From: Eubacteriales bacterium
GTDB taxonomy: Bacteria; Bacillota; Clostridia; Acetivibrionales; JANLFN01
Direction: 5' to 3'
DNA: 64,000 nt
Assembly (NCBI GenBank): GCA_024655885.1
Contig: JANLFN010000008.1
Location: forward strand, 1-64,000
The notes beneath the pieces were generated by a model that made no database searches, had not been told where the DNA came from, and saw nothing but the letters and a program-made list of their open reading frames with translations. A program made the position numbers and the translations under genes. Positions 1-64,000 of this stretch are shown one piece after another. Positions within the stretch are counted from its first letter, which is position 1, and each line of letters starts with the position of its first letter.

Positions 1-81
1 TTTTATTTTTAACACAACTTTTTTATTCGTGACACGAGTTTTTTTGGGGTATACAACAACAGTTACTTATGTCTCCCATCC

Positions 82-1908
82 CTACTCCACAGTAACGCTT
101 TTAGCGAGGTTCCTCGGCTTATCTACGTCGCAGCCCTTCTGCACGGCCACATAGTATGCAAAAAGCTGCATCGGTGTAACGGCCACAATGGGGGCTATCA
201 GAGAATCCACGTCGGGTATGGGTATAACCACATCTGCAGCCTTTTCGACTTCCTCTATATTCTTTTGCTGCGTAATTGCCAATACAACAGCGCCCCTGGC
301 TTTAACCTCCTTTATATTGCTCAGCATTTTCTCCATCAGGTAGTCCTGCGTCATGGGGCAGATCACCAGTGTGCCCTTTTCTATCAGGGCTATGGTCCCA
401 TGCTTCAATTCCCCGCCGGCGTATGCCTCCGAGTGTATATAGGAAATTTCCTTCAACTTCAGCGAACCCTCCATGGACAGTGCATAATCCAGCCCTCTTC
501 CAATAAAGAAGATGCTTTTTGCGTTGTAGTGCTGTGCGGCGAATTTTTGAACGGCGTCCTTGTCCGACAGCACTTTTTCCAGTGCCCGGGGGGTATCTTT
601 AAGTCCCTCAACGGTCTTTTTATAGGTTTCAATGTCAATACTTCCCTTTTTATAAGCCAGGTCCAGCGCTATCATATATATTGCCGCAAGCTGCGTATTA
701 TAAGCCTTAGTGGAAGCAACCGCTATTTCCGGCCCCGCCCAGGTATACAATACATCGTCCGCTTCCCTGGCAATTGAGCTGCCCACCACATTTACAACGG
801 CAAGCACCCTCGCCCCCTTTTTCTTTGATTCTCGCAAAGCAAAGAGGGTATCAATGGTTTCTCCGGACTGACTTATGATGATAACCAGATTCCTGTCGTT
901 AATCAGCGGGTCGCGGTACCTGAATTCGGAGGCCACATCCACTTCAACGGGGATCCGGGCAAGCCTTTCTATGATGTATTTCCCCACAACTCCCGCATGG
1001 CACGCGGTGCCACAGGCCACAATAAATATTTTATCAATATTCTTCAAGTCTTCCGTGGATATTTTGATATTGTCCAGTTCAACCAATCCGTCTTTAATTC
1101 TTGGATTAATTGTATCTTTAAGGACTTTGGGCTCCTCATGCATTTCCTTCAGCATAAAGTGCTCATAGCCTGATTTTTCGGCAGCCGTCACATCCCAGCT
1201 CACATGGAATATATTCTTTTTGACCTCAATGCCGTGGCTGTCGAACACTTTCACCTGGTCCTTCCTAAGCGCTGCAACCTCCTTATCCTCGAGTATGTAT
1301 ATATCTCTTGTGTATTCCAGAATTGCAGGTATGTCGGAGGCGATGAAGTTCTCCCCTTCTCCAAGTCCCACGATTAACGGACTGTCCTTTCTCGCCGCCA
1401 CAAATTCCTCCGGGTTGTTTTTGCATATCACACCCAGGGCATAAGAGCCCTCCAGCTCGTTAATGGTTGCTGTAACAGCCTGGACCAGATCTCCTTTGTA
1501 ATGGTACTCCACAAGATGTGCCACTACCTCGGTATCCGTATCCGACACAAATTCATAGCCCCTTTGCAGAAGAAATTCCTTTAATTTCATATAGTTTTCG
1601 ATAATCCCGTTATGGACTACGGCTATGTTGCCCGATCGGCTCAGGTGGGGATGTGAATTCACATCACTGGGCTCTCCGTGGGTTGCCCACCGCGTATGGC
1701 CGATGCCCATAGTCCCATCCAGGGATTCGCCGCACAGCTTTTCCTCCAGTGAAGCCAGTCTTCCTTTGCACTTGACCACTTTCAGCTCTCCGCCGGCAAA
1801 AACCGCTATGCCTGCGGAATCATACCCCCGGTACTCCAGCTTTCTCAGGCAGTTTAAAAGTAGTTTCGATGTCCTTTTCTTTCCTATATATCCAACGATT
1901 CCACACAT
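82..1908 (-). CDS. glmS: Glutamine--fructose-6-phosphate aminotransferase (isomerizing)
   Basis: GlmS makes glucosamine-6-phosphate from fructose-6-phosphate and glutamine, the first committed step to UDP-GlcNAc and peptidoglycan, in the cytosol. The 608-residue protein has the usual family length. It begins MCGIVGYIG, so processing exposes the N-terminal nucleophile cysteine of the glutaminase domain (about 1-240). Two SIS sugar-isomerase domains follow (for example SQSGETIDT), and it ends in the family-typical DKPRNLAKSVTVE. The start at 1908 is chosen because AGGAGAGG lies just upstream and the family begins exactly there; a longer frame would add 27 unlikely residues. It is the last gene of the cdaA-cdaR-glmM group, and its leader carries a glmS ribozyme, so glucosamine-6-phosphate feedback on its mRNA is expected. 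Identification is secure. Confidence 0.97.
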   Translation of the reverse strand: MCGIVGYIGKKRTSKLLLNCLRKLEYRGYDSAGIAVFAGGELKVVKCKGRLASLEEKLCGESLDGTMGIGHTRWATHGEPSDVNSHPHLSRSGNIAVVHNGIIENYMKLKEFLLQRGYEFVSDTDTEVVAHLVEYHYKGDLVQAVTATINELEGSYALGVICKNNPEEFVAARKDSPLIVGLGEGENFIASDIPAILEYTRDIYILEDKEVAALRKDQVKVFDSHGIEVKKNIFHVSWDVTAAEKSGYEHFMLKEMHEEPKVLKDTINPRIKDGLVELDNIKISTEDLKNIDKIFIVACGTACHAGVVGKYIIERLARIPVEVDVASEFRYRDPLINDRNLVIIISQSGETIDTLFALRESKKKGARVLAVVNVVGSSIAREADDVLYTWAGPEIAVASTKAYNTQLAAIYMIALDLAYKKGSIDIETYKKTVEGLKDTPRALEKVLSDKDAVQKFAAQHYNAKSIFFIGRGLDYALSMEGSLKLKEISYIHSEAYAGGELKHGTIALIEKGTLVICPMTQDYLMEKMLSNIKEVKARGAVVLAITQQKNIEEVEKAADVVIPIPDVDSLIAPIVAVTPMQLFAYYVAVQKGCDVDKPRNLAKSVTVE

Positions 1909-2189
1909 ATCTATTGACCTCTCCTTTTTGGTAAAATTAACCATAAAATATGGTTGAACAATAACAGCAATTAAAGGCAATAAACACAAAAGAAAATTTG
2001 TTTGCCCTCGGCCGGTCTTACGTGAAAATAAAACTCACCTTATTTAATTAAATGACTAAGAAATTTGTGGCTTTTGGAAAAGGTAACAAACCACGGTGCA
2101 ACAACCCAAAAGGGTAGGAAAAATCTTCACCGGCTCGCAGTTTTGCCGCAATTTATTACACATACCACAAGTGCAGATGGGATTAATCA

Positions 2190-2442
2190 CTCAGACTTAT
2201 TTTGTTTTGCAGTCGCCTGCAGTTTTTGTTAAGTCTTAACGGCTGTGACCAGCCGGAAGGTTTCCGCCGAAAGCTTCGATAACCTGCTCCTCCGGTTTCT
2301 GGTTGTCCCCTGCCGGCTGCCGGAAGTGTTTCCGGGCAAAATTGAATGCCGTAAACCAGAACCTATAAACCGGTATTGCAGCCTCCTTCTCCTCGTCAAC
2401 AGGATAGGGATAGGATAGATCCCCATATCCTGTTCTGGCGCT
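2190..2442 (-). ncRNA. glmS ribozyme/riboswitch in the glmM-glmS intergenic region
   Basis: Read on the minus strand, the sequence begins AGCGCCAGAAC at 2442. A 9-bp P1 stem follows (AACAGGATA pairing with TATCCTGTT), then GTTGACGAGGAG, later TTATCGAAGCTTTCGGCGG, then GGTCACAGCCG and a closing P4-type hairpin (GACTTA with TAAGTC). These are the conserved core blocks of the glmS self-cleaving RNA, in order and directly upstream of glmS. By family knowledge, glucosamine-6-phosphate activates cleavage between the A at 2442 and the G at 2441, destabilising glmS mRNA. The arm between the GACGAGGAG block and the TTATCGAA block is about 100 nt, longer than in minimal members, and looks like an expanded P2a-type hairpin. 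The exact 3' limit is estimated. Confidence 0.93.
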
Positions 2443-2540
2443 TTTATTAAGGCTTAATTCAATAGTTCCTCCTTTCGCAGCCTCTTAGCCTAATCCCGCT
2501 CCGAAATGAATCCGCATCACCTCCTTTTCAGCTCTCAAAC

Positions 2541-3890
2541 CTATCCCAGTCTTTCTTCAATGACTCTCACAAGTTCAACGGCCCTGCTGGTTATATAATG
2601 CTGGTCCTTTCCCTCTATCATAACCCTGACCAGCGGTTCGGTGCCTGAAGGCCTGATCAGCACCCTGCCTTCACCATGGAATTCGGCCTCCAGTTCCCGG
2701 CACATTTGAGCTATGATTTCATCTTCCAGATATTTATGTTTTTTTTCATTGCTGACCCTCGCATTTTTCAAAACCTGGGGCAGAACCTGTATAACAGAAG
2801 CCAGCTCTGAAAGTTTTTTACCCGAATTCTTCAAAACCTGTAAAAGTTGAAGTCCTGTCAGGAGTCCGTCACCGGTGGTGCTATGTTCCAGGAAAATCAC
2901 ATGCCCCGACTGTTCTCCTCCTAATATATACCCGTTTTCAAGCATTTCCTCAAGTACGTACCTGTCCCCCACCTTGGTCTTTGCAATGCAAAGTCCCTCC
3001 TGTTTAGCCATTATGTCGAAACCGAGATTGCTCATAACGGTAACGACAATGGTATTTTTATACAGTTTCCCCTTTCTTTTGAGGTCCAGTCCGATGACCG
3101 CCATGATCTGGTCGCCGTCCACCACGTTTCCCATTTCGTCGACGGCAAGCACCCTGTCCGCGTCTCCGTCAAAAGCGAGGCCGATGTCGGCTCCGCTTTC
3201 CCTGACAAATTTCTGCAGGCATTCCATGTGGGTGGAACCGCAGCCATCGTTAATATTTATACCGTTGGGTTCATTATTTATGACGCTCACCTGGGCGCCC
3301 AATTCGAAAAACGTCAGGGGAGCCGCTTCATAGGAAGCTCCATTGGCGCAGTCCAGGGCTATTTTAATCCCGTTTAAGCTGCAGTCTACCGTACTTTTCA
3401 AAAAATTTATGTAATCGTCCAGGGCCGATTCCTTTACTCTCTTGACACCTACACCCTTCCCCGTAGGTTTGGGCAGCTCCACGGCGCTATCGCGTATGAC
3501 CGCTTCTATCCTGTCCTCCATAGCGTCAGGCAGCTTATACCCGTTACTGTTAAAAAACTTTATCCCGTTAAATTCAAAAGGATTATGAGAGGCTGAAATG
3601 ACCACCCCTGCATCGGCTTTATACAACCGCGTCAAATAGGCCACTGCAGGAGTGGGTATTATTCCAAGGCAAATCGCTTCGGCACCTACCGAGCAAATGC
3701 CGGCAACCAGCGCAGATTCCAGCATGTCGCCGGAAATTCGGGTATCCATTCCTACAAGTATTTTGGGGGTGTGTTTTGTCTCGGCGGTTAAAACATAGGC
3801 TCCCGCCTGTCCCAACTTATATGCCAGTTCCGCCGACAATTCCGAATTCGCCACACCTCTTACACCGTCCGTACCAAAAAGTCTTCCCAC
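2541..3890 (-). CDS. glmM: Phosphoglucosamine mutase
   Basis: GlmM interconverts glucosamine-6-phosphate and glucosamine-1-phosphate for UDP-GlcNAc synthesis. The 449-residue length is typical. The active-site phosphoserine loop [10 protein letters not shown] places Ser at residue 101, the metal-binding DGDADR loop is present, and the C-terminal phosphate-binding [12 protein letters not shown] is intact. A GTG start at 3890 is chosen because AGGAGG sits 7 nt upstream and the protein then begins with the family-typical [11 protein letters not shown]. An ATG seven codons earlier lies upstream of that ribosome site. The gene sits between an FAD oxidoreductase and the glmS ribozyme, as in the cdaA-cdaR-glmM operons of Firmicutes; CdaA activity is known to be modulated by GlmM in that group. 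Confidence 0.96.
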
Positions 3891-4179
3891 AAAATACCCT
3901 CCTATAGGCAAATTGATATTTTATGAAAAATGCCAAGCATTTTTCATGCGACGGGGGAATATAGATGAACCCGGGCAAACCGGGAAATCTCCGTTTCACC
4001 TGTGCTTATCCATATCCACCTCGTACCGCACACATCCGTGCGGTTACCTATAACAATTATAGCTTTTCACTCTCTTTTTCACAAGTAAATTTTGCCTTGA
4101 GCCATAATATCCATTTTCAATATATTCAATATTATATTATATACAATAAATTCGTTTTGTTCTCAAATCTGAGTACCAA
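3891..4179. other. Intergenic region between glmM and the FAD oxidoreductase, with a 7-bp hairpin
   Basis: About 290 bases without a convincing gene. A perfect stem, ACCGCAC pairing with GTGCGGT around a 6-nt loop, lies at 4025-4044, without a T-tract on either strand, so it is not a standard terminator. It would fall in the leader of glmM and could be a processing or regulatory structure. The rest is AT-rich. The glmM ribosome site AGGAGG is at the low-coordinate end. Confidence 0.5.
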
Positions 4180-5772
4180 TTACTCTATTGGTGGGGAATA
4201 AGTTCTCACAATCTGCTCCGCAACCCTGATTCCGTCTACGGCGGCACTTACAATTCCACCCGCATAACCCGCGCCTTCTCCTGCGGGATACAGTCCGCCG
4301 ATCCCTATGACCTCCATGGTCTCTCCCCTGGGAATCCTTACAGGGGATGAGGTCCTCGTCTCAACTCCCGTCAGCACGGCGTCCTTCATCCCGAAACCTT
4401 TCAGCTTTTTATCAAAATACCCTATGGAAGCTTTTATGGCACCGGTTACAAACCCGGGAAGGCACAGGTTGATATCGCTAACTCTTGTCTCTCCTGTATA
4501 ACTCGGCTTTACTTTTCCCAATTTCCCGGAATTTACGCCCGACAAAAAATCCTGGAGCCTTTGCACAGGTGCGGCATTGTTTTTGCCTGCAACGGCAAAA
4601 GCCAGTCTTTCCCATATCCTTTGGAATTCAATCCCGGCCAGCGGATGTCCGCTCCCGAAATCTCCGGGTTCAACAGATACTACGAGGGCGCTATTGGCAT
4701 TTTCCTCATCCCTGGCAAAAGCGCTCATACCATTGGTAACGATGGAATCCGGTTCGGACGCGGAAGCAACCACCACTCCCCCCGGGCACATGCAAAAGGA
4801 GTAGACGGTACGTCCCTGCATCTTATGGAATAGTTGATAGTCGGCGGCCCCCAGCCTTGGATGACCTGCCGCTCTCCCATACTGCGCCGTGTTTATGATT
4901 TCCTGCGGGTGCTCTATCCTCACTCCGATGGAAAAGGGCTTGGGAACAAAAGGAACATTTTTTCTCATCAGCTCCTCGTAGGTATCCCTGGCACTATGCC
5001 CCAGGGCCAGCACTGCGACCTCCGCTCCCATCTCCTCATGGGCGTTGACGGTGATCCCCGACAGCCTGTCACGGCAAAGCTGAAGGGAAGTCATCTTTGA
5101 ATTGAACCTGAATTCCCCTCCATAGGCCTCAATCCTTTTTCTCATATTGCTTACGACATCCTTGAGCAAATCGGAGCCGATATGGGGTTTGGACCTGTAT
5201 AGTATCTCATGGGGAGCACCGGATTTATGAAGCTCCTCAAGGACCTTCTCACACCTTTTGTCATTGATCCGCGTCGTGAGCTTTCCATCCGAAAAGGTCC
5301 CCGCTCCTCCCTCTCCGAACTGTACATTGGTTTCAGGGTCCAGTTTTCCCCTTTTCCAGTATTCCTCCACAATGACAGCACGCTTCTCCACGCGCTCCCC
5401 CCTTTCGAGGATGAGGGGCCTGTATCCGTATTGCGCTAAAATAAGGCCCGCAAACAGCCCTGCCGGCCCGCTTCCCACAACAACCGGCCTATGGTTTAGC
5501 CTTAATTTGCCTGGAAGCAGGGGCTCTTCAGGAACCTCTTCCACCCGGTGAATGTCGTTGTCCCCTGATCTCACTCCGCTGCCTTCAACCTCCACCATCA
5601 CAGAGTATACCATATGGATATTTGGCTTTCTCCTGGCGTCGATGGACTCTTTAATGATTTTAAACTTATCCGCATCGGGAACACCGATCCCCAGCTTTTT
5701 TGCGGCCGCTTCTCTCAATGTATTGTAGTCGTCATCCAGCGAAAGTCTTATGTTGTTTATGATATATTTCAT
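4180..5772 (-). CDS. NAD(P)/FAD-dependent oxidoreductase (COG2509-type dehydrogenase)
   Basis: This 530-residue protein belongs to the uncharacterised FAD-dependent dehydrogenase family common in Firmicutes. Residues 1-90 form the small N-terminal domain seen in that family. A dinucleotide-binding motif VVGSGPAGLFAGL is followed by an ERGERV strand, a glycine-rich FAD segment near QFGEGGAGTFSDGKL and a C-terminal GLYPAGEGAGYAGGI FAD-binding motif. No membrane segment or signal peptide is visible. The ATG follows GAGGCGG. It lies 66 nt after cdaR and upstream of glmM on the same strand, so it is probably co-transcribed with the cell-wall precursor genes. The substrate is unknown, and a direct role in c-di-AMP or wall synthesis is only inferred from position. 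Confidence 0.88.
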   Translation of the reverse strand: MKYIINNIRLSLDDDYNTLREAAAKKLGIGVPDADKFKIIKESIDARRKPNIHMVYSVMVEVEGSGVRSGDNDIHRVEEVPEEPLLPGKLRLNHRPVVVGSGPAGLFAGLILAQYGYRPLILERGERVEKRAVIVEEYWKRGKLDPETNVQFGEGGAGTFSDGKLTTRINDKRCEKVLEELHKSGAPHEILYRSKPHIGSDLLKDVVSNMRKRIEAYGGEFRFNSKMTSLQLCRDRLSGITVNAHEEMGAEVAVLALGHSARDTYEELMRKNVPFVPKPFSIGVRIEHPQEIINTAQYGRAAGHPRLGAADYQLFHKMQGRTVYSFCMCPGGVVVASASEPDSIVTNGMSAFARDEENANSALVVSVEPGDFGSGHPLAGIEFQRIWERLAFAVAGKNNAAPVQRLQDFLSGVNSGKLGKVKPSYTGETRVSDINLCLPGFVTGAIKASIGYFDKKLKGFGMKDAVLTGVETRTSSPVRIPRGETMEVIGIGGLYPAGEGAGYAGGIVSAAVDGIRVAEQIVRTYSPPIE

Positions 5773-5838
5773 AACCGCCTCAATTTCAATAAATTTCCCT
5801 ATTTACGTCCCCACTGCCTGGGCCTGGGCCGAAGGTGC

Positions 5839-7119
5839 CTAAGCTTTCTGAATTTTTACCTCTACAAGATAGTCCTGATCACTGACGGTAGTATTTCCAT
5901 CCAAACCTTCCTGGATACCATTCCCTGAACTATTTTTCACAAGCGTCACGTTTTCGGGAAGTATGAGCTTCAGCGGAATTTTATGGATTCCCTCCCCAAG
6001 CCCGTTCACATCCACGCTGGGACTGAAAGCAGAAACATTCAGATTATCAAGGTCCTCCTTGATTCCCTTTACGGTTATGTCCAACTGGGGAGTCAGGATC
6101 TCATATTGAAGAGAATTGTCCATGTTCTTATTGGCAATATGGATGTCATCCTTTGAAATAGCAAAAGTCTTTCTTGCCTGCAGGCTTACCACTATGCTGA
6201 CAGCTACCTCCTGAGGGGTATTGACAAGCTTGATGCCCTGGGGAATAACCAGAAATCTTGAAACATCCACATTGGCCGAAGCATTTTCAATACTGATGGG
6301 TTCGGTTTTCAAATCCTCAATTTTGGCCAGCAGTTCCGGGGTACCTGTTATTAACGCTTTCTCGGGCTTAACCTTTGGGCCTAAGCCAATATAATTTTTT
6401 GCAGGGTTTCCTTTCACAACAGGCGTCACAGGGACTTCTTTCGCCACTTCTATTTTTATGTCGACACTGAGATTACTGCCCAGTCCGGGGATTTCCTCTC
6501 CGTATTTGTCATAAACCTTGCAGTTCTTTCTAATTGTCAGGTCCCTGTCCAGGTTGGTCACATCCACCAGGGCCTTTATTGACGAAACAAGTTTTATCTG
6601 CGAATCAGGAGCCTGGATGGATAATGTATCAGGGATTGAAGTAATCTTTACAATTTTGTAGTTATTCTTCATGTTTCCCAGTGCCTCCACTTCCACCTTA
6701 AAGGGGTTCTGCCCCAGCTTATCAAGGTCCATGCTGATCGCCGAGGGTTTGACCTCCACAATCTGAATATCTTTTTTATTCCCATCCCCTATATAAACAG
6801 GTCCCTCCACCTGTAGCTCCTTCATGTCCATAGAGTCAACTTTGGAAAAGTCGATAGAGACCTTAAAGTCATTAGCGGTAAGGTTTTTGGCAATACTTTC
6901 CCTGGCCCTCACCGTAACCGAGATTGTTTTTGGATAATCCTTGATTTTATTCACTATCCCTTTTTCCTGCAGTGCCGATTCGTTGGAAACAGTTAAAGGT
7001 ACACTCAGTGTAATTTTTTTAAAAGGGTCCGCGATGTTCAGCACGATAAACCAGAGAAACACTGCCAGCAATACAGATATGGTCTTGATAGTTATATCCC
7101 TTTTAAAGAGTGCATTCAC
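5839..7119 (-). CDS. cdaR: CdaA regulatory protein CdaR (YbbR domain protein)
   Basis: CdaR is the membrane-anchored partner that modulates the diadenylate cyclase CdaA. One N-terminal membrane segment (TIKTISVLLAVFLWFIVLNI) is followed by a long extracytoplasmic part with repeated YbbR domains; recurring strands such as VSVDVTNLD-like and KALITG blocks suggest four. Start choice: a GTG at 7119 overlaps the cdaA stop by four bases (GTGA) and has GGAAGGTG 8 nt upstream, so it is preferred over the ATG at 7137, which would make the protein six residues longer. Tight coupling to cdaA matches the conserved cdaA-cdaR-glmM arrangement. The family is secure; the exact start is less so. Confidence 0.9.
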   Translation of the reverse strand: MNALFKRDITIKTISVLLAVFLWFIVLNIADPFKKITLSVPLTVSNESALQEKGIVNKIKDYPKTISVTVRARESIAKNLTANDFKVSIDFSKVDSMDMKELQVEGPVYIGDGNKKDIQIVEVKPSAISMDLDKLGQNPFKVEVEALGNMKNNYKIVKITSIPDTLSIQAPDSQIKLVSSIKALVDVTNLDRDLTIRKNCKVYDKYGEEIPGLGSNLSVDIKIEVAKEVPVTPVVKGNPAKNYIGLGPKVKPEKALITGTPELLAKIEDLKTEPISIENASANVDVSRFLVIPQGIKLVNTPQEVAVSIVVSLQARKTFAISKDDIHIANKNMDNSLQYEILTPQLDITVKGIKEDLDNLNVSAFSPSVDVNGLGEGIHKIPLKLILPENVTLVKNSSGNGIQEGLDGNTTVSDQDYLVEVKIQKA

Positions 7120-7994
7120 CTGGTTTTCACCTTCCATAGAGATATTTTTTTGCCGGGGTTCTTTTTTTCCAGCAAGTTCTTATTTAATGCTTTCCTCAGG
7201 GTATCCGGGGTCAGGTTCCGGGTCAGGCCCCCGTTGAGGGCAAAGGATATTTTTCCTGTCTCCTCGGATACCACCACAACAATGGAATCGGACACTTCGG
7301 TTATTCCTAACGCCGCCCTGTGCCTTGTGCCAAGCTCTTTACTGAGGTTTGGATTATCGGTTAAGGGAAGAAAACAGGCCGCCGCCGCTATTCTGTTTTC
7401 TCTGACAACAACAGCTCCGTCGTGCAGTGGGGTATTCGGAGTAAAAATATTGATTAAAAGCTCGCAGGTCACACTGGAGTCCAGCCTGATTCCGGTATTG
7501 ATGATCTCTCCTATTTTTGTATCCCTCTCAATTACAATTAAAGCTCCCGTACAGGTCTTGGAAAGCTCGGTAGCAGCCCGGATTACCTCTTCAATCACTG
7601 CTGTCGTTTGAATGTCCCCGTTTACCTCTTCAAAATTGAAGAAATTCCTGAACCTGCTCCGCCCTATTTGCTCAAGGCCCCGCCTCAACTCCGGCTGAAA
7701 CAAAACCACCAGGGCAAGCCCCACAATTTGAATGGTATTTTTCAATATGTACGCAAACGTTCTAAGGCCCAACAAGTCGCTGATATAATAGGCCGCCAGG
7801 ACAAAGGCAATCCCCTTGATCAACTGTAATGCCCTGGTTTCCCTCACCAGGAAAATCAGCTTGTAAATGACATATGAAACAACTCCGATATCGACAATAG
7901 CCTTAACTATATCCAGCGGGCTTTTTATCCCGAAATAACTGGCGAAGTCATTGGCTAAGCTGCCAATATTTAAGGCTTTTAAGAATTCCAGCAT
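7116..7994 (-). CDS. cdaA: Membrane-bound diadenylate cyclase CdaA
   Basis: CdaA joins two ATP molecules into cyclic di-AMP, a second messenger controlling potassium and osmolyte balance and wall homeostasis. Three N-terminal membrane helices (about residues 30-100) precede a DisA_N catalytic domain. The domain contains the diagnostic DGAVVV and GTRHRAALG motifs (near residues 192 and 224 from the chosen start), so it should be active. The second ATG at 7994 is chosen because AAAGGATG sits 8 nt before it; an ATG three codons earlier lies directly on the ribosome site. It is first in the operon with cdaR, the FAD oxidoreductase, glmM and glmS. Confidence 0.95.
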   Translation of the reverse strand: MLEFLKALNIGSLANDFASYFGIKSPLDIVKAIVDIGVVSYVIYKLIFLVRETRALQLIKGIAFVLAAYYISDLLGLRTFAYILKNTIQIVGLALVVLFQPELRRGLEQIGRSRFRNFFNFEEVNGDIQTTAVIEEVIRAATELSKTCTGALIVIERDTKIGEIINTGIRLDSSVTCELLINIFTPNTPLHDGAVVVRENRIAAAACFLPLTDNPNLSKELGTRHRAALGITEVSDSIVVVVSEETGKISFALNGGLTRNLTPDTLRKALNKNLLEKKNPGKKISLWKVKTR

Positions 7995-8424
7995 ACCCCA
8001 CATCCTTTATAAAAAGCATGGCATCTTTACTATAGGCAATGAACAACAGGTGGTGGGTAAAAAGCTAAAAAGCCCCGTTGCATCCGATCTGAATGTAATG
8101 TCACATGAAAACTTTTTTTACTCTGTTACCTGTACAAACCTGAAGACGTACAACATAAAAGGCTCATGGCCTTTAAACCAATCATTTAAGCCTATTGCCA
8201 ATAGTCCGCTGCCGCGTATATATTATAGATATCGCACTTTAGATTCGTGCGTATTATACATAAATTATACCCTCTTTTTTGAAGTTATGTAATCTTTTTT
8301 TATTTTTTAATCAAAAATTAATATCGGCAATTTATATTTTTTATAAAATCATTTTATATTTCCATTCGCATTTCACACAGCCATATTCCTTAATGGCGAG
8401 CGATGATGGAATTAATCCTGCGGG
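7995..8424. other. AT-rich region upstream of the cdaA operon
   Basis: About 430 bases without a supported gene between amrS and cdaA. It probably holds the promoter of the cdaA operon: minus-strand TATAAT-like hexamers occur around 8245-8275, but none has a convincing partner at -35. No known riboswitch could be recognised. Confidence 0.4.
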
Positions 8425-9285
8425 TTACCAAACATTGCCCACATACACATATTTAAGGCTTTCAAGGGCTTTATCCCTGGCCCTGTATAAAATTTCTTTA
8501 GGGGTGGGCGGTCTGTCCGTCATTTTGTAATTTGGGAAATACCTTGATAGGTGAAGCGGAATTTCATCGGATACGGACGCAAGCCACTTCGCCATTTCTC
8601 CAATTTCATTGATGGAATCGTTTAATCCGGGAATGACAAGGATGGTCACTTCCACATGGCATCTTTCCGCCGCCAGTTCAACCGTCTGTTTCACATTGTC
8701 CAGCGTTCCCCTGCATATCTCCTGGTAAAAGGAAGCCGTGTACCCCTTTACGTCGATGTTCATTGCATCAATGTAGGGGAGCAGCTCCATAAGAGGCTCT
8801 CTGTCAATAAATCCGTTTGTGACAAGCACGTTGTCCAGTCCTTCCTCCTTTGCCAATACGCAGGTATCATATACAAACTCATACCATATGGAAGGTTCGT
8901 TATAGGTGTATGCTATCCCTATATTCCCCGCAATTCTTGCTTCCTTGGCCCTCCTAACCAGTTCCCGGGGTTTCATGTCCACTGTCTGCGGTTCTTCATG
9001 GGCAATACTCCAATTCTGGCAAAAAGAGCATTTAAGGTTGCAGCCGAAAGTACCTGCCGACAGGATAAGGGAACCCGGCCTGAACCTGTACAGAGGTTTC
9101 TTCTCTATGGGATCCAGTGCCATCGAAGCAATTCTGCCGTAGTTCAGTGAAAAAAGTTCCCCGTCCACATTCTTCCGTGCTCTGCACGCCCCAAGCCTCC
9201 CAGGATCTATGACACAATGATGGGGGCATAAACGGCAGTGAACCTTGGAGTTTTCAATTTTATCAAAATACCTGGCCGGTTTCAT
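8425..9285 (-). CDS. amrS: AmmeMemoRadiSam system radical SAM enzyme
   Basis: This is a radical S-adenosylmethionine enzyme of the AmrS family, which occurs with AmrA (AMMECR1-like) and AmrB (MEMO1-like) partners; its substrate is not established. The [4Fe-4S] cluster motif CNLKCSFC (CX3CX2C) is at about residues 82-89. An additional N-terminal cysteine group (C17, C20, C24, C34) is typical of this family and of PflA-like activases. The ATG at 9285 is chosen because GAGGTG lies 8 nt upstream; a GTG three codons earlier is the alternative. It follows the amrB-amrA fusion on the same strand with a gap of about 35 nt, so the two are likely co-expressed. Confidence 0.93.
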   Translation of the reverse strand: MKPARYFDKIENSKVHCRLCPHHCVIDPGRLGACRARKNVDGELFSLNYGRIASMALDPIEKKPLYRFRPGSLILSAGTFGCNLKCSFCQNWSIAHEEPQTVDMKPRELVRRAKEARIAGNIGIAYTYNEPSIWYEFVYDTCVLAKEEGLDNVLVTNGFIDREPLMELLPYIDAMNIDVKGYTASFYQEICRGTLDNVKQTVELAAERCHVEVTILVIPGLNDSINEIGEMAKWLASVSDEIPLHLSRYFPNYKMTDRPPTPKEILYRARDKALESLKYVYVGNVW

Positions 9286-9320
9286 ATGCGGCACCTCATG
9301 CCAATTTCCTCCCCTAAAAC

Positions 9321-10730
9321 TTACCTGTGCCTTACTACCTCAAACCTTTCCATGCTGAATTTCTCATGGGCCCGGATCCCGGCTTTCTGCAATGCAATGG
9401 AGACCTGCTTTTCAGGAGTGTCGACGCCTTCGAGATTGGGCAGCAGCAGTCCCGACCTGGTGCCGGATTTGACTATAACCCCGTATTTGATTACATCCAG
9501 CTCATCTATGGATTCAATGGGTTCAGGCTCTTTCAGCACATCTACCGAATAGACCAGTTTTTCAAGCTCTTCTTCCTCCACCGGATTAAACCTGGGGTCT
9601 TTTGAGCCGGAACTGATCGCATTGTATATTATTTCCTCAGCAATATTTTCCCTGGTGGGCCTTATGGTCCCGATGCAGCCCCGCAGCCGGCCGTTTTTCT
9701 TTATAGATACAAAGGTGCCCGCCGTATTCTTAACCATTTCCTCCGGCAGGCCGTCAGGCACCCTGATCACCCTTTTGTCTCTAATATAGGATTCCAATGC
9801 ATGTCTGGCGAGCTTTACATAAGGGTCTTCATTCTCCCGGATTTGCTGCATCCCTCTTCTGTTTCTTTCCTCCATTTTTTTCAAGATCCGTCTTTTGGGA
9901 TTCACTGCTCCCACACCAAACCTTGCAACGGAATAGCCCACACCGAAAGGACCCTGGTAGGAGTATACCCGGGGCTCAAGGTCAAACCCGTCAAGAGCTC
10001 CGAACATAATGATAAAGGACCTCAACCCACATTCTCCGGCACTTTCGCAAAAATTTTCGTCGATGTCCAGCAGTGCCTCTACATTTGCGCTCTTAAAACT
10101 GCGAATCAACAGGTCGTCAAACTCTTTTCCCTTTTCGCTGTAACCGTACGGCCCGTCATAGGACAACCGGTGAGACATATCCCCGCTTGCCAGAAACACA
10201 ACACGCTCTTCGGATTCTTCAACAGCCCTTGCGATGCACATGCCGTACCTGTATAAATCCTGGAACGGCAAACCCGCAATAGAAATATGAACAAGTTTAA
10301 AATCCCCGTATTCTTTTTTTACAAAGTACAGGGGCACAAGAGTTCCGTGGTCCAGTTCCCTGGAGATCTTATACCTTCTGGCAAGTGAGTCTTCCAGGTC
10401 TCCCGAGAATATCCCCTGCTCCCTGGCATGGGCCGTGATCTTATTCACCAGCTCAATATTATTGGTAAATTCCATCCTTACATGACTGCTCCCGAACCTT
10501 CCGAAATCTCCGGCCAATGGATTGGAAGCCGATATAAATATATAATCCTGAAAGATAGGTCCATGAGAAGTTGTCACTATGATTGTTGTCGGCTTTTCTC
10601 TTCCAATCTCAGCCGCGGCTTTTTTTGCCGCCTCAATGGTTTCCTCCGCACCTTTTTCTTCGCCTTTTCCGACTTCGGGTATGATTACAGGCGGATGCGG
10701 GAAAATGTACGAGCTAATAATCCTTCCCAT
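9321..10730 (-). CDS. AmmeMemoRadiSam system protein, AmrB (MEMO1-like) fused to AmrA (AMMECR1-like)
   Basis: The 469-residue protein joins two families that are often separate. Residues 1 to about 265 resemble the class III extradiol dioxygenase/MEMO1 fold, with FPHPPVIIPEVG near the start and a conserved SGDMSHRLS. Residues from about 290 to the end are AMMECR1-like: GTFVSIKKNGRLRGCIGTI, then SSGSKDPRFNPV and GLLLPNLEGVDTPEKQ. Both domains look complete. No enzymatic activity is established for either. Together with the adjacent radical SAM gene it forms the whole AmmeMemoRadiSam set. The start at 10730 lacks a strong ribosome site, so translation may be coupled to the small upstream gene that ends 10 nt before it. 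Confidence 0.93.
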   Translation of the reverse strand: MGRIISSYIFPHPPVIIPEVGKGEEKGAEETIEAAKKAAAEIGREKPTTIIVTTSHGPIFQDYIFISASNPLAGDFGRFGSSHVRMEFTNNIELVNKITAHAREQGIFSGDLEDSLARRYKISRELDHGTLVPLYFVKKEYGDFKLVHISIAGLPFQDLYRYGMCIARAVEESEERVVFLASGDMSHRLSYDGPYGYSEKGKEFDDLLIRSFKSANVEALLDIDENFCESAGECGLRSFIIMFGALDGFDLEPRVYSYQGPFGVGYSVARFGVGAVNPKRRILKKMEERNRRGMQQIRENEDPYVKLARHALESYIRDKRVIRVPDGLPEEMVKNTAGTFVSIKKNGRLRGCIGTIRPTRENIAEEIIYNAISSGSKDPRFNPVEEEELEKLVYSVDVLKEPEPIESIDELDVIKYGVIVKSGTRSGLLLPNLEGVDTPEKQVSIALQKAGIRAHEKFSMERFEVVRHR

Positions 10731-10739
10731 CCAATACCA

Positions 10740-10841
10740 CTACCTTCCGGAAAAAATAGAATAACCTATCACCCCGACGGATGTCACAAAAAACGCAATC
10801 ACTGTAATTAGAGATATTAATTTTACAAGCCTTTTATCCAT
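10740..10841 (-). CDS. Small single-pass membrane peptide upstream of amrB-amrA
   Basis: An ATG at 10841 opens a 33-residue frame ending in TAG at 10740. The peptide has a basic N-terminus (MDKRLVK), a hydrophobic stretch of about 20 residues (LISLITVIAFFVTSVGVIGY) and a short tail ending SGR, so it should be a one-helix membrane peptide. GGAAGTGG lies about 8 nt upstream. It ends 10 nt before the amrB-amrA start on the same strand, pointing to a shared transcript and possible translational coupling. No known family was recognised. It could be a leader peptide rather than a functional protein. Confidence 0.6.
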   Translation of the reverse strand: MDKRLVKLISLITVIAFFVTSVGVIGYSIFSGR

Positions 10842-11205
10842 ATTAAACACCACTTCCAATCTATATTGTTGATTTATAAAATATTTTTATTCAATTCCAA
10901 GCTCTCATTCTATTTTATATCAAACCGGCTGCTTTTTAAATGAGCAGATGTTAAAATATATTTGGCAATGCTTATAATAATTATCCAAACTTATCCGAAA
11001 GAGAACCCGGTTTCATAATTATGTAATGATACCAAAAAAATGTTATATGATGTACTTGATTTATGTACGATTCCCTGATACAATTATATCATGCTACATC
11101 TATAAAGTACTTATTACCAGACAAATCCTTCTATGCAATTCCCCGTGATGTATAAGGTTTTATAGGCTAGCAAATCATTTTTCAATTTTATGGAGGTTTT
11201 TTTAT
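10842..11205. other. Divergent AT-rich intergenic region
   Basis: About 360 bases between the minus-strand amr genes and the plus-strand zinc-ribbon gene. No gene or structured RNA could be recognised. It must hold promoters for both directions, but several AT-rich candidates compete and none stands out. The zinc-ribbon ribosome site (TGGAGG) is at its right end. Confidence 0.4.
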
Positions 11206-11394
11206 ATGGAAGACAAAACTCTTACCTGTAAGGATTGTAACGCAACCTTTACATTCACGGTAGGCGAACAGCAGTTTTACGCTGAAAAAGGTTTCACCAA
11301 CGAACCCTCAAGATGCCCTGAATGCAGAAAGGCTAGAAAAGCCAATATGCGCAGCAACAACAATTTCAGTAATAAAAGGTCAAATCGCTGGTAA
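11206..11394 (+). CDS. Zinc-ribbon domain protein
   Basis: This 62-residue cytosolic protein carries two CxxC pairs (LTCKDC near residue 9 and SRCPEC near residue 37) that form a treble-clef or zinc-ribbon site. Between them is FTVGEQQFYAEKGF, which matches the small 'probable zinc-binding domain' family of Clostridia. The C-terminus is basic and asparagine-rich (RSNNNFSNKRSNRW), consistent with RNA or DNA contact. TGGAGG precedes the ATG, and an intrinsic terminator starts at the stop codon, so it is monocistronic. The cellular role is unknown. Confidence 0.85.
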   Translation: MEDKTLTCKDCNATFTFTVGEQQFYAEKGFTNEPSRCPECRKARKANMRSNNNFSNKRSNRW

Positions 11395-11420
11395 TAAGAG
11401 GGTAAAACCTCTTATTTTTT
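11393..11420 (+). terminator. Intrinsic terminator of the zinc-ribbon gene
   Basis: A perfect 9-bp stem (AATAAGAGG and CCTCTTATT) with loop GTAAAA is followed by a run of T. It overlaps the TAA stop codon of the zinc-ribbon gene. Confidence 0.88.
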
Positions 11421-11530
11421 ATTGGAAAAAAATAAATTTTAAAAAAAAAGGATTTTTAAAATCTATGTAGAAATAATATAATAGTAAGTGAGTAGTTTCA
11501 CTCCTCAAAAATTAATACTCATCTTCAAGC

Positions 11531-11579
11531 AAAAACACTAGTATGGAACGATTCTCCCCTGTTGCATAGTAGTGTTTTT
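11531..11579. terminator. Bidirectional terminator-like inverted repeat
   Basis: AAAAACACTA and TAGTGTTTTT are 10-bp perfect arms around 29 nt. T-tracts lie on both outer sides, so it can end transcripts from either strand. It sits just after the stop codon of the minus-strand Spo0E-like gene. The loop is long for a strong terminator. Confidence 0.6.
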
Positions 11580-11586
11580 TCTTTTA

Positions 11587-11814
11587 TCACCGGACCGACT
11601 TGGATGTGGATGTCAGTTTCCTCCGCTCATTTTGAGAATTGTAGTACTCGATAATCAGTTCATCAAGCTCCCGACTTAAACTCAGTATCTGCTCGGAATT
11701 TTCAATACCGCTGTCCAAAGCAGTGTTTAGCTTGTCCCTGAGTTTGTCAATTTTGTTTTTCAAAACAGATGTTTTTTCAAATGTTTTTTTAGATGTTTTT
11801 TGAATATTTCTCAC
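11587..11814 (-). CDS. Spo0E-like aspartyl-phosphate phosphatase
   Basis: Spo0E-family proteins dephosphorylate the sporulation regulator Spo0A~P and so delay sporulation. The 75-residue protein has two predicted helices, and the second carries the signature SRELDELIIEYY, matching the family pattern S-x-x-L-D-x-L-I. The N-terminal 20 residues are basic and poorly conserved. A GTG at 11814 with AAGGGG 9 nt upstream is the likely start; a TTG immediately upstream is another option. A second, more divergent family member lies at 18841, and the Agr locus lies between them. Assignment rests on the signature and length. Confidence 0.8.
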   Translation of the reverse strand: MRNIQKTSKKTFEKTSVLKNKIDKLRDKLNTALDSGIENSEQILSLSRELDELIIEYYNSQNERRKLTSTSKSVR

Positions 11815-12112
11815 AACACTTGGCCCCTTGTAAATATTTAGTATAATTATATATAAATGGCATCTTCATATTGTACAAAGAATACTATATATTATTTTAT
11901 ACAATATTTCAATCTTTTTTATTAGGAAACGTGAGGCTGTTCCTGCTGCTTCCAACCGGAAGATATGGTGTAAAGAAAGAAGACAGGGGTCTTTCCGCAT
12001 TTCCATCTTGTTTTTGTGCTCCGTAACCGAATTCAGGTCTAGAAGCGGGGCAAAAAAATTAGCAGCGCATTTTAGCATTCGGATACGTTCGAAACTTGCT
12101 ACGCCAGAAGCA

Positions 12113-12313
12113 CTAGCAGGAGCTTTTCTTCAACAGAAGCCTGTTTAGCATCTGGTTTTGACAAACCAGTTTATTATATTCTTCCACAAGTTTATTGTAC
12201 TCTTTTCCCACATCCAGCAGCAGATTCAATAAATACATCTCATTATCGGTAACTTCATTATTATAAAAAAAACTGGCGGCTTCCTGTATTTTAAATTGTA
12301 ACAGCTTACTCAT
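12113..12313 (-). CDS. Small hypothetical coiled-coil-like protein
   Basis: This 66-residue frame has an ATG at 12313 with AAAGGTG 5 nt upstream. It is helix-rich with leucine/asparagine heptad character (EMYLLNLLLDVGKEYNKLVEEY) and ends KKSSC. No family was recognised. Size and composition recall the small helical regulators near sporulation genes, but the SxxLD signature of Spo0E is absent. It is divergent from agrA. Expression is supported only by the ribosome site and codon quality. Confidence 0.5.
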   Translation of the reverse strand: MSKLLQFKIQEAASFFYNNEVTDNEMYLLNLLLDVGKEYNKLVEEYNKLVCQNQMLNRLLLKKSSC

Positions 12314-12477
12314 ACCCACACCTTTACACTCATTTTTTTAACAATAAACATTATACTAGAGAATAATTTATTTACCAATATTATACATATTATTTCCCTG
12401 CCCGGATGCTGCGCAGAATACCTTATAGGCAGCAAAACCGGGCCTTTCGTTGCCCAAAAATTTTATGACTAACTGTA

Positions 12478-12543
12478 AAATCTCTGATAAATCTCTGATA
12501 TATAAAAAATAAGTTTGCTCAAATGAATATAATATGTTATAAT
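12478..12543 (+). promoter_or_regulatory. Promoter of agrA-agrC with an upstream tandem repeat
   Basis: TTGCTC at 12515-12520 and TATAAT at 12538-12543 are separated by exactly 17 bp. Fifteen bp upstream of the -35 box, the 11-mer AAATCTCTGAT occurs twice in direct succession (12478-12488 and 12489-12499). LytTR regulators bind direct repeats next to -35 boxes, so autoregulation by AgrA is plausible but inferred. Confidence 0.6.
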
Positions 12544-12673
12544 AATAATTTATTTGTCATTTTTATACATTTTTTCCCTTTATACATTGTTATTTTTTAA
12601 TTTACATGTTAATATAAAATGGAATATACAGTATAAAAACAGCAAGAAACGTCAAACAATGTGAGGTTGGACA

Positions 12674-13375
12674 ATGCCTGAATTACTGATTTCTTTGATT
12701 GATGATGATAAAGAACTTTTATATTTCTATGAAAACGAAATGGAGAAAATTATTCAAAAAAATAAACTACAAGCCAAAATAGTATGTATCACCAACAAGA
12801 CAACAGAATTTTTAAAAATCGTTGAAGAAGGAAAAACAAACGTCTGCTTTATTGATATCAATTTAAAGTGCGAAACCAACGGCATGCATTTAGCGGAAAA
12901 TATAAGGGATTTAAATGTCCCCGTCGAAATTATTTTCGTAACAGGACATTTGCAATATATGAAAAATGCATTTCAGGTCAGGGCTTTTGACTATATAGAA
13001 AAGCCCGTCACCACGGAAGTTCTGGAAAAGTGCTTGCTGAGGCTTCACAAGGAGATTATTCAGCACACCCCTGTAAACAGGGAAACCATAGAAATCAAAT
13101 CCGGCCCTTATGTTTACTATATCGCCGTAAATGATATATATTACATAGAGCACAACGGCTTAAAAACCATCATACACTCAAAAAACAGAACCTTAGAGAC
13201 ATATGACTCATTAAAAACCATTGCGGACAAACTGCCGGAGGGGAAATTCAAGCAGTGCCACAGGTCGTTTTATATTAATACTGACTATATCGACCGTGTG
13301 TCAAGCAAGGAAATCTTGCTTACAAACGGTGAAACATGCATGTTGAGTGAAAAATTCAGAAAGGATTTTTTGTGA
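12674..13375 (+). CDS. agrA: LytTR-family response regulator (AgrA-like)
   Basis: This 233-residue transcription factor has a receiver domain with acidic residues at SLIDDD (9-13), the phospho-acceptor Asp61 in CFIDIN, a conserved Thr in FVTGH and Lys in IEKPV. From about residue 140 a LytTR DNA-binding domain follows (YYIAVNDIYYIEHNG, then FKQCHRSFYINTDYI). In Agr systems the regulator is phosphorylated by the AgrC kinase after peptide binding and activates agrBD and virulence or sporulation genes. It starts with ATG after GTGAGG and is followed by agrC with a one-base gap. The kinase, processing protease and peptide gene are all adjacent, which supports the assignment. Confidence 0.92.
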   Translation: MPELLISLIDDDKELLYFYENEMEKIIQKNKLQAKIVCITNKTTEFLKIVEEGKTNVCFIDINLKCETNGMHLAENIRDLNVPVEIIFVTGHLQYMKNAFQVRAFDYIEKPVTTEVLEKCLLRLHKEIIQHTPVNRETIEIKSGPYVYYIAVNDIYYIEHNGLKTIIHSKNRTLETYDSLKTIADKLPEGKFKQCHRSFYINTDYIDRVSSKEILLTNGETCMLSEKFRKDFL

Positions 13376-13376
13376 T

Positions 13377-14678
13377 ATGGGGATAGATATTTTTTTATTG
13401 AATTTATTTTTTAATTTTTTTATTGGTATCGCTCTTGTTATTCTTGCTCATACAATTTATAATATAAAATTTAAAATAAAGGAAATTATTATATTTTCCA
13501 CATCATTAGTAATTATATTTAATACTATTGCATATTTTTTCAAATTTCTTCCTTCTTGGATTAATATAGTCAAGCCTGTCATTCTATTTATCATAGCTTT
13601 ATTATTAGCTGTGCTTATTTTACGGCTTGATATTAAAAAAAGTATAATTTCCTACGGTTTAGTAACAATTATTTATGCCATTTCTGAATCAATAACCTTT
13701 CTGGTTTTTAAGTTACTTAAAGTTGACGCAATGACCATAGTCTCTTCAAATAATTTTTTTATCCAACTGCTGGCTCAAGGTGTACTTAATGCTATAAGCT
13801 ATATAATTATAGTAATAATAATATTTTTCAAACTTTACAGAAGTATATTCTTTAACATGAGAATATCATTGATGTATATACTGATAACGTTCCTTGCAGC
13901 AATTATAACCATGAGCTATTATTATTTGTCTGCAAAAAACAACTTGAATACTCTTTCATTTGTTTTCATTGCTGCCCTTATGGTATTCTACTCTGTTTTT
14001 ATGATGATCAGTATAAACGCCTTCTATAAGCTGGGCGTTAAGGAAAAGGAATTGGAGCAGCAAAAATTCTACAATGAGGCTCTTGACAAATCCCTGGATA
14101 ATTTGAGACGTTTTAAACACGGTTATAACAACAACCTCAGCATACTCTACATGCATTTGAAACTGGGAAACTATGATAAAATGTTGAGCTATTTCGATGA
14201 GATGCTTGAAATGAACAACAGGTTAAATGATACTGCTGCTCTAAATATTAAAAATGCAGGATTGTACGGAATTATTTCATCCAAAATTGCTTATGCTGAA
14301 GAAAAAAACGTAAAGTTCAAAATAGACCCCTTGAGCAGTGTTGGGGAAATCAGCAATATAAAGGTCACAGAGCTTTGCGAAATCGTAGGTATATTTCTGG
14401 ATAATGCTATCGAGGCTGCCGCAGAAAGCGATGACAGGTCTGTGGCCTTCTATGCCGGTGAATCCGACGAGTCTGTGGTCATTTCCATAAAAAACACTTT
14501 TCGTGAAGTTCCAGACACAAAAAAGATTTATGAAAAAGGGTTTTCCTCAAAAGGAGAAGACAGAGGTCTTGGTTTATGGATAGTAAAAAATATACTGAAA
14601 GGCAACAACCATGTGCTTCATAATACGTCTATACGAGATAATATGTTTATTCAGGAATTAGTCATAAATAAAAAATAA
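13377..14678 (+). CDS. agrC: GHKL-type sensor histidine kinase (AgrC-like)
   Basis: The protein is 433 residues from the ATG at 13377. About six N-terminal membrane helices (residues 1-215) form the peptide-sensing part. A linker follows, then the phospho-acceptor region RRFKHGYNNN with His248, and a GHKL ATPase domain with ELCEIVGIFLDNAIEAA (N box) and GLGLWIVKNIL (G box). This architecture is that of AgrC receptors for cyclic peptide pheromones. The chosen start lies one base after the agrA stop; a GTG ten codons earlier lies inside agrA. The transcript ends in a palindrome shared with the converging agrBD transcript. Confidence 0.92.
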   Translation: MGIDIFLLNLFFNFFIGIALVILAHTIYNIKFKIKEIIIFSTSLVIIFNTIAYFFKFLPSWINIVKPVILFIIALLLAVLILRLDIKKSIISYGLVTIIYAISESITFLVFKLLKVDAMTIVSSNNFFIQLLAQGVLNAISYIIIVIIIFFKLYRSIFFNMRISLMYILITFLAAIITMSYYYLSAKNNLNTLSFVFIAALMVFYSVFMMISINAFYKLGVKEKELEQQKFYNEALDKSLDNLRRFKHGYNNNLSILYMHLKLGNYDKMLSYFDEMLEMNNRLNDTAALNIKNAGLYGIISSKIAYAEEKNVKFKIDPLSSVGEISNIKVTELCEIVGIFLDNAIEAAAESDDRSVAFYAGESDESVVISIKNTFREVPDTKKIYEKGFSSKGEDRGLGLWIVKNILKGNNHVLHNTSIRDNMFIQELVINKK

Positions 14679-14695
14679 ACAGATTTTCTTGTATC

Positions 14696-14725
14696 GGTAG
14701 ATTAAGGGCTAGCCCTTAATCTACC
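14696..14725. terminator. Bidirectional terminator shared by agrAC and agrBD
   Basis: A perfect 30-bp palindrome has 14-bp arms (GGTAGATTAAGGGC and its complement) around a central TA. TTTATT follows on the plus strand and a T-rich run on the minus strand. It lies 18 nt after the agrC stop and overlaps the last codons and stop of agrD. Confidence 0.85.
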
Positions 14726-14844
14726 TTTATTAATGACTTTGGACATTCCCTTTGATGTATTATAAATATTGCGCATGCAGAACTGCTTATACTGGCAAAG
14801 AGAACTGCAAATGCCGATAATGCTGCTAAAATCGTCCTTTTCAT
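14716..14844 (-). CDS. agrD: Cyclic lactone autoinducer peptide precursor (AgrD)
   Basis: A 42-residue frame lies 18 nt downstream of agrB. Its amphipathic, hydrophobic leader (MKRTILAALSAFAVLFAS) is followed by a core with Cys24 in SSACAIFII and then the acidic/proline tail HQRECPKSLIKVD, which matches the conserved PKSL recognition segment of AgrD precursors. By analogy, AgrB cuts after the core and Cys24 forms a thiolactone with a residue four positions on (CAIFI ring). The mature peptide is then exported and sensed by AgrC. AGGGGGG lies 7 nt upstream of the ATG. A second cysteine (Cys34) just before PKSL is unusual. The codons for the last residues and the TAA lie inside the shared terminator palindrome. 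Confidence 0.88.
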   Translation of the reverse strand: MKRTILAALSAFAVLFASISSSACAIFIIHQRECPKSLIKVD

Positions 14845-14862
14845 ACATTAACCCCCCTTCGC

Positions 14863-15459
14863 TTATTTTTCCGTGCCATATTTATTTCCTGTGACTTTAT
14901 ATACAATTGGTAATAAAGTCAAGCATTCCAAGGTACATGCCCATGCAATCGCATTTGCGTAGGGCTGAGGTACTAGAAAAAGATAAAATAAAAACATTAG
15001 AGTGAGCAAAATAAAGCTTCCGGTCCTTAACTGCTTGCGCTGCTTTTTACTTATAACCGGCTTATTTATAACATCAGCAGGAGAATACAGGTATAAGAAA
15101 AAAAAATCGATTGGGTATAAAACAGCCGCCTGCACAATTCTACTCACATCTTTCAATAATAATGAAATACTGATTGCCCCAAAAATTATAATACAGTATG
15201 AGATGAAACATCCCCAATGGCTCTTCGCATGAACTCCTCCAGCAAAGCTACGAAGAAATCCGAAGGCTAAAATTGCTATCAGAGAGTACAATGTAATCCC
15301 TAAAAGAGCTGAAATAATTAGAATGGCCGCAATTTTCGTGAACTCAGAAATAATCATATAGATGCCGTACTCGATTATTTCCGCTTTTTCGTCCGTTGTA
15401 GGGATACTTTCTCGGATCTTCGCTGTTAAACCTTCACTGATTGTACTAATCGTAATCAT
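14863..15459 (-). CDS. agrB: Accessory gene regulator B, AgrD-processing membrane peptidase
   Basis: AgrB is a membrane cysteine endopeptidase that trims and cyclises AgrD. The 198-residue protein has an N-terminal cytosolic helix and about four to six membrane segments. The catalytic pair lies in FLRSFAGGVHAKSHWGCF: His77 and Cys84, at the same numbers as in the staphylococcal enzyme. The ATG at 15459 is chosen over a longer frame because a good promoter (TATAAT at 15478-15483) lies only about 20 nt upstream, so the extra 27 residues would not be transcribed. GGGTGAT serves as the ribosome site. agrD follows in the same transcript. Confidence 0.93.
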   Translation of the reverse strand: MITISTISEGLTAKIRESIPTTDEKAEIIEYGIYMIISEFTKIAAILIISALLGITLYSLIAILAFGFLRSFAGGVHAKSHWGCFISYCIIIFGAISISLLLKDVSRIVQAAVLYPIDFFFLYLYSPADVINKPVISKKQRKQLRTGSFILLTLMFLFYLFLVPQPYANAIAWACTLECLTLLPIVYKVTGNKYGTEK

Positions 15460-15477
15460 GAGTATCACCCATCTTCT

Positions 15478-15506
15478 ATTATACATTTTTAATAGAAGTT
15501 GTCCAA
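15478..15506 (-). promoter_or_regulatory. Promoter of agrB-agrD
   Basis: On the minus strand TTGGAC (15501-15506) and TATAAT (15478-15483) are separated by exactly 17 bp. The predicted start of transcription is about 12 nt before the agrB ATG, which settles the start codon. A 15-bp inverted repeat lies immediately upstream of the -35 box. Confidence 0.75.
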
Positions 15507-15517
15507 TAAAAACATCA

Positions 15518-15580
15518 AAATGGCAAAATTCACTGTCCAAATTTGATAACTTGCCTTTTAAACAATGAATTTTGCCATTT
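15518..15580. repeat. 15-bp perfect inverted repeat upstream of the agrBD promoter
   Basis: AAATGGCAAAATTCA (15518-15532) recurs as its exact complement at 15566-15580, with 33 nt between. The inner edge lies 11 bp upstream of the agrBD -35 hexamer. It could be a binding site for a regulator or the remains of a small mobile element; AgrA sites are usually direct rather than inverted repeats. Confidence 0.7.
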
Positions 15581-15834
15581 CAATAAAATATCCCCGCTAT
15601 TTTGGCAGGAGTATGTAAAGTAAATATGTAAAACCACGAGAATTCGTTACTGCTATTTATAAATTATTTTGATTTTAAAATTGTTTGGAGTTAAGAAAAA
15701 TATTTAGTATATTCAATATACTGCTAATATGTTTATAAACCGTGTTCAACCTTGCAGCCTACCATTAAGATGTAGTTTTTATTACCTCTTTAATAAAATG
15801 ATTCATATAAAGTAATGATTTGTGGGGTGTAAAA

Positions 15835-16071
15835 ATGCAAACACATGTGCTGTCTTCATTAGCCGACTATACTCTCGATTTTCTGACCTTGCTGTTTAAG
15901 CAATACAAAAAAGGGAATATTGATATTCACTGTTTTTCCAGTCACGCCGCAGTCAAAATAAATTTTTTAAAGGATGTGCTGGACTACTTTGAAGACGCTA
16001 AAAGGAAAGAAGAGGCAGCCGAAGTCATATTAAAGTGTGAACAAGTGTTTTCATCCCACCCCTTTCAGTAA
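15835..16071 (+). CDS. Hypothetical small helical protein
   Basis: A 78-residue frame has an ATG at 15835 preceded by GGGGTG. The sequence is predicted helical with a mixed charge pattern (DYTLDFLTLLFKQYKKG, then FLKDVLDYFEDAKRKEEAAEVILKC) and no membrane segment. No family was recognised. It lies alone between the agrBD promoter region and the endonuclease Q-like gene. The ribosome site and even codon use favour a real gene; function is unknown. Confidence 0.55.
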   Translation: MQTHVLSSLADYTLDFLTLLFKQYKKGNIDIHCFSSHAAVKINFLKDVLDYFEDAKRKEEAAEVILKCEQVFSSHPFQ

Positions 16072-16200
16072 CCTTTTACGGTTTTCATACCAAAAAAAGC
16101 CCCTGAAGCCCACAATACGCAGGGCACAATGCAATTCTGAAATTTAAGCGTATTTTGTGGTATAATAAACTTGATGCTACAAAAAAACAGGGGTATTGCC

Positions 16201-17451
16201 ATGTTTATTGCCGATTTTCACATACACTCAAAATACTCAAGGGCCACCAGCAGGGAATGTGTGCCTGAAATGCTGGAAATGTGGGCGAGACGTAAAGGAA
16301 TTGACGTTATCGGGACAGGCGATTTCACCCATCCGGCCTGGCGCGAAGAATTAAAGGAGAAGCTTGTCCCTTCAGGAGAGGGCCTTTATGTGCTTAAAAG
16401 CGATTCCCGCATAGAGGATAAAGTCGCAGGAGCAGATCTCAAGCCTCAATTCATTGTTTCCGGCGAAATCAGCTCAATATACAAAAAAAACGGAAGGGTA
16501 AGAAAGGTTCACAACCTGATACTTCTACCCGGCTTAGAACATGCCGAATCCATCTCCCGCAAGCTTGAGGCCATAGGGAATTTGCATTCGGACGGCAGGC
16601 CCATATTGGGCCTGGACAGCAGGGACCTGCTTGAGATAGTGCTGGATATGTGCCCGGAGGCTATCTTTATTCCTGCTCATATATGGACCCCCCATTTCTC
16701 CCTGTACGGCACCTATTCCGGCTTTGACGATATCAAGGAGTGCTTCGAGGATTTAACAGGCTGCATATATGCGCTGGAAACAGGCCTTTCCTCAGACCCT
16801 CCAATGAACTGGCGCCTTTCCGCGCTGGACGAATTCACGCTGATTTCCAACTCGGACGCCCATTCTCCCATCAACTTGGCCAGAGAAGCCAACATTTTTG
16901 ATACCGGGCTTTCTTATCCATGCATATTGCAGGCTTTAAAAAAACGCAGTACAAAGGAGTTCTACGGTACAATAGAGTTCTTTCCGGAGGAAGGAAAATA
17001 CTACTACGACGGGCACAGGGCGTGCAAGGTGTGCTGGAAGCCCTCGGATACAAAAGCTGCGGCAGGCATATGTCCTGTATGCGGAGGCAGGATTACCGTG
17101 GGAGTGCTTCACCGGGTTGAAGCCCTTGCAGACAGGGAAGAGGGATTCATCCCTCCGGAGGCAAAGCATTTCGAAAGCCTCATTCCGCTTCATGAGGTGA
17201 TCGCTTCCTCAATGAGCTTTACTGCTGCCAGCGGGAAGGTGAAGGAGAAGTACAACAACCTGATAGGGAGCCTGGGACCGGAGCTGTTTATACTCCGGAA
17301 GGCACCGCTAAGCGATATCGAGCTGGCGGCAGGACCCTGTATAGCCGAAGGCATCCGCAGACTGAGATGCGGGAAGGTTGAAATACAGCCCGGATTTGAC
17401 GGAGAATACGGTAAAGTTAAAATAATGGACAAAAAGGAACAGCAGCCATGA
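16201..17451 (+). CDS. PHP-domain protein, endonuclease Q family
   Basis: The protein is 416 residues from the ATG at 16201 (CAGGGGT upstream). The N-terminus has the PHP metal-binding signature ADFHIHSKYSRATS, followed by GTGDFTHP, PAHIWTPHFSLYG and SNSDAHSP, all of which supply metal ligands. A C-terminal zinc site is formed by CKVC and CPVCGG near residues 275-300. Endonuclease Q homologues nick DNA 5' of deaminated bases such as uracil and hypoxanthine, so a role in DNA repair is likely. An extended -10 element (TGGTATAAT, 16158-16166) lies just upstream; transcription would begin near 16173, which argues against the earlier ATG at 16174. Confidence 0.87.
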   Translation: MFIADFHIHSKYSRATSRECVPEMLEMWARRKGIDVIGTGDFTHPAWREELKEKLVPSGEGLYVLKSDSRIEDKVAGADLKPQFIVSGEISSIYKKNGRVRKVHNLILLPGLEHAESISRKLEAIGNLHSDGRPILGLDSRDLLEIVLDMCPEAIFIPAHIWTPHFSLYGTYSGFDDIKECFEDLTGCIYALETGLSSDPPMNWRLSALDEFTLISNSDAHSPINLAREANIFDTGLSYPCILQALKKRSTKEFYGTIEFFPEEGKYYYDGHRACKVCWKPSDTKAAAGICPVCGGRITVGVLHRVEALADREEGFIPPEAKHFESLIPLHEVIASSMSFTAASGKVKEKYNNLIGSLGPELFILRKAPLSDIELAAGPCIAEGIRRLRCGKVEIQPGFDGEYGKVKIMDKKEQQP

Positions 17452-17660
17452 CCTCAAGGGGTTCTATGTCATTCCATAACTCATCCATAAAAGCTTCAGA
17501 TTGCGTATGATAGACATTTAGCGCATGCGGCAGTGAATGCATATCGGAAAGAAGCTGTATGGCTTTATTAAAGCTATTCTTCTTCAAAATAATCTTTTTT
17601 AAATGGGATGGAAAAGGAAAAAAATCGTCCCATGTAATACCAGATAATAATTATATTTAT
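17417..17660 (-). pseudogene. Possible gene remnant converging on the endonuclease Q gene
   Basis: The minus strand is open from about 17660 to TAA at 17417 without a good start codon. The translation looks protein-like (WDDFFPFPSHLKK, then AIQLLSDMHSLPHALNVYH and FMDELWNDIEPLEV). Its end overlaps the last 35 bases of the endonuclease Q gene. The missing start and lack of a ribosome site suggest a truncated relic. The family was not identified, and chance openness cannot be excluded. Confidence 0.3.
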
Positions 17661-17756
17661 AAGAAATATGCGTAAATTGTTTAACATAATTGCCATAATT
17701 TTCATATTATGTAATTGTAATGCAAAAAATCTTTTATTTATAGGAGGTAGTCGAAA

Positions 17757-17885
17757 ATGGAAGACAGAGGTTTTGATGGATTCGGCGGTTTTTTTCGCAA
17801 CGATATGATTCTTTGGTTCATTATCTTATTTCTATTACTCTTTTGGGATAGGCGTAGATTTGACTTTGATGTAGACCCTAAGTAA
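17757..17885 (+). CDS. Small membrane peptide (sporulation-type), copy 1
   Basis: A 42-residue peptide follows TAGGAGG at 6-nt spacing. It begins MEDRGFDGFGGFF, has one membrane segment (MILWFIILFLLLFW) and ends RRRFDFDVDPK. A paralogue follows 39 nt downstream with the same plan: acidic start, glycine/phenylalanine patch, one helix, arginine plus DFDF tail. This layout resembles small YjcZ-like sporulation peptides of Firmicutes, although sequence identity to that family is limited. Confidence 0.75.
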   Translation: MEDRGFDGFGGFFRNDMILWFIILFLLLFWDRRRFDFDVDPK

Positions 17886-17924
17886 CTTCCCAAATTTAAT
17901 ATCCCAAAAGAAAGGAGGATTCAT

Positions 17925-18047
17925 ATGGCAGAAGATAGAGGCGGTTGCGGCTTTGGTTTTCGCTCTGAGTGGATATGGATTATTATAATTATAATAATCA
18001 TATTGCTTTTCTGCTGCAGAGATTTCGACTTTGGCTGTAAAGAATAA
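17925..18047 (+). CDS. Small membrane peptide (sporulation-type), copy 2
   Basis: A 40-residue peptide has AAAGGAGG 6 nt before its ATG. MAEDRGGCGFGF is followed by a very hydrophobic helix (WIWIIIIIIIILLF), then CCRDFDFGCKE. It differs from its upstream paralogue by carrying four cysteines, which could form disulfides or crosslinks in a spore layer. A strong terminator follows, so the two copies form one short operon. Function is inferred only by resemblance. Confidence 0.75.
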   Translation: MAEDRGGCGFGFRSEWIWIIIIIIIILLFCCRDFDFGCKE

Positions 18048-18070
18048 TTGAGCACGCTGCACATCTTTCC

Positions 18071-18108
18071 AAATACCTTAATAGTAATGTCTATTAAGGT
18101 ATTTTTTT
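18071..18108 (+). terminator. Intrinsic terminator after the two membrane peptides
   Basis: A perfect 14-bp stem (AAATACCTTAATAG and complement) with loop TAATGT is followed by TTTT. It ends the two-gene peptide operon. Confidence 0.9.
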
Positions 18109-18298
18109 AAAGGGTCTATTATTCGCTGCACCTTAAAGTGCATAAGGCTTCACCAACCACTGTCAGCCTCAATAAAAAAAGCCTTTTGCCTCTTTAGTAC
18201 TCATCTCTGTATAAATATAATGTCCTCTTCATCCGCACGAATGTCCCCCTTTCATTCCCAATATTCTACGTGAAAAGGAAAATTCCTACATAACTGCA

Positions 18299-18454
18299 TT
18301 AATTGCAATCTCTTATTTTTGCTATATCAAATTCGATATTGTTTTTCATATCACAACTGATATCCATTAACTTAATAATTTTCTGTATTGCCTGTACCAC
18401 ATTTTCAGCCTCGACTTCTATGTTGTCACCATTAAATTTTATACTAAATTTCAT
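18299..18454 (-). CDS. Small acidic/basic hypothetical protein
   Basis: A 51-residue frame on the minus strand starts at 18454 with AAAGGGTG about 7 nt upstream. The sequence MKFSIKFNGDNIEVEAENVV followed by QAIQKIIKLMDIS suggests a beta-hairpin and an amphipathic helix. No family was recognised. It stands alone between a terminator and a set of palindromes. Confidence 0.55.
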   Translation of the reverse strand: MKFSIKFNGDNIEVEAENVVQAIQKIIKLMDISCDMKNNIEFDIAKIRDCN

Positions 18455-18558
18455 AGCCAACACCCTTTGCTTTAAGTACTGATATATTATTCGAACCTCA
18501 AATCATTTTTTCAGGTGTTATTTGCGCAATGTTTACATTATTAGAATGCTTATCTATA

Positions 18559-18604
18559 TTGAAGCGTGAAAATGATTTTGCATTTATCCATTTTCACGCT
18601 TCAA
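18559..18604. repeat. Dispersed palindrome family, copy 1
   Basis: A perfect 16-bp inverted repeat (TTGAAGCGTGAAAATG and complement) surrounds the loop ATTTTGCATTTATC. Related copies lie at 19127 and 20408 with conserved flanks (TATATTGAA on the left, CCTT on the right) and a nearly identical loop, so this is a repeated element rather than a chance hairpin. Confidence 0.8.
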
Positions 18605-18616
18605 TTACCTTCATGT

Positions 18617-18720
18617 AGGAGGCTGTGAAAAAAAGGGGTTCTATAGGTTTTGCTACGCCGCATGTAGCAGTCTACAAGCGCCCCGTCAAAAAGAACCGCT
18701 ATGTTTTTTCACATCCTCCT
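18617..18720. repeat. 104-bp inverted-repeat element
   Basis: The ends are 17-bp inverted repeats with one mismatch (AGGAGGCTGTGAAAAAA at 18617-18633, complement at 18704-18720). Inside, GGTTCT/AGAACC and TGCTAC/GTAGCA pairs also match. The size and symmetry suggest a miniature mobile element or a long RNA hairpin. No open frame fits inside. Confidence 0.6.
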
Positions 18721-18840
18721 CTATATGGCGAAAATCTATTTTTCCCTTTGTAATTTCTTTTTCGCGATTCATCTATATCATCCGCGTTACGTATATTTTT
18801 CATTAAATTTGGCACCCTAAATTTCAAGGAGGGATTATTT

Positions 18841-19017
18841 ATGAATGAAATTGAATCCTTGCTTCAAGATATCGAAAAATTGCGTAATAATTTGCATAAA
18901 CTCATTTTAGAGAAAAATGCAAACCTTACTGATCCTGAAGTTATCTCTGCAAGCCAAATGCTGAATGCTGCTATTACCAAGTATAATGAGATTGTGGAGA
19001 AGAAGTCGAATAAGTAA
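18841..19017 (+). CDS. Divergent Spo0E-like protein
   Basis: A 58-residue protein has AAGGAGGG 7 nt before its ATG. Helix one is IEKLRNNLHKLILEK and is joined by NLTDPEVIS to helix two, SQMLNAAITKYNEIV. This is the Spo0E fold and spacing, but the signature S-Q-x-L-D is changed to S-Q-M-L-N. The aspartate contributes to the phosphatase action in characterised members, so this protein may bind Spo0A or another regulator without dephosphorylating it. It is the second family member in this window. Confidence 0.75.
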   Translation: MNEIESLLQDIEKLRNNLHKLILEKNANLTDPEVISASQMLNAAITKYNEIVEKKSNK

Positions 19018-19126
19018 GTTATTCAAATAGTTCAGGGTTTTCTCCGTTATTTCCGATTACCTCGCTAAAATCAAGGTAGAACGGGAATTCACTTCCCTAA
19101 ATCGTAAACATTCCGAAGAAACTATA

Positions 19127-19170
19127 TTGAATGTGAAAATGATTTTGTATTTATACCATTTCGCGGTTAA
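19127..19170. repeat. Dispersed palindrome family, copy 2 (degenerate)
   Basis: The left arm TTGAATGTGAAAATG and loop ATTTTGTATTTATAC match the other copies, but the right arm (CATTTCGCGGTTAA) has lost most pairing. The flank TATATTGAA is conserved. Confidence 0.65.
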
Positions 19171-19203
19171 TACAGCAATATTTTAAAGGAAAAGGTATCG
19201 AGG

Positions 19204-19238
19204 CAAAAAATAAGGCTTCTGATAATCCTCAAAAGCCT
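19204..19238 (-). terminator. Terminator downstream of tRNA-Leu
   Basis: On the minus strand AGGCTT pairs with AAGCCT around a 14-nt loop and is followed by TATTTTTT, directly after the tRNA. Confidence 0.7.
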
Positions 19239-19239
19239 G

Positions 19240-19323
<84 letters not shown>

Positions 19324-19336
19324 ATATAGCTATAAT

Positions 19337-19365
19337 ATGATAACACAAAAAGCTTCTTTTTTCAA
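19337..19365 (-). promoter_or_regulatory. Promoter of tRNA-Leu
   Basis: On the minus strand TTGAAA (19360-19365) and TATCAT (19337-19342) are 17 bp apart, placing the transcription start a few bases before the tRNA. Confidence 0.75.
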
Positions 19366-19433
19366 GAGGAAACGAACAGCAGTTTTTGCCTCTGTCGGCC
19401 ATAGTGTGAAATCATTTTATTATAAAAAAAAGG

Positions 19434-19454
19434 AGGTGCATCGCACCTGTTTTT
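19434..19454. terminator. Isolated bidirectional terminator-like hairpin
   Basis: AGGTGC and GCACCT flank the 3-nt loop ATC, with GTTTTT on the plus side and a run of eight T on the minus side. No gene ends nearby on either strand, so it may insulate the tRNA unit or end a small unrecognised RNA. Confidence 0.55.
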
Positions 19455-20407
19455 GAAAGGTTTTTGCTGTGATATCTATAATAAATAAATATTAGAGATA
19501 TACCGTACTGAATTTTTGTGTATGCTATAGCATTCCAGCCTTAATATGCTGCTACGTCTTATACAGCATAGGCATGTCCATGCAACGATGACTCTTTCTC
19601 CGCTATTAGCAATTTGCGCTATACGGATATGCGGGCAATCCCTTGTCCCTCACAATAAATTATAAAAATTATGGAAATATAAGGGAAGACATTAAAATGG
19701 TTTATACCGATGTCTTGCATAGCCCCTGTGCATCCCAGTATGTGCTCTATTCAGTTGACTTTACGTTGTCCGATATACAGTCAGTATATATAAAGGCATA
19801 AAATCAGGATACATACATTCGATATCGTCTCCTGTCTTATGCAAGCCTTTCGGGAGGTACCAATGCCTCCCTGCCTTCATGGCAAAGGGGCATTGGTTTG
19901 TTACAATGCGGATACATTCTGGAATAACTTGTTCGCCGCTATTTTTGTATTTCTTGAGACCGGCTTTACCCGTTATTTCCGGATTTTTCCACAAAATATG
20001 TCACACCTATAAGCTGCGTACCGATTAGCTATTGTATTTCTACATTTCTCCACTTTTATCCAATCAGCTTCGCCGGTATATTCGACAATTAACTGTGTAT
20101 AAATTTTTGTACATAGTGTATTCTTTGTGTTTTTTGCGCTTGAATAGTTGCTTCTCGCGCAAAATGTTTAATTTGTACTTTTTTTTATACATTTATATGC
20201 GTATGGAACTTTTTCCGCATAAATTGCGTCGCCTTCAAACCCGGCTGTTTCTCAACCATATTAATATATTAACGGAATTTATCAAAATAATATATAAACA
20301 TATTTTGATTTATTGTACTTATTTACGAACATTATTTTTTCTGAAAGTAAAGCTATATATTGATTTTTTCTTTATTAAATTCTAAGCACAGGATTTCATA
20401 TTCTATA
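19455..20407. other. Gene-poor AT-rich region
   Basis: About 950 bases without a gene that could be supported. A minus-strand frame at 19761-19994 (77 codons, TTG start) is open but matches no family recognised here and may be a decayed gene. The only clear structures are the palindromes at the right end. Confidence 0.4.
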
Positions 20408-20452
20408 TTGAACGCGAAAATGATTTTGCATTTACAACATTTTCGCCTTCAA
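20408..20452. repeat. Dispersed palindrome family, copy 3
   Basis: Arms TTGAACGCGAAAATG and CATTTTCGCCTTCAA (15 bp, one mismatch) flank the loop ATTTTGCATTTACAA. Compared with copy 1, the stem has changed on both sides in ways that mostly keep pairing. Confidence 0.75.
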
Positions 20453-20467
20453 TTCCCTTAGTGAATA

Positions 20468-20509
20468 TCGCGGAAATTCAATAGATTCTTCGTAAAATCA
20501 TTTCCGCGA
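20468..20509. repeat. 10-bp inverted repeat related to the palindrome family
   Basis: TCGCGGAAAT (20468-20477) and its complement ATTTCCGCGA (20500-20509) lie 16 bp after copy 3. Read on the minus strand, the start (CGCGGAAATGATTTT) resembles the CGCGAAAATGATTTT of copy 3, suggesting a rearranged fourth member. Confidence 0.55.
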
Positions 20510-20604
20510 CTTATATAATAAAAATATATTTTACTTTCTCCTTCCTTTAAAGTTTGCTATAATTAATGAATAAAAATCTAAAAAAATCACAAGAGGAAAA
20601 AATT

Positions 20605-21819
20605 ATGAAGTATATCGTTGTCCTAGGTGACGGAATGGCTGATTATCCCATTCCGCAGTTGGGCGGAAAAACGCCCCTTCAATGTGCTGCGAAGCCTAAC
20701 ATTGATTTCCTTGCAAAACACGGAACCATCGGTATGGTAAAAACCATTCCCGACGGGATTCCCCCTGGAAGTGACGCTGCAAATCTTTCGGTCATGGGTT
20801 ACAACCCCAGGCTTTACTATACGGGCCGTTCCCCCCTGGAGGCTGTCAGTATGGGTATAAACATGGAGAAAGACGACCTGGCGTTCCGGTGCAACCTGGT
20901 AACCTTATCCGATGCGGAAAACTATGCCGATAAGGTTATGGTGGATCATAGTTCGGATGAAATTTCATCCGAGGAAGCACGTGAACTCATTGAGGAAATA
21001 AACCGGAATTTTAAAACGGACGAAATCGCTTTTTATGCAGGAGTCAGCTACCGCCACTGCATGATATGGAAAAACGGACCTCAGGGGTTTCAGTTTACCC
21101 CTCCCCACGACATCTTGGAAAAAAGGATAAGTGAATACCTTCCCCGGGGCGAAAACTCAAAAGTGCTGCTGGATATGATGGTTGAAAGCCACAAGCTGTT
21201 GAAAGACCATCCCGTCAACAGGGCAAGAGCCTCCAGAGGCTTGAGGCCGGCGAACTCCATTTGGCTGTGGGGGGAAGGCAAAAAACCGGCAATACCCTCT
21301 TTCTATGATAAATACAGGGTGAAAGGTTCGGTCATTTCCGCCGTCGACCTTATAAAGGGTATAGGGCTATGCGCCGGCTTGAAGTCCATCGACGTGGAAG
21401 GAGCCACCGGAAATATCCATACAAACTTTATGGGCAAGGCAAAGGCTGCATTAAAGGAGCTGGAAGCCGGACAGGATTTTGTGTATATCCATATAGAAGC
21501 TCCCGACGAATGCGGCCACAGGTATGAAATTGACAACAAAGTCAGGTCTATAGAGTTGATTGACGCCCAGGTCGTAGGACCCCTGCTGGAAGGTTTGAAA
21601 CAATTTGACGATTACAGGATCCTTGTCCTGCCCGATCACCCCACGCCCCTGCCCTTAAGGACTCATACACCCGAACCGGTGCCGTTCCTGCTGTACCAGA
21701 AAAGCAGGGAAAAGCTCTCCGGAGCGGACGGATATGACGAGCTCCAGGCCGGGCAAAGCGGCATATCTATAGAAGAAGGGTATACTCTCATGGACAGGTT
21801 TGTGAATCCCACTCTTTAA
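20605..21819 (+). CDS. apgM: Cofactor-independent phosphoglycerate mutase (ApgM/archaeal type)
   Basis: The enzyme interconverts 3- and 2-phosphoglycerate in glycolysis. The 404-residue protein belongs to the alkaline-phosphatase superfamily. VVLGDGMADYPI supplies the first metal ligand, and PPGSDAANLSVMGYNP holds the predicted nucleophile Ser56. IHIEAPDECGHR and LVLPDHPTPLPLRTHTPEPVPF supply further ligands, so the active site looks complete. Some family members have been discussed as homoserine kinases acting in threonine synthesis, so that function is an alternative. The ATG at 20605 follows AGAGG; a start 13 codons earlier lacks a ribosome site. It stands alone and converges with the next gene. 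Confidence 0.9.
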   Translation: MKYIVVLGDGMADYPIPQLGGKTPLQCAAKPNIDFLAKHGTIGMVKTIPDGIPPGSDAANLSVMGYNPRLYYTGRSPLEAVSMGINMEKDDLAFRCNLVTLSDAENYADKVMVDHSSDEISSEEARELIEEINRNFKTDEIAFYAGVSYRHCMIWKNGPQGFQFTPPHDILEKRISEYLPRGENSKVLLDMMVESHKLLKDHPVNRARASRGLRPANSIWLWGEGKKPAIPSFYDKYRVKGSVISAVDLIKGIGLCAGLKSIDVEGATGNIHTNFMGKAKAALKELEAGQDFVYIHIEAPDECGHRYEIDNKVRSIELIDAQVVGPLLEGLKQFDDYRILVLPDHPTPLPLRTHTPEPVPFLLYQKSREKLSGADGYDELQAGQSGISIEEGYTLMDRFVNPTL

Positions 21820-21843
21820 TCTAGAAATGTAAAAGTTGTGGAA

Positions 21844-23484
21844 TTAAACTTCAGGGCCGGAAGGCTCTTTTTTTTCCTGCATGGCTTTTTGAAAAAACCA
21901 TTGGGGTACAAGTTTTCGGAGTTTCCGGGGAAGCATATCCATGTCCTCCCTTGAAATTCCTTTGAATAAGACCATAAGAGTAAAATATATCACTACGCCG
22001 AGGAATATGGATATTACCGTTGCCGCGGCATTAACGGCATAGGCGGCCTTTGTGAAATTTAAAAAGACGGCTATGGCTTTATAGGACCCGTAAATGCACG
22101 CCCCCATAATAGCAGAGGCCATGGCCGGCTTAAACAGCACTTTTAACAGGCGGGGTTTTATCCTGAGAGTCTTCCGAATCAATATACCGTTCAGTATAAT
22201 GGGAATGCAATAGCTGACGATGCTCCCTATAATGGCGCCTGAAACGTACAGCGGTGGAATCGGGACCAAGAAATAGTTGGTGAGAATTTTCCCTACTATT
22301 CCCATAACAAGATTGAAGGTTGTCTGGTAGAATTTCCCTGAGCCTTGCAAAATCGAAGTCTGCACCTGCACAACAGCCAGCAGGATAAGGGCAGTGGACC
22401 CGTACAGCATGAGGTATGAGCCCTGACCATACTGCAGCAGCTGATAGATGGGACCGCTCAAAACACAAAAGCCCACGGAGGAAGGGATTGTCACCAAAAA
22501 GCAAAGCCGGAAGGCATAATTCACCCTGTCCTGCACCCGGTTCCTGTCGCCTATTGCAACAGCAGCGGCAACAGCAGGCAGGATGGTGGCGGCCAATGCC
22601 GCCACCACCGCAATAGGCGCATTTAAAAGCTGCTGGTATTTATAAAGGTAGCTGTACATTTGAGTGGCCGTTTTATCCGCAAAGCCTGCCGCTAAAAGCC
22701 TGGATTTCACATTCCACACATCCACCAGATTCCCCGCGTATTGCAGTCCGATGCCAAGGGTGATGGGAATGCCGTAGTCCACTATCTTTCTTACTAGTTG
22801 AAAATACGAGTACCTTGCGACTTTAGCATTTGGGGCCCTCCTTGGAAGCGCTCCCCCATAGTTTTTCCTGTAAAACCGGACTAAAAAAAATGCGGCGGAG
22901 AGCGCTCCCAAAGATGTGCCTATAGTGCCTCCGGCACATGCAGCCTCCAGGCCGTACCTTAAAAAAAGCGCCGCAAATACAAGGGTAAACACCACGTTGA
23001 CCACTTGCTCAATAATCTGTGAGACGGCGGTGGGCAGCATATCGCCATTGCCCTGGAAATACCCCCTGTATGCCGAAGACACGGAAGTAAAGAGCAGTGC
23101 GGGCGATAAGGCCAGTATGGCAAGATAAGACCTTTCATAGTGCAGGGCCCTGGATAAGGGGTAGGACAAAGCAAACATCAGCAGGGCCATCACCAGTCCC
23201 AGGACTAACAGCATAAATCTGGCTATTTTAAAGCTCCGCAGAGCATCCTTGCAATTGCCCACCGCTGCAAGCTCGGCAACCAGTTTGGAAATTGCAACAG
23301 GGATTCCTGAATTTGACAATACATATACCAGTACATAGACCTGGTATGCCGCTGCGTATATTCCATTTCCCTCATCACCGATGATTGCCAGTAAAAACGG
23401 CAAATAAAGCAGTGATAATAATTTTACTGTGATTCCGGCCGCAGACAACACTGCAACCCCTTTTGCAACTGATTTTTCACTCAT
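21844..23484 (-). CDS. SpoVB/MurJ-like polysaccharide flippase
   Basis: This 546-residue integral membrane protein has about 14 membrane helices and belongs to the MATE/MVF superfamily, in the branch containing SpoVB and lipid II flippases. The N-terminus SVAKGVAVLSAAGITVKLLS and the motif GNGIYAAAYQVYVLVYVLSN are typical of SpoVB-like proteins. Members move undecaprenyl-linked sugars across the membrane, for spore cortex or cell wall assembly. The C-terminal tail is cytosolic and charged. Several spoVB-like genes usually exist per genome, so assignment to spoVB itself is not certain. It converges with apgM with only about 25 bp between stop codons. Confidence 0.88.
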   Translation of the reverse strand: MSEKSVAKGVAVLSAAGITVKLLSLLYLPFLLAIIGDEGNGIYAAAYQVYVLVYVLSNSGIPVAISKLVAELAAVGNCKDALRSFKIARFMLLVLGLVMALLMFALSYPLSRALHYERSYLAILALSPALLFTSVSSAYRGYFQGNGDMLPTAVSQIIEQVVNVVFTLVFAALFLRYGLEAACAGGTIGTSLGALSAAFFLVRFYRKNYGGALPRRAPNAKVARYSYFQLVRKIVDYGIPITLGIGLQYAGNLVDVWNVKSRLLAAGFADKTATQMYSYLYKYQQLLNAPIAVVAALAATILPAVAAAVAIGDRNRVQDRVNYAFRLCFLVTIPSSVGFCVLSGPIYQLLQYGQGSYLMLYGSTALILLAVVQVQTSILQGSGKFYQTTFNLVMGIVGKILTNYFLVPIPPLYVSGAIIGSIVSYCIPIILNGILIRKTLRIKPRLLKVLFKPAMASAIMGACIYGSYKAIAVFLNFTKAAYAVNAAATVISIFLGVVIYFTLMVLFKGISREDMDMLPRKLRKLVPQWFFQKAMQEKKEPSGPEV

Positions 23485-23583
23485 ATGTACCCTGCAAGTC
23501 CATCCGTGTAAAACTAGTGGCCTTGCTCATTATAGTACAAAATAAGAGTGAAATCAATTCAACTGTTTCTATTTCAGCAATGA

Positions 23584-25188
23584 TTATACGGTGCTGAACC
23601 TGTAGTCAATAAGAACTGCGCCTTTTCCCTTTATACCCCCTCCTCCCACACTTCCGGTATAACTTATATCCGCCTCATCCTGCGGGTCATACACCGTTAT
23701 TCTGTCAACCATCCGTCTGACAATCTCATGGGTAATCCCACTATTTTTTAAATTCAGCAAAGCCTTTTGAATTAATTCCTCGGCATCTGCAGGCCTGTTT
23801 TTTTCGCCTTCCGCTTTTTGAATTTCCTGCATAATTTTCGCTATGCTGCTTTCAAGGTTTTTATTTGCTCTTAAAAAAAGCTGTTCGGATATCTTGTTTT
23901 CCAATCTATCCATATAGAGCGTTTCCTGCTGCCTCTGTCGATTAAGCAGCAGCTGCCGCAGCCTCGGTATTTCATTTCTGCCCATACCGTTTTCTTCATT
24001 ATCCGCATCCAGCATTTTTTTCAACCCTGCCTTTAAGGAAGTGTCCTCAAACATGTCCAGCAGGTCCTTGAGCAAAATACCCTCAATGAACTTTTCATCC
24101 ACATAATGGCTTGCGCATGAGATTTTTCCGCCTTTGGCGTATCGGCCGCATATATAGCCCATGGGCCTGTTCTTCCGCTTTCTTGCAAACATTGGACTGC
24201 CGCAGCCGCCGCAATACAGCAGCCCTTTGAACAGGTGCAGGGTCCCTTTGTGGGCACCCGATCCCGGCATTTTAGCGGCTCGTATTCTTTGGACCTCTTC
24301 AAACTCCTCCCTTCCTATGATGGCTTCATGCGTGTTCTCGGTCACAACCCACAAATCCCTGGGAAGCTTCCGGGTCTTTTTGCTTTTGAAGCTGACCTTT
24401 TCACTTACCCCCTGCACGGTATCCCCTGTATAAACCCTGCTGCATAAAATCCTTTTTACAGCAACGGCATTCCACAAATTCACCCCATTGCCGGGGCCGC
24501 CCCGGACCGATGGCGGAGGGCACCCTTTTGAATTCAGCAGCCGTGCGATAGCCAAATATCCGTACCCTGCGCGGTAAAGCCTGTATATCTCCCTGACCAC
24601 CGGCGCCGTATTTTCATCTATGCAGAGCTTGTTTTTAGACTCTTCCGATTTTATATACCCGTAAGGAGCATGGCCTATATATTCTCCCTTCTCGATCTTA
24701 AATCTCAAGCTTGCACGGATTTTTCTGGATACATCCCGGATATACCGCTCGTTGAACCATGTCTCTATGCCCACCGTGTCATTATCCTTTGCGCTGTCAT
24801 ATTTTCCGTCAAAGGTGATAACCCTGACCCCATACTCCTCAAGAAAGTCCAGAAACATCAAGGTCTTGGCATTGTTCCTCCCCAGCCGCGAAAGGTCCTT
24901 TAACAGGAGCAGATTTATTTCACCCGAGACCACATCCTCTTTTAAAAGCTCCAGGCCCGGCCTGCTGAACCCCGATCCCGACATATTGTCATCCATGTAC
25001 ACCCGGATCACCTCTCCCAGGCTGTTCCTGTACACATAGTCCAAAAGCAGGTCTCTCTGGGTTTCTATGGTCTCATAGTTTTCCTCATTGTCATCCCTGC
25101 TTTCCCTCACATAGATGCCGATTTTGTAACCGGCCTCCCTTCCTTTTTGCCTGTCCTTAAACGCCATAGCCTCACAATCCGAATCCAC
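23584..25188 (-). CDS. Large serine recombinase
   Basis: A 534-residue site-specific recombinase. The resolvase-type catalytic domain (about 20-165) has the nucleophile Ser30 in YVRESRDD and the conserved LLLKDLSRLGRN. A 'recombinase' domain follows (GHAPYGYIKS), then a zinc ribbon (CGGCGSPM, later CGRYAKGGKISCASHY) and a coiled-coil region around 390-450 (RQQETLYMDRLENKISEQLF). All parts look intact. Such enzymes integrate or excise phages, transposons or sporulation skin elements. Here there is no phage, transposon or interrupted gene next to it. A GTG at 25188 is used; an internal ATG at residue 8 is possible. Its target site cannot be told from this window. Confidence 0.92.
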   Translation of the reverse strand: MDSDCEAMAFKDRQKGREAGYKIGIYVRESRDDNEENYETIETQRDLLLDYVYRNSLGEVIRVYMDDNMSGSGFSRPGLELLKEDVVSGEINLLLLKDLSRLGRNNAKTLMFLDFLEEYGVRVITFDGKYDSAKDNDTVGIETWFNERYIRDVSRKIRASLRFKIEKGEYIGHAPYGYIKSEESKNKLCIDENTAPVVREIYRLYRAGYGYLAIARLLNSKGCPPPSVRGGPGNGVNLWNAVAVKRILCSRVYTGDTVQGVSEKVSFKSKKTRKLPRDLWVVTENTHEAIIGREEFEEVQRIRAAKMPGSGAHKGTLHLFKGLLYCGGCGSPMFARKRKNRPMGYICGRYAKGGKISCASHYVDEKFIEGILLKDLLDMFEDTSLKAGLKKMLDADNEENGMGRNEIPRLRQLLLNRQRQQETLYMDRLENKISEQLFLRANKNLESSIAKIMQEIQKAEGEKNRPADAEELIQKALLNLKNSGITHEIVRRMVDRITVYDPQDEADISYTGSVGGGGIKGKGAVLIDYRFSTV

Positions 25189-25272
25189 ATTTTTATCCCG
25201 GTAAAAAATATATGTTCCAAGGCATTTGTCCCATGAGTCACTGTTGGCGGTAAAGAGTATGTATAATGAAAA

Positions 25273-25665
25273 TCAGTCTTTCACAATCTTTATGTCAACT
25301 TTTCTGGTCCTGGGGCCGTCAAACTCGCAGAAATAAACGCCCTGCCATGTTCCAAGCTTTAGTTCTCCATTTTCAATGATTATGGTACACGATGAACCCA
25401 TCATAGAAGCTTTTATATGCGCATGTGAATTACCTTCCCTATGCCGGTATTCGTTTCTTTCCGGGAAGGCCTGCCTAAGTCCCGATAATATGTCATAAAC
25501 CACATCCGGGTCCGCATTTTCATTAATTGTTACGCCCGCTGTTGTGTGAGGAATAAATACAACTGCAATACCATCCTTTACCCCGCTTTTTTTCACTTCC
25601 TGCCGAATAAGGCCCGTAATATCTATGAATTCATCAGACCGGGTTGTTTTTACGGTGTATTCCAT
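25273..25665 (-). CDS. yjbQ: YjbQ family protein (secondary thiamine-phosphate synthase)
   Basis: The 130-residue protein has the family-typical length and motifs: IPHTTAGVTINENADPDV, HREGNSHAHIKASMMG and GTWQGVYFCEFDGPR, whose histidines and acidic residues line the putative active site. Family members complement thiamine-phosphate synthase mutants weakly and otherwise have an uncertain role. The ATG at 25665 is chosen by family length; a GTG eight codons earlier has no ribosome site of its own. It lies 84 bp upstream of the recombinase on the same strand, without clear functional link. Confidence 0.9.
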   Translation of the reverse strand: MEYTVKTTRSDEFIDITGLIRQEVKKSGVKDGIAVVFIPHTTAGVTINENADPDVVYDILSGLRQAFPERNEYRHREGNSHAHIKASMMGSSCTIIIENGELKLGTWQGVYFCEFDGPRTRKVDIKIVKD

Positions 25666-25831
25666 ACTTGCTTCACAACCTTTCTTCACTATCTGATGTA
25701 CATTTTATTATAACCTATTCCGGCCGGCAATCACTTTCATAATTTTTATCCCGGAGTCTATGCCCCACAGTCCTTCGGATGCGCAGATATTCATATCTGC
25801 TGCCGGTATAGGGAATGCGCTTGCTGCTGCC

Positions 25832-25861
25832 TTGACCCGTTAGGACTTAATTTTGTATAAT
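25832..25861 (+). promoter_or_regulatory. Promoter of the truncated acetyltransferase
   Basis: TTGACC (25832-25837) and TATAAT (25856-25861) are 18 bp apart, 35 nt before the ATG. The remnant gene therefore may still be transcribed. Confidence 0.6.
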
Positions 25862-25895
25862 ATATGTAAATGCTGGCAATCCAAGAGAGGATAAA

Positions 25896-26174
25896 ATGGT
25901 AGACATTTATACGGCAGAAATTTATGTAATGGGAATACTGGAACAATACCATAGAAATGGCATTGACAGGAAGCTGGTCAGCGTTGCCGAGCAGTATATA
26001 AAAAGTAATTATTATAAGTTTTTCATGGTTAAAACATTGGGAGAGTCCTCTGATTATGAATACTATAGAAGAACAAGAGAGTTCTACAAAAATGTAGGTT
26101 TTTATCCTCTGGAAGAGATTAAAGAGATATGGAATGAAGAAAACCCATGTTTAATAATGGTAAAGAGCATTTGA
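25896..26174 (+). pseudogene. N-terminally truncated GNAT acetyltransferase
   Basis: The 92 codons match only the C-terminal half of a clostridial GNAT acetyltransferase: AEIYVMGILEQYHRNGI, KTLGESSDYEYYRRTREFY and FYPLEEIKEIWNEENPC. The first half of the fold is missing. In the acetyl-CoA loop R-x-x-G-x-G/A the sequence reads HRNGID, so the last small residue has become Asp. These changes argue for a non-functional enzyme, although an ATG, a ribosome site (AGAGAGG) and a promoter are present. It may be a recent deletion product reusing a neighbouring promoter. Confidence 0.75.
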
Positions 26175-26201
26175 TTTAGAACTAAAAATTTTTAAACAGC
26201 C

Positions 26202-26221
26202 GCCTTATTCAAGGCGGCCGT
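26202..26221. terminator. Terminator-like hairpin between converging genes
   Basis: GCCGCCTT and AAGGCGGC flank the loop ATTC, 27 nt after the GNAT remnant and 28 nt before the methyltransferase stop. T-rich sequence lies on both sides. Confidence 0.65.
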
Positions 26222-26249
26222 TTGATTTGAGCATTGTCCCTATAGGTTC

Positions 26250-27359
26250 CTATTTTCCGGCAGCGGCAGCAACCATGGCTCTTACGTTTTCCACCTTGGC
26301 ATTGGGGGGGATTGAGCATCCGCCCGCCAGGATAAAGCCCGGTCCCATGTCCCTGATCAACCGGGTGCTGTAATTGTATACTTCTTCAGGAGTGCCGAGG
26401 GTGAGCTTCCCGGCCTGGACATCGCCCTTGATGCACATGATGTCCCCCAGCTTTTCCTTTACCTTGTAAATATCGGTCATGCCGTCCGTCTCGAACACAC
26501 ACGTTCCCTTGGGGAAGTCTTTGAAATAGTCAAGACCGCGCTCCCAGTTGGCATCAATGTGGAAATCCGCAGCAATGCCTTCTTCTATACAAGTTTCAGT
26601 GACTTCCTTCAGGTATCTCCATACAAATTTTTCCCATATTTTAGTGCTGTAGAAATCCGGGCATCCCCGGGCCATGGCAATAAATACGTCGATGGGATCA
26701 ACCGCTGCCTTAAGTCCTGCTTTCATAGTTTCAATATTGTTTTTCATGATGATATCCATTACCTCTGTCACTTTTTCAGGCATTCTTTTAATATCCATCA
26801 TGAATTTTGCCATCGTACGCCCGCCGCTTAAATAATCCACGGGAAGCGAGACCACTCCGCCGCCGTACACCGGATACCCTGCCTCCCTCATCCTTTGATC
26901 GGCTATAGGAGCAAAGGCCCCGGTCTTTCCAAGCAATTCAAAGTCCACATTCATCCGGGTAGCTACATATTCATTGGAAAATGCCTGCCAGCCCTTGCTT
27001 ATGATGGTATCGTAATCCTCCGGCTTCATAAGTTCCTGCTCGTCAAGCTGCCAGAGCGCGTTTTCGGGCAGCTCGCGTCCGGGAAGCTTGACACGGCACA
27101 TGAATATCAAACCCATCCCCCCTGCAAAGGAAGATGTCCCTGAAGCAGCGTCCACTTCGCCCAAATCTTTTATCGAATCGATCATAATTTTGTTTGAAAG
27201 CTCCACATCAAAACAGAACTGCGCCAAAGTGTACCCCATATGCCTTGCGCAGAAGGAGTCCATCATGGGTGCGAACGGCGTCTTGTCGGGCTTTTCCAAT
27301 GCAATGGCCTTTTTGATTCTTGTCAGGCGCTCATTGTATAATTCCTTATTTGTTTTCAT
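26250..27359 (-). CDS. Uroporphyrinogen-decarboxylase-family corrinoid methyltransferase
   Basis: This 369-residue protein is of the URO-D/MtaA-type superfamily, which moves methyl groups between a corrinoid protein and a thiol, folate or methylated substrate. It shows PDKTPFAPMMDSF near the start, ADFHIDANWERGLDYF in the middle, and ILAGGCSIPPNAKVENVRAMV near the end, as in these enzymes. The zinc ligands of MtaA (HxC) are replaced by H-I-D, so metal binding may differ. The ATG at 27359 lies four bases after the stop of the corrinoid-protein gene; its ribosome site (AAGGAG) abuts the start, so translation is probably coupled. The substrate is unknown. Confidence 0.88.
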   Translation of the reverse strand: MKTNKELYNERLTRIKKAIALEKPDKTPFAPMMDSFCARHMGYTLAQFCFDVELSNKIMIDSIKDLGEVDAASGTSSFAGGMGLIFMCRVKLPGRELPENALWQLDEQELMKPEDYDTIISKGWQAFSNEYVATRMNVDFELLGKTGAFAPIADQRMREAGYPVYGGGVVSLPVDYLSGGRTMAKFMMDIKRMPEKVTEVMDIIMKNNIETMKAGLKAAVDPIDVFIAMARGCPDFYSTKIWEKFVWRYLKEVTETCIEEGIAADFHIDANWERGLDYFKDFPKGTCVFETDGMTDIYKVKEKLGDIMCIKGDVQAGKLTLGTPEEVYNYSTRLIRDMGPGFILAGGCSIPPNAKVENVRAMVAAAAGK

Positions 27360-27363
27360 CTCC

Positions 27364-27990
27364 TTACACCCCCATATACTTCTTTGAATATTCCACCGTT
27401 TCCTGGGCGTTCTTGCATACATGGTCTGCTCCTACGTATTTGCAGGTAGCCTCGTCTACCGGACCTCCCCCGATGAGAATCTTAATGTCCTTTCTCAGGC
27501 CCTCCTTCTCCAACGTCTGGATGCACTCCTTGATGTTGTCGAAGGCGGTGGTCAAAAGGCAGGAAATGCCGATCACCTTGGGCTTGTACTGCTTGATGGC
27601 CTCAACGTACTTTGCGGTGGGCACATCCACGCCCAGGTCTATTACATTAAACCCGTTGCTGCTCATTACCGTGGTCACGATGTTTTTACCTATATCATGG
27701 ATGTCGTCATAAATGGTCCCCATGACAAAAGTTCCATACTTGGAAGAACCTGCGCCGCCCATGCCGCCTCCCAGCAGCTGCGATGCCTCATTGAATATTT
27801 CCGCCGACATAATGAGCTCGGATAAAAAATATTCTTTTTCCTCAAACCTTTTCCCCACAATGCTCATACCCTCCTGGAGATACGCAATGATATCCAGGGC
27901 CGGCACATTCTGTGCCTTTAAGGCCTTGACTTCCGCCAGCACGGCATCTTCCTCCAGGTCGGCCATTGCTTCAACCAGTTTTTTGCTCAT
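27364..27990 (-). CDS. Corrinoid (cobalamin-binding) protein of a methyltransferase system
   Basis: The 208-residue protein has an N-terminal helical cap domain (1-85) and a B12-binding domain. GTIYDDIHDIGKN contains the lower-axial ligand His98, and the domain continues with NVIDLGVDV and ILIGGGPVDE. Such proteins carry the methyl group between a substrate-specific methyltransferase and a second one. The ATG at 27990 has AGGAGG 8 nt upstream; an ATG 13 codons earlier is less likely. The methyltransferase gene follows directly. No cobalamin riboswitch is visible upstream; a divergent PucR-like gene is the likely regulator. Confidence 0.93.
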   Translation of the reverse strand: MSKKLVEAMADLEEDAVLAEVKALKAQNVPALDIIAYLQEGMSIVGKRFEEKEYFLSELIMSAEIFNEASQLLGGGMGGAGSSKYGTFVMGTIYDDIHDIGKNIVTTVMSSNGFNVIDLGVDVPTAKYVEAIKQYKPKVIGISCLLTTAFDNIKECIQTLEKEGLRKDIKILIGGGPVDEATCKYVGADHVCKNAQETVEYSKKYMGV

Positions 27991-28040
27991 GAATACATCC
28001 TCCTCTATTTCATTTGCATTCTTATACATATATATTTATA

Positions 28041-28125
28041 ATATTCTATAGATAGAGGGGCATGCCTTTGTATAGAATATATGAAATGCAGAGCAATATT
28101 TTGTGTATATAGTACAACTATATAC
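28041..28125. promoter_or_regulatory. Two palindromes in the divergent promoter region of the corrinoid operon and pucR-like gene
   Basis: ATATTCTATA (28041-28050) recurs as its complement at 28071-28080. Nearer the plus-strand gene, GTATATAGT-ACA-ACTATATAC (28105-28125) is a perfect 9-bp dyad that ends 16 nt before the ATG. Both lie in the 150-bp divergent region. They are candidate operators for the PucR-like protein; binding is inferred. Confidence 0.55.
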
Positions 28126-28141
28126 TGCAGGGGGATTTTAC

Positions 28142-29728
28142 ATGGGAATGAGCCTTGGAATGCTTTCCGGCAGATTAAAGCACATGAGCCCCGGGGTTTT
28201 CATGTTAAAGGATGAAAATATTTCAATTAGAGCCCTGAAACTCCTCAGCAAAGACCAGACAGCCTTTGAACCGGATATATTATATGTGGGGAAAAGTTCG
28301 GAGCTTCCCGGCAGTATCTCTGCACAACATGCCGTCAATATTTTGTGCTTGGAGGACACTCCTTTACCACATGAATATATGGGAAGTCCCTTACTAAACA
28401 TAATCACGCTGAAAAAAAGCATGGACATTTCTGCGGCATTCAATGAAATTCAGGATATCTTGATAAAAGAACATGAAGTTGCTCATAATTCACTAATACT
28501 GCTGGAGGCACTCGCCCACGAAAGCGGTTTGCAGCGCATCGTGGAGCTGGGCTATCAGATGCTGGGAAACCCTTTTTGTATCATTGACAGAAGCCTCAAA
28601 GCCATTGCAGTGACAACCTATGCAAAAAAGGAGGACGATCCGGTATGGAACGAAATTGTGACAACCGGCTATTCGTCCATAAATACCGTATCCTTTTATT
28701 CATTGAACAAATTAAATGAAATGATCGCTACCCATGAGCTTCCCTTTTTTTGGGTCGACGACTATTCAAAGTATCCCAGGATTATGGGAAAAGTCAATAT
28801 TGGCGGCAAACAAGCGGCAGGGGTTATTGTGTGCGCCCATGAAAGGCCCTATAAGGAGGGCGATCTGGAACTTGTTTCACTGCTCTGCAACGCCATTGCC
28901 GTTGAAATGCAGAAGAATAAATTTATTCACTATTCAAGGGGATTGATCTATGAAGACTTTATCGAAGATTTGCTGGAAGGAAGAATCAAGGAAAGCAAAG
29001 TGGTGGAGGAAAGAATAAAAATACTCGGTTTGAGCTTCAATAAAAAGTTATATGTCCTATCGGTAGACATAAGCGGTTTTGACAGCACCAAGGGCGTAAT
29101 TTTTCATATGAGGAATGAGCTGGAAAAAATGCTGTGCGGCAGCAAGGCCGTGGTATATAACGACCATATTGTGATGATTGCCAGCTGCGATAAGGAAAAG
29201 ACCTTTTTTGAAAGGGATTTGAAAGACTTTGCTGAATTTCTTAAAGACCACCGCATGGTCGCAGGGATCAGCCGCTGCTTTTACAACCTGGGAGAACTGC
29301 GGGAATACTACTTGCAGTCGGTGGAGGCTTTAAAGCTGGGCGCGCTTATGGATAAGGAAAAACATGTTTTCAGATATGAGGACTATGCCGTATACCACAT
29401 TGCGGACCTGTGCTCCAGCCTGGGGGATCTGAAAAAATACTGCCACCCGTCGCTGCTGGCCCTTATGGAGCATGACCGGCAGAATAACACTAATTACACC
29501 CAGAGTCTTTACACCTATATTGTAAACTCAAAAAATCTTGCAGAGTCCGCCAATGCCCTGCACATTCACCGCAATACCATGATTTACCGCATAGAGAAGA
29601 TAGAAGAAATTATGAATGTGGACTTGAATGACAGCAATACGCTGCTTCATCTTCACTTATCATTCAAGATGCTGGAATTTGATGATCAGGAGGGAATAAA
29701 AAAGTATTGGGGAAGCTATGCCGGCTGA
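28142..29728 (+). CDS. PucR/CdaR-type transcriptional regulator
   Basis: The protein is 528 residues from the ATG at 28142 (AGGGGG upstream). The N-terminal part (1-110) resembles the PucR ligand-binding domain, the middle (about 140-280) looks GAF-like, and a GGDEF-like degenerate domain follows. The C-terminus carries the HTH_30 domain: SKNLAESANALHIHRNTMIY then RIEKIEEI. It is divergent from the corrinoid protein/methyltransferase pair, as is usual for PucR-type activators of such clusters, and likely senses the methylated substrate or a product. A related but decayed regulator lies at about 46905. Confidence 0.88.
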   Translation: MGMSLGMLSGRLKHMSPGVFMLKDENISIRALKLLSKDQTAFEPDILYVGKSSELPGSISAQHAVNILCLEDTPLPHEYMGSPLLNIITLKKSMDISAAFNEIQDILIKEHEVAHNSLILLEALAHESGLQRIVELGYQMLGNPFCIIDRSLKAIAVTTYAKKEDDPVWNEIVTTGYSSINTVSFYSLNKLNEMIATHELPFFWVDDYSKYPRIMGKVNIGGKQAAGVIVCAHERPYKEGDLELVSLLCNAIAVEMQKNKFIHYSRGLIYEDFIEDLLEGRIKESKVVEERIKILGLSFNKKLYVLSVDISGFDSTKGVIFHMRNELEKMLCGSKAVVYNDHIVMIASCDKEKTFFERDLKDFAEFLKDHRMVAGISRCFYNLGELREYYLQSVEALKLGALMDKEKHVFRYEDYAVYHIADLCSSLGDLKKYCHPSLLALMEHDRQNNTNYTQSLYTYIVNSKNLAESANALHIHRNTMIYRIEKIEEIMNVDLNDSNTLLHLHLSFKMLEFDDQEGIKKYWGSYAG

Positions 29729-29800
29729 CATAGGGCTATTTCCCTTATTGCTGTTCCCGCTTTCCTACTCCGCAAGCCTATTCTATATTGATACATACCG

Positions 29801-29926
29801 TTAAACTCTGAGCTTCACGCCGGATTCAGCAAATAACCTGACGATATCGTACAGCATGTTCTCCCTTGATGTTTTTCCTCCATATCTTTTCACAATCACC
29901 CTGGACCTGTATTTCCTTTTTTCCAC
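29801..29926 (-). CDS. Small basic hypothetical protein
   Basis: A 41-residue frame starts with GTG at 29926, with AGGAGG 7 nt upstream. The sequence is strongly basic (EKRKYRSRVIVKRYGGKTS) followed by an amphipathic helix (ENMLYDIVRLFAES). It could bind nucleic acid, but no family was recognised. It lies alone, downstream of and convergent with the pucR-like gene. Confidence 0.65.
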   Translation of the reverse strand: MEKRKYRSRVIVKRYGGKTSRENMLYDIVRLFAESGVKLRV

Positions 29927-30008
29927 TCCAGTTCCTCCTTATAAAACCGGCTTATATTATAAAATACCTTTATTATAGATAACAAACTATAAAAATAATG
30001 ATGGGTAT

Positions 30009-30112
30009 TGATGCATGGGGACACCCCGCTGTTCTGCAGGTGAAGCTCTCTTCGGAATGTCCCCGATGTGTCAATTTTGGGGAGCTTCGCCCCTCAAGCC
30101 CCAATTTTTAGC
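30009..30112 (+). other. GC-rich, possibly structured element
   Basis: In AT-rich surroundings, about 100 bases contain GGGGACA (30017) facing TGTCCCC (30056). They end in a second hairpin (TTGGGG...AGCTT and AAGC...CCCAA) followed by TTTTT. This could be a small structured RNA with its terminator, or a decayed mobile element. No known RNA class was matched, and no gene fits here. Confidence 0.35.
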
Positions 30113-30236
30113 TTTAGAGTTCGTTATCTATATATTATGCGCCCTTAAAAAAATTATAAATTGTCCGGAACTGTTTATTATTTCTTCAAAAGTTATATAA
30201 TAATCTTATAAGAATATTTATGAAGGGTGATTTCTT

Positions 30237-30542
30237 GTGGCCAGGACCATCCCTGAAAAACTGTCCTATTTTTTAAAAAACGGGATCAAGGATGTAGACG
30301 ACGGATATGAGTATGCATCGGAATTAAACCGGATCCTGAACTCCGACGACTGCCAGATGTCGCTAACCGGCAAGGAGATAGAAGCATTAAGGGATTATGC
30401 GGATGCGGTAAAAAAAATAGGTGAGATAACCTATTATTCCGAGGAAAGAATAAAGGAAATTGAAAGGGAGCATTTTGGCTCCAGGGGAATATGGGGCTTC
30501 TTGGGAATGACTGGGGAGGCAAAACCCCAATGGCCTTTTTAG
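30237..30542 (+). CDS. Hypothetical protein
   Basis: A 101-residue protein starts with GTG; GAAGGGTG lies 8 nt upstream. It is soluble, helix-rich and acidic in the middle (IEALRDYADAVKKIGEITYY), ending with FGSRGIWGFLGMTGEAKPQWPF, an aromatic/glycine tail. No family was recognised. A strong hairpin follows, so it is a single-gene unit facing the flavoprotein gene. Confidence 0.7.
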   Translation: MARTIPEKLSYFLKNGIKDVDDGYEYASELNRILNSDDCQMSLTGKEIEALRDYADAVKKIGEITYYSEERIKEIEREHFGSRGIWGFLGMTGEAKPQWPF

Positions 30543-30561
30543 CCGGGGTGTAAATAATTTT

Positions 30562-30588
30562 GGGCGGATGGAAAAATTCCATCCGCCC
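30562..30588. terminator. Terminator-like hairpin between converging genes
   Basis: GGGCGGATGGAA and TTCCATCCGCCC form a perfect 12-bp stem with loop AAA, 19 nt after the hypothetical gene and 23 nt before the flavoprotein stop. It can stop transcription from both sides. Confidence 0.75.
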
Positions 30589-30610
30589 TTGAAAGCAGAA
30601 AATAGAACCT

Positions 30611-32335
30611 TTATTTTACATAAGCAGCGGCGTTTTGACCCGCAATGCGTCCAAATACAACATTGGTAAGCATGGGGTTCGCACCGTATGTTCCGACACT
30701 GGCACATTCACCCGCGGCGTAGAGCCCAGAAATGACCGTACCGTCTTTCTTGAGCACCTGCGCGTTTGTGTCTGTTGCAATTCCGCCGAAAGTCCCCTGT
30801 ACATGGCAAGTCATCTTACACGCATAATACGGAGGCTCATCGAATGTCATATTGAGCATTGTCCGTTTGAAATCCTCATCCACGCCTTTTTTCACAAAAC
30901 CGACATACCGCTCAACAGTGGCGGCCAGATTTTTTTTGTCGACACCAATTTTATCGGCCAGTTCTTCGATAGTGGGGGCGCTTACAAAAATACCCAAATT
31001 GTAGTATTCACGGACATCCTGAATACTGTCAATCAGGGACTGGTCGAAAATCATCCAGCCGGTGCCGCCTTGAGCCACAACAGCCATTCCTGCGCCGTAA
31101 CCCGCCTGATCATTGATGAAACGCTTTCCGTCCTTGTTTACGAAAATCGCACCGGTGTTCGGAAGACTGCCCATGTAATAAACGCGGAGTCCATCTGTGT
31201 AATATGTGAAATTGACTCGGATATTATCCATGTCTCTCAGTTGCGCTCCCACAGCTTCCGCCATCAGCTGGCCGTCACCAGTAGCACCTACCGAGCAAGA
31301 ATTTTTGTACCCCTTGAGTTCCGGCTTATACTTGGCAACCATTTCATTGTTGGCGGCGAAGCCACCGGTGGCAAGAATCACCGATTTTGCCCTGATGGTA
31401 TATTCCCCTGCGGGGCCTTTCACTTTTACGCCGGCAACCGCTCCGCCTTCCATCACAAGCTCAGTTGCTCTGGTATTGACGCGGCAGTCGACTCCCCTTT
31501 TTTTCACTTCATCCATCAGCGCAGACGTAATTATCTGGCCCATCTTGCCGGCCTCCCTGGAGGCGGTGACGGAGAACGTCGAGTTGGTGACGGTAAGGGG
31601 CGCTCCAATGCTCCACAGCCAGTTAGCGGCTTCCCCACTTTTGTGAGCTAAGACATTAAACGCTTGGGGGATGCCTTTTGGATAGCTCTTGATATAGTTT
31701 GCATACATGTCATCCGCAGTCGCGGTAACACCAAGAGTTTTATGAACCTTGGTCTCGGATGCGCCAAAGCTCTCGATGGAGTAGGCAGACGTTCCGCCCA
31801 AAAAGGCCAATTTTTCGACAAGGATGACCTTTTTCCCCGCGGAAGCCGCCGTAGATGCCGCGGTCATTCCTGCCGCACCGCCGCCAACGACAACGACATC
31901 GGCTGTGGTATCGGTGGCCGCTTTAACATCGGCGGGAATGGGAGCATTAAGTTTAGAGGGGTCCCCGCCGGCATCTTTAACACACTGACGGATTGCAGAC
32001 AACAGAGCGGTGCTGGAAATCGTCGCGCCGGACACCACATCAACGGCTAGAGATTGATTCTTAACAATCAGGTCGGGGTAAGTTTTAATCGGGATGTCAC
32101 CAACGTGATATGTCTCATTGTGGCTGACCACGCGGACATCCGTGATGGCATCGTTGCTAAATTTTACCTGCACTACAATGGGACCATTTCGGCCATTACC
32201 GATGGCGGTGTAGGTGCCCGCTTGATAGAGCGATTTCGATGCCGATGCCGGTGCGTTCGAGCTACATCCGGCAACGCTGAGGATCAGCATGACGCACAAC
32301 AGCAGGCTGATTTTTCTCAGGACAGAGTTTCTCAT
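30611..32335 (-). CDS. Lipoprotein flavoreductase: FMN-binding domain plus fumarate-reductase-like FAD domain
   Basis: The 574-residue protein is predicted to be exported and lipid-anchored: a basic start and hydrophobic segment end in LSVAGC, so Cys24 would be lipidated. Residues 35-115 form an FMN-binding domain with VVSGATIS, in which Thr105 is the expected covalent FMN site added by ApbE. From residue 145 an FAD-binding domain of the fumarate/urocanate reductase type follows (ADVVVVGGGAAGMTAA, then SVILATGGFA and SGLYAAGECAS). Such proteins reduce fumarate, urocanate, acrylates or other electron acceptors outside the cell. The substrate cannot be told. A 9-bp hairpin lies in its leader. 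Confidence 0.92.
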   Translation of the reverse strand: MRNSVLRKISLLLCVMLILSVAGCSSNAPASASKSLYQAGTYTAIGNGRNGPIVVQVKFSNDAITDVRVVSHNETYHVGDIPIKTYPDLIVKNQSLAVDVVSGATISSTALLSAIRQCVKDAGGDPSKLNAPIPADVKAATDTTADVVVVGGGAAGMTAASTAASAGKKVILVEKLAFLGGTSAYSIESFGASETKVHKTLGVTATADDMYANYIKSYPKGIPQAFNVLAHKSGEAANWLWSIGAPLTVTNSTFSVTASREAGKMGQIITSALMDEVKKRGVDCRVNTRATELVMEGGAVAGVKVKGPAGEYTIRAKSVILATGGFAANNEMVAKYKPELKGYKNSCSVGATGDGQLMAEAVGAQLRDMDNIRVNFTYYTDGLRVYYMGSLPNTGAIFVNKDGKRFINDQAGYGAGMAVVAQGGTGWMIFDQSLIDSIQDVREYYNLGIFVSAPTIEELADKIGVDKKNLAATVERYVGFVKKGVDEDFKRTMLNMTFDEPPYYACKMTCHVQGTFGGIATDTNAQVLKKDGTVISGLYAAGECASVGTYGANPMLTNVVFGRIAGQNAAAYVK

Positions 32336-32371
32336 TTTTTATTCCTCCCTGTATATTATGTTTATAATCAT

Positions 32372-32393
32372 ACAGCAGACAAAGGTCTGCTGT
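32372..32393 (-). promoter_or_regulatory. Hairpin or operator upstream of the flavoreductase gene
   Basis: ACAGCAGAC-AAAG-GTCTGCTGT is a perfect 9-bp dyad 37 nt upstream of the start codon. It could be an operator or an mRNA leader hairpin; no T-tract follows. Confidence 0.5.
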
Positions 32394-33000
32394 AGTTACC
32401 AAATTTAAATGCTTAACTATCGCTGAGCAAATTCACAGACATTAATTTGGTTATACTTCAATACCAGGTTTATCATTGACTTTTGACAACGGAATATCAT
32501 GGCAAGCTTGTCCATAGACATAAGCAGTCATGTGGTCGATTCGCCTTACGTCCGGAGCCAAGCGGATACAATCCCATAAACCAGCAACACCTTCATTTTA
32601 TGCTTAATCTTAGCTGTTCATTTCTCTCGTTTTCACAATCATGCTTCATCTCTATTAAGTATAACATATAGTTATATAAATTTAAATACCCTATGTTTTC
32701 TTCACAGCTCTAAAAATTAAATTGAATACTGCGGTAAATTATATTGAGCCCTTACGGGCGCAGCAGTTACGTTTAACCAATGTTCTAAATTTGTCTGTGA
32801 ACACTGCCATGATGAAAGGATGTGATGTCCCCAAGTTCAAATTTAAGTACAAGTTCATTCAAGCAGGGTATCCGGATGTTTTGTTAATTCATTCTGTTTT
32901 AAATATGTTTTATCAAAAATATTGTATTATAAAAAATATAATAATACATTGATACAGCTTTATAGCACCTCAATCATTCAAGTTTCTATTTAATTGTAGG
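32394..33000. other. Intergenic region without a supported gene
   Basis: About 600 bases upstream of the flavoreductase. A plus-strand frame of 76 codons at 32722 has no ribosome site and no recognisable similarity. Nothing further could be supported. Confidence 0.35.
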
Positions 33001-33019
33001 GAGGAGAATTAATCTCCTC
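33001..33019. terminator. Hairpin, possible terminator or attenuator
   Basis: GAGGAGA-ATTAA-TCTCCTC is a perfect 7-bp stem, followed by CTCTTTGTCT. It lies about 90 nt upstream of the small lipopeptide gene. Confidence 0.4.
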
Positions 33020-33109
33020 TCTCTTTGTCTGTAAAAGAGGACACAAGCATAATGGAACCAAAGAGGTGCGGTTTTCGTCTAATGAAGTGGTTTGTCAGGA
33101 GGTAACAGC

Positions 33110-33205
33110 ATGAAAAGAATATTATTTTTCATAGTTATTTTATTGCTGAGTGCTTCCCTTTTTGGTTGTATCATTAAAACACTTTTTTTCGGCCAAAAGG
33201 CCTGA
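33110..33205 (+). CDS. Possible short lipopeptide
   Basis: A 31-residue frame has AGGAGG 7 nt before its ATG. MKRILFFIVILLLSASLFGC resembles a signal peptide with a lipobox (LFGC), leaving a mature tail of only 12 residues. Short lipopeptides of this kind occur as pheromone precursors and leaderless fragments. The same DNA read on the minus strand (33170-33320) also looks protein-like, so this could be a chance frame in a decayed gene. Confidence 0.4.
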   Translation: MKRILFFIVILLLSASLFGCIIKTLFFGQKA

Positions 33206-33390
33206 ACGGACCGCAAAGTCCTCTTCTGCTTCCGCATACCTTCCAGGATAAAAATGGCCAAGGGTGACTCCTGCCTTGTCATAGGTAAGCCTTTCAACAA
33301 AGAACTCACAAAACTATTAGAATATACAAGGTACTTTTTTATTCACATAACCATATTATATAAAATAAAAGCAATTAAGGTAGTGATAAT

Positions 33391-34143
33391 ATGCCTCCAT
33401 ACCCAATGGGAACATTTCTTTATACAATCCGTCCCGGGGATACATTATGGCTAATAGCCCGGCGGTATCATACTACCATGAGTGCAATTGCCGCTGTTAA
33501 TCCAGGAGTAGACCTTAACAATCTTTACACCGGTCAAGTAATTTGTATACGTCCCAAATACGGATATTGCCCTCTAAGCTTTTATCCTGCTTGTATGGAG
33601 ATTAGCAAAGCAGAAGCGGATTTAAAAAATTACCTGCGAATGCTCTGGGAGCAGCATGTTGTCTGGACAAGGCTAACCATTCTCAGCATCGCCTTCGACT
33701 TGCCGGATGTCGATTTGGTTACCAACCGTCTTCTCCGAAACCCTAAGGATTTCGAGTCCGCGTTGAAGCCTCTTTATGGAGATAAAATCGCTTCCAGGTT
33801 TGCCGATTTATTCAGAAGCCACCTTGTCATCGCCGCACAGCTTGTCAAGGCAGCTAAAGCCGGTGATAACAAGGCAGCGGCAGATGCTGAAAAGAGCTGG
33901 TATGCCAATGCAGATGAAATTGCAGCTTTCCTTGGCAGCATCAACCCTTATTGGTCCGAGGAAGACTGGAAAACAATGCTGCATGAACACCTGGCATTGA
34001 CCAAATCTGAAGCTGTTGACATATTAACTAAGAACTATGAGGAAGGTATTTCCATATTTGATAAAATTGAGAAACAGGCTTTAGAAATGGCTGATGTGAT
34101 GACATATGGCATTGTTAAGCAATTTCCCAATAAATTTATTTGA
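33391..34143 (+). CDS. LysM-domain protein with a C-terminal helical domain
   Basis: The 250-residue protein has one LysM motif at residues 9-55 (FLYTIRPGDTLWLIARRYH, then NPGVDLNNLYTGQVICI), which binds peptidoglycan or chitin-type sugars. No signal peptide is visible, so it may act on spore or cell walls from inside the mother cell, or be released by lysis. Residues 75-250 are all helical (LRMLWEQHVVWTRLTILSIA, then EEDWKTMLHEHLALTKSEAV) and match a domain of unknown function often seen alone in Bacilli and Clostridia. AAGGTAGTGAT precedes the ATG. Confidence 0.82.
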   Translation: MPPYPMGTFLYTIRPGDTLWLIARRYHTTMSAIAAVNPGVDLNNLYTGQVICIRPKYGYCPLSFYPACMEISKAEADLKNYLRMLWEQHVVWTRLTILSIAFDLPDVDLVTNRLLRNPKDFESALKPLYGDKIASRFADLFRSHLVIAAQLVKAAKAGDNKAAADAEKSWYANADEIAAFLGSINPYWSEEDWKTMLHEHLALTKSEAVDILTKNYEEGISIFDKIEKQALEMADVMTYGIVKQFPNKFI

Positions 34144-34228
34144 GTGGTTCCTGACTTCCCTATGGAGAAAAACTATTGGATAAATTCACACTTTCAAACA
34201 AATATTCATTACTAAAGGCAAAAACAGC

Positions 34229-34897
34229 TTATTTCTTCCACACCAGCGAATACCTCCAGAATAAATGCCGGTGTATTTCCGCACCGGAAATTATTTTATC
34301 CGCAGCCTTCCTGATATCTTTTATGCTCATGTAGCTGTCATGCCTCGCATGCTCCTGCCATGCCCTTCTTTCCTCTTCACTGACTCGCAAAGAGCCGTTT
34401 TTAACCAGCATAAAAAGAAGGTTGAGAGGTGCCGCCGCAGCTGAAAGAATGTATTCGGCAAGGTTTTCCTGGCGGTACAAATCCAGGACAAGCAGCACGC
34501 CTCCCGGCCTCAGGGCGGCCTTCGCCCTTATCAGGAATTCCTCCATAGGCAGGTGGTGGACTGTGGCTATCGACGCAATGCAGTCGTATTGCTCCTTTTC
34601 AAGCTCATACTCCATGAAGTCGGCCTTGACATAGCTTACATTTTTTATGCCTTTTGCCTTTTCTAAAGCCCTGGAAAGCATATTGTGGGACAGGTCTATC
34701 CCTGTAACCTCGCTGCTTCTTTCCGCAAGCAGCCTGGTAAACTCGCCGGTACCACAGCCTACGTCAACGGCGCTGCCGATTTTTTCAGGCAGATGCTTCA
34801 GCAGATATCTATGATAATGGTTGTTATGTCCCCACCTGTCCGTTTCAACTCCGGCAATCCTGTCAAAATCCCCGGATATTATTTCAGCATCCTTCAT
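34229..34897 (-). CDS. Class I SAM-dependent methyltransferase
   Basis: A 222-residue Rossmann-fold methyltransferase. Motif I is AVDVGCGTGEFTRLLAE, followed by VTGIDLSHNML, VKADFMEYEL and CIASIATVHHLPMEEF, and a post-motif ALRPGGVLLVLDLY, as in ubiquinone/menaquinone and small-molecule methyltransferases. The substrate is unknown. The ATG at 34897 is chosen because AGGTG lies 6 nt upstream; other in-frame starts up to five codons earlier overlap that site. It stands alone and converges with the LysM gene. Confidence 0.88.
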   Translation of the reverse strand: MKDAEIISGDFDRIAGVETDRWGHNNHYHRYLLKHLPEKIGSAVDVGCGTGEFTRLLAERSSEVTGIDLSHNMLSRALEKAKGIKNVSYVKADFMEYELEKEQYDCIASIATVHHLPMEEFLIRAKAALRPGGVLLVLDLYRQENLAEYILSAAAAPLNLLFMLVKNGSLRVSEEERRAWQEHARHDSYMSIKDIRKAADKIISGAEIHRHLFWRYSLVWKK

Positions 34898-35028
34898 TTC
34901 CATCACCTGCAAGTTTTATACCATTATATCCCTATTCACAATATTACGTCAGCACCCGCTTTAATCATGGCGTCACCTATACCGGCATCGGACGCCATGA
35001 ATAATTTTATTAAGCTTATTCTGTATTT

Positions 35029-35166
35029 TTAATACAGTAGTACTTTCGAGGTTTGCGCAGCAGCTGTTATCGTCCGGATAGACGCTTTTTCAAACCCTTT
35101 CTTCATAAATTCTTCTTTTGCCGCCATAAGGATATTGTTTTTTATTTCTTCTTTCGGGAATTGCAT
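35029..35166 (-). pseudogene. TetR-family regulator remnant (N-terminal helix-turn-helix only)
   Basis: The 45-codon frame has GAGGAG 7 nt upstream of the ATG and encodes the start of a TetR regulator: EIKNNILMAAKEEFMKKGFE, then KASIRTITAAAQTSK. After that the family expects a short recognition-helix sequence ending in YNYF, but here it becomes VLLY and a stop. The ligand-binding domain is absent. The upstream direct repeats that look like its operator remain. Confidence 0.8.
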
Positions 35167-35188
35167 ATAATGGCTCCTCTAATAATGT

Positions 35189-35218
35189 ACATCGTACTTT
35201 AGTGGACATTGTACTTTA
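35189..35218. promoter_or_regulatory. Tandem operator-like repeats upstream of the TetR remnant
   Basis: ACATCGTACTTTA (35189-35201) and ACATTGTACTTTA (35206-35218) are direct repeats 17 bp apart, differing at one base. They lie 23 nt upstream of the remnant's start and resemble paired operators of an autoregulated TetR gene. Confidence 0.6.
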
Positions 35219-35292
35219 TCTATGTATAAATATCAAGCACTTTCATGCAGATTTTTATTCAGGAAATGCACGCACAGAGTGAAATAAATAAA

Positions 35293-36225
35293 TTATCTGT
35301 TCTTATCCATATCGAATATTTTTAAAAGTCTCAAATAGTGATTTGCTTCACGCAATGTATGGTCACCCAGTAAGGGTATAATGATAGACCTGACCTTGCA
35401 TTCAAGCAATCCCTGTGTTCCCTGCGCCTTGAAATCCCGAATTGCTTGTGTTGCTCTAAGACTTTCATCCGTTACCTTTGCCAGCGGTACTGTCATATCC
35501 ATTGCAGCCTTCGCTTTTTCTGTCAACTGGTCAAACTCATTTCCAAAGTCATTCGCTTTATTGATCAATTCGTTTTCCGTCGGGTCAAGCAACCCCCGGA
35601 TGAATTTTGCATGCTCGGCCATAATCCTGTTCCAGAATAGTTCCTGTTCAAAGGCTTCTCTCTCGACATTGATATTCTCTCTGTTTTGAATTCTCTGAAC
35701 TGTTCGTAAGTAAAATTTTGCTTCCCTTAAAATGTGATCAATCAGCAAGGGGTAGTTAACCGTAAACATTTTACAGGATAAAACATTAGATAAAATCGTA
35801 GTTTTAAACTGTATTAATGCAGCAACCAGACTCATTGCTCTTTGGTTAAGCATAGACACTCTCTGTTCAAGCATCGGGTTGACTGCCATCAAACCTCCAC
35901 CTGCTAATCCGGCTTCCGCTTGTGTCAATTCCGTTGGTATATGTACCCCTGTAAAGTAGGAAGAAGCCATTTCCGCTTTAAGCGTATACGGCGTTATTAC
36001 CTCTCCTGATTGGAGTACCCCGGGACTGACAACGCCATTAGAGAGCGAGACGGCTTCTCCTAAAAGCCCGTCAAAGGCCTTCCTGAAAGCGTCTGCTTGC
36101 TGGATAAAATTTGCATCTCTAGGGGTAAATCCTGCTTCAAGAAAAAATGAGTGTTCCTTCATGATCCTTGCAAAAAAAAGATGTATATCCAGTGATTGAC
36201 GAACAAAATCCATATTTGAAAGCAT
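35293..36225 (-). CDS. DUF2935 domain protein
   Basis: The 310-residue protein is built from two similar halves. Half one has LFFARIMKEHSFFLEAGF and later DHILREAKFYLRTV; half two has LFWNRIMAEHAKFIRGLL and DHTLREANHYLRLL. The repeated His/Glu helices suggest a four-helix, metal-binding (ferritin-like) fold; the family function is unknown. The ATG at 36225 follows AAGGAGAG. It is monocistronic, divergent from the FAD-Rieske gene. Confidence 0.9.
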   Translation of the reverse strand: MLSNMDFVRQSLDIHLFFARIMKEHSFFLEAGFTPRDANFIQQADAFRKAFDGLLGEAVSLSNGVVSPGVLQSGEVITPYTLKAEMASSYFTGVHIPTELTQAEAGLAGGGLMAVNPMLEQRVSMLNQRAMSLVAALIQFKTTILSNVLSCKMFTVNYPLLIDHILREAKFYLRTVQRIQNRENINVEREAFEQELFWNRIMAEHAKFIRGLLDPTENELINKANDFGNEFDQLTEKAKAAMDMTVPLAKVTDESLRATQAIRDFKAQGTQGLLECKVRSIIIPLLGDHTLREANHYLRLLKIFDMDKNR

Positions 36226-36411
36226 AGTTTGTCTCTCCTTCAAAAATTCTCATGCTATGTTATTATGCTACGCTTGCGCTGCATAAGAGGTTACAATAAC
36301 TGCATTTCAGGGTAAATAGCAAAAATATATATATTGACGGATATTTCATTTCACAGCTGCAAAAAATAGATATTGTTACATTGATTTATCATTACGTTAT
36401 GGAGGAATTAT

Positions 36412-37977
36412 ATGAATATAGATGAACTGAAGAATTTTGAAAAGCCGCCCCAGTCCTATTGGATGGCTTCTACACCCGAAACAGAGTATCCGGTATTAAA
36501 TGAGGATTTGAAAGCCGATATAGCAATTATTGGGGGTGGCATCACCGGTGTCTTATTCGCCTACTTGCTTGGCAAGGAAGGCCTAAAAGCGGTGGTCGTT
36601 GAGGCGGACCGTATCCTGCAGGCCACAACCGGGCACACCACAGCCAAAATCACCTCTCAGCACGGATTGATATACAGTAAAATTAAAAACCAAATGGGTG
36701 AAGAGTTTGCAAAGCAATATGCAGATGCAAACGAGTCCGCCATAAGAATGATTGGAGAAATAGCAAAGGAAAATAGTATTGAGTGTGATTATGTATCCCA
36801 GTCGGCCTATGTATATACGCTGCAAAATGAGTATGTCAATAAGATAAGCGATGAAGCAAAGGTAGCTTCTTCCCTTGGAATAAAGGCTGTTTGCCTGGAT
36901 AAAACACCTTTGCCCTTTCCGGTGAAAGCTGCCGTGCGTTTTGACAATCAAGCTCAATTTCATCCACGGAAATTTTTGCTTCCCCTTGCTGAAAAAATTG
37001 CAGGCAGCGGCGGTCAAATATTTGAACAAACCAGAATTGTGAATATCGAGGAGGATGACGGCTATGCCTTAATAACAGACCAGGGGAAGAAAATAACCGC
37101 CCACAGGGTTATTATTGCCTCCCACTACCCTTGTTATAACAAAACCGGCTTATATTTTACCCGGATATATTCTGAGCGGTCCTACGTTATTGCCATAAAA
37201 GCCAAAGAGAAATATCCGGGCGGCATGTATATAACCGCGGAGGAACCCGGCCGTTCACTCCGCAGCCAGATTTCCGATGACGGCGAATTGATTCTGGTTG
37301 GCGGTGAACATCACAAAACCGGACAAGGAGCAGATACCGTCAAACACTATGAGGCACTGATTGATTTTGCAGATAAAACCTTTACACTGGAAGACATCCC
37401 CTATCGATGGTCCACGCAGGATTGCATGACATTGGACGGTATTCCCTATGTAGGACATTTTACGTCTAAAACCCCGAACATGTATATTGCCACCGGCTAC
37501 GGCAAATGGGGAATGACCAACAGCATGGCCTCCGCCATGCTGTTAAAGGACCTAATAGTGAATGGGGAAAGTCCCTGGCAGGACGTCTATAATCCTTCGC
37601 GCCAAACCATAGTTGCTTCTGCCAAGAACTTTGTTGTTGAGAATTTTAATGTTGCAGAAAAACTGATAGAGGGAAAAATCTCACCGTTGCCCAAGGACAT
37701 AGATATTAAACCCGGCGAGGGAAAAATTATTGAGGCTAACGGACAAAGGGCCGGAGCCTATAGGGATGAGCAGGGCACATTGCATGTAGTGGACACGACA
37801 TGTACACACATGGGCTGTGAATTAAGCTGGAACTCTGCTGAAAAGTCCTGGGATTGCCCTTGCCACGGCTCCAGGTTTTCCTATGAAGGGGATGTGGTTG
37901 AGGGGCCTGCAGTTAAGCCTTTAAACGCGCATAAGGATGTAAACACCATTGAAAAGCTCATCAAAGACCACTTTTAA
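36412..37977 (+). CDS. FAD-dependent oxidoreductase with C-terminal Rieske [2Fe-2S] domain
   Basis: The 521-residue protein starts with a glycine-oxidase-like FAD domain (DIAIIGGGITGVLFAYLLG, then VVEADRILQATTGHTTAKI) and ends with a Rieske domain. Cluster ligands are visible in CTHMGCEL and CPCHGSRF. Family members (COG0665 plus COG0723) are common in spore-formers; substrate and electron partner are unknown. GGAGG lies 7 nt upstream of the ATG, and a strong hairpin follows 110 nt after the stop. Confidence 0.92.
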   Translation: MNIDELKNFEKPPQSYWMASTPETEYPVLNEDLKADIAIIGGGITGVLFAYLLGKEGLKAVVVEADRILQATTGHTTAKITSQHGLIYSKIKNQMGEEFAKQYADANESAIRMIGEIAKENSIECDYVSQSAYVYTLQNEYVNKISDEAKVASSLGIKAVCLDKTPLPFPVKAAVRFDNQAQFHPRKFLLPLAEKIAGSGGQIFEQTRIVNIEEDDGYALITDQGKKITAHRVIIASHYPCYNKTGLYFTRIYSERSYVIAIKAKEKYPGGMYITAEEPGRSLRSQISDDGELILVGGEHHKTGQGADTVKHYEALIDFADKTFTLEDIPYRWSTQDCMTLDGIPYVGHFTSKTPNMYIATGYGKWGMTNSMASAMLLKDLIVNGESPWQDVYNPSRQTIVASAKNFVVENFNVAEKLIEGKISPLPKDIDIKPGEGKIIEANGQRAGAYRDEQGTLHVVDTTCTHMGCELSWNSAEKSWDCPCHGSRFSYEGDVVEGPAVKPLNAHKDVNTIEKLIKDHF

Positions 37978-38086
37978 GGGAGTGAAAACTTAAAAAGGCT
38001 GCCATCGCAAACATGGCATATTTAAAATTTCCCTCCGCAAAAAGCGGCGGGATTTATTTCAACTTCGCTCCATACGCACTGCAAAA

Positions 38087-38111
38087 ATACCAGGCCATTC
38101 CGGCCTGGTAT
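38087..38111 (+). terminator. Terminator after the FAD-Rieske gene
   Basis: ATACCAGGCC and GGCCTGGTAT are a perfect 10-bp stem with loop ATTCC, followed after about 10 nt by TTTTACTTTTTT. Confidence 0.65.
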
Positions 38112-38233
38112 GATAAGCTTTTACTTTTTTTCGTCTATGACAGCCCTGCCTCTTGTACCATTTAAGTAGTTCTTCCCTGTCGCTTGCCTCTTATTAGGGG
38201 GTACTCACATATAATTCATAAAAGATTTTCAAC

Positions 38234-38662
38234 TTGAATTCGCTGTCCATCAAGGGCTGTCAGGCTTGCGGCCAATGCAGGGAAAAAGAGAGCTGCGCCG
38301 TGCAGGACGATATGCAGCTGCTGTATGCCGAACTTGAGGGATCGGATGCCATTGTAATCGGCTCACCGGTCTATTTCGGCCAGGTTACGGCCCAGACCAA
38401 AGCATTTCTGGATAGGTTTTATGCACTGATGGGACCAGAGGGGTCCAAACTGAGAGGCAAAAAGCTTGCCCTTGTCTATGCCCAGGGGAATCCCAACGCC
38501 CAATCCTTTCAGCCCTATTTTGACATAGCCGAAAGAGGGTATGGCTTTCTGGGACTGAAACTGAAGGGAACTCTATTGACTACCGGAAGCTCCGGGCCGG
38601 GCACAAAAGACAGGGAGGACCTGCTGGAGCGCGCAAAGCAGATAGGAGCAAGGCTGTTTTAA
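38234..38662 (+). pseudogene. Flavodoxin-fold NAD(P)H oxidoreductase lacking its N-terminus
   Basis: The 142 codons cover the body of an iron-sulfur-flavoprotein/flavodoxin-like reductase: KGCQACGQCREKESC, then SDAIVIGSPVYFGQVTAQ and FLDRFYALMG. The first 40 or so residues, including the FMN phosphate loop, are missing. An in-frame TAA lies a few codons upstream, and only a TTG could start translation, without a ribosome site. A matching N-terminal fragment (MQVLAISGSRNRG) lies on the opposite strand at 38738-38788, so an inversion or deletion may have split the gene. Confidence 0.7.
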
Positions 38663-38737
38663 GGCCGGCACACATAAGGACCACCTCCCTATGCAGCAAA
38701 ATTATGCGCTTTCGGCTCTAATTTCCGGAGATGGCCC

Positions 38738-38788
38738 TTATTCTTCCCTGCCGCGGTTTCTACTGCCTGAAATCGCTAAAACCTGCAT
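38738..38788 (-). pseudogene. Detached N-terminal fragment of a flavodoxin-like reductase
   Basis: After AGGAGG at 6-nt spacing, an ATG opens a 16-residue frame MQVLAISGSRNRGREE ending in TAA. This is the typical beginning of NADPH-dependent FMN reductases (VLAISGS-x-N-x-G). It is oriented opposite to the body fragment at 38234. A different frame over the same DNA also reads plausibly, so the call is tentative. Confidence 0.45.
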
Positions 38789-38909
38789 ATGTATCCTCCT
38801 CACATTCAAATCCAATTGCTTCATCCAGAGGGCCGCACCCCTGTTTTGCAGAGGCAAAGCTGCCTTTCAGCCTAATTACATGCATGGTTTCAAATACTTT
38901 CAATCCCGG

Positions 38910-39422
38910 TTATTTATACTTCTCATAGCAGACAATCTCTTCAAGCTGCTTTCGCGGCCTTGGCGCAGGACTTTCGGCAGGATAGCCGAGGGGGGTCACG
39001 GCAACCACTCTCACCTGGTCAGGAATCTCCAGTATCTCCTTCACCCGCTCCTCGTCGAAGCGTCCCAGCCAGCAGGTGCCCAGTCCCTGCTCGTGGGCCT
39101 CAAGGATCAGATAAGCCATGGCGATGGATAAATCAATGGTATACCTGTGCTGTCCGCACATCATAACCTTTTCCGGGTCTGTGCCGCACGCGGCTATAAA
39201 AACCGGCGCCTGTTTCACAAACAGCTGTCCGCCGGCCGCTTCGGCAAGCTTTATTCTCTTCGCCTCGTCCCTGACCACAACAAATTTCCATGCCTGCCCA
39301 TTGCCCGCCGACGGGGAAAGCCTTGCGGCTTCCAATACCTTTTCCAGCTTTTCGTCCTCAACCGGTCTATCGCTGTACTGGCGTATGCTTCTTCTACCCT
39401 GGATTGCAGATAAAACGTCCAT
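38910..39422 (-). CDS. Nitroreductase-family FMN oxidoreductase
   Basis: The 170-residue protein has the nitroreductase start ([20 protein letters not shown]), the FMN-binding [13 protein letters not shown] and the C-terminal GTCWLGRF and [10 protein letters not shown] motifs. Members reduce nitro compounds, quinones or other substrates with NAD(P)H as FMN-bound dimers. GGAGGG lies 7 nt upstream of the ATG. It has no operon partner; the flavodoxin remnant next to it suggests that a redox pair once stood here. Confidence 0.9.
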
Positions 39423-39542
39423 ATGCTTCCCTCCATAACAACCTTATTCTATCTCATTTTAATACAAATAAATTGCAGTGTCATCAATTTCCAGAGGAGT
39501 TGCTTCTATATGTTTTGCTTAATTATTTTTTATAATCTTTCT

Positions 39543-40916
39543 TTATGGATTGCGCTTAGCTAAATCAAGTACTACGTTATTATCCGCCGGGGGCAGGTCT
39601 TTCCACAAGCCATCGGCAGCATATTTCTGCCGTAAATAGACGATGCGGCTCCAAAGGCCTAATTTATTCCCGTCAAAAGCGGGTCGGTCATCAGCCTTTT
39701 CATCCCCTTTGTAGTGGGCTGTAAATCCGGCGGCAACGTAGCCGGCTATGGAGTGCGCATCCTTTTCAGACACAAGGTATTTCCGCAGAGTGTTATAGGC
39801 TTCCCTTTCCGCCGTATTATAGACAAATTGCTCCGCATTTTTTGCGAAATCGGTCCCTGGATGCAGCTTTTCTGCCAGGTTCTTTGAGGTAATTTTGATT
39901 TTATTGTTGCTGATGGTGCAGTAGCGAACAGGACAAGGAGAGGTTATTACAGAACCTGTTTCCACATCATATAAAAAGCCGCTACTGTTAAAATCAGCCC
40001 GTGTTATATCCTGCGCATGATAATGGCCCGTAAAAGCAAGGCGCACACCGTAAGAGGCCAGCAGCCTGCCGATATATCTGTAATCCTGTATCAGGTAATC
40101 GGGGTGCAGCCTGCTTTGGCCTGTCCAATGCTCCACAACTCCGTGGTGCTCCATAACCATAACGGCTTTCCCATTTTGGCCGGCCTTTTTCAGCATGTCC
40201 TCCAGCCATTTTTCCTGGCTTTGGGACAATTTTCCCCCCACCGTTTCCTCTCCGCCGGGTTTGTTTTCTCTGTAGCGGCATGAATCTAACGCGATAAGCC
40301 ATAAATTGTTTTCAGGCTCGGCAACATAGCTCAGGGAGCTGCTATCCCGATAGATAGCGCTGCCATAGCCATAATCATTGTAAATTTCCCCAAACTGGTC
40401 AGCACTAATGCTAGGTATTGGAATGGATTTGTCACCTTCATATTTGAAAGCTCCCGGATTATTGATATCATGATTGCCCGGAACCACATATACCTTCACG
40501 CCGCTCCGGGTAAGCCTGGACAGCGCGGCTGCAGTCCGCTGATGACAAAGCATCTCGCCGTCTTTCGTAAGGTCGCCTGGAATTAGAACAAACTTGACGC
40601 CGGATTTCAGGATGTGGTCAATGGCAAAATTTAATAAGTCGGCACTGTCTTTCAGCATCTTTCGGTCGGAATTGAGGCAAGCCTCAAATGCCGGACCGGA
40701 TGTGCCCAGGGAATTGTCATAATAGTGCAGGTCGCTGATCACAGCAAACCGGGTATCCGGATATGATGCCATACTCTGTGGTGTCATGGTGCCATATGTA
40801 TATTGAAGTTTGGGTTGGCTTTTAATGTGTCCCGCAGTGACAGCATATAAAGGTATAATTACTGCTGCGGCAAGTAAACATAAAATAAAATTCCTAACGG
40901 CATACTTTCTTTTCAT
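39543..40916 (-). CDS. Membrane-anchored or secreted metallophosphoesterase
   Basis: The 457-residue protein starts with a signal anchor (NFILCLLAAAVIIPLYAVTA). The calcineurin-like phosphoesterase domain has AVISDLHYYD, LIPGDLTKDGE, VVPGNHDINN, VMEHHGV and FTGHYHAQD, which together give all the expected metal ligands. A C-terminal region of about 100 residues is of unknown function. It probably acts outside the membrane on phosphodiesters. GAGGAG precedes the ATG. A second, unrelated-looking metallophosphoesterase lipoprotein lies at 52345. Confidence 0.9.
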   Translation of the reverse strand: MKRKYAVRNFILCLLAAAVIIPLYAVTAGHIKSQPKLQYTYGTMTPQSMASYPDTRFAVISDLHYYDNSLGTSGPAFEACLNSDRKMLKDSADLLNFAIDHILKSGVKFVLIPGDLTKDGEMLCHQRTAAALSRLTRSGVKVYVVPGNHDINNPGAFKYEGDKSIPIPSISADQFGEIYNDYGYGSAIYRDSSSLSYVAEPENNLWLIALDSCRYRENKPGGEETVGGKLSQSQEKWLEDMLKKAGQNGKAVMVMEHHGVVEHWTGQSRLHPDYLIQDYRYIGRLLASYGVRLAFTGHYHAQDITRADFNSSGFLYDVETGSVITSPCPVRYCTISNNKIKITSKNLAEKLHPGTDFAKNAEQFVYNTAEREAYNTLRKYLVSEKDAHSIAGYVAAGFTAHYKGDEKADDRPAFDGNKLGLWSRIVYLRQKYAADGLWKDLPPADNNVVLDLAKRNP

Positions 40917-41003
40917 AGCAGCTCCTCATGGTTTTCATCAGGCCCGCTTCCCCCTTCAGGCATTATTTTGCCCTGTCTCAATCCTTAATATAATCTATCT
41001 GTG

Positions 41004-41231
41004 TTATCCAGATACGGTATAATCCGTTAATGTTAGGCAATCCCGTTGTAGGTCTAGGATTCTTTGTCCAAAAACCATACAGTCAACAAGTTTAGGCGAT
41101 AAAACTATTCTGCTCACTTGATGGGCATTCATGGGGTTGCGTACAGGTAGAAATCCTTCTTTTATTCTATTAAAAAAACAATCAGAATAGAATGCATGTA
41201 TATCCGTTCTTCTTCTGGAGCTAATTAGCAA
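41004..41231 (-). pseudogene. DUF1848 protein remnant with frameshift
   Basis: The frame begins with TTG after AGGAG and reads LISSRRRTDIHAFYSD, CFFNRIKEGFLPVRNP and MNAHQVSRIVLSPKLVDC, the N-terminus of DUF1848 (radical-SAM-like) proteins. At VDCMVF the correct continuation (WTKNPRP) appears in the next frame, so one base was gained or lost. The remaining 200 or so residues are absent. Confidence 0.82.
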
Positions 41232-41321
41232 TATATCTCCTCTATCTCAAGCCTTGAGGCTCTATATTTCAATGGAACTTTTTAACTTTTCTTTGCGTCT
41301 GAACATTTTGAGGTGATGCCC

Positions 41322-41609
41322 GTGTTTAAAATAAAATTGCTGATCTTTGCTTTAATGCTTTTTTCTATGCCCTTCCTTCTCGCGTTCGAAAAAAGTGCCG
41401 GCGAAGCAAATAATGCACAAATAAATTCTAATGCATTGGCATATGGTCTTCCCGATGCAGGGCACGGCCCCATGAATCGCTCAACACAAAATTGTGATCC
41501 GAAAATCATCATTCCCGGCAATTTAAATTGCGACCCCAAAATGATTATCCGCGGAAACCCGGATATTGACCCTGAATTCCTATTTAATCCCTATAATAAA
41601 CAGAAGTAA
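41322..41609 (+). CDS. Secreted repeat-containing small protein
   Basis: The frame starts with GTG at 41322 (GAGGTG 6 nt upstream; an ATG two codons earlier is possible) and gives 95 residues. A signal peptide (KIKLLIFALMLFSMPFLLAF) is followed by a polar region and a repeated segment: NCDPKIIIPGNL, NCDPKMIIRGNP and a degenerate DIDPEFLFNPYN. The unit is about 12 residues. The repeats are of unknown function; a peptide-signal precursor or surface protein is conceivable. Confidence 0.6.
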   Translation: MFKIKLLIFALMLFSMPFLLAFEKSAGEANNAQINSNALAYGLPDAGHGPMNRSTQNCDPKIIIPGNLNCDPKMIIRGNPDIDPEFLFNPYNKQK

Positions 41610-41855
41610 AGTAACTTTGACTGCCATATGTGTTCCCTCTGTCATCAGGAAGGATCATCACAATAACAATTTCCGCGTTGCCGATAATAGGTAATAACCC
41701 GTTTCATAAAAACGGATAACATATTCTTTGCTTTCGGCTACTTTTTGAAAACACTTTATTCATCGATAAGTTTCGCCTTTATGAGTTTCCCTTCTTTAAG
41801 CTCTTTATTGGATTTCCGACAGAAGGGGGACATTTCTCAAAAAATTAAAAACTTA
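41610..41855. other. Intergenic region without a supported gene
   Basis: Nothing convincing is seen in these 250 bases; the next 170 bases on the minus strand contain a decayed reading frame described separately. Confidence 0.35.
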
Positions 41856-42021
41856 TCAAGCCGTCTGCCCTGCCAGTTCGTTAAAAATTCTCTCATACTC
41901 TTTATTCCCGTTCACCGGCTCATATCCTCTTTTGTATAATTTGTCATACATTATTAGTGATCTCAGCCGCCCCCTTGACATACATGTCCCAAAGCCTTGT
42001 TACGCTTGATCCCAAAAACTC
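41856..42021 (-). pseudogene. Decayed gene fragment of unknown family
   Basis: Two adjoining open segments in different frames read FLGSSVTRLWDMYVKGAAEI (ending at 41944) and YDKLYKRGYEPVNGN then KEYERIFNELAGQTA (ending at 41856). The shift occurs around 41945. The composition looks like a real C-terminus, but there is no start codon and the family was not recognised. Confidence 0.4.
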
Positions 42022-42093
42022 TTACGCCAAACTTGAGTAAAAATTAAATAAAAATAATACCAACTGCGCAAAATAAAAAAGCTGGAGGTTGCT

Positions 42094-42822
42094 ATGCAAA
42101 GCGAATTATTGTCGGATATCTTTAACACCGCTATAAAAAGCATTGTTTCTATCACTGTGCTGTTTTTTATTACAAAACCGATACGCAAAAAGCATATAGC
42201 CCAGCTAACGTTTTTTGATTATATAGCAGGTATAGCCATTGGCTCCATAGCCGGTTCCTTTTCGGTAGAGAAAGATGCTTATTACACAACAGGCTTAACT
42301 GCACTTATTGTATGGGGACTTTTTGCATTTGCTGTTGCATATATTTCCATGAAAAGCTTGAAGGCAAGACATTTTCTTGATGGAACCCCAACAATTTTCA
42401 TACAAAATGGAAGGATATTAGATGGAAACCTTAAAAAAGAAAAAATAAACATAAATGACCTTTTAGAAGAATTAAGGCTAAAAGGTGTATTTAATCTTGC
42501 AGATGTTGAGTTTGCCATTCTGGAAGCAGATGGAGAGGTGAGCGTACAGATGAAGTCTCAGAAGCGGCCTCTCACACCGGATGACATGCATATACCCACC
42601 CGGTATCAGGGATTGACGGCAAACCTCATTATTGACGGGAGTGTGATGCAAGAGAATCTTCATCTCGTTAATCGTGATGAGAAGTGGCTTAAGGATGAAC
42701 TTTCGAAAAGGAATATAACTTCTGAAAAGGACGTTCTACTTGCAGCACTGGATACCGAAGGTGGGCTTTATATCAGTATGAAAGGCAACAAAGATACGGA
42801 TGAAAGAAGAATTTTAGGGTAA
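42094..42822 (+). CDS. DUF421 (YetF/YcaP-like) membrane protein
   Basis: The 242-residue protein has three N-terminal membrane helices (about 12-95) and a soluble domain with the family motifs HIAQLTFFDYIAGIAIGSIAG and LDGTPTIFIQNGRIL. Members such as YetF and YdfS occur in spore-formers, some in spore membranes; the biochemical role is unknown. TGGAGG lies 6 nt before the ATG, and a terminator follows. Confidence 0.92.
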   Translation: MQSELLSDIFNTAIKSIVSITVLFFITKPIRKKHIAQLTFFDYIAGIAIGSIAGSFSVEKDAYYTTGLTALIVWGLFAFAVAYISMKSLKARHFLDGTPTIFIQNGRILDGNLKKEKININDLLEELRLKGVFNLADVEFAILEADGEVSVQMKSQKRPLTPDDMHIPTRYQGLTANLIIDGSVMQENLHLVNRDEKWLKDELSKRNITSEKDVLLAALDTEGGLYISMKGNKDTDERRILG

Positions 42823-42992
42823 TCATCAAAACCCATAGACACAGAAGATCCCTCTACCAGGCAAATTTCTGATTTCGTATAATAATATCAGGATGTCGAT
42901 TGCCTCATGACCCGGAACCTAAAGGATTTCAATGACTCCCCCGTTAAAGCAATTTCGCCTGATGATTTTCTCAAAAGCATATAGCGATACAC

Positions 42993-43018
42993 ACCGTCCG
43001 GTCATCGGGCGGTTTTTC
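42993..43018 (+). terminator. Intrinsic terminator
   Basis: ACCGTCC pairs with GGGCGGT (one G-T pair) around a 7-nt loop, followed by TTTTCTTT. It lies about 170 nt after the DUF421 gene. Confidence 0.7.
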
Positions 43019-43075
43019 TTTGCCAGCGTCCGCCTTCGCAGGTGGCTAGGCCTGAGTGGCAGCTCGTGCATAAGC

Positions 43076-45478
43076 TCATGAGATTATTTCGGCAATCCCC
43101 CATGCTTTAATGCGTTTCAGAGGGCTGATAATAGAAATAACCGTCACCAAAAGGATAAGAATCAGTATCAAAACAATCTGCACATAGGGAAACTTCCATA
43201 TAGTAAAGAGTCGTGGCAGAAAATTGTAAATAAGTACCTTTTGCAGAGCTATTCCCATAATACATCCGACAATACATCCTGTCAGGCTGTATGTGAGGGC
43301 TTCGACCAGCACCATTTTGTCAAGCTGCGCACCGGACATGCCTACTGCCCGCATGACCCCCAGATACCGGGTCTTGGATGCCACACTGGTATTCATGGTA
43401 TTGACGATGTTCAAAACGCTGATTAAAGCGATCACTGCCACAAAACCATATATAAAAACCGCCATGGTTAAAAAGTACCCATTAATCTCGGCATTTTTCT
43501 GACGCTGGTCATAAAACGCAATCGAGTCGTCCAGCATCCCCTTGATTTCACTTACCGTCTGCTCCTGCCCCGAACTATCAAGCTGAATGTCGATAATCCT
43601 GATGGTTGATTCTCCCGTCAGCTCGGTAAACAGCTTTTCAGTTGTGATAAAGGTGGTCAGGGAGGGCACCGAATCGTTGAATGGAACGGTACGCAGGATG
43701 GCCATTACGGTCATTTCTTTTGTTCCGTCAGGGGTTTGGATATAAACCTTGTCTCCCAGTTGCAGCGCTGCAGTCTCAATGCTAACACCATTCCTGAGGG
43801 GATGAGCAACTGCTATTATCCCGTGCTTCACATTCAGCTTTTCCTCGGAAAGCTCTCCTTCAATCAAATCCGTTTTTGCCCAGTTGAGCTGGTTTTTGTC
43901 ATAGGAGATCAGCCAGGATTTTTCGGGTGGAATAAACAGCCCGTTATCCTCTACCTGAACATTGCCTATAATTTGTTTGTAAGCATCGGTCAGTCTGGAG
44001 GCATGGAAGGTGGCGTCCACATAGCCGAACATCCTGCCATATACCTTTTTGATACCACTCAAGTCCGAGAGCTTTTCATACAGGCTATTGCTCAAGCCCT
44101 GCTCCGATGTAAGCGAGATATCCGGCGTATAAGGCTTTGTGGTTTTGAGGGAAGAGTGCATGAAATCCACAAATACCTGGAAGCCTAAAAACAGGACGAT
44201 GCTGATGGCAATGGAGCATGACATCAAAAAGAGTGTTTTCTTCTTCACAACGGCGTTGTTAATGCCCATGGCGACTTCTACATGGAACATTTTTGTCAGG
44301 CGCCCCTGCTTCTTCTTTTTGGAAATTTTTATTTCGTTGCTTCCGGTTGCCGCATTGACGGGGGATACCCTTGCCGCTTTTTTTGCAGGCCGAGAGGAAG
44401 CGATAAATACGGTGAATACCCCGATCGCAATTCCTGCGATGGTTCCCGCTATGCTAAAGTTAAACAGAGGCATTTCACCGAAAAGACTTCTGTTGTAATA
44501 CTTAAGTATCCCGCAGCACAGAAAAGCCAGCAGCATTCCCGCAAGCACTCCAATGGGGATTGCCCTCAACGTGATATGCAGCCCTTCTCTCTTGACCAGC
44601 TTTTTTATTTGTGACCGGGATGCGCCGATGCACCTTAAAAGCCCAAACTGTTGCACTCTTTCCATCACTGAGATGTTGAAAGTGTTATAGATCATCATGA
44701 CCCCGGCAATTAGAATGATGCAGAACAAAACCGCCCCTGTTGAATATAGTCCTATGACTGTGTTGCTTTTGCCGTACCCCATAACCGAAAGCAGATATTC
44801 ATTGCGGATGATTCGGCTGTCTGCCAGCTTCAGGCTGCTCTGGATTGCCTTTTGCACATCGTTGATATTGATACCGTCTTTAAACTCAATGAGAAGGCCG
44901 GTGGATTTTTCTGCGTTTACCTCATTGGCACCTGCAATGGATAAATATACACCCGGCATGCCCTTTGCCTTTGTATTGCCATAATCACTGCATATTCCGC
45001 TGATTACAAACTTCTTCTCGGTATTGCCGGCAAAAGTTATCTTGGCCACATCCCCCACTTTCAGATGAAGGTTTTCCGCCGCCCATGCTTCCAGTATCAT
45101 TTCATTTTCCGCCACGGGATATCTGCCTTCCAAAAGGGTAATTTGCATGTTTGGAGCGAATTTTTGGTCCACTGCCGCCAACCTACACTCTTTCCCGTTT
45201 AAATTCCCGTTTCTGAAGGATATCCACGTGCCGGCGTTTTTCACATCCATGCGGCTGGTAATGGCCTGCTTTTCTTCATTGGTGGCATCTTTCACACCCA
45301 GATGATAATTACCATATTCGTGAATCTGCTGAATCTTTTCAAATTGCAGAAAAAAATCCAGCATGGAAAAAATACCAGTCACTAGGGCTACGGACAGGGC
45401 AACACTGATGATGACCAGCCGGGTTTTCTTTTTATGGGCCGTCAGGTATTTGGATGCAAGAGACAGATAGCTTTTCAT
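43076..45478 (-). CDS. ABC transporter permease, MacB/FtsX type
   Basis: The 800-residue protein has the layout of large FtsX-domain permeases: one helix, an extracytoplasmic domain (about 50-235), three helices, a second helix and extracytoplasmic domain (about 410-660), then three helices. FtsX motifs are visible (IGLYSTGAVLFCIILIAGVM, then FGLLRCIGASRSQIKKLV, and RYLGVMRAVGMSGAQLDKMV). Members export peptides, lipids or antibiotics, or act with sensors as in BceAB. The start overlaps the ATPase stop by four bases, so the two genes are coupled. No sensor kinase is adjacent. Confidence 0.92.
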   Translation of the reverse strand: MKSYLSLASKYLTAHKKKTRLVIISVALSVALVTGIFSMLDFFLQFEKIQQIHEYGNYHLGVKDATNEEKQAITSRMDVKNAGTWISFRNGNLNGKECRLAAVDQKFAPNMQITLLEGRYPVAENEMILEAWAAENLHLKVGDVAKITFAGNTEKKFVISGICSDYGNTKAKGMPGVYLSIAGANEVNAEKSTGLLIEFKDGININDVQKAIQSSLKLADSRIIRNEYLLSVMGYGKSNTVIGLYSTGAVLFCIILIAGVMMIYNTFNISVMERVQQFGLLRCIGASRSQIKKLVKREGLHITLRAIPIGVLAGMLLAFLCCGILKYYNRSLFGEMPLFNFSIAGTIAGIAIGVFTVFIASSRPAKKAARVSPVNAATGSNEIKISKKKKQGRLTKMFHVEVAMGINNAVVKKKTLFLMSCSIAISIVLFLGFQVFVDFMHSSLKTTKPYTPDISLTSEQGLSNSLYEKLSDLSGIKKVYGRMFGYVDATFHASRLTDAYKQIIGNVQVEDNGLFIPPEKSWLISYDKNQLNWAKTDLIEGELSEEKLNVKHGIIAVAHPLRNGVSIETAALQLGDKVYIQTPDGTKEMTVMAILRTVPFNDSVPSLTTFITTEKLFTELTGESTIRIIDIQLDSSGQEQTVSEIKGMLDDSIAFYDQRQKNAEINGYFLTMAVFIYGFVAVIALISVLNIVNTMNTSVASKTRYLGVMRAVGMSGAQLDKMVLVEALTYSLTGCIVGCIMGIALQKVLIYNFLPRLFTIWKFPYVQIVLILILILLVTVISIISPLKRIKAWGIAEIIS

Positions 45479-46161
45479 TTCCGCACCCCTTCCAGATCGG
45501 TCACGACGCCGTCCTCCACACTCAGCACACGGTCTGCAAAGGATGTGTAGCTCTGGTTATGCGTAATCATGATGAGGGTCTGATGATACCTCTCCACAGA
45601 TAGCTTCATGAGGCTTACCACATCCCGGCTGTTTTTTGTATCTAAATTGCCGGTCGGTTCATCCGCAAGAATAATGGCAGGCCTTGTCGCTAAAGCCCGC
45701 CCGATGGCCACCCTCTGCTGTTGTCCGCCGGAGAGCTGATTTGGCAGGTGATGCTTTCTCTCTGCCAGCCCCAATACGTCCAGCAATTCGTCAATATAGG
45801 ATTTATCCGGTTTTCTGTAGTCTAAAAGCAATGGCAAAATAATATTTTCTTCCACATTGAGTTCCGGAACCAGATTATATGCCTGAAAGATGAAGCCGAT
45901 ATTCCGCCTGCGGAAGACGGATAAATCTTTTTCCTTCATGGTGAAAATATCCTTTCCGTCCAAGAACACCTTGCCGGAGGTGGGAGTATCCAAGGCGCCC
46001 AGCAGATTGAGCAGCGTACTTTTCCCGGAGCCCGACGGCCCTACGACGGCAACAAACTCTCCTTTGGCAACCGAAAAGGACGCATTTTTTAAGGCGTCCA
46101 CTTTTGTTTCACCTGTCCCGTATGTTTTGCACAAATTTTCGGTAATTAATATATCCATCAT
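45475..46161 (-). CDS. ABC transporter ATP-binding protein, MacB/LolD type
   Basis: The 228-residue ATPase has Walker [17 protein letters not shown]-loop [12 protein letters not shown], signature [15 protein letters not shown], Walker [12 protein letters not shown] and the H-loop MITHNQ. It pairs with the overlapping permease. The ATG at 46161 has GGAAGG 5 nt upstream. Confidence 0.94.
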
Positions 46162-46209
46162 AAACACCTTCCTTGCTATTTTAAAGATGATAGCATAGGA
46201 ATCTTACTC

Positions 46210-46542
46210 TCAGGTGAATCCAATCTTACAGATTTGAAAGCTTTGGAAAGGTAAGATAAAAGGCAGTTCCCCCACTTCCACAGCGCTCCTCACCGCGCAG
46301 CCCGGTTCCATGGTATGGGAGCAATCCCTGTACCTGCATTTCGCCGCCAAACCCTCAATGTCCTCAAAGGATTTGGACAGATTGCCGGAAACTTCGGCGA
46401 ATATCTCTCCATTTTCGCTGACTACTTTATATAAATCACGGTGCTGTTCGGAAACCCTTGCCGGAAACATTCCGTCAGCAGTCCTTTCAAACACCCCGAC
46501 CCAGAAGGGGTCGTCAAAATAAACAGTCAACATGATATTCAT
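46210..46542 (-). pseudogene. Chimeric ORF: YjdF N-terminus joined to RsgA fragments
   Basis: The 110 codons combine pieces of two families. Residues 1-29 (LTVYFDDPFWVGVFER) match the start of YjdF. Residues 30-58 (SEQHRDLYKVVSENGEIFAE) match the N-terminal OB-fold of the ribosome-maturation GTPase RsgA, and residues 60-98 (FEDIEGLAAKCRYRDCSHTM, then EPGCAVR) match its C-terminal zinc-binding region. The whole GTPase domain of RsgA and the rest of YjdF are missing, so enzymatic function is unlikely. The frame is open throughout, with AGGAGG, a consensus promoter and a yjdF-type riboswitch upstream, so it may be expressed. Confidence 0.75.
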
Positions 46543-46569
46543 TTTTCATTCCTCCTGTAAATTTACCTT

Positions 46570-46657
46570 GGAGAGAATGGACAACCCCAGGAGGGCAGGT
46601 TACTGACAGGAATGGTCCTGCACCCGGACTACCAACCGGATCGTGTTTTTATCTTCC
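46570..46657 (-). ncRNA. yjdF-motif riboswitch
   Basis: Between the promoter and the yjdF-like start, the minus strand has conserved blocks of the yjdF motif: GATCCGGTTGGTAGTCCGGG, then TGCAGG, CAGTAACCTGCC, CCTGGGG and TTGTCC. This RNA class binds diverse azaaromatic compounds and controls translation of yjdF genes in Firmicutes. The position directly before a YjdF N-terminus supports it. Limits are approximate. Confidence 0.75.
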
Positions 46658-46663
46658 GCTTAT

Positions 46664-46692
46664 ATTATAATTGGCCTACTTGAATGAGTCAA
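46664..46692 (-). promoter_or_regulatory. Promoter of the yjdF riboswitch
   Basis: On the minus strand TTGACT (46687-46692) and TATAAT (46664-46669) are exactly 17 bp apart, a near-consensus vegetative promoter. Confidence 0.85.
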
Positions 46693-46904
46693 AAAACTTT
46701 TTCAAGTCGGCTTTTGTCTCACTGCTCAGATAATGCCGTTGCATCGGTTATACCAAACTCACGCGTGGTAATACGTCCTTTTAATTCATTAACCGGGACA
46801 TCGGGTCCGACTATCTTGGAAGGTATAATCCGGGGTGGAAGTTGCCAATCACAATCATAAAAATTAAGCACAGTGTATAAAAACAAATATTTATTTAGTG
46901 ATAA

Positions 46905-47765
46905 ACTCATACTCCCGGCCAGATTTCATTAACATATCATATTAAAAAAGTACTGGAAAATGCTATTATTAACAGCAAAGAATTTACAGATTCCATAGAA
47001 GACTATTATTACTATATTGATAGATTGATCAAAGGCTATACCATTGAAAGCAAAGCTGTGCAGTACTATTTGAAAAAAAGGAAATGGAACATCAAGGACG
47101 CCTTTATCATTTACAACTTTTCATCTCCCGGCAATACTCATATTGAAGACAATCTATTTAAGGTTTATTTGTACCGGATTAAGGAAATCATGAAAAAGTC
47201 AATCGTTTTCGAATATGAGAGTTCAATTGTTGCAATCTCAAAATATGACGACTTCCCCTTAACAGACACAAAATTCCTTACCGGCCTTGATGAGTTACTG
47301 GGCAAGTTGGATTTAAAATGTGGGATAAGTATGAGCTTCAGTAATTTCATGAACTTGAAATATTATTACATTCAGAGTAAATTAGCCTTATCAGAGGGCT
47401 TTGAAAAAGATAGCCAGCCTCTACACTATTACTATGGGGACTATTTTCTGGATCATTTATTGCACTCCTTGGACAATTCAACAAGTATGCGAAGCTTATG
47501 CCATCCAAAAATTCTTGAGCTTAAAGAATATGACAACAATAATGATAGCAACAGTGTGGAATGCTTATTTGAGTATCTATTGAATGGCAGAAATAACTCT
47601 ATGACCGCTAAAAAGCTTCATATACACAGAAACACTTTAATGTATAGAATCAATAAAATATTGGAATTTATAGCCATGGATTTGAATGATGAAAGAACAA
47701 TGCTGCATGTTTTGTTTTCATGTATTATTGTGAATTACTTGAATGATTCTTACATTCTTTTCTAA
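46905..47765 (+). pseudogene. N-terminally truncated PucR-type regulator
   Basis: The plus strand is open from 46905 (after a TAA) to 47765. The protein matches the second half of PucR/CdaR regulators, ending in a helix-turn-helix MTAKKLHIHRNTLMYRINKI that resembles SANALHIHRNTMIYRIEKI of the intact regulator at 28142. The N-terminal sensing part is missing, and no ATG with a ribosome site exists at the front; a TTG at 47025 is the first possible start. It lies upstream of a decayed aminomethyltransferase, as if the two once formed a substrate-inducible unit. Confidence 0.75.
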
Positions 47766-48091
47766 CATTTTGCCGTATACAAATCATTCCCGCCATGATA
47801 AAATGATGCTGAAATAAGGCAATAGACGCGTCTTTAGCTGCTTATTATACCATATCAAACAACCGAAAACCGTTAATGGCTTTCGTGCTGGCAGCACATT
47901 GGCAAAGCGCATCGAGAGAGAAACAGCATTGACAATACTTAAAAAGATTTCCGAAAAAATGTGCACATTTAAAAAGTATGTACTTTAGAATGGAAAGTTG
48001 CGGGTTGGATACATTGACCGGTTATGCTATCCCCTGTTTTCCGCAAGAATCAAGTTATTTAAACATATTATATTAATGAGGAATTTTTACT

Positions 48092-48883
48092 ATGGCAAAT
48101 AAAGAAAATTTACTGCAGTATAACCCCGCAATCCCTTATCATGGCGATGCATTCTTACTTACCGCTTTTACGGGAGTTCTCGGGCCGTATTCCTATACAG
48201 GCTGGCGCCATGAAACCATGGCGTGGAAAGAAGGCGCATAATTGCCGGCCCAATTTCTCTTGAGATACTGGAAGCAGCTTCGGGTGACAATTTGCACGAC
48301 CTTGGTTTCCTTGACCATAGGATGTCCAAGATTGCAGGATGCGATGTCCGCATTATCCGTATCGGTATGGCCGGAACTCTTGGCTATGAGGTGCATGGCA
48401 ACATCGAAAATGCCCATGACGTCTACAATGCCATATGGGAAGCCGGCCAACCACTTGGCATGAGAAAACTCGGCCAGCAGGCCTACATGATGAATCACAC
48501 TGAAGATGGCTTCCCGCAGGCATATTATCATTTCTTATATACATGGGACAAGGAAGACGTAGTGGACATTTACAGATCACAGTTTGAAGAAGGCGATCAT
48601 TATCACCTGATAGAAACTCCCAACGACTTCTTTGGCACGACGTTCCATTTTGACAAGGTGCTCAATGATAAGGGAGAGGTCGTTGGCTGCAGTTCCGGAA
48701 GATCAAACAGCTATCACTTCAGAAAGATGATCTCACTGTGCACTATTGACAGAGAGTATGCAAAAATTGGTACAGAGCTTACGCTTGTATGGGGTAACGA
48801 AGGTGAACGCCAAAAGAGCATTAAAGTAAAAGTAGCACGTTTTCCGTATCTCAACGAGAACAGAAATGAACATATTGACTCCT
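48092..48883 (+). pseudogene. Decayed aminomethyltransferase (GcvT-like demethylase)
   Basis: A gene start with GAGGAA and ATG at 48092 encodes a GcvT-like N-terminus (PYHGDAFLLTAFTGVLGPYS, then GWRHETMAWKEGA) that stops at 48241. In another frame the homology continues (GPISLEILEAASGDNLHD, then RIGMAGTLGYEVHG) after a deletion. A second deletion joins AYYHFLYTWDKED to a later segment. The C-terminus (VARFPYLNENRNE) runs straight into the end of the GC-rich ABC permease gene. Related proteins demethylate methoxylated aromatics or glycine-betaine-type compounds with tetrahydrofolate. This copy is non-functional. Confidence 0.8.
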
Positions 48884-50413
48884 CTACTCCGCCACAATAT
48901 CTCTGTGCGAAAAGCAAACCAGACTCAAGCCCACCAATACGGCAGAAACCAGCAGCATAGTAAAAATGGGAGGGAAGGATACCACGACACCGGGGTAAAC
49001 CCACGAAAACGGCGAGAGCGCGAAAACATGATTGCCAATCGCCTTAATCTCCCATAAAAACTCCAGCAAGAGCGACGCGCCGAGCAATCCCCAACTGACC
49101 GGCGCCGCCGCACGGGGCGCAATACCGTACAAAAACGCCGTAACCGAAGCAATCAGCCATACCGCCGGCAGCCGTGCAATGCAGGAAGTAAAATCGCCGA
49201 TGCAATAGCCAAAAAGCGCGATGGCTGCCGCGCTGCCGGTAAAGGCGATAAGCAGGTGACCCGCCACATACCGAGTGCGCGTAGTTGCGCCGGCCAATAC
49301 CAATTCGGCGCGGGTCATGGATTCTTCTTCCCGAATGCGCAATACGGCCATGATCCCATAGGCGGCCAGAACCTGTGTCAGTATATAGGCCAATATGGCG
49401 AGAAACGCGTTTCCGGCTCCGCCCAAAGCGGCCGACAGTCCGGGCAGGAAAGCGGTGCCCTCAAGCATTTTATTGATGCTGGGCATAAGCGAAGCGATAA
49501 TCAGTCCCATCACGGCGTATGCCGCCACCCAGAGGAAAAGCATCCCCCTTTGCAGCCGCCATGCAAGCGCCAACGGGCTTTTGAAGCTTTTACGCCCATG
49601 AACCCTGCCGCTTCGCTCCCTCATATAGCTGCCGCCCATATCCCGCCGGCCGGATAAAACATACGCCATGGCCGTCAGCAGCGCGATTGCCGGAACCGCG
49701 AAGGCAAACAGCAAGAAATTTTCCCCCGCATAGGGGCGCGCATAGGCGCACCAGCCCAGCGGCGTCCACAGCAGCAGCTTCTCGTTTCCGGCGGCATTGG
49801 CGAGGACCTGCCACACAAGGAAAAAGGCAACCGCTCCAAAAGAAAGCCCGCGGGCCAGTCGCGCATTGGGCGCTACCTGCGCCGCAATTGCCGCCATCCC
49901 GGCAAAGCAGCAGCCGCAAAGCGCCGTCGCCAGCCCTGCCACCAACGAACCCGGAGCGGGAAACCCGGCGGCTGCAAACCCCGCCGCCATGGCCACACCG
50001 CCCAGCAGGTTTGCGCCGAATACTTTTACCAGCGCCGCCGTCAGCGGTGCCTTCGGGCCCACGGCACCGGCGCGGAGCAGCTCCAGCCGGCCCTGCTCTT
50101 CATCCACGCGCGTGTTGTTTATAATGAGCACGATGCTGAGAATCGACGTAATAATTGCGGTGGAGAGCCGGATGCGCCAGACGGTCACACCCGCAATGGT
50201 GTTTGCCGCAATAGTGCCCAGCAGCGCGTTGCCCTGATTTTCTGCAATGTAGGTGCTTAGTTGCTCCGGCGTTTGCAGCACCGCCATATTGGATGCCGCC
50301 GCAGCATAGGCGAACAGAAACGGCAGCAAAATCAGTAATAATGTAATCACCTTGTTATTCCGGAGATAGATTTTCAGCAATTTGCCTGTGGCCGCATATT
50401 CCCTTTGTTTCAT
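48884..50413 (-). CDS. ABC-2 type exporter permease (polyketide/antibiotic exporter family)
   Basis: The 509-residue protein has about 12 membrane helices and belongs to the TnrB-like exporter family ('exporter of polyketide antibiotics'). It begins EYAATGKLLKIYLRNNKVIT, and RVDEEQGRLELLRAGAVG and RIREEESMTRAELVLAGATT mark its two repeated halves. Its DNA is far richer in G+C than the flanking genes. Its stop codon lies exactly where the aminomethyltransferase relic ends. The start overlaps the ATPase gene by four bases. Confidence 0.9.
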   Translation of the reverse strand: MKQREYAATGKLLKIYLRNNKVITLLLILLPFLFAYAAAASNMAVLQTPEQLSTYIAENQGNALLGTIAANTIAGVTVWRIRLSTAIITSILSIVLIINNTRVDEEQGRLELLRAGAVGPKAPLTAALVKVFGANLLGGVAMAAGFAAAGFPAPGSLVAGLATALCGCCFAGMAAIAAQVAPNARLARGLSFGAVAFFLVWQVLANAAGNEKLLLWTPLGWCAYARPYAGENFLLFAFAVPAIALLTAMAYVLSGRRDMGGSYMRERSGRVHGRKSFKSPLALAWRLQRGMLFLWVAAYAVMGLIIASLMPSINKMLEGTAFLPGLSAALGGAGNAFLAILAYILTQVLAAYGIMAVLRIREEESMTRAELVLAGATTRTRYVAGHLLIAFTGSAAAIALFGYCIGDFTSCIARLPAVWLIASVTAFLYGIAPRAAAPVSWGLLGASLLLEFLWEIKAIGNHVFALSPFSWVYPGVVVSFPPIFTMLLVSAVLVGLSLVCFSHRDIVAE

Positions 50414-51300
50414 TGCGTTTCATCGTCCTTGGCATAATAGTGCAAAAAGAGATCCTCCAGTTCCGGCGGGGCGCAATGCAGGGAAACCGTTTCATATTCC
50501 GTCAGCTTCTTTAACGCCACGTTAAGGGCTGCGGCATCAACGCTGAAGCTCGCCTTATTTCCCTCACAGCGGAGGCCGTATACGCCCGGAATCTGCAGCC
50601 CGGTGACAGGCCGGGCGCATTCCGCATGTACGATCAGCCGTGAAAACTGCTGCAATTCCCGCAGGCTTCCCGATTCCACAATCTGCCCCTCTTTGATAAT
50701 GGTTACCCGATCGCAGAGTTTTTCAACCTCAGCCAAAATGTGGCTGGATAGGAACACTGTTTTCCCCTGTGCCGCCATTTCCCGCACGCAATCTTGAAAC
50801 ACCGATTCCATTAACGGGTCAAGCCCGGATGTGGGCTCGTCGAAAATATACAGCTCCACATCCGACACCAGCGCCGCAATCAGCGCGACTTTCTGCCGGT
50901 TGCCCTTGGAATAGCTGCGGCATTTCTTACCCGGATCAAACTGGAACCGCTCAATCAGCTGCGCTCGCCGTTTGGGGTCCGGTTTGCCGCGCATGCGGGA
51001 AAGCAGGTCAATAACCTCTCCGCCGCTCAGATTGGGCCACGGATTGATTTCGCTGGGGACATAAGCAAGGCGTTTATGAAGCTCCACACAGTCCTTGAAC
51101 GGATCACCGCCCAGCAGTTTTACCTCCCCGCCGTCCTTTTTCAGCATGCCGAGCAAAATGCGGATGGTCGTGGACTTTCCCGCGCCGTTCATGCCGATGA
51201 ACCCATGGACTTCGCCTTGCTTCACCGATAGATCGATGCCGCGGAGCGCCTGTGTTTTTCCGTAAGATTTGGTGAGGCCGCTTATTTCGATGACTGCCAT
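50410..51300 (-). CDS. ABC-2 type exporter ATP-binding protein
   Basis: The 296-residue ATPase has Walker A GMNGAGKSTTIRILLG, signature SYSKGNRQKVALIAAL (a variant of LSGGQ), Walker B LYIFDEPTSGLDP and H-loop FLSSHIL. A C-terminal extension of about 80 residues is common in antibiotic-resistance ATPases of the CcmA/DrrA type. It overlaps the permease start and the end of the TetR gene, so the cassette is one operon. GC-rich like its partner. Confidence 0.93.
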   Translation of the reverse strand: MAVIEISGLTKSYGKTQALRGIDLSVKQGEVHGFIGMNGAGKSTTIRILLGMLKKDGGEVKLLGGDPFKDCVELHKRLAYVPSEINPWPNLSGGEVIDLLSRMRGKPDPKRRAQLIERFQFDPGKKCRSYSKGNRQKVALIAALVSDVELYIFDEPTSGLDPLMESVFQDCVREMAAQGKTVFLSSHILAEVEKLCDRVTIIKEGQIVESGSLRELQQFSRLIVHAECARPVTGLQIPGVYGLRCEGNKASFSVDAAALNVALKKLTEYETVSLHCAPPELEDLFLHYYAKDDETQ

Positions 51301-51944
51301 TGAGATTCCCCCTGTCTGTAAAAGCTCTTTCTGAAAAGCCGGATGTACCCTTCAAGGTCGCTTAAATACCGGTCGTACTCGCCATAGTAATCCGCTGTGG
51401 ATTTGCCAGGGTCCGCCTGGTCTTGGGCATAGCCTTCGATGGTGTAGAGTATGACCCTGATTGCCGCGTCTACATCTATATCTTCACGGAACAGGGTGCG
51501 GTCGATGTCATAAAACAGTTTGGGATATACGTCGTTAGTAAGCTTGTTTCGCTGCTCCATGATGCTGTTTTTCACGTCTTCGCTGTCGGGGAACGAGGCG
51601 TGTGCGATGAAATCAAAAATCATCGGGTGCTTCTTCATCAGATCCATCTTGAGCAACGCGATTTGCCTCCAGCGCTCCAGAATATCCCTCTCATCCAGGT
51701 TGATTAAATCAAAAAATTCCGCCATAACAACCTGGATTGCATAGTCATAGGCATGCAAAAACAAATCCTTCTTGGTTCCGAAGTAGTGAAACAACAGCCC
51801 CTTAGATACACCGGCCGCTTTGACGATGGCATCGGTGGAGGCCTTTTCGTAGCCATTGCAAAATTCCGCCATGGCCGCGTTCAAAATGCTTTTGCGTTTA
51901 GAATCTCCTGAACCGGGTTCGATTATGTTGTCTTCTTTTGCCGT
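51282..51944 (-). CDS. TetR-family regulator of the ABC exporter, apparently with an ACG start
   Basis: The 220-residue regulator has the TetR helix-turn-helix KRKSILNAAMAEFCNGYEKA, then STDAIVKAAGVSKGLLFHYF. An ideal ribosome site GGAGG sits 7 nt before an ACG codon (51942-51944) that would give (M)AKEDNIIEPG. The only ATG further upstream (51986) overlaps the -10 box of the promoter, so it cannot be transcribed. Either initiation occurs at ACG, or the start codon has mutated from ATG. The gene lies ahead of the ATPase and permease in one operon and presumably represses it until a drug binds. Confidence 0.85.
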   Translation of the reverse strand, partial: TAKEDNIIEPGSGDSKRKSILNAAMAEFCNGYEKASTDAIVKAAGVSKGLLFHYFGTKKDLFLHAYDYAIQVVMAEFFDLINLDERDILERWRQIALLKMDLMKKHPMIFDFIAHASFPDSEDVKNSIMEQRNKLTNDVYPKLFYDIDRTLFREDIDVDAAIRVILYTIEGYAQDQADPGKSTADYYGEYDRYLSDLEGYIRLFRKSFYRQGESQWQSSK

Positions 51945-51963
51945 AGCTACCCCTCCTTCCTTA

Positions 51964-52013
51964 TCGACTATATTGGTCAATTTCATTTTATCATAACTGA
52001 CTAATATGGTCAA
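51964..52013 (-). promoter_or_regulatory. Promoter and paired operators of the TetR-ABC cassette
   Basis: On the minus strand TTGACC (52008-52013) and TAAAAT (51985-51990) are 17 bp apart. The dyad-like sequence TTGACCATATTAGTCA overlaps the -35 box, and a second copy, TTGACCAATATAGTCGA (51964-51980), covers the transcription start. Two operators around the promoter fit autorepression. Confidence 0.75.
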
Positions 52014-52344
52014 TATTCTTTTCCAACTTCATAAAAATTATGTTTGTCAAACTGAATATTCAATATTCTAAAAAGGCTTTCACTAGCCCAAAATGAGCAC
52101 AACTATATATGAAATGCCATATACAAAGAGAAAACTTTATCGGCTGGTATCATTTTTATACATACATTTTCCGTCTGCGGGCTGTTGAACCTACTTGGCT
52201 GTCAGGTCTTTTTGCGCAGTATTTCAAATTGCATCTACTCTCTCCTCAACCATCGTTCTCATGAAAAGCCAAAATCGCCGTAGATATGTTTCCTCGGACA
52301 ATCCACAAACAAATCAGCAAGCAACATATCCTCTTTACCTTATA
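52014..52344. other. Intergenic region, nothing recognised
   Basis: About 330 bases between the TetR promoter and the second metallophosphoesterase. No gene, RNA or clear repeat could be supported. Confidence 0.35.
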
Positions 52345-53394
52345 CTAGAAGGAGTCAATAATCTCTCCTTCAACACTGACAGCTTGAACTTTTATACCGT
52401 TGTCGTCAACATCCACAATTGTAAAGTGATACTGCGGAATGGGGGGCACAACCATATTCTTTTTATTTGTATACTGTGTATAAAGCGGCGCTCCAAATCC
52501 ACCTGTAATTACCTGATAAATCTGTTTACTGAAATTAAAGCTTGTACCTTCAATTTTTTCATTAAAGCTTTTATCAACAAGTCTTCTAGAATAGTTATGT
52601 TCGTGTCCGCAGAAAACAATAGGGCTATTGGAATTATCTACAACTTTCCAAAAAGTGTCTCTTAAGGATGGATATTTGTCAAGAGAATTACCAGCTTCGG
52701 CTCCTGTCGGATAAGGTGGTTCATGCAACAAGAAAATGTTATACTTTTTAGATGGGTCAATATTGGACTTCAGCCAATCCAGCTGTTTACCCGTGATCTT
52801 ATGCATTTCACCCGGGTGATCCGAATTAAGCATGAATAAACGTGTCTCGCCTGCATCAAAATAATAGGTCGTCCTGTTATATCCTTCAAGAAAGTTTGCC
52901 TTGAATTCGTTGAAAGTTTCTGCGAATGCTTTTTCGCCGTTTTCGCCAGCCTTCATTTCATGATTTCCGATGCCAGGGTAAAAGAATTGAACAGGATAGA
53001 ATTGCGTAACGATTTGTTTGAAATAGCTTAATTGAGCATTGATTCCTGAGTAATCAATACTTCCGTCAGTCAGATCACCCGGCATTATTGCAAACTGGGG
53101 CTGGGGAGAAAGTTGCTTAATTTTTTGTAGAATCTTTTTAACTACAGTAGAGTTGACACCTTTGTCGGAGCCTCTGCTGTCAGCCATTACAACGAACCGC
53201 AGGGATTTTTTCTGCGATAAATTACCAGAGTTATCAGGTGCCTGCGTTGTAGAATTCTGTATAGTAGTCTGATTATTGTTCTGTACAGTATTCGAAGAAC
53301 TGCTATTATTTTTTGAATATTGCGCCAATGAGCATCCTGCGACACTAAACAGCAATACCACAGTAATAAGCCCAATAATAAACCTTTTTAACAT
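52345..53394 (-). CDS. Metallophosphoesterase lipoprotein
   Basis: The 349-residue protein has a lipoprotein signal (FIIGLITVVLLFSVAGC) and an asparagine/serine/threonine-rich linker of about 50 residues. A calcineurin-like phosphoesterase domain follows: RFVVMADSRGSD, AIMPGDLTDG, YPGIGNHEMK, LLHEPPYP and VFCGHEHNYSRRL. This resembles purple acid phosphatase-like secreted enzymes. The ATG at 53394 follows GGGAGTGAT; the longer frame adds 19 residues before the signal. It likely acts on phosphate esters at the cell surface. Confidence 0.9.
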   Translation of the reverse strand: MLKRFIIGLITVVLLFSVAGCSLAQYSKNNSSSSNTVQNNNQTTIQNSTTQAPDNSGNLSQKKSLRFVVMADSRGSDKGVNSTVVKKILQKIKQLSPQPQFAIMPGDLTDGSIDYSGINAQLSYFKQIVTQFYPVQFFYPGIGNHEMKAGENGEKAFAETFNEFKANFLEGYNRTTYYFDAGETRLFMLNSDHPGEMHKITGKQLDWLKSNIDPSKKYNIFLLHEPPYPTGAEAGNSLDKYPSLRDTFWKVVDNSNSPIVFCGHEHNYSRRLVDKSFNEKIEGTSFNFSKQIYQVITGGFGAPLYTQYTNKKNMVVPPIPQYHFTIVDVDDNGIKVQAVSVEGEIIDSF

Positions 53395-53503
53395 TTCAAT
53401 CACTCCCGTCAAAATTAGCATCTTTCTGCCACCTATTATCTTTTGATACATAACGGAAACTGATTCAAGGTCTTTCCTTCCAGATACAGGTCAAATATTT
53501 TCT

Positions 53504-53850
53504 CTACAATAACAGCTTGCTCAGGAACAACCTATCCATTGGTTGCATCTTCTCTTCATTTTTATTCTCCAATCCCTGCTCTATCAGCATCTTTGCAAGC
53601 ATTTCTCTTGCTGCTTCTTCATCTATAACCCTTACCTCTTCCTTCAGATCAATGAATGATTCTCCCGACTCTTCATTCATATATTCTTCTATTCTTCAAA
53701 TTTCTTCACTGTAGTTTTCCTGTCTCCAGAAAAAAGGCCTAGAATTGTATCGGTATCTAGCATTTTCGCTACGGAGGCCGTCGACATGAGCTTTAGTGGG
53801 TTTACGGGAGAAGCATTGTAATTCCTTTTTGAAAATAAAATGAACAACAG
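53504..53850 (-). pseudogene. C-terminal remnant of an IS200-like (Y1/RAYT) transposase
   Basis: Two frames on the minus strand together read like the end of a REP-associated tyrosine transposase: DTDTILGLFSGDRKTTVKKF in one, then YMNEESGESFIDLKEEVRVI and DEEAAREMLAKMLIEQG in the next. A frameshift lies around 53690. The catalytic N-terminal half is absent. Decayed sequences of the same kind occur inside the inverted-repeat element at 55805. Confidence 0.6.
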
Positions 53851-54094
53851 CAAGGATTGGTATGAAAGCCATAAAGGCGAATACAGACAATATGTGTACA
53901 ACCCGTTTGTAGAGCTTATCGGGGAATTGTCCCCTGCCATGACAGAAATAGACAGCCAGCTTATAACCATTCCCTCAAAGTTGATTTCCAGAGTGCGCAG
54001 GGATACCCGTTTTTCCAGAGGTAAGAGCCTGTACAGGGATAATGCCTGGCTTGTGTTCCTGCGGGATAAAATCCATAGATACATCACGGCATAG
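53840..54094 (+). pseudogene. DUF2461 protein fragment
   Basis: The 84 codons read NNSKDWYESHKGEYRQYVYN, then PFVELIGELSPAM and RVRRDTRFSRGKSLYRDNAW, a match to the N-terminal part of DUF2461 proteins. The first residues of the family and the C-terminal two thirds are missing. The 5' end abuts the transposase remnant, suggesting that insertion and deletion damaged the gene. Confidence 0.72.
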
Positions 54095-54190
54095 ATGTGC
54101 AAATACGGTGAAGAACCGACTTGTTGGCAGTTTTTTACCATATTTCGGCCAGTATGCCCATTGACAAATCCATTTTTCAATTCTATAATA

Positions 54191-54229
54191 TATATTCATA
54201 TATATTAACAATCAATATATATGAATATA
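54191..54229. promoter_or_regulatory. 16-bp perfect palindrome upstream of the MATE gene
   Basis: TATATTCATATATATT and its exact complement are separated by AACAATC. It lies 130 bp upstream of the MATE start, a plausible operator or promoter region. Its extreme AT content makes chance more likely than for a mixed sequence. Confidence 0.45.
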
Positions 54230-54357
54230 TAATGTTCATTAATTGTTATTGCCGCTCACTTGCGGGATACATGAATGGGCAGAGTCTCTGATTTAGCACG
54301 TGATGCAGCAGAGCAGACCTAGATTCAACAATATGAATGATGTAAGGAGATTGAAAA

Positions 54358-55779
54358 ATGGATAACACACAAAGACTAGGCGAAGAGAAAATATCAAAGC
54401 TGTTACTGAGTTTCTCTGTTCCCGCAATCGTCGGTATGATTGTAAGCGCCCTCTACAATGTAATTGACAGGATATTCATAGGCAACAGCGCCGGTTCCCT
54501 TGGGATAGCCGGAATCTCTATCGGGTTCCCCATAATGATGGTGCAGTCGGCACTGGGAATGATGGTGGGCATAGGGGCTACCGCACTGATGTCCATCAAG
54601 CTGGGGGAACAGAAGAAAGAGGAAGCCGAGAAAATAGTCGGCAACGCAATCACCCTCTTGTTGATCGTTTCCATCACCATGACGCTGCTTGTATTCTTTC
54701 TTGATCCGCTGCTGAGGATATTCGGAGCCAGCGACGAGGTAATGCCGTATGCCCGCGACTACATGCGGGTTATAATGCTTGGAAGCATCTTCGGTGCATT
54801 CAGCATGGGAATGAACAATTTCATAAGGGCGGAGGGCAAGCCCCGATTGGCAATGGCTACACAGATCTTAGGCACCGTGCTGAACGCAGCCCTTGCGCCT
54901 CTATTCATCTTTGCTTTCCAATGGGGAATGACGGGCGCAGGTCTTGCAACTGTCGTCTCCCAGGCCGTATCGGCCATATGGGTGGTACTATATTTCACCA
55001 CCGGCAGGAGCACTCTTAAAATACATACCCAAACCTTTAAACTGGACAAAGCGGTGGTCATCGGCATATTAACCCTCGGCCTTTCGTCTTTTTTCCAGCA
55101 GCTTGCCCAGAGCCTGTTAAACGCTATTATGAACAAAAACCTTGTGGCCTATGGCGGGGATATTGCCGTGTCAGGCGTGGGGGTGGTAATGAGCCTGGTT
55201 ACGCTCATTATGATGCCCATTATAGGCCTCAGCATAGGGGCGCAGCCCATTATAGGCTTTAATTACGGGGCAAGGAAATTCGACAGGAGCAGGAAAACCC
55301 TGATCTATGCCGTTGTGGCCGCTACTGTAATATCTACTGTGGGCTTTGTTTTGATCAGGATGTTTCCCACACAGCTTATTTCCATATTCAACAGCCATGA
55401 TGCCGAACTGATTAAATCCGGCACCAGATCACTGATGTTTTTTACCTTCTTCCTTCCGCTGATCGGCTTCCAGATGGTGGGCGCAGGCTATTTCCAGGCG
55501 GTGGGCAAGCCGAAGCAGTCGTTGATATTGAGCCTTTCAAGACAGGTGATTATTCTGATCCCCGCACTGTTAATTCTGCCGCTGTTTTTCGGACTTGACG
55601 GCGTGCTCGCAGCTACACCGCTTTCGGACGTACTGGCCACAATAGTCACCGGAATATGGCTGTTCTTTGAGCTGAGGTCCGAGAGCCGGATAAGTGCGCA
55701 AGACCAGCAACGCATTGAAAATGAAGGCAAAGCAATGGATGTGGCCGCACTTCAAAAAGAAATTCTGACCGAAGAATAG
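54358..55779 (+). CDS. MATE-family efflux transporter
   Basis: The 473-residue protein has 12 membrane helices in two matching halves. It begins RLGEEKISKLLLSFSVPAIV and has the MATE motifs DRIFIGNSAGSLGIAGISIG, GMNNFIRAEGKPRLAM and IGAQPIIGFNYGA. It exports cationic drugs or metabolites in exchange for sodium or protons. AAGGAG precedes the ATG by 7-8 nt. No operon partner is seen. Confidence 0.95.
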   Translation: MDNTQRLGEEKISKLLLSFSVPAIVGMIVSALYNVIDRIFIGNSAGSLGIAGISIGFPIMMVQSALGMMVGIGATALMSIKLGEQKKEEAEKIVGNAITLLLIVSITMTLLVFFLDPLLRIFGASDEVMPYARDYMRVIMLGSIFGAFSMGMNNFIRAEGKPRLAMATQILGTVLNAALAPLFIFAFQWGMTGAGLATVVSQAVSAIWVVLYFTTGRSTLKIHTQTFKLDKAVVIGILTLGLSSFFQQLAQSLLNAIMNKNLVAYGGDIAVSGVGVVMSLVTLIMMPIIGLSIGAQPIIGFNYGARKFDRSRKTLIYAVVAATVISTVGFVLIRMFPTQLISIFNSHDAELIKSGTRSLMFFTFFLPLIGFQMVGAGYFQAVGKPKQSLILSLSRQVIILIPALLILPLFFGLDGVLAATPLSDVLATIVTGIWLFFELRSESRISAQDQQRIENEGKAMDVAALQKEILTEE

Positions 55780-55804
55780 CTGACACTGAGTACGTATTTA
55801 CAGA

Positions 55805-56124
55805 GTCACAGGGGACGGTTCTCTTTTGACTCACTTCTCGCTCTTTGCGCAGTGTTGCAATCAGCCCTTACAATCTTCCGCGATTTTTCCACCTGGGAAT
55901 TTAACTCCTTTGCAACACCTTCATAGCCACGCTTGTCATTCCCTGCTTATTTTCCTCAGCACGAAGGATATTCTTATTTCCATTTTCACATAGCGTGGTA
56001 CAATAGATACCAGTTTCAGATTCCTTCCGGCTTTTCCTCAATCTGAAGATATCTCTTGCCTTGTTTGCTTAAGCTATTTTGTCTCATTTTTTTCTTGAGT
56101 CAATTAAGAACCGTCCCCGGTGAC
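55805..56124. mobile_element. 320-bp inverted-repeat element with IS200-like transposase remnants
   Basis: The ends are 29-bp inverted repeats with four mismatches: GTCACAGGGGACGGTTCT then TGACTCA at 55805, complement at 56096-56124. The GGGGACGGTTCT repeat is typical of elements moved by REP-associated (IS200-like) transposases in Clostridia. Inside, the minus strand still shows a decayed transposase start (KSRKESETGIY). The right end coincides with the stop codon of xylB, so the insertion may have trimmed or extended that gene. Confidence 0.7.
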
Positions 56125-57653
56125 TATTTGGGCAGCTTGGACAGGTGCTTAAAGCACTGCTGCAAGTCGGTGTACAACTGTTTATAGAGCTCATAATACT
56201 CTTTATATTGCTTTCGCGTAGAAAGGTTGGGGTACTGTATGCTTTTCTTTTTTACCAGAGAATCACAGGCCTTTTCCACCGAGGCATAAATCCCCGCTCC
56301 TACCCCTGCAAGGATTGCCGCTCCAAAGGCAGGTCCCTCGTCGGATTGGACGGTGCTGACAGGGCAGCCGTACAGGTCCGAAAGCATCTGTCTCCAGAGC
56401 GGACTCCTTGCGCCGCCGCCGCATGCGATCATATCTTCCACACTGACCTGCATTTCCTTAAAGACATCTACGCATTCAAGCTGTGAAAAGGCCACGCCCT
56501 CCATAACTGCGCGAATCATGTTGGCCCGGCTGTGCGAAGCGGACAAACCGAAGAATATGCCTCTGCAATAGGGGTCGGGATGAGGAGAACGTTCACCCAT
56601 CAGGTAGGGCAGATAGACCAGCCCGCCTGCTCCGGGCATCACTTTTTCCGCCAGCCTGTCCATGACTACATAGGGGTCAATTCCCAGCTTCTCGGCCTCC
56701 AGCATTTCCTCATGGCAGCAGGTATCCCTCAGCCATTTCAGAGACAGCCCGGCGCCCAGGGTACAGCTCATGACCGTCCATTTTCCCGGCACGGCGCTGC
56801 ACAGGGTGTGCACCCTTCCCTTGAGGTCAATGGAAACGCTGTCGGAAATCGCGTAGACCACACCCGAAGTGCCAATGGTAGTAAAGGCGTTCCCCGCCCT
56901 GACCACGCCTGTGCCGATAGCGGCTGCGGAGTTGTCGGCCGCACCCCCTACCACAAGGGTACCCTCCCGGAGCCCCGTCAGCTCGGCAGCCCTTCTGTGC
57001 ACTTTTCCTGTGACCTCCGGCGACTCATACAGCTTGCCCAGCATGGACCTGTCGATATGAAACTTGTGCAGTATCTCATCGGACCAGCAGCGTCCCGGAA
57101 TGTCCATGAGCTGCATACCTGCGGCATCCGACATCTCTGTGGCGAATTCACCCGTAAGCATATACCGGATGTAGTCCTTGGGGAGCAAAATATGGGCGCA
57201 TTTTTCATATAAGTCCGGTTCATTGTTCTGGACCCAGAGTATTTTAGAGGCCGTAAAGCCTGTGAGCGCGGGATTGGCCGTAATTTCGATGAGTCTTTTC
57301 TCCCCCACCATATCATTCATCTGTTCACACTCTTTTGCTGTCCGCTGGTCACACCAGAGGATGGAATTTCTTAATACCTTTCCGTCCCTGTCCAGCATTA
57401 CCAGCCCGTGCATCTGTCCTGAAAGACCTACCCCTTCAATCCCCGACGCATCAATTCCACTCTTGGCTATCACGTATTGAATGCCTTCACAGACGGCATT
57501 CCACCAGTCAGAAGGGTCCTGCTCCGCCCAACCGTTTGCCGGCTGATATAACGGGTATTCCACAGTCTTTGAACAAACTGCGTTTCCTTCGGTATCAAAC
57601 AATACCGTTTTTGTCCCCGACGTCCCCAGATCAACTCCGAGTAAATAATGCAT
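56124..57653 (-). CDS. xylB: Xylulokinase
   Basis: The kinase phosphorylates D-xylulose to xylulose-5-phosphate. The 509-residue FGGY-family protein begins YLLGVDLGTSGTKTVLFD and contains GVGLSGQMHGLVMLD (substrate loop), GAADNSAAAIGTGVV, TIGTSGVVYA and ACGGGARSPLWRQMLSDLYG, all typical of XylB. AGGAGG lies 9 nt upstream of the ATG at 57653. It follows the polyol dehydrogenase, so the ketose made there is its likely substrate. The stop codon touches the inverted repeat of a mobile element. Confidence 0.93.
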   Translation of the reverse strand: MHYLLGVDLGTSGTKTVLFDTEGNAVCSKTVEYPLYQPANGWAEQDPSDWWNAVCEGIQYVIAKSGIDASGIEGVGLSGQMHGLVMLDRDGKVLRNSILWCDQRTAKECEQMNDMVGEKRLIEITANPALTGFTASKILWVQNNEPDLYEKCAHILLPKDYIRYMLTGEFATEMSDAAGMQLMDIPGRCWSDEILHKFHIDRSMLGKLYESPEVTGKVHRRAAELTGLREGTLVVGGAADNSAAAIGTGVVRAGNAFTTIGTSGVVYAISDSVSIDLKGRVHTLCSAVPGKWTVMSCTLGAGLSLKWLRDTCCHEEMLEAEKLGIDPYVVMDRLAEKVMPGAGGLVYLPYLMGERSPHPDPYCRGIFFGLSASHSRANMIRAVMEGVAFSQLECVDVFKEMQVSVEDMIACGGGARSPLWRQMLSDLYGCPVSTVQSDEGPAFGAAILAGVGAGIYASVEKACDSLVKKKSIQYPNLSTRKQYKEYYELYKQLYTDLQQCFKHLSKLPK

Positions 57654-57695
57654 TGCACACACCTCCTGGTTGAATATCTCCAATAAGGGGACATT

Positions 57696-58736
57696 TCAGT
57701 CCATTTTTATAACCGCTTTCACTACATCCTGCTTGTTGTGGATTACGAAATCAAACGCCTTTGCCACGTCATCAAAGGCAAATTCATGAGTGACAATTCC
57801 GGAAATATCAATGATGCCCTTTGAAACTGCTTTTATGGCCTGCGGATAGATGTTCCTGTAACGGAATACCGATTTGATCTCCGCTTCCTTAGCCATTATT
57901 TTAGCAAAATTGTATTCAATAATATCCTGAGGCGCCATGCCCACAAGAACGATACGCCCGCCGTTTTTTACGGCGTAGGGGGTCTGAGCAACCGTCTTGG
58001 CAGACCCTGCCGTCTCTATTACAATATCGACACCTTTTTTATCCGTAAGCCTGTGGATTTCAGCCAGAGCATCCGTTTCAGCGGCATTGATGACCGCTGC
58101 GGCCCCCAGCTTTTTAGCGTATTCCAGTCTTTTGGGAATAACGTCCACAACGGTAATGTCTGTCGCTCCGAAAGCTTTGCACGCGAGAAGTGTCACCAGG
58201 CCAATGGTACCGGAGCCAAGAATGGCAACCGAATCCCCCAGCTTTACATTCCCCTGGTTTGCCGCATGCATACCCACGGCTAACGGCTCGATGAGGGCGC
58301 CTTCTTTTGTGGTGATTGTATCCGGAAGCTTAAAGGCCATATTTTCCGGAAACGCTATATAGTTCATTAGACAGCCGTGATAAGGCGGGGTGGCCAAAAA
58401 TTCCACATCCGGACAAAGGTTGTACCTTCCGCTTTTGCAGTATTCGCAGTGGCCGCAAGTGATTCCCGGCTCCAGTGCAACCTTATCCCCAACCTTTAAA
58501 TTTTCGACGCCCGGCCCGATTTCAACTACAGTTCCCGCACATTCGTGGCCGAGAATAAAATCGCCGTTGACAATAAAATCGCCTATTCTTCCGTTTTCAA
58601 AGTAGTGTACGTCAGAGCCGCAAATTCCCACATATTCAAGTTTTACAATTACCTGCTTCTCTTTTGCCACAGGGACCTCGATTTCCCTGATTTCCATTTT
58701 GTTGAGACCCGTCATGTATGCCGCTCTATTTTTCAT
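57696..58736 (-). CDS. Zinc-dependent polyol dehydrogenase (xylitol/sorbitol dehydrogenase-like)
   Basis: The 346-residue medium-chain dehydrogenase has the catalytic zinc site (GICGSDVHYF, GHECAGTV), a structural zinc cluster CGHCEYCKSGRYNLC, and the NAD loop ILGSGTIGLVTLLAC followed by an acidic residue in VVDV, indicating NAD preference. It would oxidise a pentitol or hexitol to its ketose, the substrate of the adjacent kinase. GGGAGGGG precedes the ATG at 58736. It is downstream of the ABC genes and probably in the same operon, separated by two hairpins. Confidence 0.92.
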   Translation of the reverse strand: MKNRAAYMTGLNKMEIREIEVPVAKEKQVIVKLEYVGICGSDVHYFENGRIGDFIVNGDFILGHECAGTVVEIGPGVENLKVGDKVALEPGITCGHCEYCKSGRYNLCPDVEFLATPPYHGCLMNYIAFPENMAFKLPDTITTKEGALIEPLAVGMHAANQGNVKLGDSVAILGSGTIGLVTLLACKAFGATDITVVDVIPKRLEYAKKLGAAAVINAAETDALAEIHRLTDKKGVDIVIETAGSAKTVAQTPYAVKNGGRIVLVGMAPQDIIEYNFAKIMAKEAEIKSVFRYRNIYPQAIKAVSKGIIDISGIVTHEFAFDDVAKAFDFVIHNKQDVVKAVIKMD

Positions 58737-58811
58737 TGAATACCCCTCCCGGTAAAACTCTAGGGTGTCAAGCCCCACTCGTCTTTTAATATCCTTCCCA
58801 CCGATTAAAAC

Positions 58812-58842
58812 ATATGCGTGAACACATTGTGTTCACGCATAT
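58812..58842. promoter_or_regulatory. 14-bp palindrome between the binding-protein and dehydrogenase genes
   Basis: ATATGCGTGAACAC-ATT-GTGTTCACGCATAT is a perfect dyad. It lies inside the operon and could act as an mRNA-stabilising stem that favours expression of the upstream binding-protein gene, or as an internal operator. No T-tract follows on the minus strand. Confidence 0.6.
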
Positions 58843-58884
58843 TGACTACCCAAAGGGAAACATAATGTGAACTTTTTGTAATTC

Positions 58885-58901
58885 CGGGATAAAATATCCC
58901 G
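58885..58901 (-). terminator. Hairpin after the binding-protein gene
   Basis: CGGGATA-AAA-TATCCCG is a perfect 7-bp stem 30 nt after the binding-protein stop. With the larger palindrome it may attenuate transcription into the dehydrogenase and kinase genes. Confidence 0.45.
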
Positions 58902-58930
58902 CTCAATTTTCCTACATTCAGTCAAGCGCA

Positions 58931-59953
58931 CTATTGAATTGCTCCGGCTTTCTTAAGCAGATCGATGTATTGATCCACATTGTCCTTGGTGATCAAGGGG
59001 TTGCCGATATCTATGTCAATCTGCTTCGCCTGGCCTGTCAGCAGCTTATTGCTGGTATCCAGCAGTTTCTCGGCCAGCTCGAAAGCATTCTGCAGGCAGG
59101 TGGAAGTCATTCTGCCTTCTTTTATAAGTAAGCACGCCTCGGCTGTCCCGTCCACGCCATAGACAAGCATATCCTTGTACTTGGGATTGTCTTTTACCAC
59201 CTCAAGCGCACCGGCCGCCATGTTGTCATTCATGGAAATAACCGCATCAATTTTGTCATTCGCCTGTACCCAGTCTTCCATATACTTCATGGCCTCATCC
59301 TTATTCCAGTTGGCAATCTGCTCGCCAACGATTTTAACATCAGGACGTTTGTCAAAGAACTCTGCCTGCCAGCTTCTACGTCTTTCATCCGCATGGAAGT
59401 TTCCCGAAGGTCCGTTCAGCACAACCACTTTTGCATTCTTCGGAATCTGCGTTAAAGCGGCGCGTGCATTAACAGCGGCCTGTTCATAGGGCTTGGCATC
59501 TACCGAGGAGGCGCCTTCAATACCCGAAATACGTGCGTTTGTCGTGATGGCAAAGATGCCGGCTTTAACAATCTTTTCCACGTATGGTCTTTGCGCTTCA
59601 CCGTTGTTGGGCTGTACGATAATCAGGTCGTATTTGCTGGTTATCGCGTTCTCGATCATGGAGTTCTCTTTGTCGTCGTTGGCTTGCCCGTCAAAAACAT
59701 CCAGTTTAATGTTGGGGTATTTTTTCGCTTCGTCTTTTACCGCGTTTGCAAGCCAAGCGGCAAACGAATCGGACTGGGCACGAGCTATGTACGCGACCTT
59801 GAATGTCTTCTGGCCACCCGCACTGCCGCTCTGGTCAGAGGATGTCGTCGTAGATGATGTCGCAGGGTTTGCGTTGTTTGCAGTGGAGCCGCAGCCAGCC
59901 AATAGAACCAGTACTAGCAACATTGAAAATACGCCTAAAAGTGTTCTCTTCAT
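58931..59953 (-). CDS. Sugar ABC transporter substrate-binding lipoprotein
   Basis: The 340-residue protein has a lipobox (VLLAGCGS, Cys21) and a serine/threonine-rich linker. A periplasmic-binding-protein type 1 (RbsB-like) fold follows: TFKVAYIARAQSDSFAAW, DLIIVQPNNGEAQ, ISMNDNMAAGALE and VYGVDGTAEACLLIKEG. It would capture a sugar or polyol outside the membrane and deliver it to the permease. It is fourth in the regulator-ATPase-permease-binding protein order. Confidence 0.93.
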   Translation of the reverse strand: MKRTLLGVFSMLLVLVLLAGCGSTANNANPATSSTTTSSDQSGSAGGQKTFKVAYIARAQSDSFAAWLANAVKDEAKKYPNIKLDVFDGQANDDKENSMIENAITSKYDLIIVQPNNGEAQRPYVEKIVKAGIFAITTNARISGIEGASSVDAKPYEQAAVNARAALTQIPKNAKVVVLNGPSGNFHADERRRSWQAEFFDKRPDVKIVGEQIANWNKDEAMKYMEDWVQANDKIDAVISMNDNMAAGALEVVKDNPKYKDMLVYGVDGTAEACLLIKEGRMTSTCLQNAFELAEKLLDTSNKLLTGQAKQIDIDIGNPLITKDNVDQYIDLLKKAGAIQ

Positions 59954-60003
59954 CTTTCTTCCACCCTTTTATTATTTTTTATTTTAAACAGCCAAGCAGC
60001 TGT

Positions 60004-61002
60004 TTAATTCGGTTTTTTCTCCACAGCCCTGTCGTCTATTCTGCCCAACATGCTTTTTGTCCTGCGGTTCTTTGAATGGATATCGTAGATTACGGCAAGA
60101 GCGATAATTGCGCCGCGGATGATCTGCTGTACATAGGAATCGATGTTTGTCAGGTTCATGATGTTGTCCAGGAAACCGACAATAAACGCACCGGCCAGCG
60201 TACCGCCGGCGGTACCGATTCCCCCGGAAAAGCTTGTTCCGCCGATAATTGCCGCTGTGAGAGCAGTAAACTCATAGTTGATAGCCCCGTTTGGAAGGCC
60301 CGCATTTACACGGGACATAAACAGAACTCCGGCCAGTCCCACTAAAACGCCATTGATAATAAAGGCCATATACTTGACCTTATGCACATTGATGCCTGAG
60401 GCAATGGAGGCTTCCTCATTGCCTCCCACGGCATAGAGGGAGCGTCCGAACCGGGTATGCTTTAAAATGTACCACGTGAAAATTGCGACGACGATCAGAA
60501 AAACCACCGGAATGGGAATGATCCCGATGGACCCCTGTCCCAACACCACAAAGTTCCCCAGTTGCAGAATATTCTGACCTTTGGTGAAGAGAAGCGCCAC
60601 ACCGCGGGCCATTGTCATCATGGCCAGGGTTGCAATAAAAGGAGGTGCTTTAAAAGTACTGATCATAACAACATTGATCAGGTTGCATACCACACCGGTC
60701 AAAATACCTACTAAAACCGCAGCCAGCAGGGATCCGTACATTTTATAGGTGTATACCGCAAACACTCCTGAGAGTGCAAGCACAGAGCCGGCCGACAGGT
60801 CAAGCATCCCGCAGATGATCAGCATAGTTTCGCCGAAGGCCAGGATGGTGGTTACCGCCAGCTGTCTGGAAATGTTTGTAAGATTGTTTACGGATAAGAA
60901 GTTTTCATTTACAAAGGAACAGACAATAAACAGCGTTACCAGTACCATATAAATGCTGTATTTCTTTCTGGCGGTGCTCCAGAAATTATTCCTCAAATCC
61001 AT
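60004..61002 (-). CDS. Sugar ABC transporter permease (RbsC family)
   Basis: The 332-residue protein has eight to ten membrane helices and the RbsC-like signature GGNEEASIASGINVHKVKY. FGETMLIICGMLDLSAGSVL and GGTSFSGGIGTAGGTLAGAF are also typical. It forms the channel with the adjacent ATPase. It begins one base after the ATPase stop, with GGGGTGA as its ribosome site inside that gene. Confidence 0.94.
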   Translation of the reverse strand: MDLRNNFWSTARKKYSIYMVLVTLFIVCSFVNENFLSVNNLTNISRQLAVTTILAFGETMLIICGMLDLSAGSVLALSGVFAVYTYKMYGSLLAAVLVGILTGVVCNLINVVMISTFKAPPFIATLAMMTMARGVALLFTKGQNILQLGNFVVLGQGSIGIIPIPVVFLIVVAIFTWYILKHTRFGRSLYAVGGNEEASIASGINVHKVKYMAFIINGVLVGLAGVLFMSRVNAGLPNGAINYEFTALTAAIIGGTSFSGGIGTAGGTLAGAFIVGFLDNIMNLTNIDSYVQQIIRGAIIALAVIYDIHSKNRRTKSMLGRIDDRAVEKKPN

Positions 61003-61003
61003 C

Positions 61004-62515
61004 TTATTTCACCCCATTTGATGTTAACGTTCCGGTAGCATATTTCATGATGAGCTCCTGGGAAAAATCCTCCCGCGCGATCTCTCCCGTGATGGTGCCC
61101 TTGGCCATCACATAAATCCGATCACACATGCCTATTAACTCAGGAAGCTCAGAGGAAACCATGATAATCACTTTGCCCTCTCTGGCCAAATCGGTCATGA
61201 GCTTGTATATCTCAAATTTGGCACCTACATCGATGCCCCGGGTGGGCTCATCCAAAATCAAAATGTCCGGGTCCCTTATCATCCACTTGGCCAAAACCAC
61301 CTTCTGCTGGTTGCCGCCGCTCAGCGACGCTATTACCGTATCCAGTGCAGGCGTTTTTACTTTCAGTTTTTTAAATATATCGGAGACAATACTCTGCTCA
61401 ACTTTCCTGTGGTGCCTGAAACCGTAAAAAACTTTTTTCAGGTGGGATAGGGTCGTATTTTCCTCAACCGACCGCATGGGAACTATACCGTATCTGCGCC
61501 TGTCTTCCGAAAGCATGACCATTCCGTTCTCTATGCTCTGCCCCACGTTTTTAATATTGACCTCTTTCCCCCTCACTCGGATAGTGCCCGAGTCTCTGGG
61601 ATCCAGGCCAAACAGGGAGCGCATTACCTCGGTTCGGCCGGCTCCCACCAGCCCTGCGAACCCCACGATTTCCCCCTTTCTGGCATGAAAGCTAATATCG
61701 TGATACACGTTGGCGCAGTTCAAATTTTCAACCTGGAGCAAATCCTCTCCAATTTCAATTTGCTCCTTTGGATAGGTGTTGGTCAGTTTGCGCCCCACCA
61801 TTAGGGAGATCACCGTTTCGATGTCCAGCTCTTCTCTGGAGTGGCTTTCCACCACAGTTCCATCCCTGAGCACCGTTATCTCATCGGCTATCCGGAAAAT
61901 TTCATCCAGCTTATGGGATATGTAGATGATACTTACCCCCCGGGCTTTGAGTTCCCCTATTTTGACGAATAGCTTTTCCGCTTCCTTCAGCGTTATTGCG
62001 GACGTCGGCTCATCCATTATGATGATGTCGGACTTGTAAGATATGGCCTTAGTAATTTCCAGCATCTGAATGTCCGATACCGTTAAATCCTTGAGCAAGG
62101 TAGTAGGGGAGTAAGGTAAATTTTCGGTCTTCAGCAGCTCTTTTGTGCGCTGCCTTACCTCCTTCCAGTTGACTTTGCCGAATCTATTGACGGGGAGGTT
62201 CCCCAAAAAAATATTCTCTTCCACCGTCATTTCGGGAATATAATTCAATTCCTGAAATATCATTGAGATGCCAAGATTTCTCGCCTGTATGGGGCTATTT
62301 ATTTTTACAGGCTTTTCGTCGATATAGATCTGGCCACTGTCCGGTTGATAGATTCCATTAATTATTTTCATCAATGTGGATTTTCCTGCGCCGTTCTCAC
62401 CGCACAGGACATGGACAGAGCCTTTTTTAACGGCAAAATCAATCTTATCAAGCGCTTTAACACCCGGAAAGGACTTTTCAATCTGAGATACCCTTAGTTT
62501 AATATTCTCTTCCAT
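61004..62515 (-). CDS. Sugar ABC transporter ATP-binding protein (RbsA family)
   Basis: The 503-residue protein carries two ATPase domains, as in RbsA/XylG. The first has Walker A GENGAGKSTLMKIINGI and Walker B DIIIMDEPTSA. The second has a degenerate Walker A (GLVGAGRTEVMRSLFG) but a good signature LSGGNQQKVVLAKWM and Walker B ILILDEPTRGIDVG. In this family the second site is catalytically weak. GGGGAAGG precedes the ATG. It is the first structural gene of the operon, 195 nt downstream of a promoter with operator-like repeats. Confidence 0.95.
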   Translation of the reverse strand: MEENIKLRVSQIEKSFPGVKALDKIDFAVKKGSVHVLCGENGAGKSTLMKIINGIYQPDSGQIYIDEKPVKINSPIQARNLGISMIFQELNYIPEMTVEENIFLGNLPVNRFGKVNWKEVRQRTKELLKTENLPYSPTTLLKDLTVSDIQMLEITKAISYKSDIIIMDEPTSAITLKEAEKLFVKIGELKARGVSIIYISHKLDEIFRIADEITVLRDGTVVESHSREELDIETVISLMVGRKLTNTYPKEQIEIGEDLLQVENLNCANVYHDISFHARKGEIVGFAGLVGAGRTEVMRSLFGLDPRDSGTIRVRGKEVNIKNVGQSIENGMVMLSEDRRRYGIVPMRSVEENTTLSHLKKVFYGFRHHRKVEQSIVSDIFKKLKVKTPALDTVIASLSGGNQQKVVLAKWMIRDPDILILDEPTRGIDVGAKFEIYKLMTDLAREGKVIIMVSSELPELIGMCDRIYVMAKGTITGEIAREDFSQELIMKYATGTLTSNGVK

Positions 62516-62712
62516 TTCCTTCCCCCATAAGATTTTCTTGTTGTAAAATTTTTTAAAGTGATGTTTGCATTAGACTGGAACCTCACGTTATAATACCTTA
62601 TCTATAACATATTCAGTTAAGTACCGCAGATTTTCGATTTAATTTATACGATTTATATAACTCTTTCATCTATGTGATTTGTATAATACTTTTGCAAAAT
62701 GCCTTTAATAAG

Positions 62713-62771
62713 ATTATATCGCTTTTTTATATGAAAATCAACACATTTCTCAAAGAAATTTCTCAAAGAAA
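62713..62771 (-). promoter_or_regulatory. Promoter of the sugar-alcohol operon with tandem dyads
   Basis: On the minus strand TTGATT (62736-62741) and TATAAT (62713-62718) are 17 bp apart. Immediately upstream of the -35 box, the 13-bp dyad TTTCTCAAAGAAA occurs twice in tandem (62746-62758 and 62759-62771). This is a likely binding site for the ROK regulator encoded next door. The leader before the ATPase gene is about 190 nt and has no recognised riboswitch. Confidence 0.65.
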
Positions 62772-62859
62772 ATATATGTTGTTTCAAATTTTAGCATGAT
62801 TTCAGGGCATATTGCACTGGTAATATAAGGTGCGAGCTACCGGAAATAAAGGCCCAATA

Positions 62860-63987
62860 TTAAACATTGTTAATGAAATTCTCAACGTGCTGTAAGGCTG
62901 CGCCCACCGCTGTTGCCTCCAGCTTATATTTACAGACGTGCAGGTAGGTCCCGTCAACCTCAAAGGTGTTTCTCCTTGCCACCAATTCCCTTATATCATC
63001 AATATACTCATCCAGATACGCTCCCACATATCCGCCCAGAATAACATTGCAGTCATAGAGCATTCTTAAATTGTTAATGGTGACGATTAAATGCGTGAGG
63101 TATTCTTCCCAAAGAGCCTTGTGCGGCTCGCGGTTTAACTTTAAAAGCCTGAAGAACTCGGCGATACTCCCATTCGAACTGGCAGATAAAATTTTAGCCG
63201 AGCAGTATGCGTCCACACAGCCCTTCTGTCCGCAGTAACAAGTGCGGCCATTGGGAACAATGGTCATATGTCCGAATTCGCCGCCCCGTTGATTTTCTCC
63301 TGGGTATATATTCTTGCCTATGATAATGGCTCCGCCCACGCTGTCATTAAGCGAAAGGTATGCCATATTTTCTATATTTCCGTCCACCCACATCTCCGCC
63401 AGACCTGCCGCGTTGGCATCGTTACTCAGCGCGCAGGGGTATGGTATGAATTCAGAAAAGCTCTTTACACTTCCGCCTTTGAAGTCAATAACCGTGGCGT
63501 AGCTTACCGTCTGCCTGTCAGCGGATAATATGGCGGGCAGAGCAATACCCACCCCTAAAATTTTGCTCTTATCAATTTTGCAATCTTCTATAAAATGCTT
63601 TACCAGGTTGCCGATTCCTTCAAAATACTCTCTGGAGTTCACAAAGGGATACTGCTTTCTTTCATTTTTAATCACTTTGCCGCTCAAATCAATTAATACA
63701 ATTCCGATGTGATCCCGAGTAACATCCAATCCCACAGCATATTTGGCAAGGCTGTTATATGCAATGGCCTTTGCCTTTCTTCCTCCCGTAGATTCAAATA
63801 GGCCTGTTTCAATGACTAAATCTCTTTCCTGCAATTCCTTGATATTTTGTGTAACGGTAGGCAAACTCATATTTAGCGTATAGGCTATTTCCTGTATGGA
63901 AATGGGATCATGCTTATATAAAAATTTATATATGACATTTCGATTGATTTTTTTGACTTCAATGCTGCTTGCTTTGTTTGCTACCAA
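62860..63987 (-). CDS. ROK-family transcriptional regulator
   Basis: The 375-residue regulator has an N-terminal winged helix (ISIQEIAYTLNMSLPTVTQN) and a sugar-binding ROK domain with GLDVTRDHIGIVLIDL, NDANAAGLAEMW and a zinc site CYCGQKGCVDAYCS. XylR/NagC-type ROK proteins repress sugar operons until the sugar binds. A TTG at 63987 with GGGGATT upstream is the likely start. It is transcribed towards the sugar-alcohol operon, and tandem dyads next to that promoter fit its role. The promoter of the regulator itself lies outside the window. Confidence 0.9.
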   Translation of the reverse strand: MVANKASSIEVKKINRNVIYKFLYKHDPISIQEIAYTLNMSLPTVTQNIKELQERDLVIETGLFESTGGRKAKAIAYNSLAKYAVGLDVTRDHIGIVLIDLSGKVIKNERKQYPFVNSREYFEGIGNLVKHFIEDCKIDKSKILGVGIALPAILSADRQTVSYATVIDFKGGSVKSFSEFIPYPCALSNDANAAGLAEMWVDGNIENMAYLSLNDSVGGAIIIGKNIYPGENQRGGEFGHMTIVPNGRTCYCGQKGCVDAYCSAKILSASSNGSIAEFFRLLKLNREPHKALWEEYLTHLIVTINNLRMLYDCNVILGGYVGAYLDEYIDDIRELVARRNTFEVDGTYLHVCKYKLEATAVGAALQHVENFINNV

Positions 63988-64000
63988 TTTTCTAATCCCC

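Follow-up and report, generated by a model that had tools for sequence, protein, structure and literature searches.

A probable deletion scar joins an azaaromatic riboswitch to remnants of yjdF, rsgA and a histidine kinase gene beside an ABC exporter operon

What does a riboswitch control when the reading frame behind it begins as one protein and continues as another? In the first 64,000 nucleotides of contig JANLFN010000008.1 (assembly GCA_024655885.1, Eubacteriales bacterium; hereafter the window), an open reading frame of 110 codons (46542-46210, minus strand) had been described preliminarily as a chimera of YjdF and RsgA remnants, either decay caught midway or a new small zinc protein under azaaromatic control. 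The locus is made up, in this order, of an azaaromatic riboswitch, the start of a yjdF gene, two pieces of an rsgA gene and the end of a sensor histidine kinase gene. Together they are likely a deletion scar, a pseudogene composed of remnants, and the chimera as such most likely represents an ordinary remnant.

The control elements, all on the minus strand, agreed with the preliminary description. A near-consensus sigma-70-like promoter (TTGACT-17-TATAAT, 11 of 12 consensus matches, 46692-46664) precedes the azaaromatic (yjdF) riboswitch aptamer (46662-46561), and a Shine-Dalgarno (SD) sequence, CAGGAGG (46557-46551), lies 8 nt 5' of the ATG at 46542. The aptamer, the sole copy in the genome, matched RF01764 over its full length (covariance model, positions 1-101, 85.2 bits, E value = 6e-16; gathering score, 45 bits), and its score falls mid-range among those of intact relatives, nearly all of which scored 58 to 99 bits. 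As in RF01764, the strongly conserved positions of the aptamer and P2-P4 are present, and the P4/L4 hairpin carries a complement of the SD, CCUCCUG (46594-46588), which is perfect over 7 nt; it differs in three non-standard pairs in P1 and in that the controlled gene is not an intact yjdF. The SD and anti-SD pairs covary in relatives (CAGGAGG/CCTCCTG, TTAGGAGG/CCTCCTAA and AAAGGAGG/CCTCCTTT), in agreement with the published OFF state, where the SD is paired with the T-loop/P4 (PMC9142559). Sensor and expression platform are thus without clear decay, the P1 pairs apart, and the riboswitch may still turn translation on upon azaaromatic binding. An MFE fold of the leader was set aside, as the aptamer did not appear in it and its z score was only -1.45.

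Next, we looked into the frame itself. Residues 5 to 26 matched positions 1 to 22 of the 132 positions of the DUF2992/YjdF profile (PF11208, 27.8 bits; cut-off, 23.8 bits) and correspond to the first ~20 codons of yjdF (46542-46483). The first ~20 residues, LTVYFDDPFWVGVFER, reach identities of up to about 80% with full-length relatives, and the riboswitch and yjdF piece together share 82% identity over 176 nt with Petroclostridium X23, whose intact gene, unlike the chimera, matches the profile from 1 to 132 (174.8 bits). Residues ~25 to 54 (46470-46381) correspond to the OB-fold start at the N terminus of RsgA (ribosome small subunit-dependent GTPase A), with 55% identity to the genome's own intact RsgA, a long clostridial paralogue on contig C60. 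Residues ~52 to 94 (46386-46264) correspond to the RsgA zinc motif, C-x4-C-x-H-x5-C, with all four ligands kept and 65% identity to the same copy. In the C60 protein, the equivalents of the two pieces (residues 29 to 59 and 272 to 310) lie more than 200 residues apart. The N-terminal piece ends at the position of C60 residue ~59, and the following PAVGDWV...AIIHH part has been deleted, which leaves the OB fold incomplete. A profile search found no GTPase domain (PF03193) in the chimera, compared with a match of 178.5 bits in the C60 copy. In all, the chimera retains little of the YjdF domain, and of RsgA it has lost the final helices, the entire GTPase domain and part of the OB fold. No intact yjdF was found elsewhere in the genome. 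Three intact rsgA genes are present (on C60, 363 amino acids [aa]; on C35, 359 aa; and on C55, 299 aa), so losing one copy was affordable.

The pieces meet at three joints, one more than the two described earlier. Joint 1, from yjdF to rsgA, lies within 46482-46468, its exact base not being resolvable. Joint 2, within rsgA (46389-46375), shows a GG-AA-CT-like similarity between both proxy parents, and joint 3, from rsgA to the kinase gene (46271-46264, near 46270), has GAACTG common to both; the direct parents are gone, and microhomology was judged from the proxies alone. Beyond joint 3 stand the last 14 codons of the kinase gene, its stop codon and three following bases (46270-46223), identical at 47 of 48 bases to the intact kinase end on contig C15 (335,251-335,298; L051 2252-2299), with a longest exact run of 30 bp. 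This kinase DNA is read in a frame other than its own, so that PFILPFQSFQICKIGFT, the ~17 residues at the end of the chimera, is an accidental sequence. The earlier reading of the frame as YjdF followed by RsgA without its GTPase domain thus held in profile and BLAST searches for all but this end, which is out-of-frame kinase and operator DNA. The frame is indeed open across the yjdF/rsgA and intra-rsgA joints. It is kept at two of the three joints, and a fully open frame is one of nine phase combinations; with a chance of about 1/9, openness is weak evidence.

The 48-bp stretch in common with C15 bears on another explanation, in which the assembler swapped paths there and the true genome has kinase and ABC genes in one operon. 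Of the three joints, joint 3 alone has a near-identical repeat at another place in the genome, and a swap at this point would restore the operon of five relatives (G034, G031, G017, X23 and NK3B98), in which regulator, kinase, ABC and permease genes are contiguous; in this genome, the regulator and kinase genes are on C15 and the ABC and permease genes on C57, the contig of this locus. However, an exact run of 30 bp is short compared with usual k-mer sizes, and both C57 (173,637 bp) and C15 (342,593 bp) continue well past the site. Moreover, such a swap would leave joints 1 and 2 in place, as neither has a near-identical repeat in the genome. We therefore regard an assembly error as very unlikely.

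A deletion scar accounts for these observations as follows. Several deletions, with at least three joints of apparent short homology, would have struck an old yjdF/exporter neighborhood and left an intact riboswitch and some 20 yjdF codons fused with two segments of a lost rsgA paralogue and with a kinase end. The three joints are on the same strand, all remove gene parts and two have short strings in common, which fits deletion between short repeats; recombination or replication slippage at such repeats may have made them. Intact parents exist elsewhere in the genome or in relatives, and essential domains have been lost, as is expected of a pseudogene. Two neighboring genes (47025-47765 and 48223-48960) are truncated as well, so the losses extend beyond the scar. 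Ligand binding would then lead to translation of a product of 110 residues in which no domain is complete; the chimera is most likely translated in this way and its product useless. Against a scar, the rsgA pieces are lesion-free and two of three joints are in frame, as a selected protein would also show, and no relative explains how rsgA came to lie beside yjdF, since none of the relatives' loci searched has this arrangement.

We also evaluated the constraint on the rsgA pieces. They contain no stop codon and no frameshift, and all 13 positions that are conserved in 14 intact homologues were kept. Their nonsynonymous distances to relatives were 0.24 to 0.34, compared with 0.17 to 0.46 among intact copies, and synonymous sites were saturated or nearly so, which limits what a dN/dS ratio can say. 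The simplest reading of this lack of decay is that the deletion event was probably recent, although selection for the chimera would look alike. Such selection would be expected if the chimera were a new small zinc protein, made upon azaaromatic exposure and useful, for example, in ribosome binding via the RsgA zinc module. The frame open over two joints, the intact riboswitch and SD, the surviving zinc ligands and conserved positions, and a nonsynonymous distance no higher than among intact RsgA proteins would suit a functional protein. So would a structure model built from a 14-row alignment of the pieces, which has five strands plus helices in the zinc region. But this model has low confidence (pLDDT of 58, against 35 for the single-sequence AlphaFold model), and both models are too weak for a fold search. 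Furthermore, a search of relatives and riboswitch loci found no homologue of the chimera, openness is expected at about 1/9 by chance, the C-terminal end is read in an accidental frame, and, with a recent event, the pieces would owe their conservation to intact RsgA. A new zinc protein is therefore highly improbable. Of the two possibilities first offered, the evidence favors decay caught midway.

The surroundings of yjdF in other genomes place the scar in context. In Petroclostridium X23, regulator, kinase, ABC, permease, a dehydrogenase-like gene, riboswitch and yjdF follow each other on one strand (L156 1820-8630), and in Clostridiales bacterium NK3B98 the order is yjdF, regulator, kinase, ABC and permease (L013 3001-6072 with L117). 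An intact yjdF thus lies one gene downstream of the exporter operon in the former and directly upstream of it in the latter, where no riboswitch scored above the gathering score; the neighborhood of yjdF and exporter is probably old. No other genome of the genus came up in the search for relatives, and 43000-48000 had no match in a plasmid collection. A yjdF alignment of at least 100 residues was seen at 38 of 41 other riboswitch loci, and two more (L154 and L155) aligned only partly or with a gap. In the remaining one, G037 (L078 1383-2475), an independently broken yjdF with an internal lesion stands under an intact riboswitch, fused to the next open reading frame in a frame of 324 codons. 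Elements other than yjdF directly behind the riboswitch are very rare and mutually unrelated (Li et al., PMC4793209).

Downstream of the chimera, on the same strand, the locus resembles the regulator-kinase-ABC-FtsX-permease operon of X23 and NK3B98 in having the ABC exporter ATPase gene (46158-45475; 80% identity to X23 and 78% to G034), the FtsX/MacB-type permease gene (45478-43076; 61% and 56%) and a probable direct-repeat operator; it differs in lacking the regulator and most of the kinase, which are found on another contig. The direct repeats, GTAAGATT-N14-GTAAGATT (46230-46200), lie between the kinase stop and the ABC start and are probably a response-regulator operator of the exporter; the chimera's stop codon falls within the pair. 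The same arrangement between kinase and ABC genes occurs in X23 and G034 and, more weakly, in NK3B98, so that conservation of the operator-like repeat extends beyond a single genus. The exporter's probable operator would thus have survived the deletions, and the regulator-kinase pair on C15 probably acts on it in trans. Behind the intact kinase on C15, one operator repeat and the spacer have been deleted; the collapsed single repeat is followed by a truncated response-regulator receiver-like fragment, and the ABC genes are absent (L051 1900-2300).

The exporter's position raises the possibility of promoter capture, in which the deletions set the ABC exporter behind the riboswitch-led transcript and gave it extra, possibly azaaromatic-influenced expression, with the chimera as a leader frame. 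This is compatible with a scar. About 50 nt separate the stop of the chimera (46210) from the start of the exporter (46158) on the same strand, and a simple terminator scan, which can miss sites, found no terminator-like site in 45900-47100, so read-through from the riboswitch promoter into the exporter genes is possible. An efflux pump would make sense here, as the azaaromatic activators of the riboswitch are antimicrobial (PMC9142559), and two other genomes have yjdF next to the same exporter operon. However, the riboswitch is described as controlling translation of the first gene (PMC9142559), so ligand control of the exporter would have to work via translational coupling or via altered survival of the transcript; in addition, the exporter comes with an SD and a probable operator of its own. 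Taken together, these points make promoter capture unlikely. More doubtful still is that the loss of yjdF, regulator and kinase in place rewired the riboswitch, its transcript leading via the chimeric leader frame into the MacB/FtsX-type exporter; if true, the rewired locus would be a direct azaaromatic-sensor-to-efflux-pump unit.

With a deletion scar as the preferred reading of the locus, the more useful outcome is the neighborhood: in two other clostridia, yjdF stands beside the same two-component-regulated ABC exporter operon. The function of YjdF is unknown (PMC4793209, PMC10987639). Its adjacency hints that YjdF and the exporter may take part in one response to planar antimicrobial compounds; as it concerns few genomes, it is a lead and not a statistical result.

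Other features of the window were also recorded. Upstream of the riboswitch promoter is a 63-codon frame with no family match (46719-46910, minus strand). The truncated gene at 47025-47765 (plus strand) encodes a PucR/CdaR-type regulator that lacks its N-terminal part and has an HTH_30 domain. The one at 48223-48960 (plus strand) is a fragment of a LigM/DesA-type O-demethylase (GCV_T fold), from which the N-terminal ~155 residues are missing and in which further lesions are likely. At 2183-2453 (minus strand), we found a glmS ribozyme (73.1 bits), one arm of which has a large insertion of about 109 nt.
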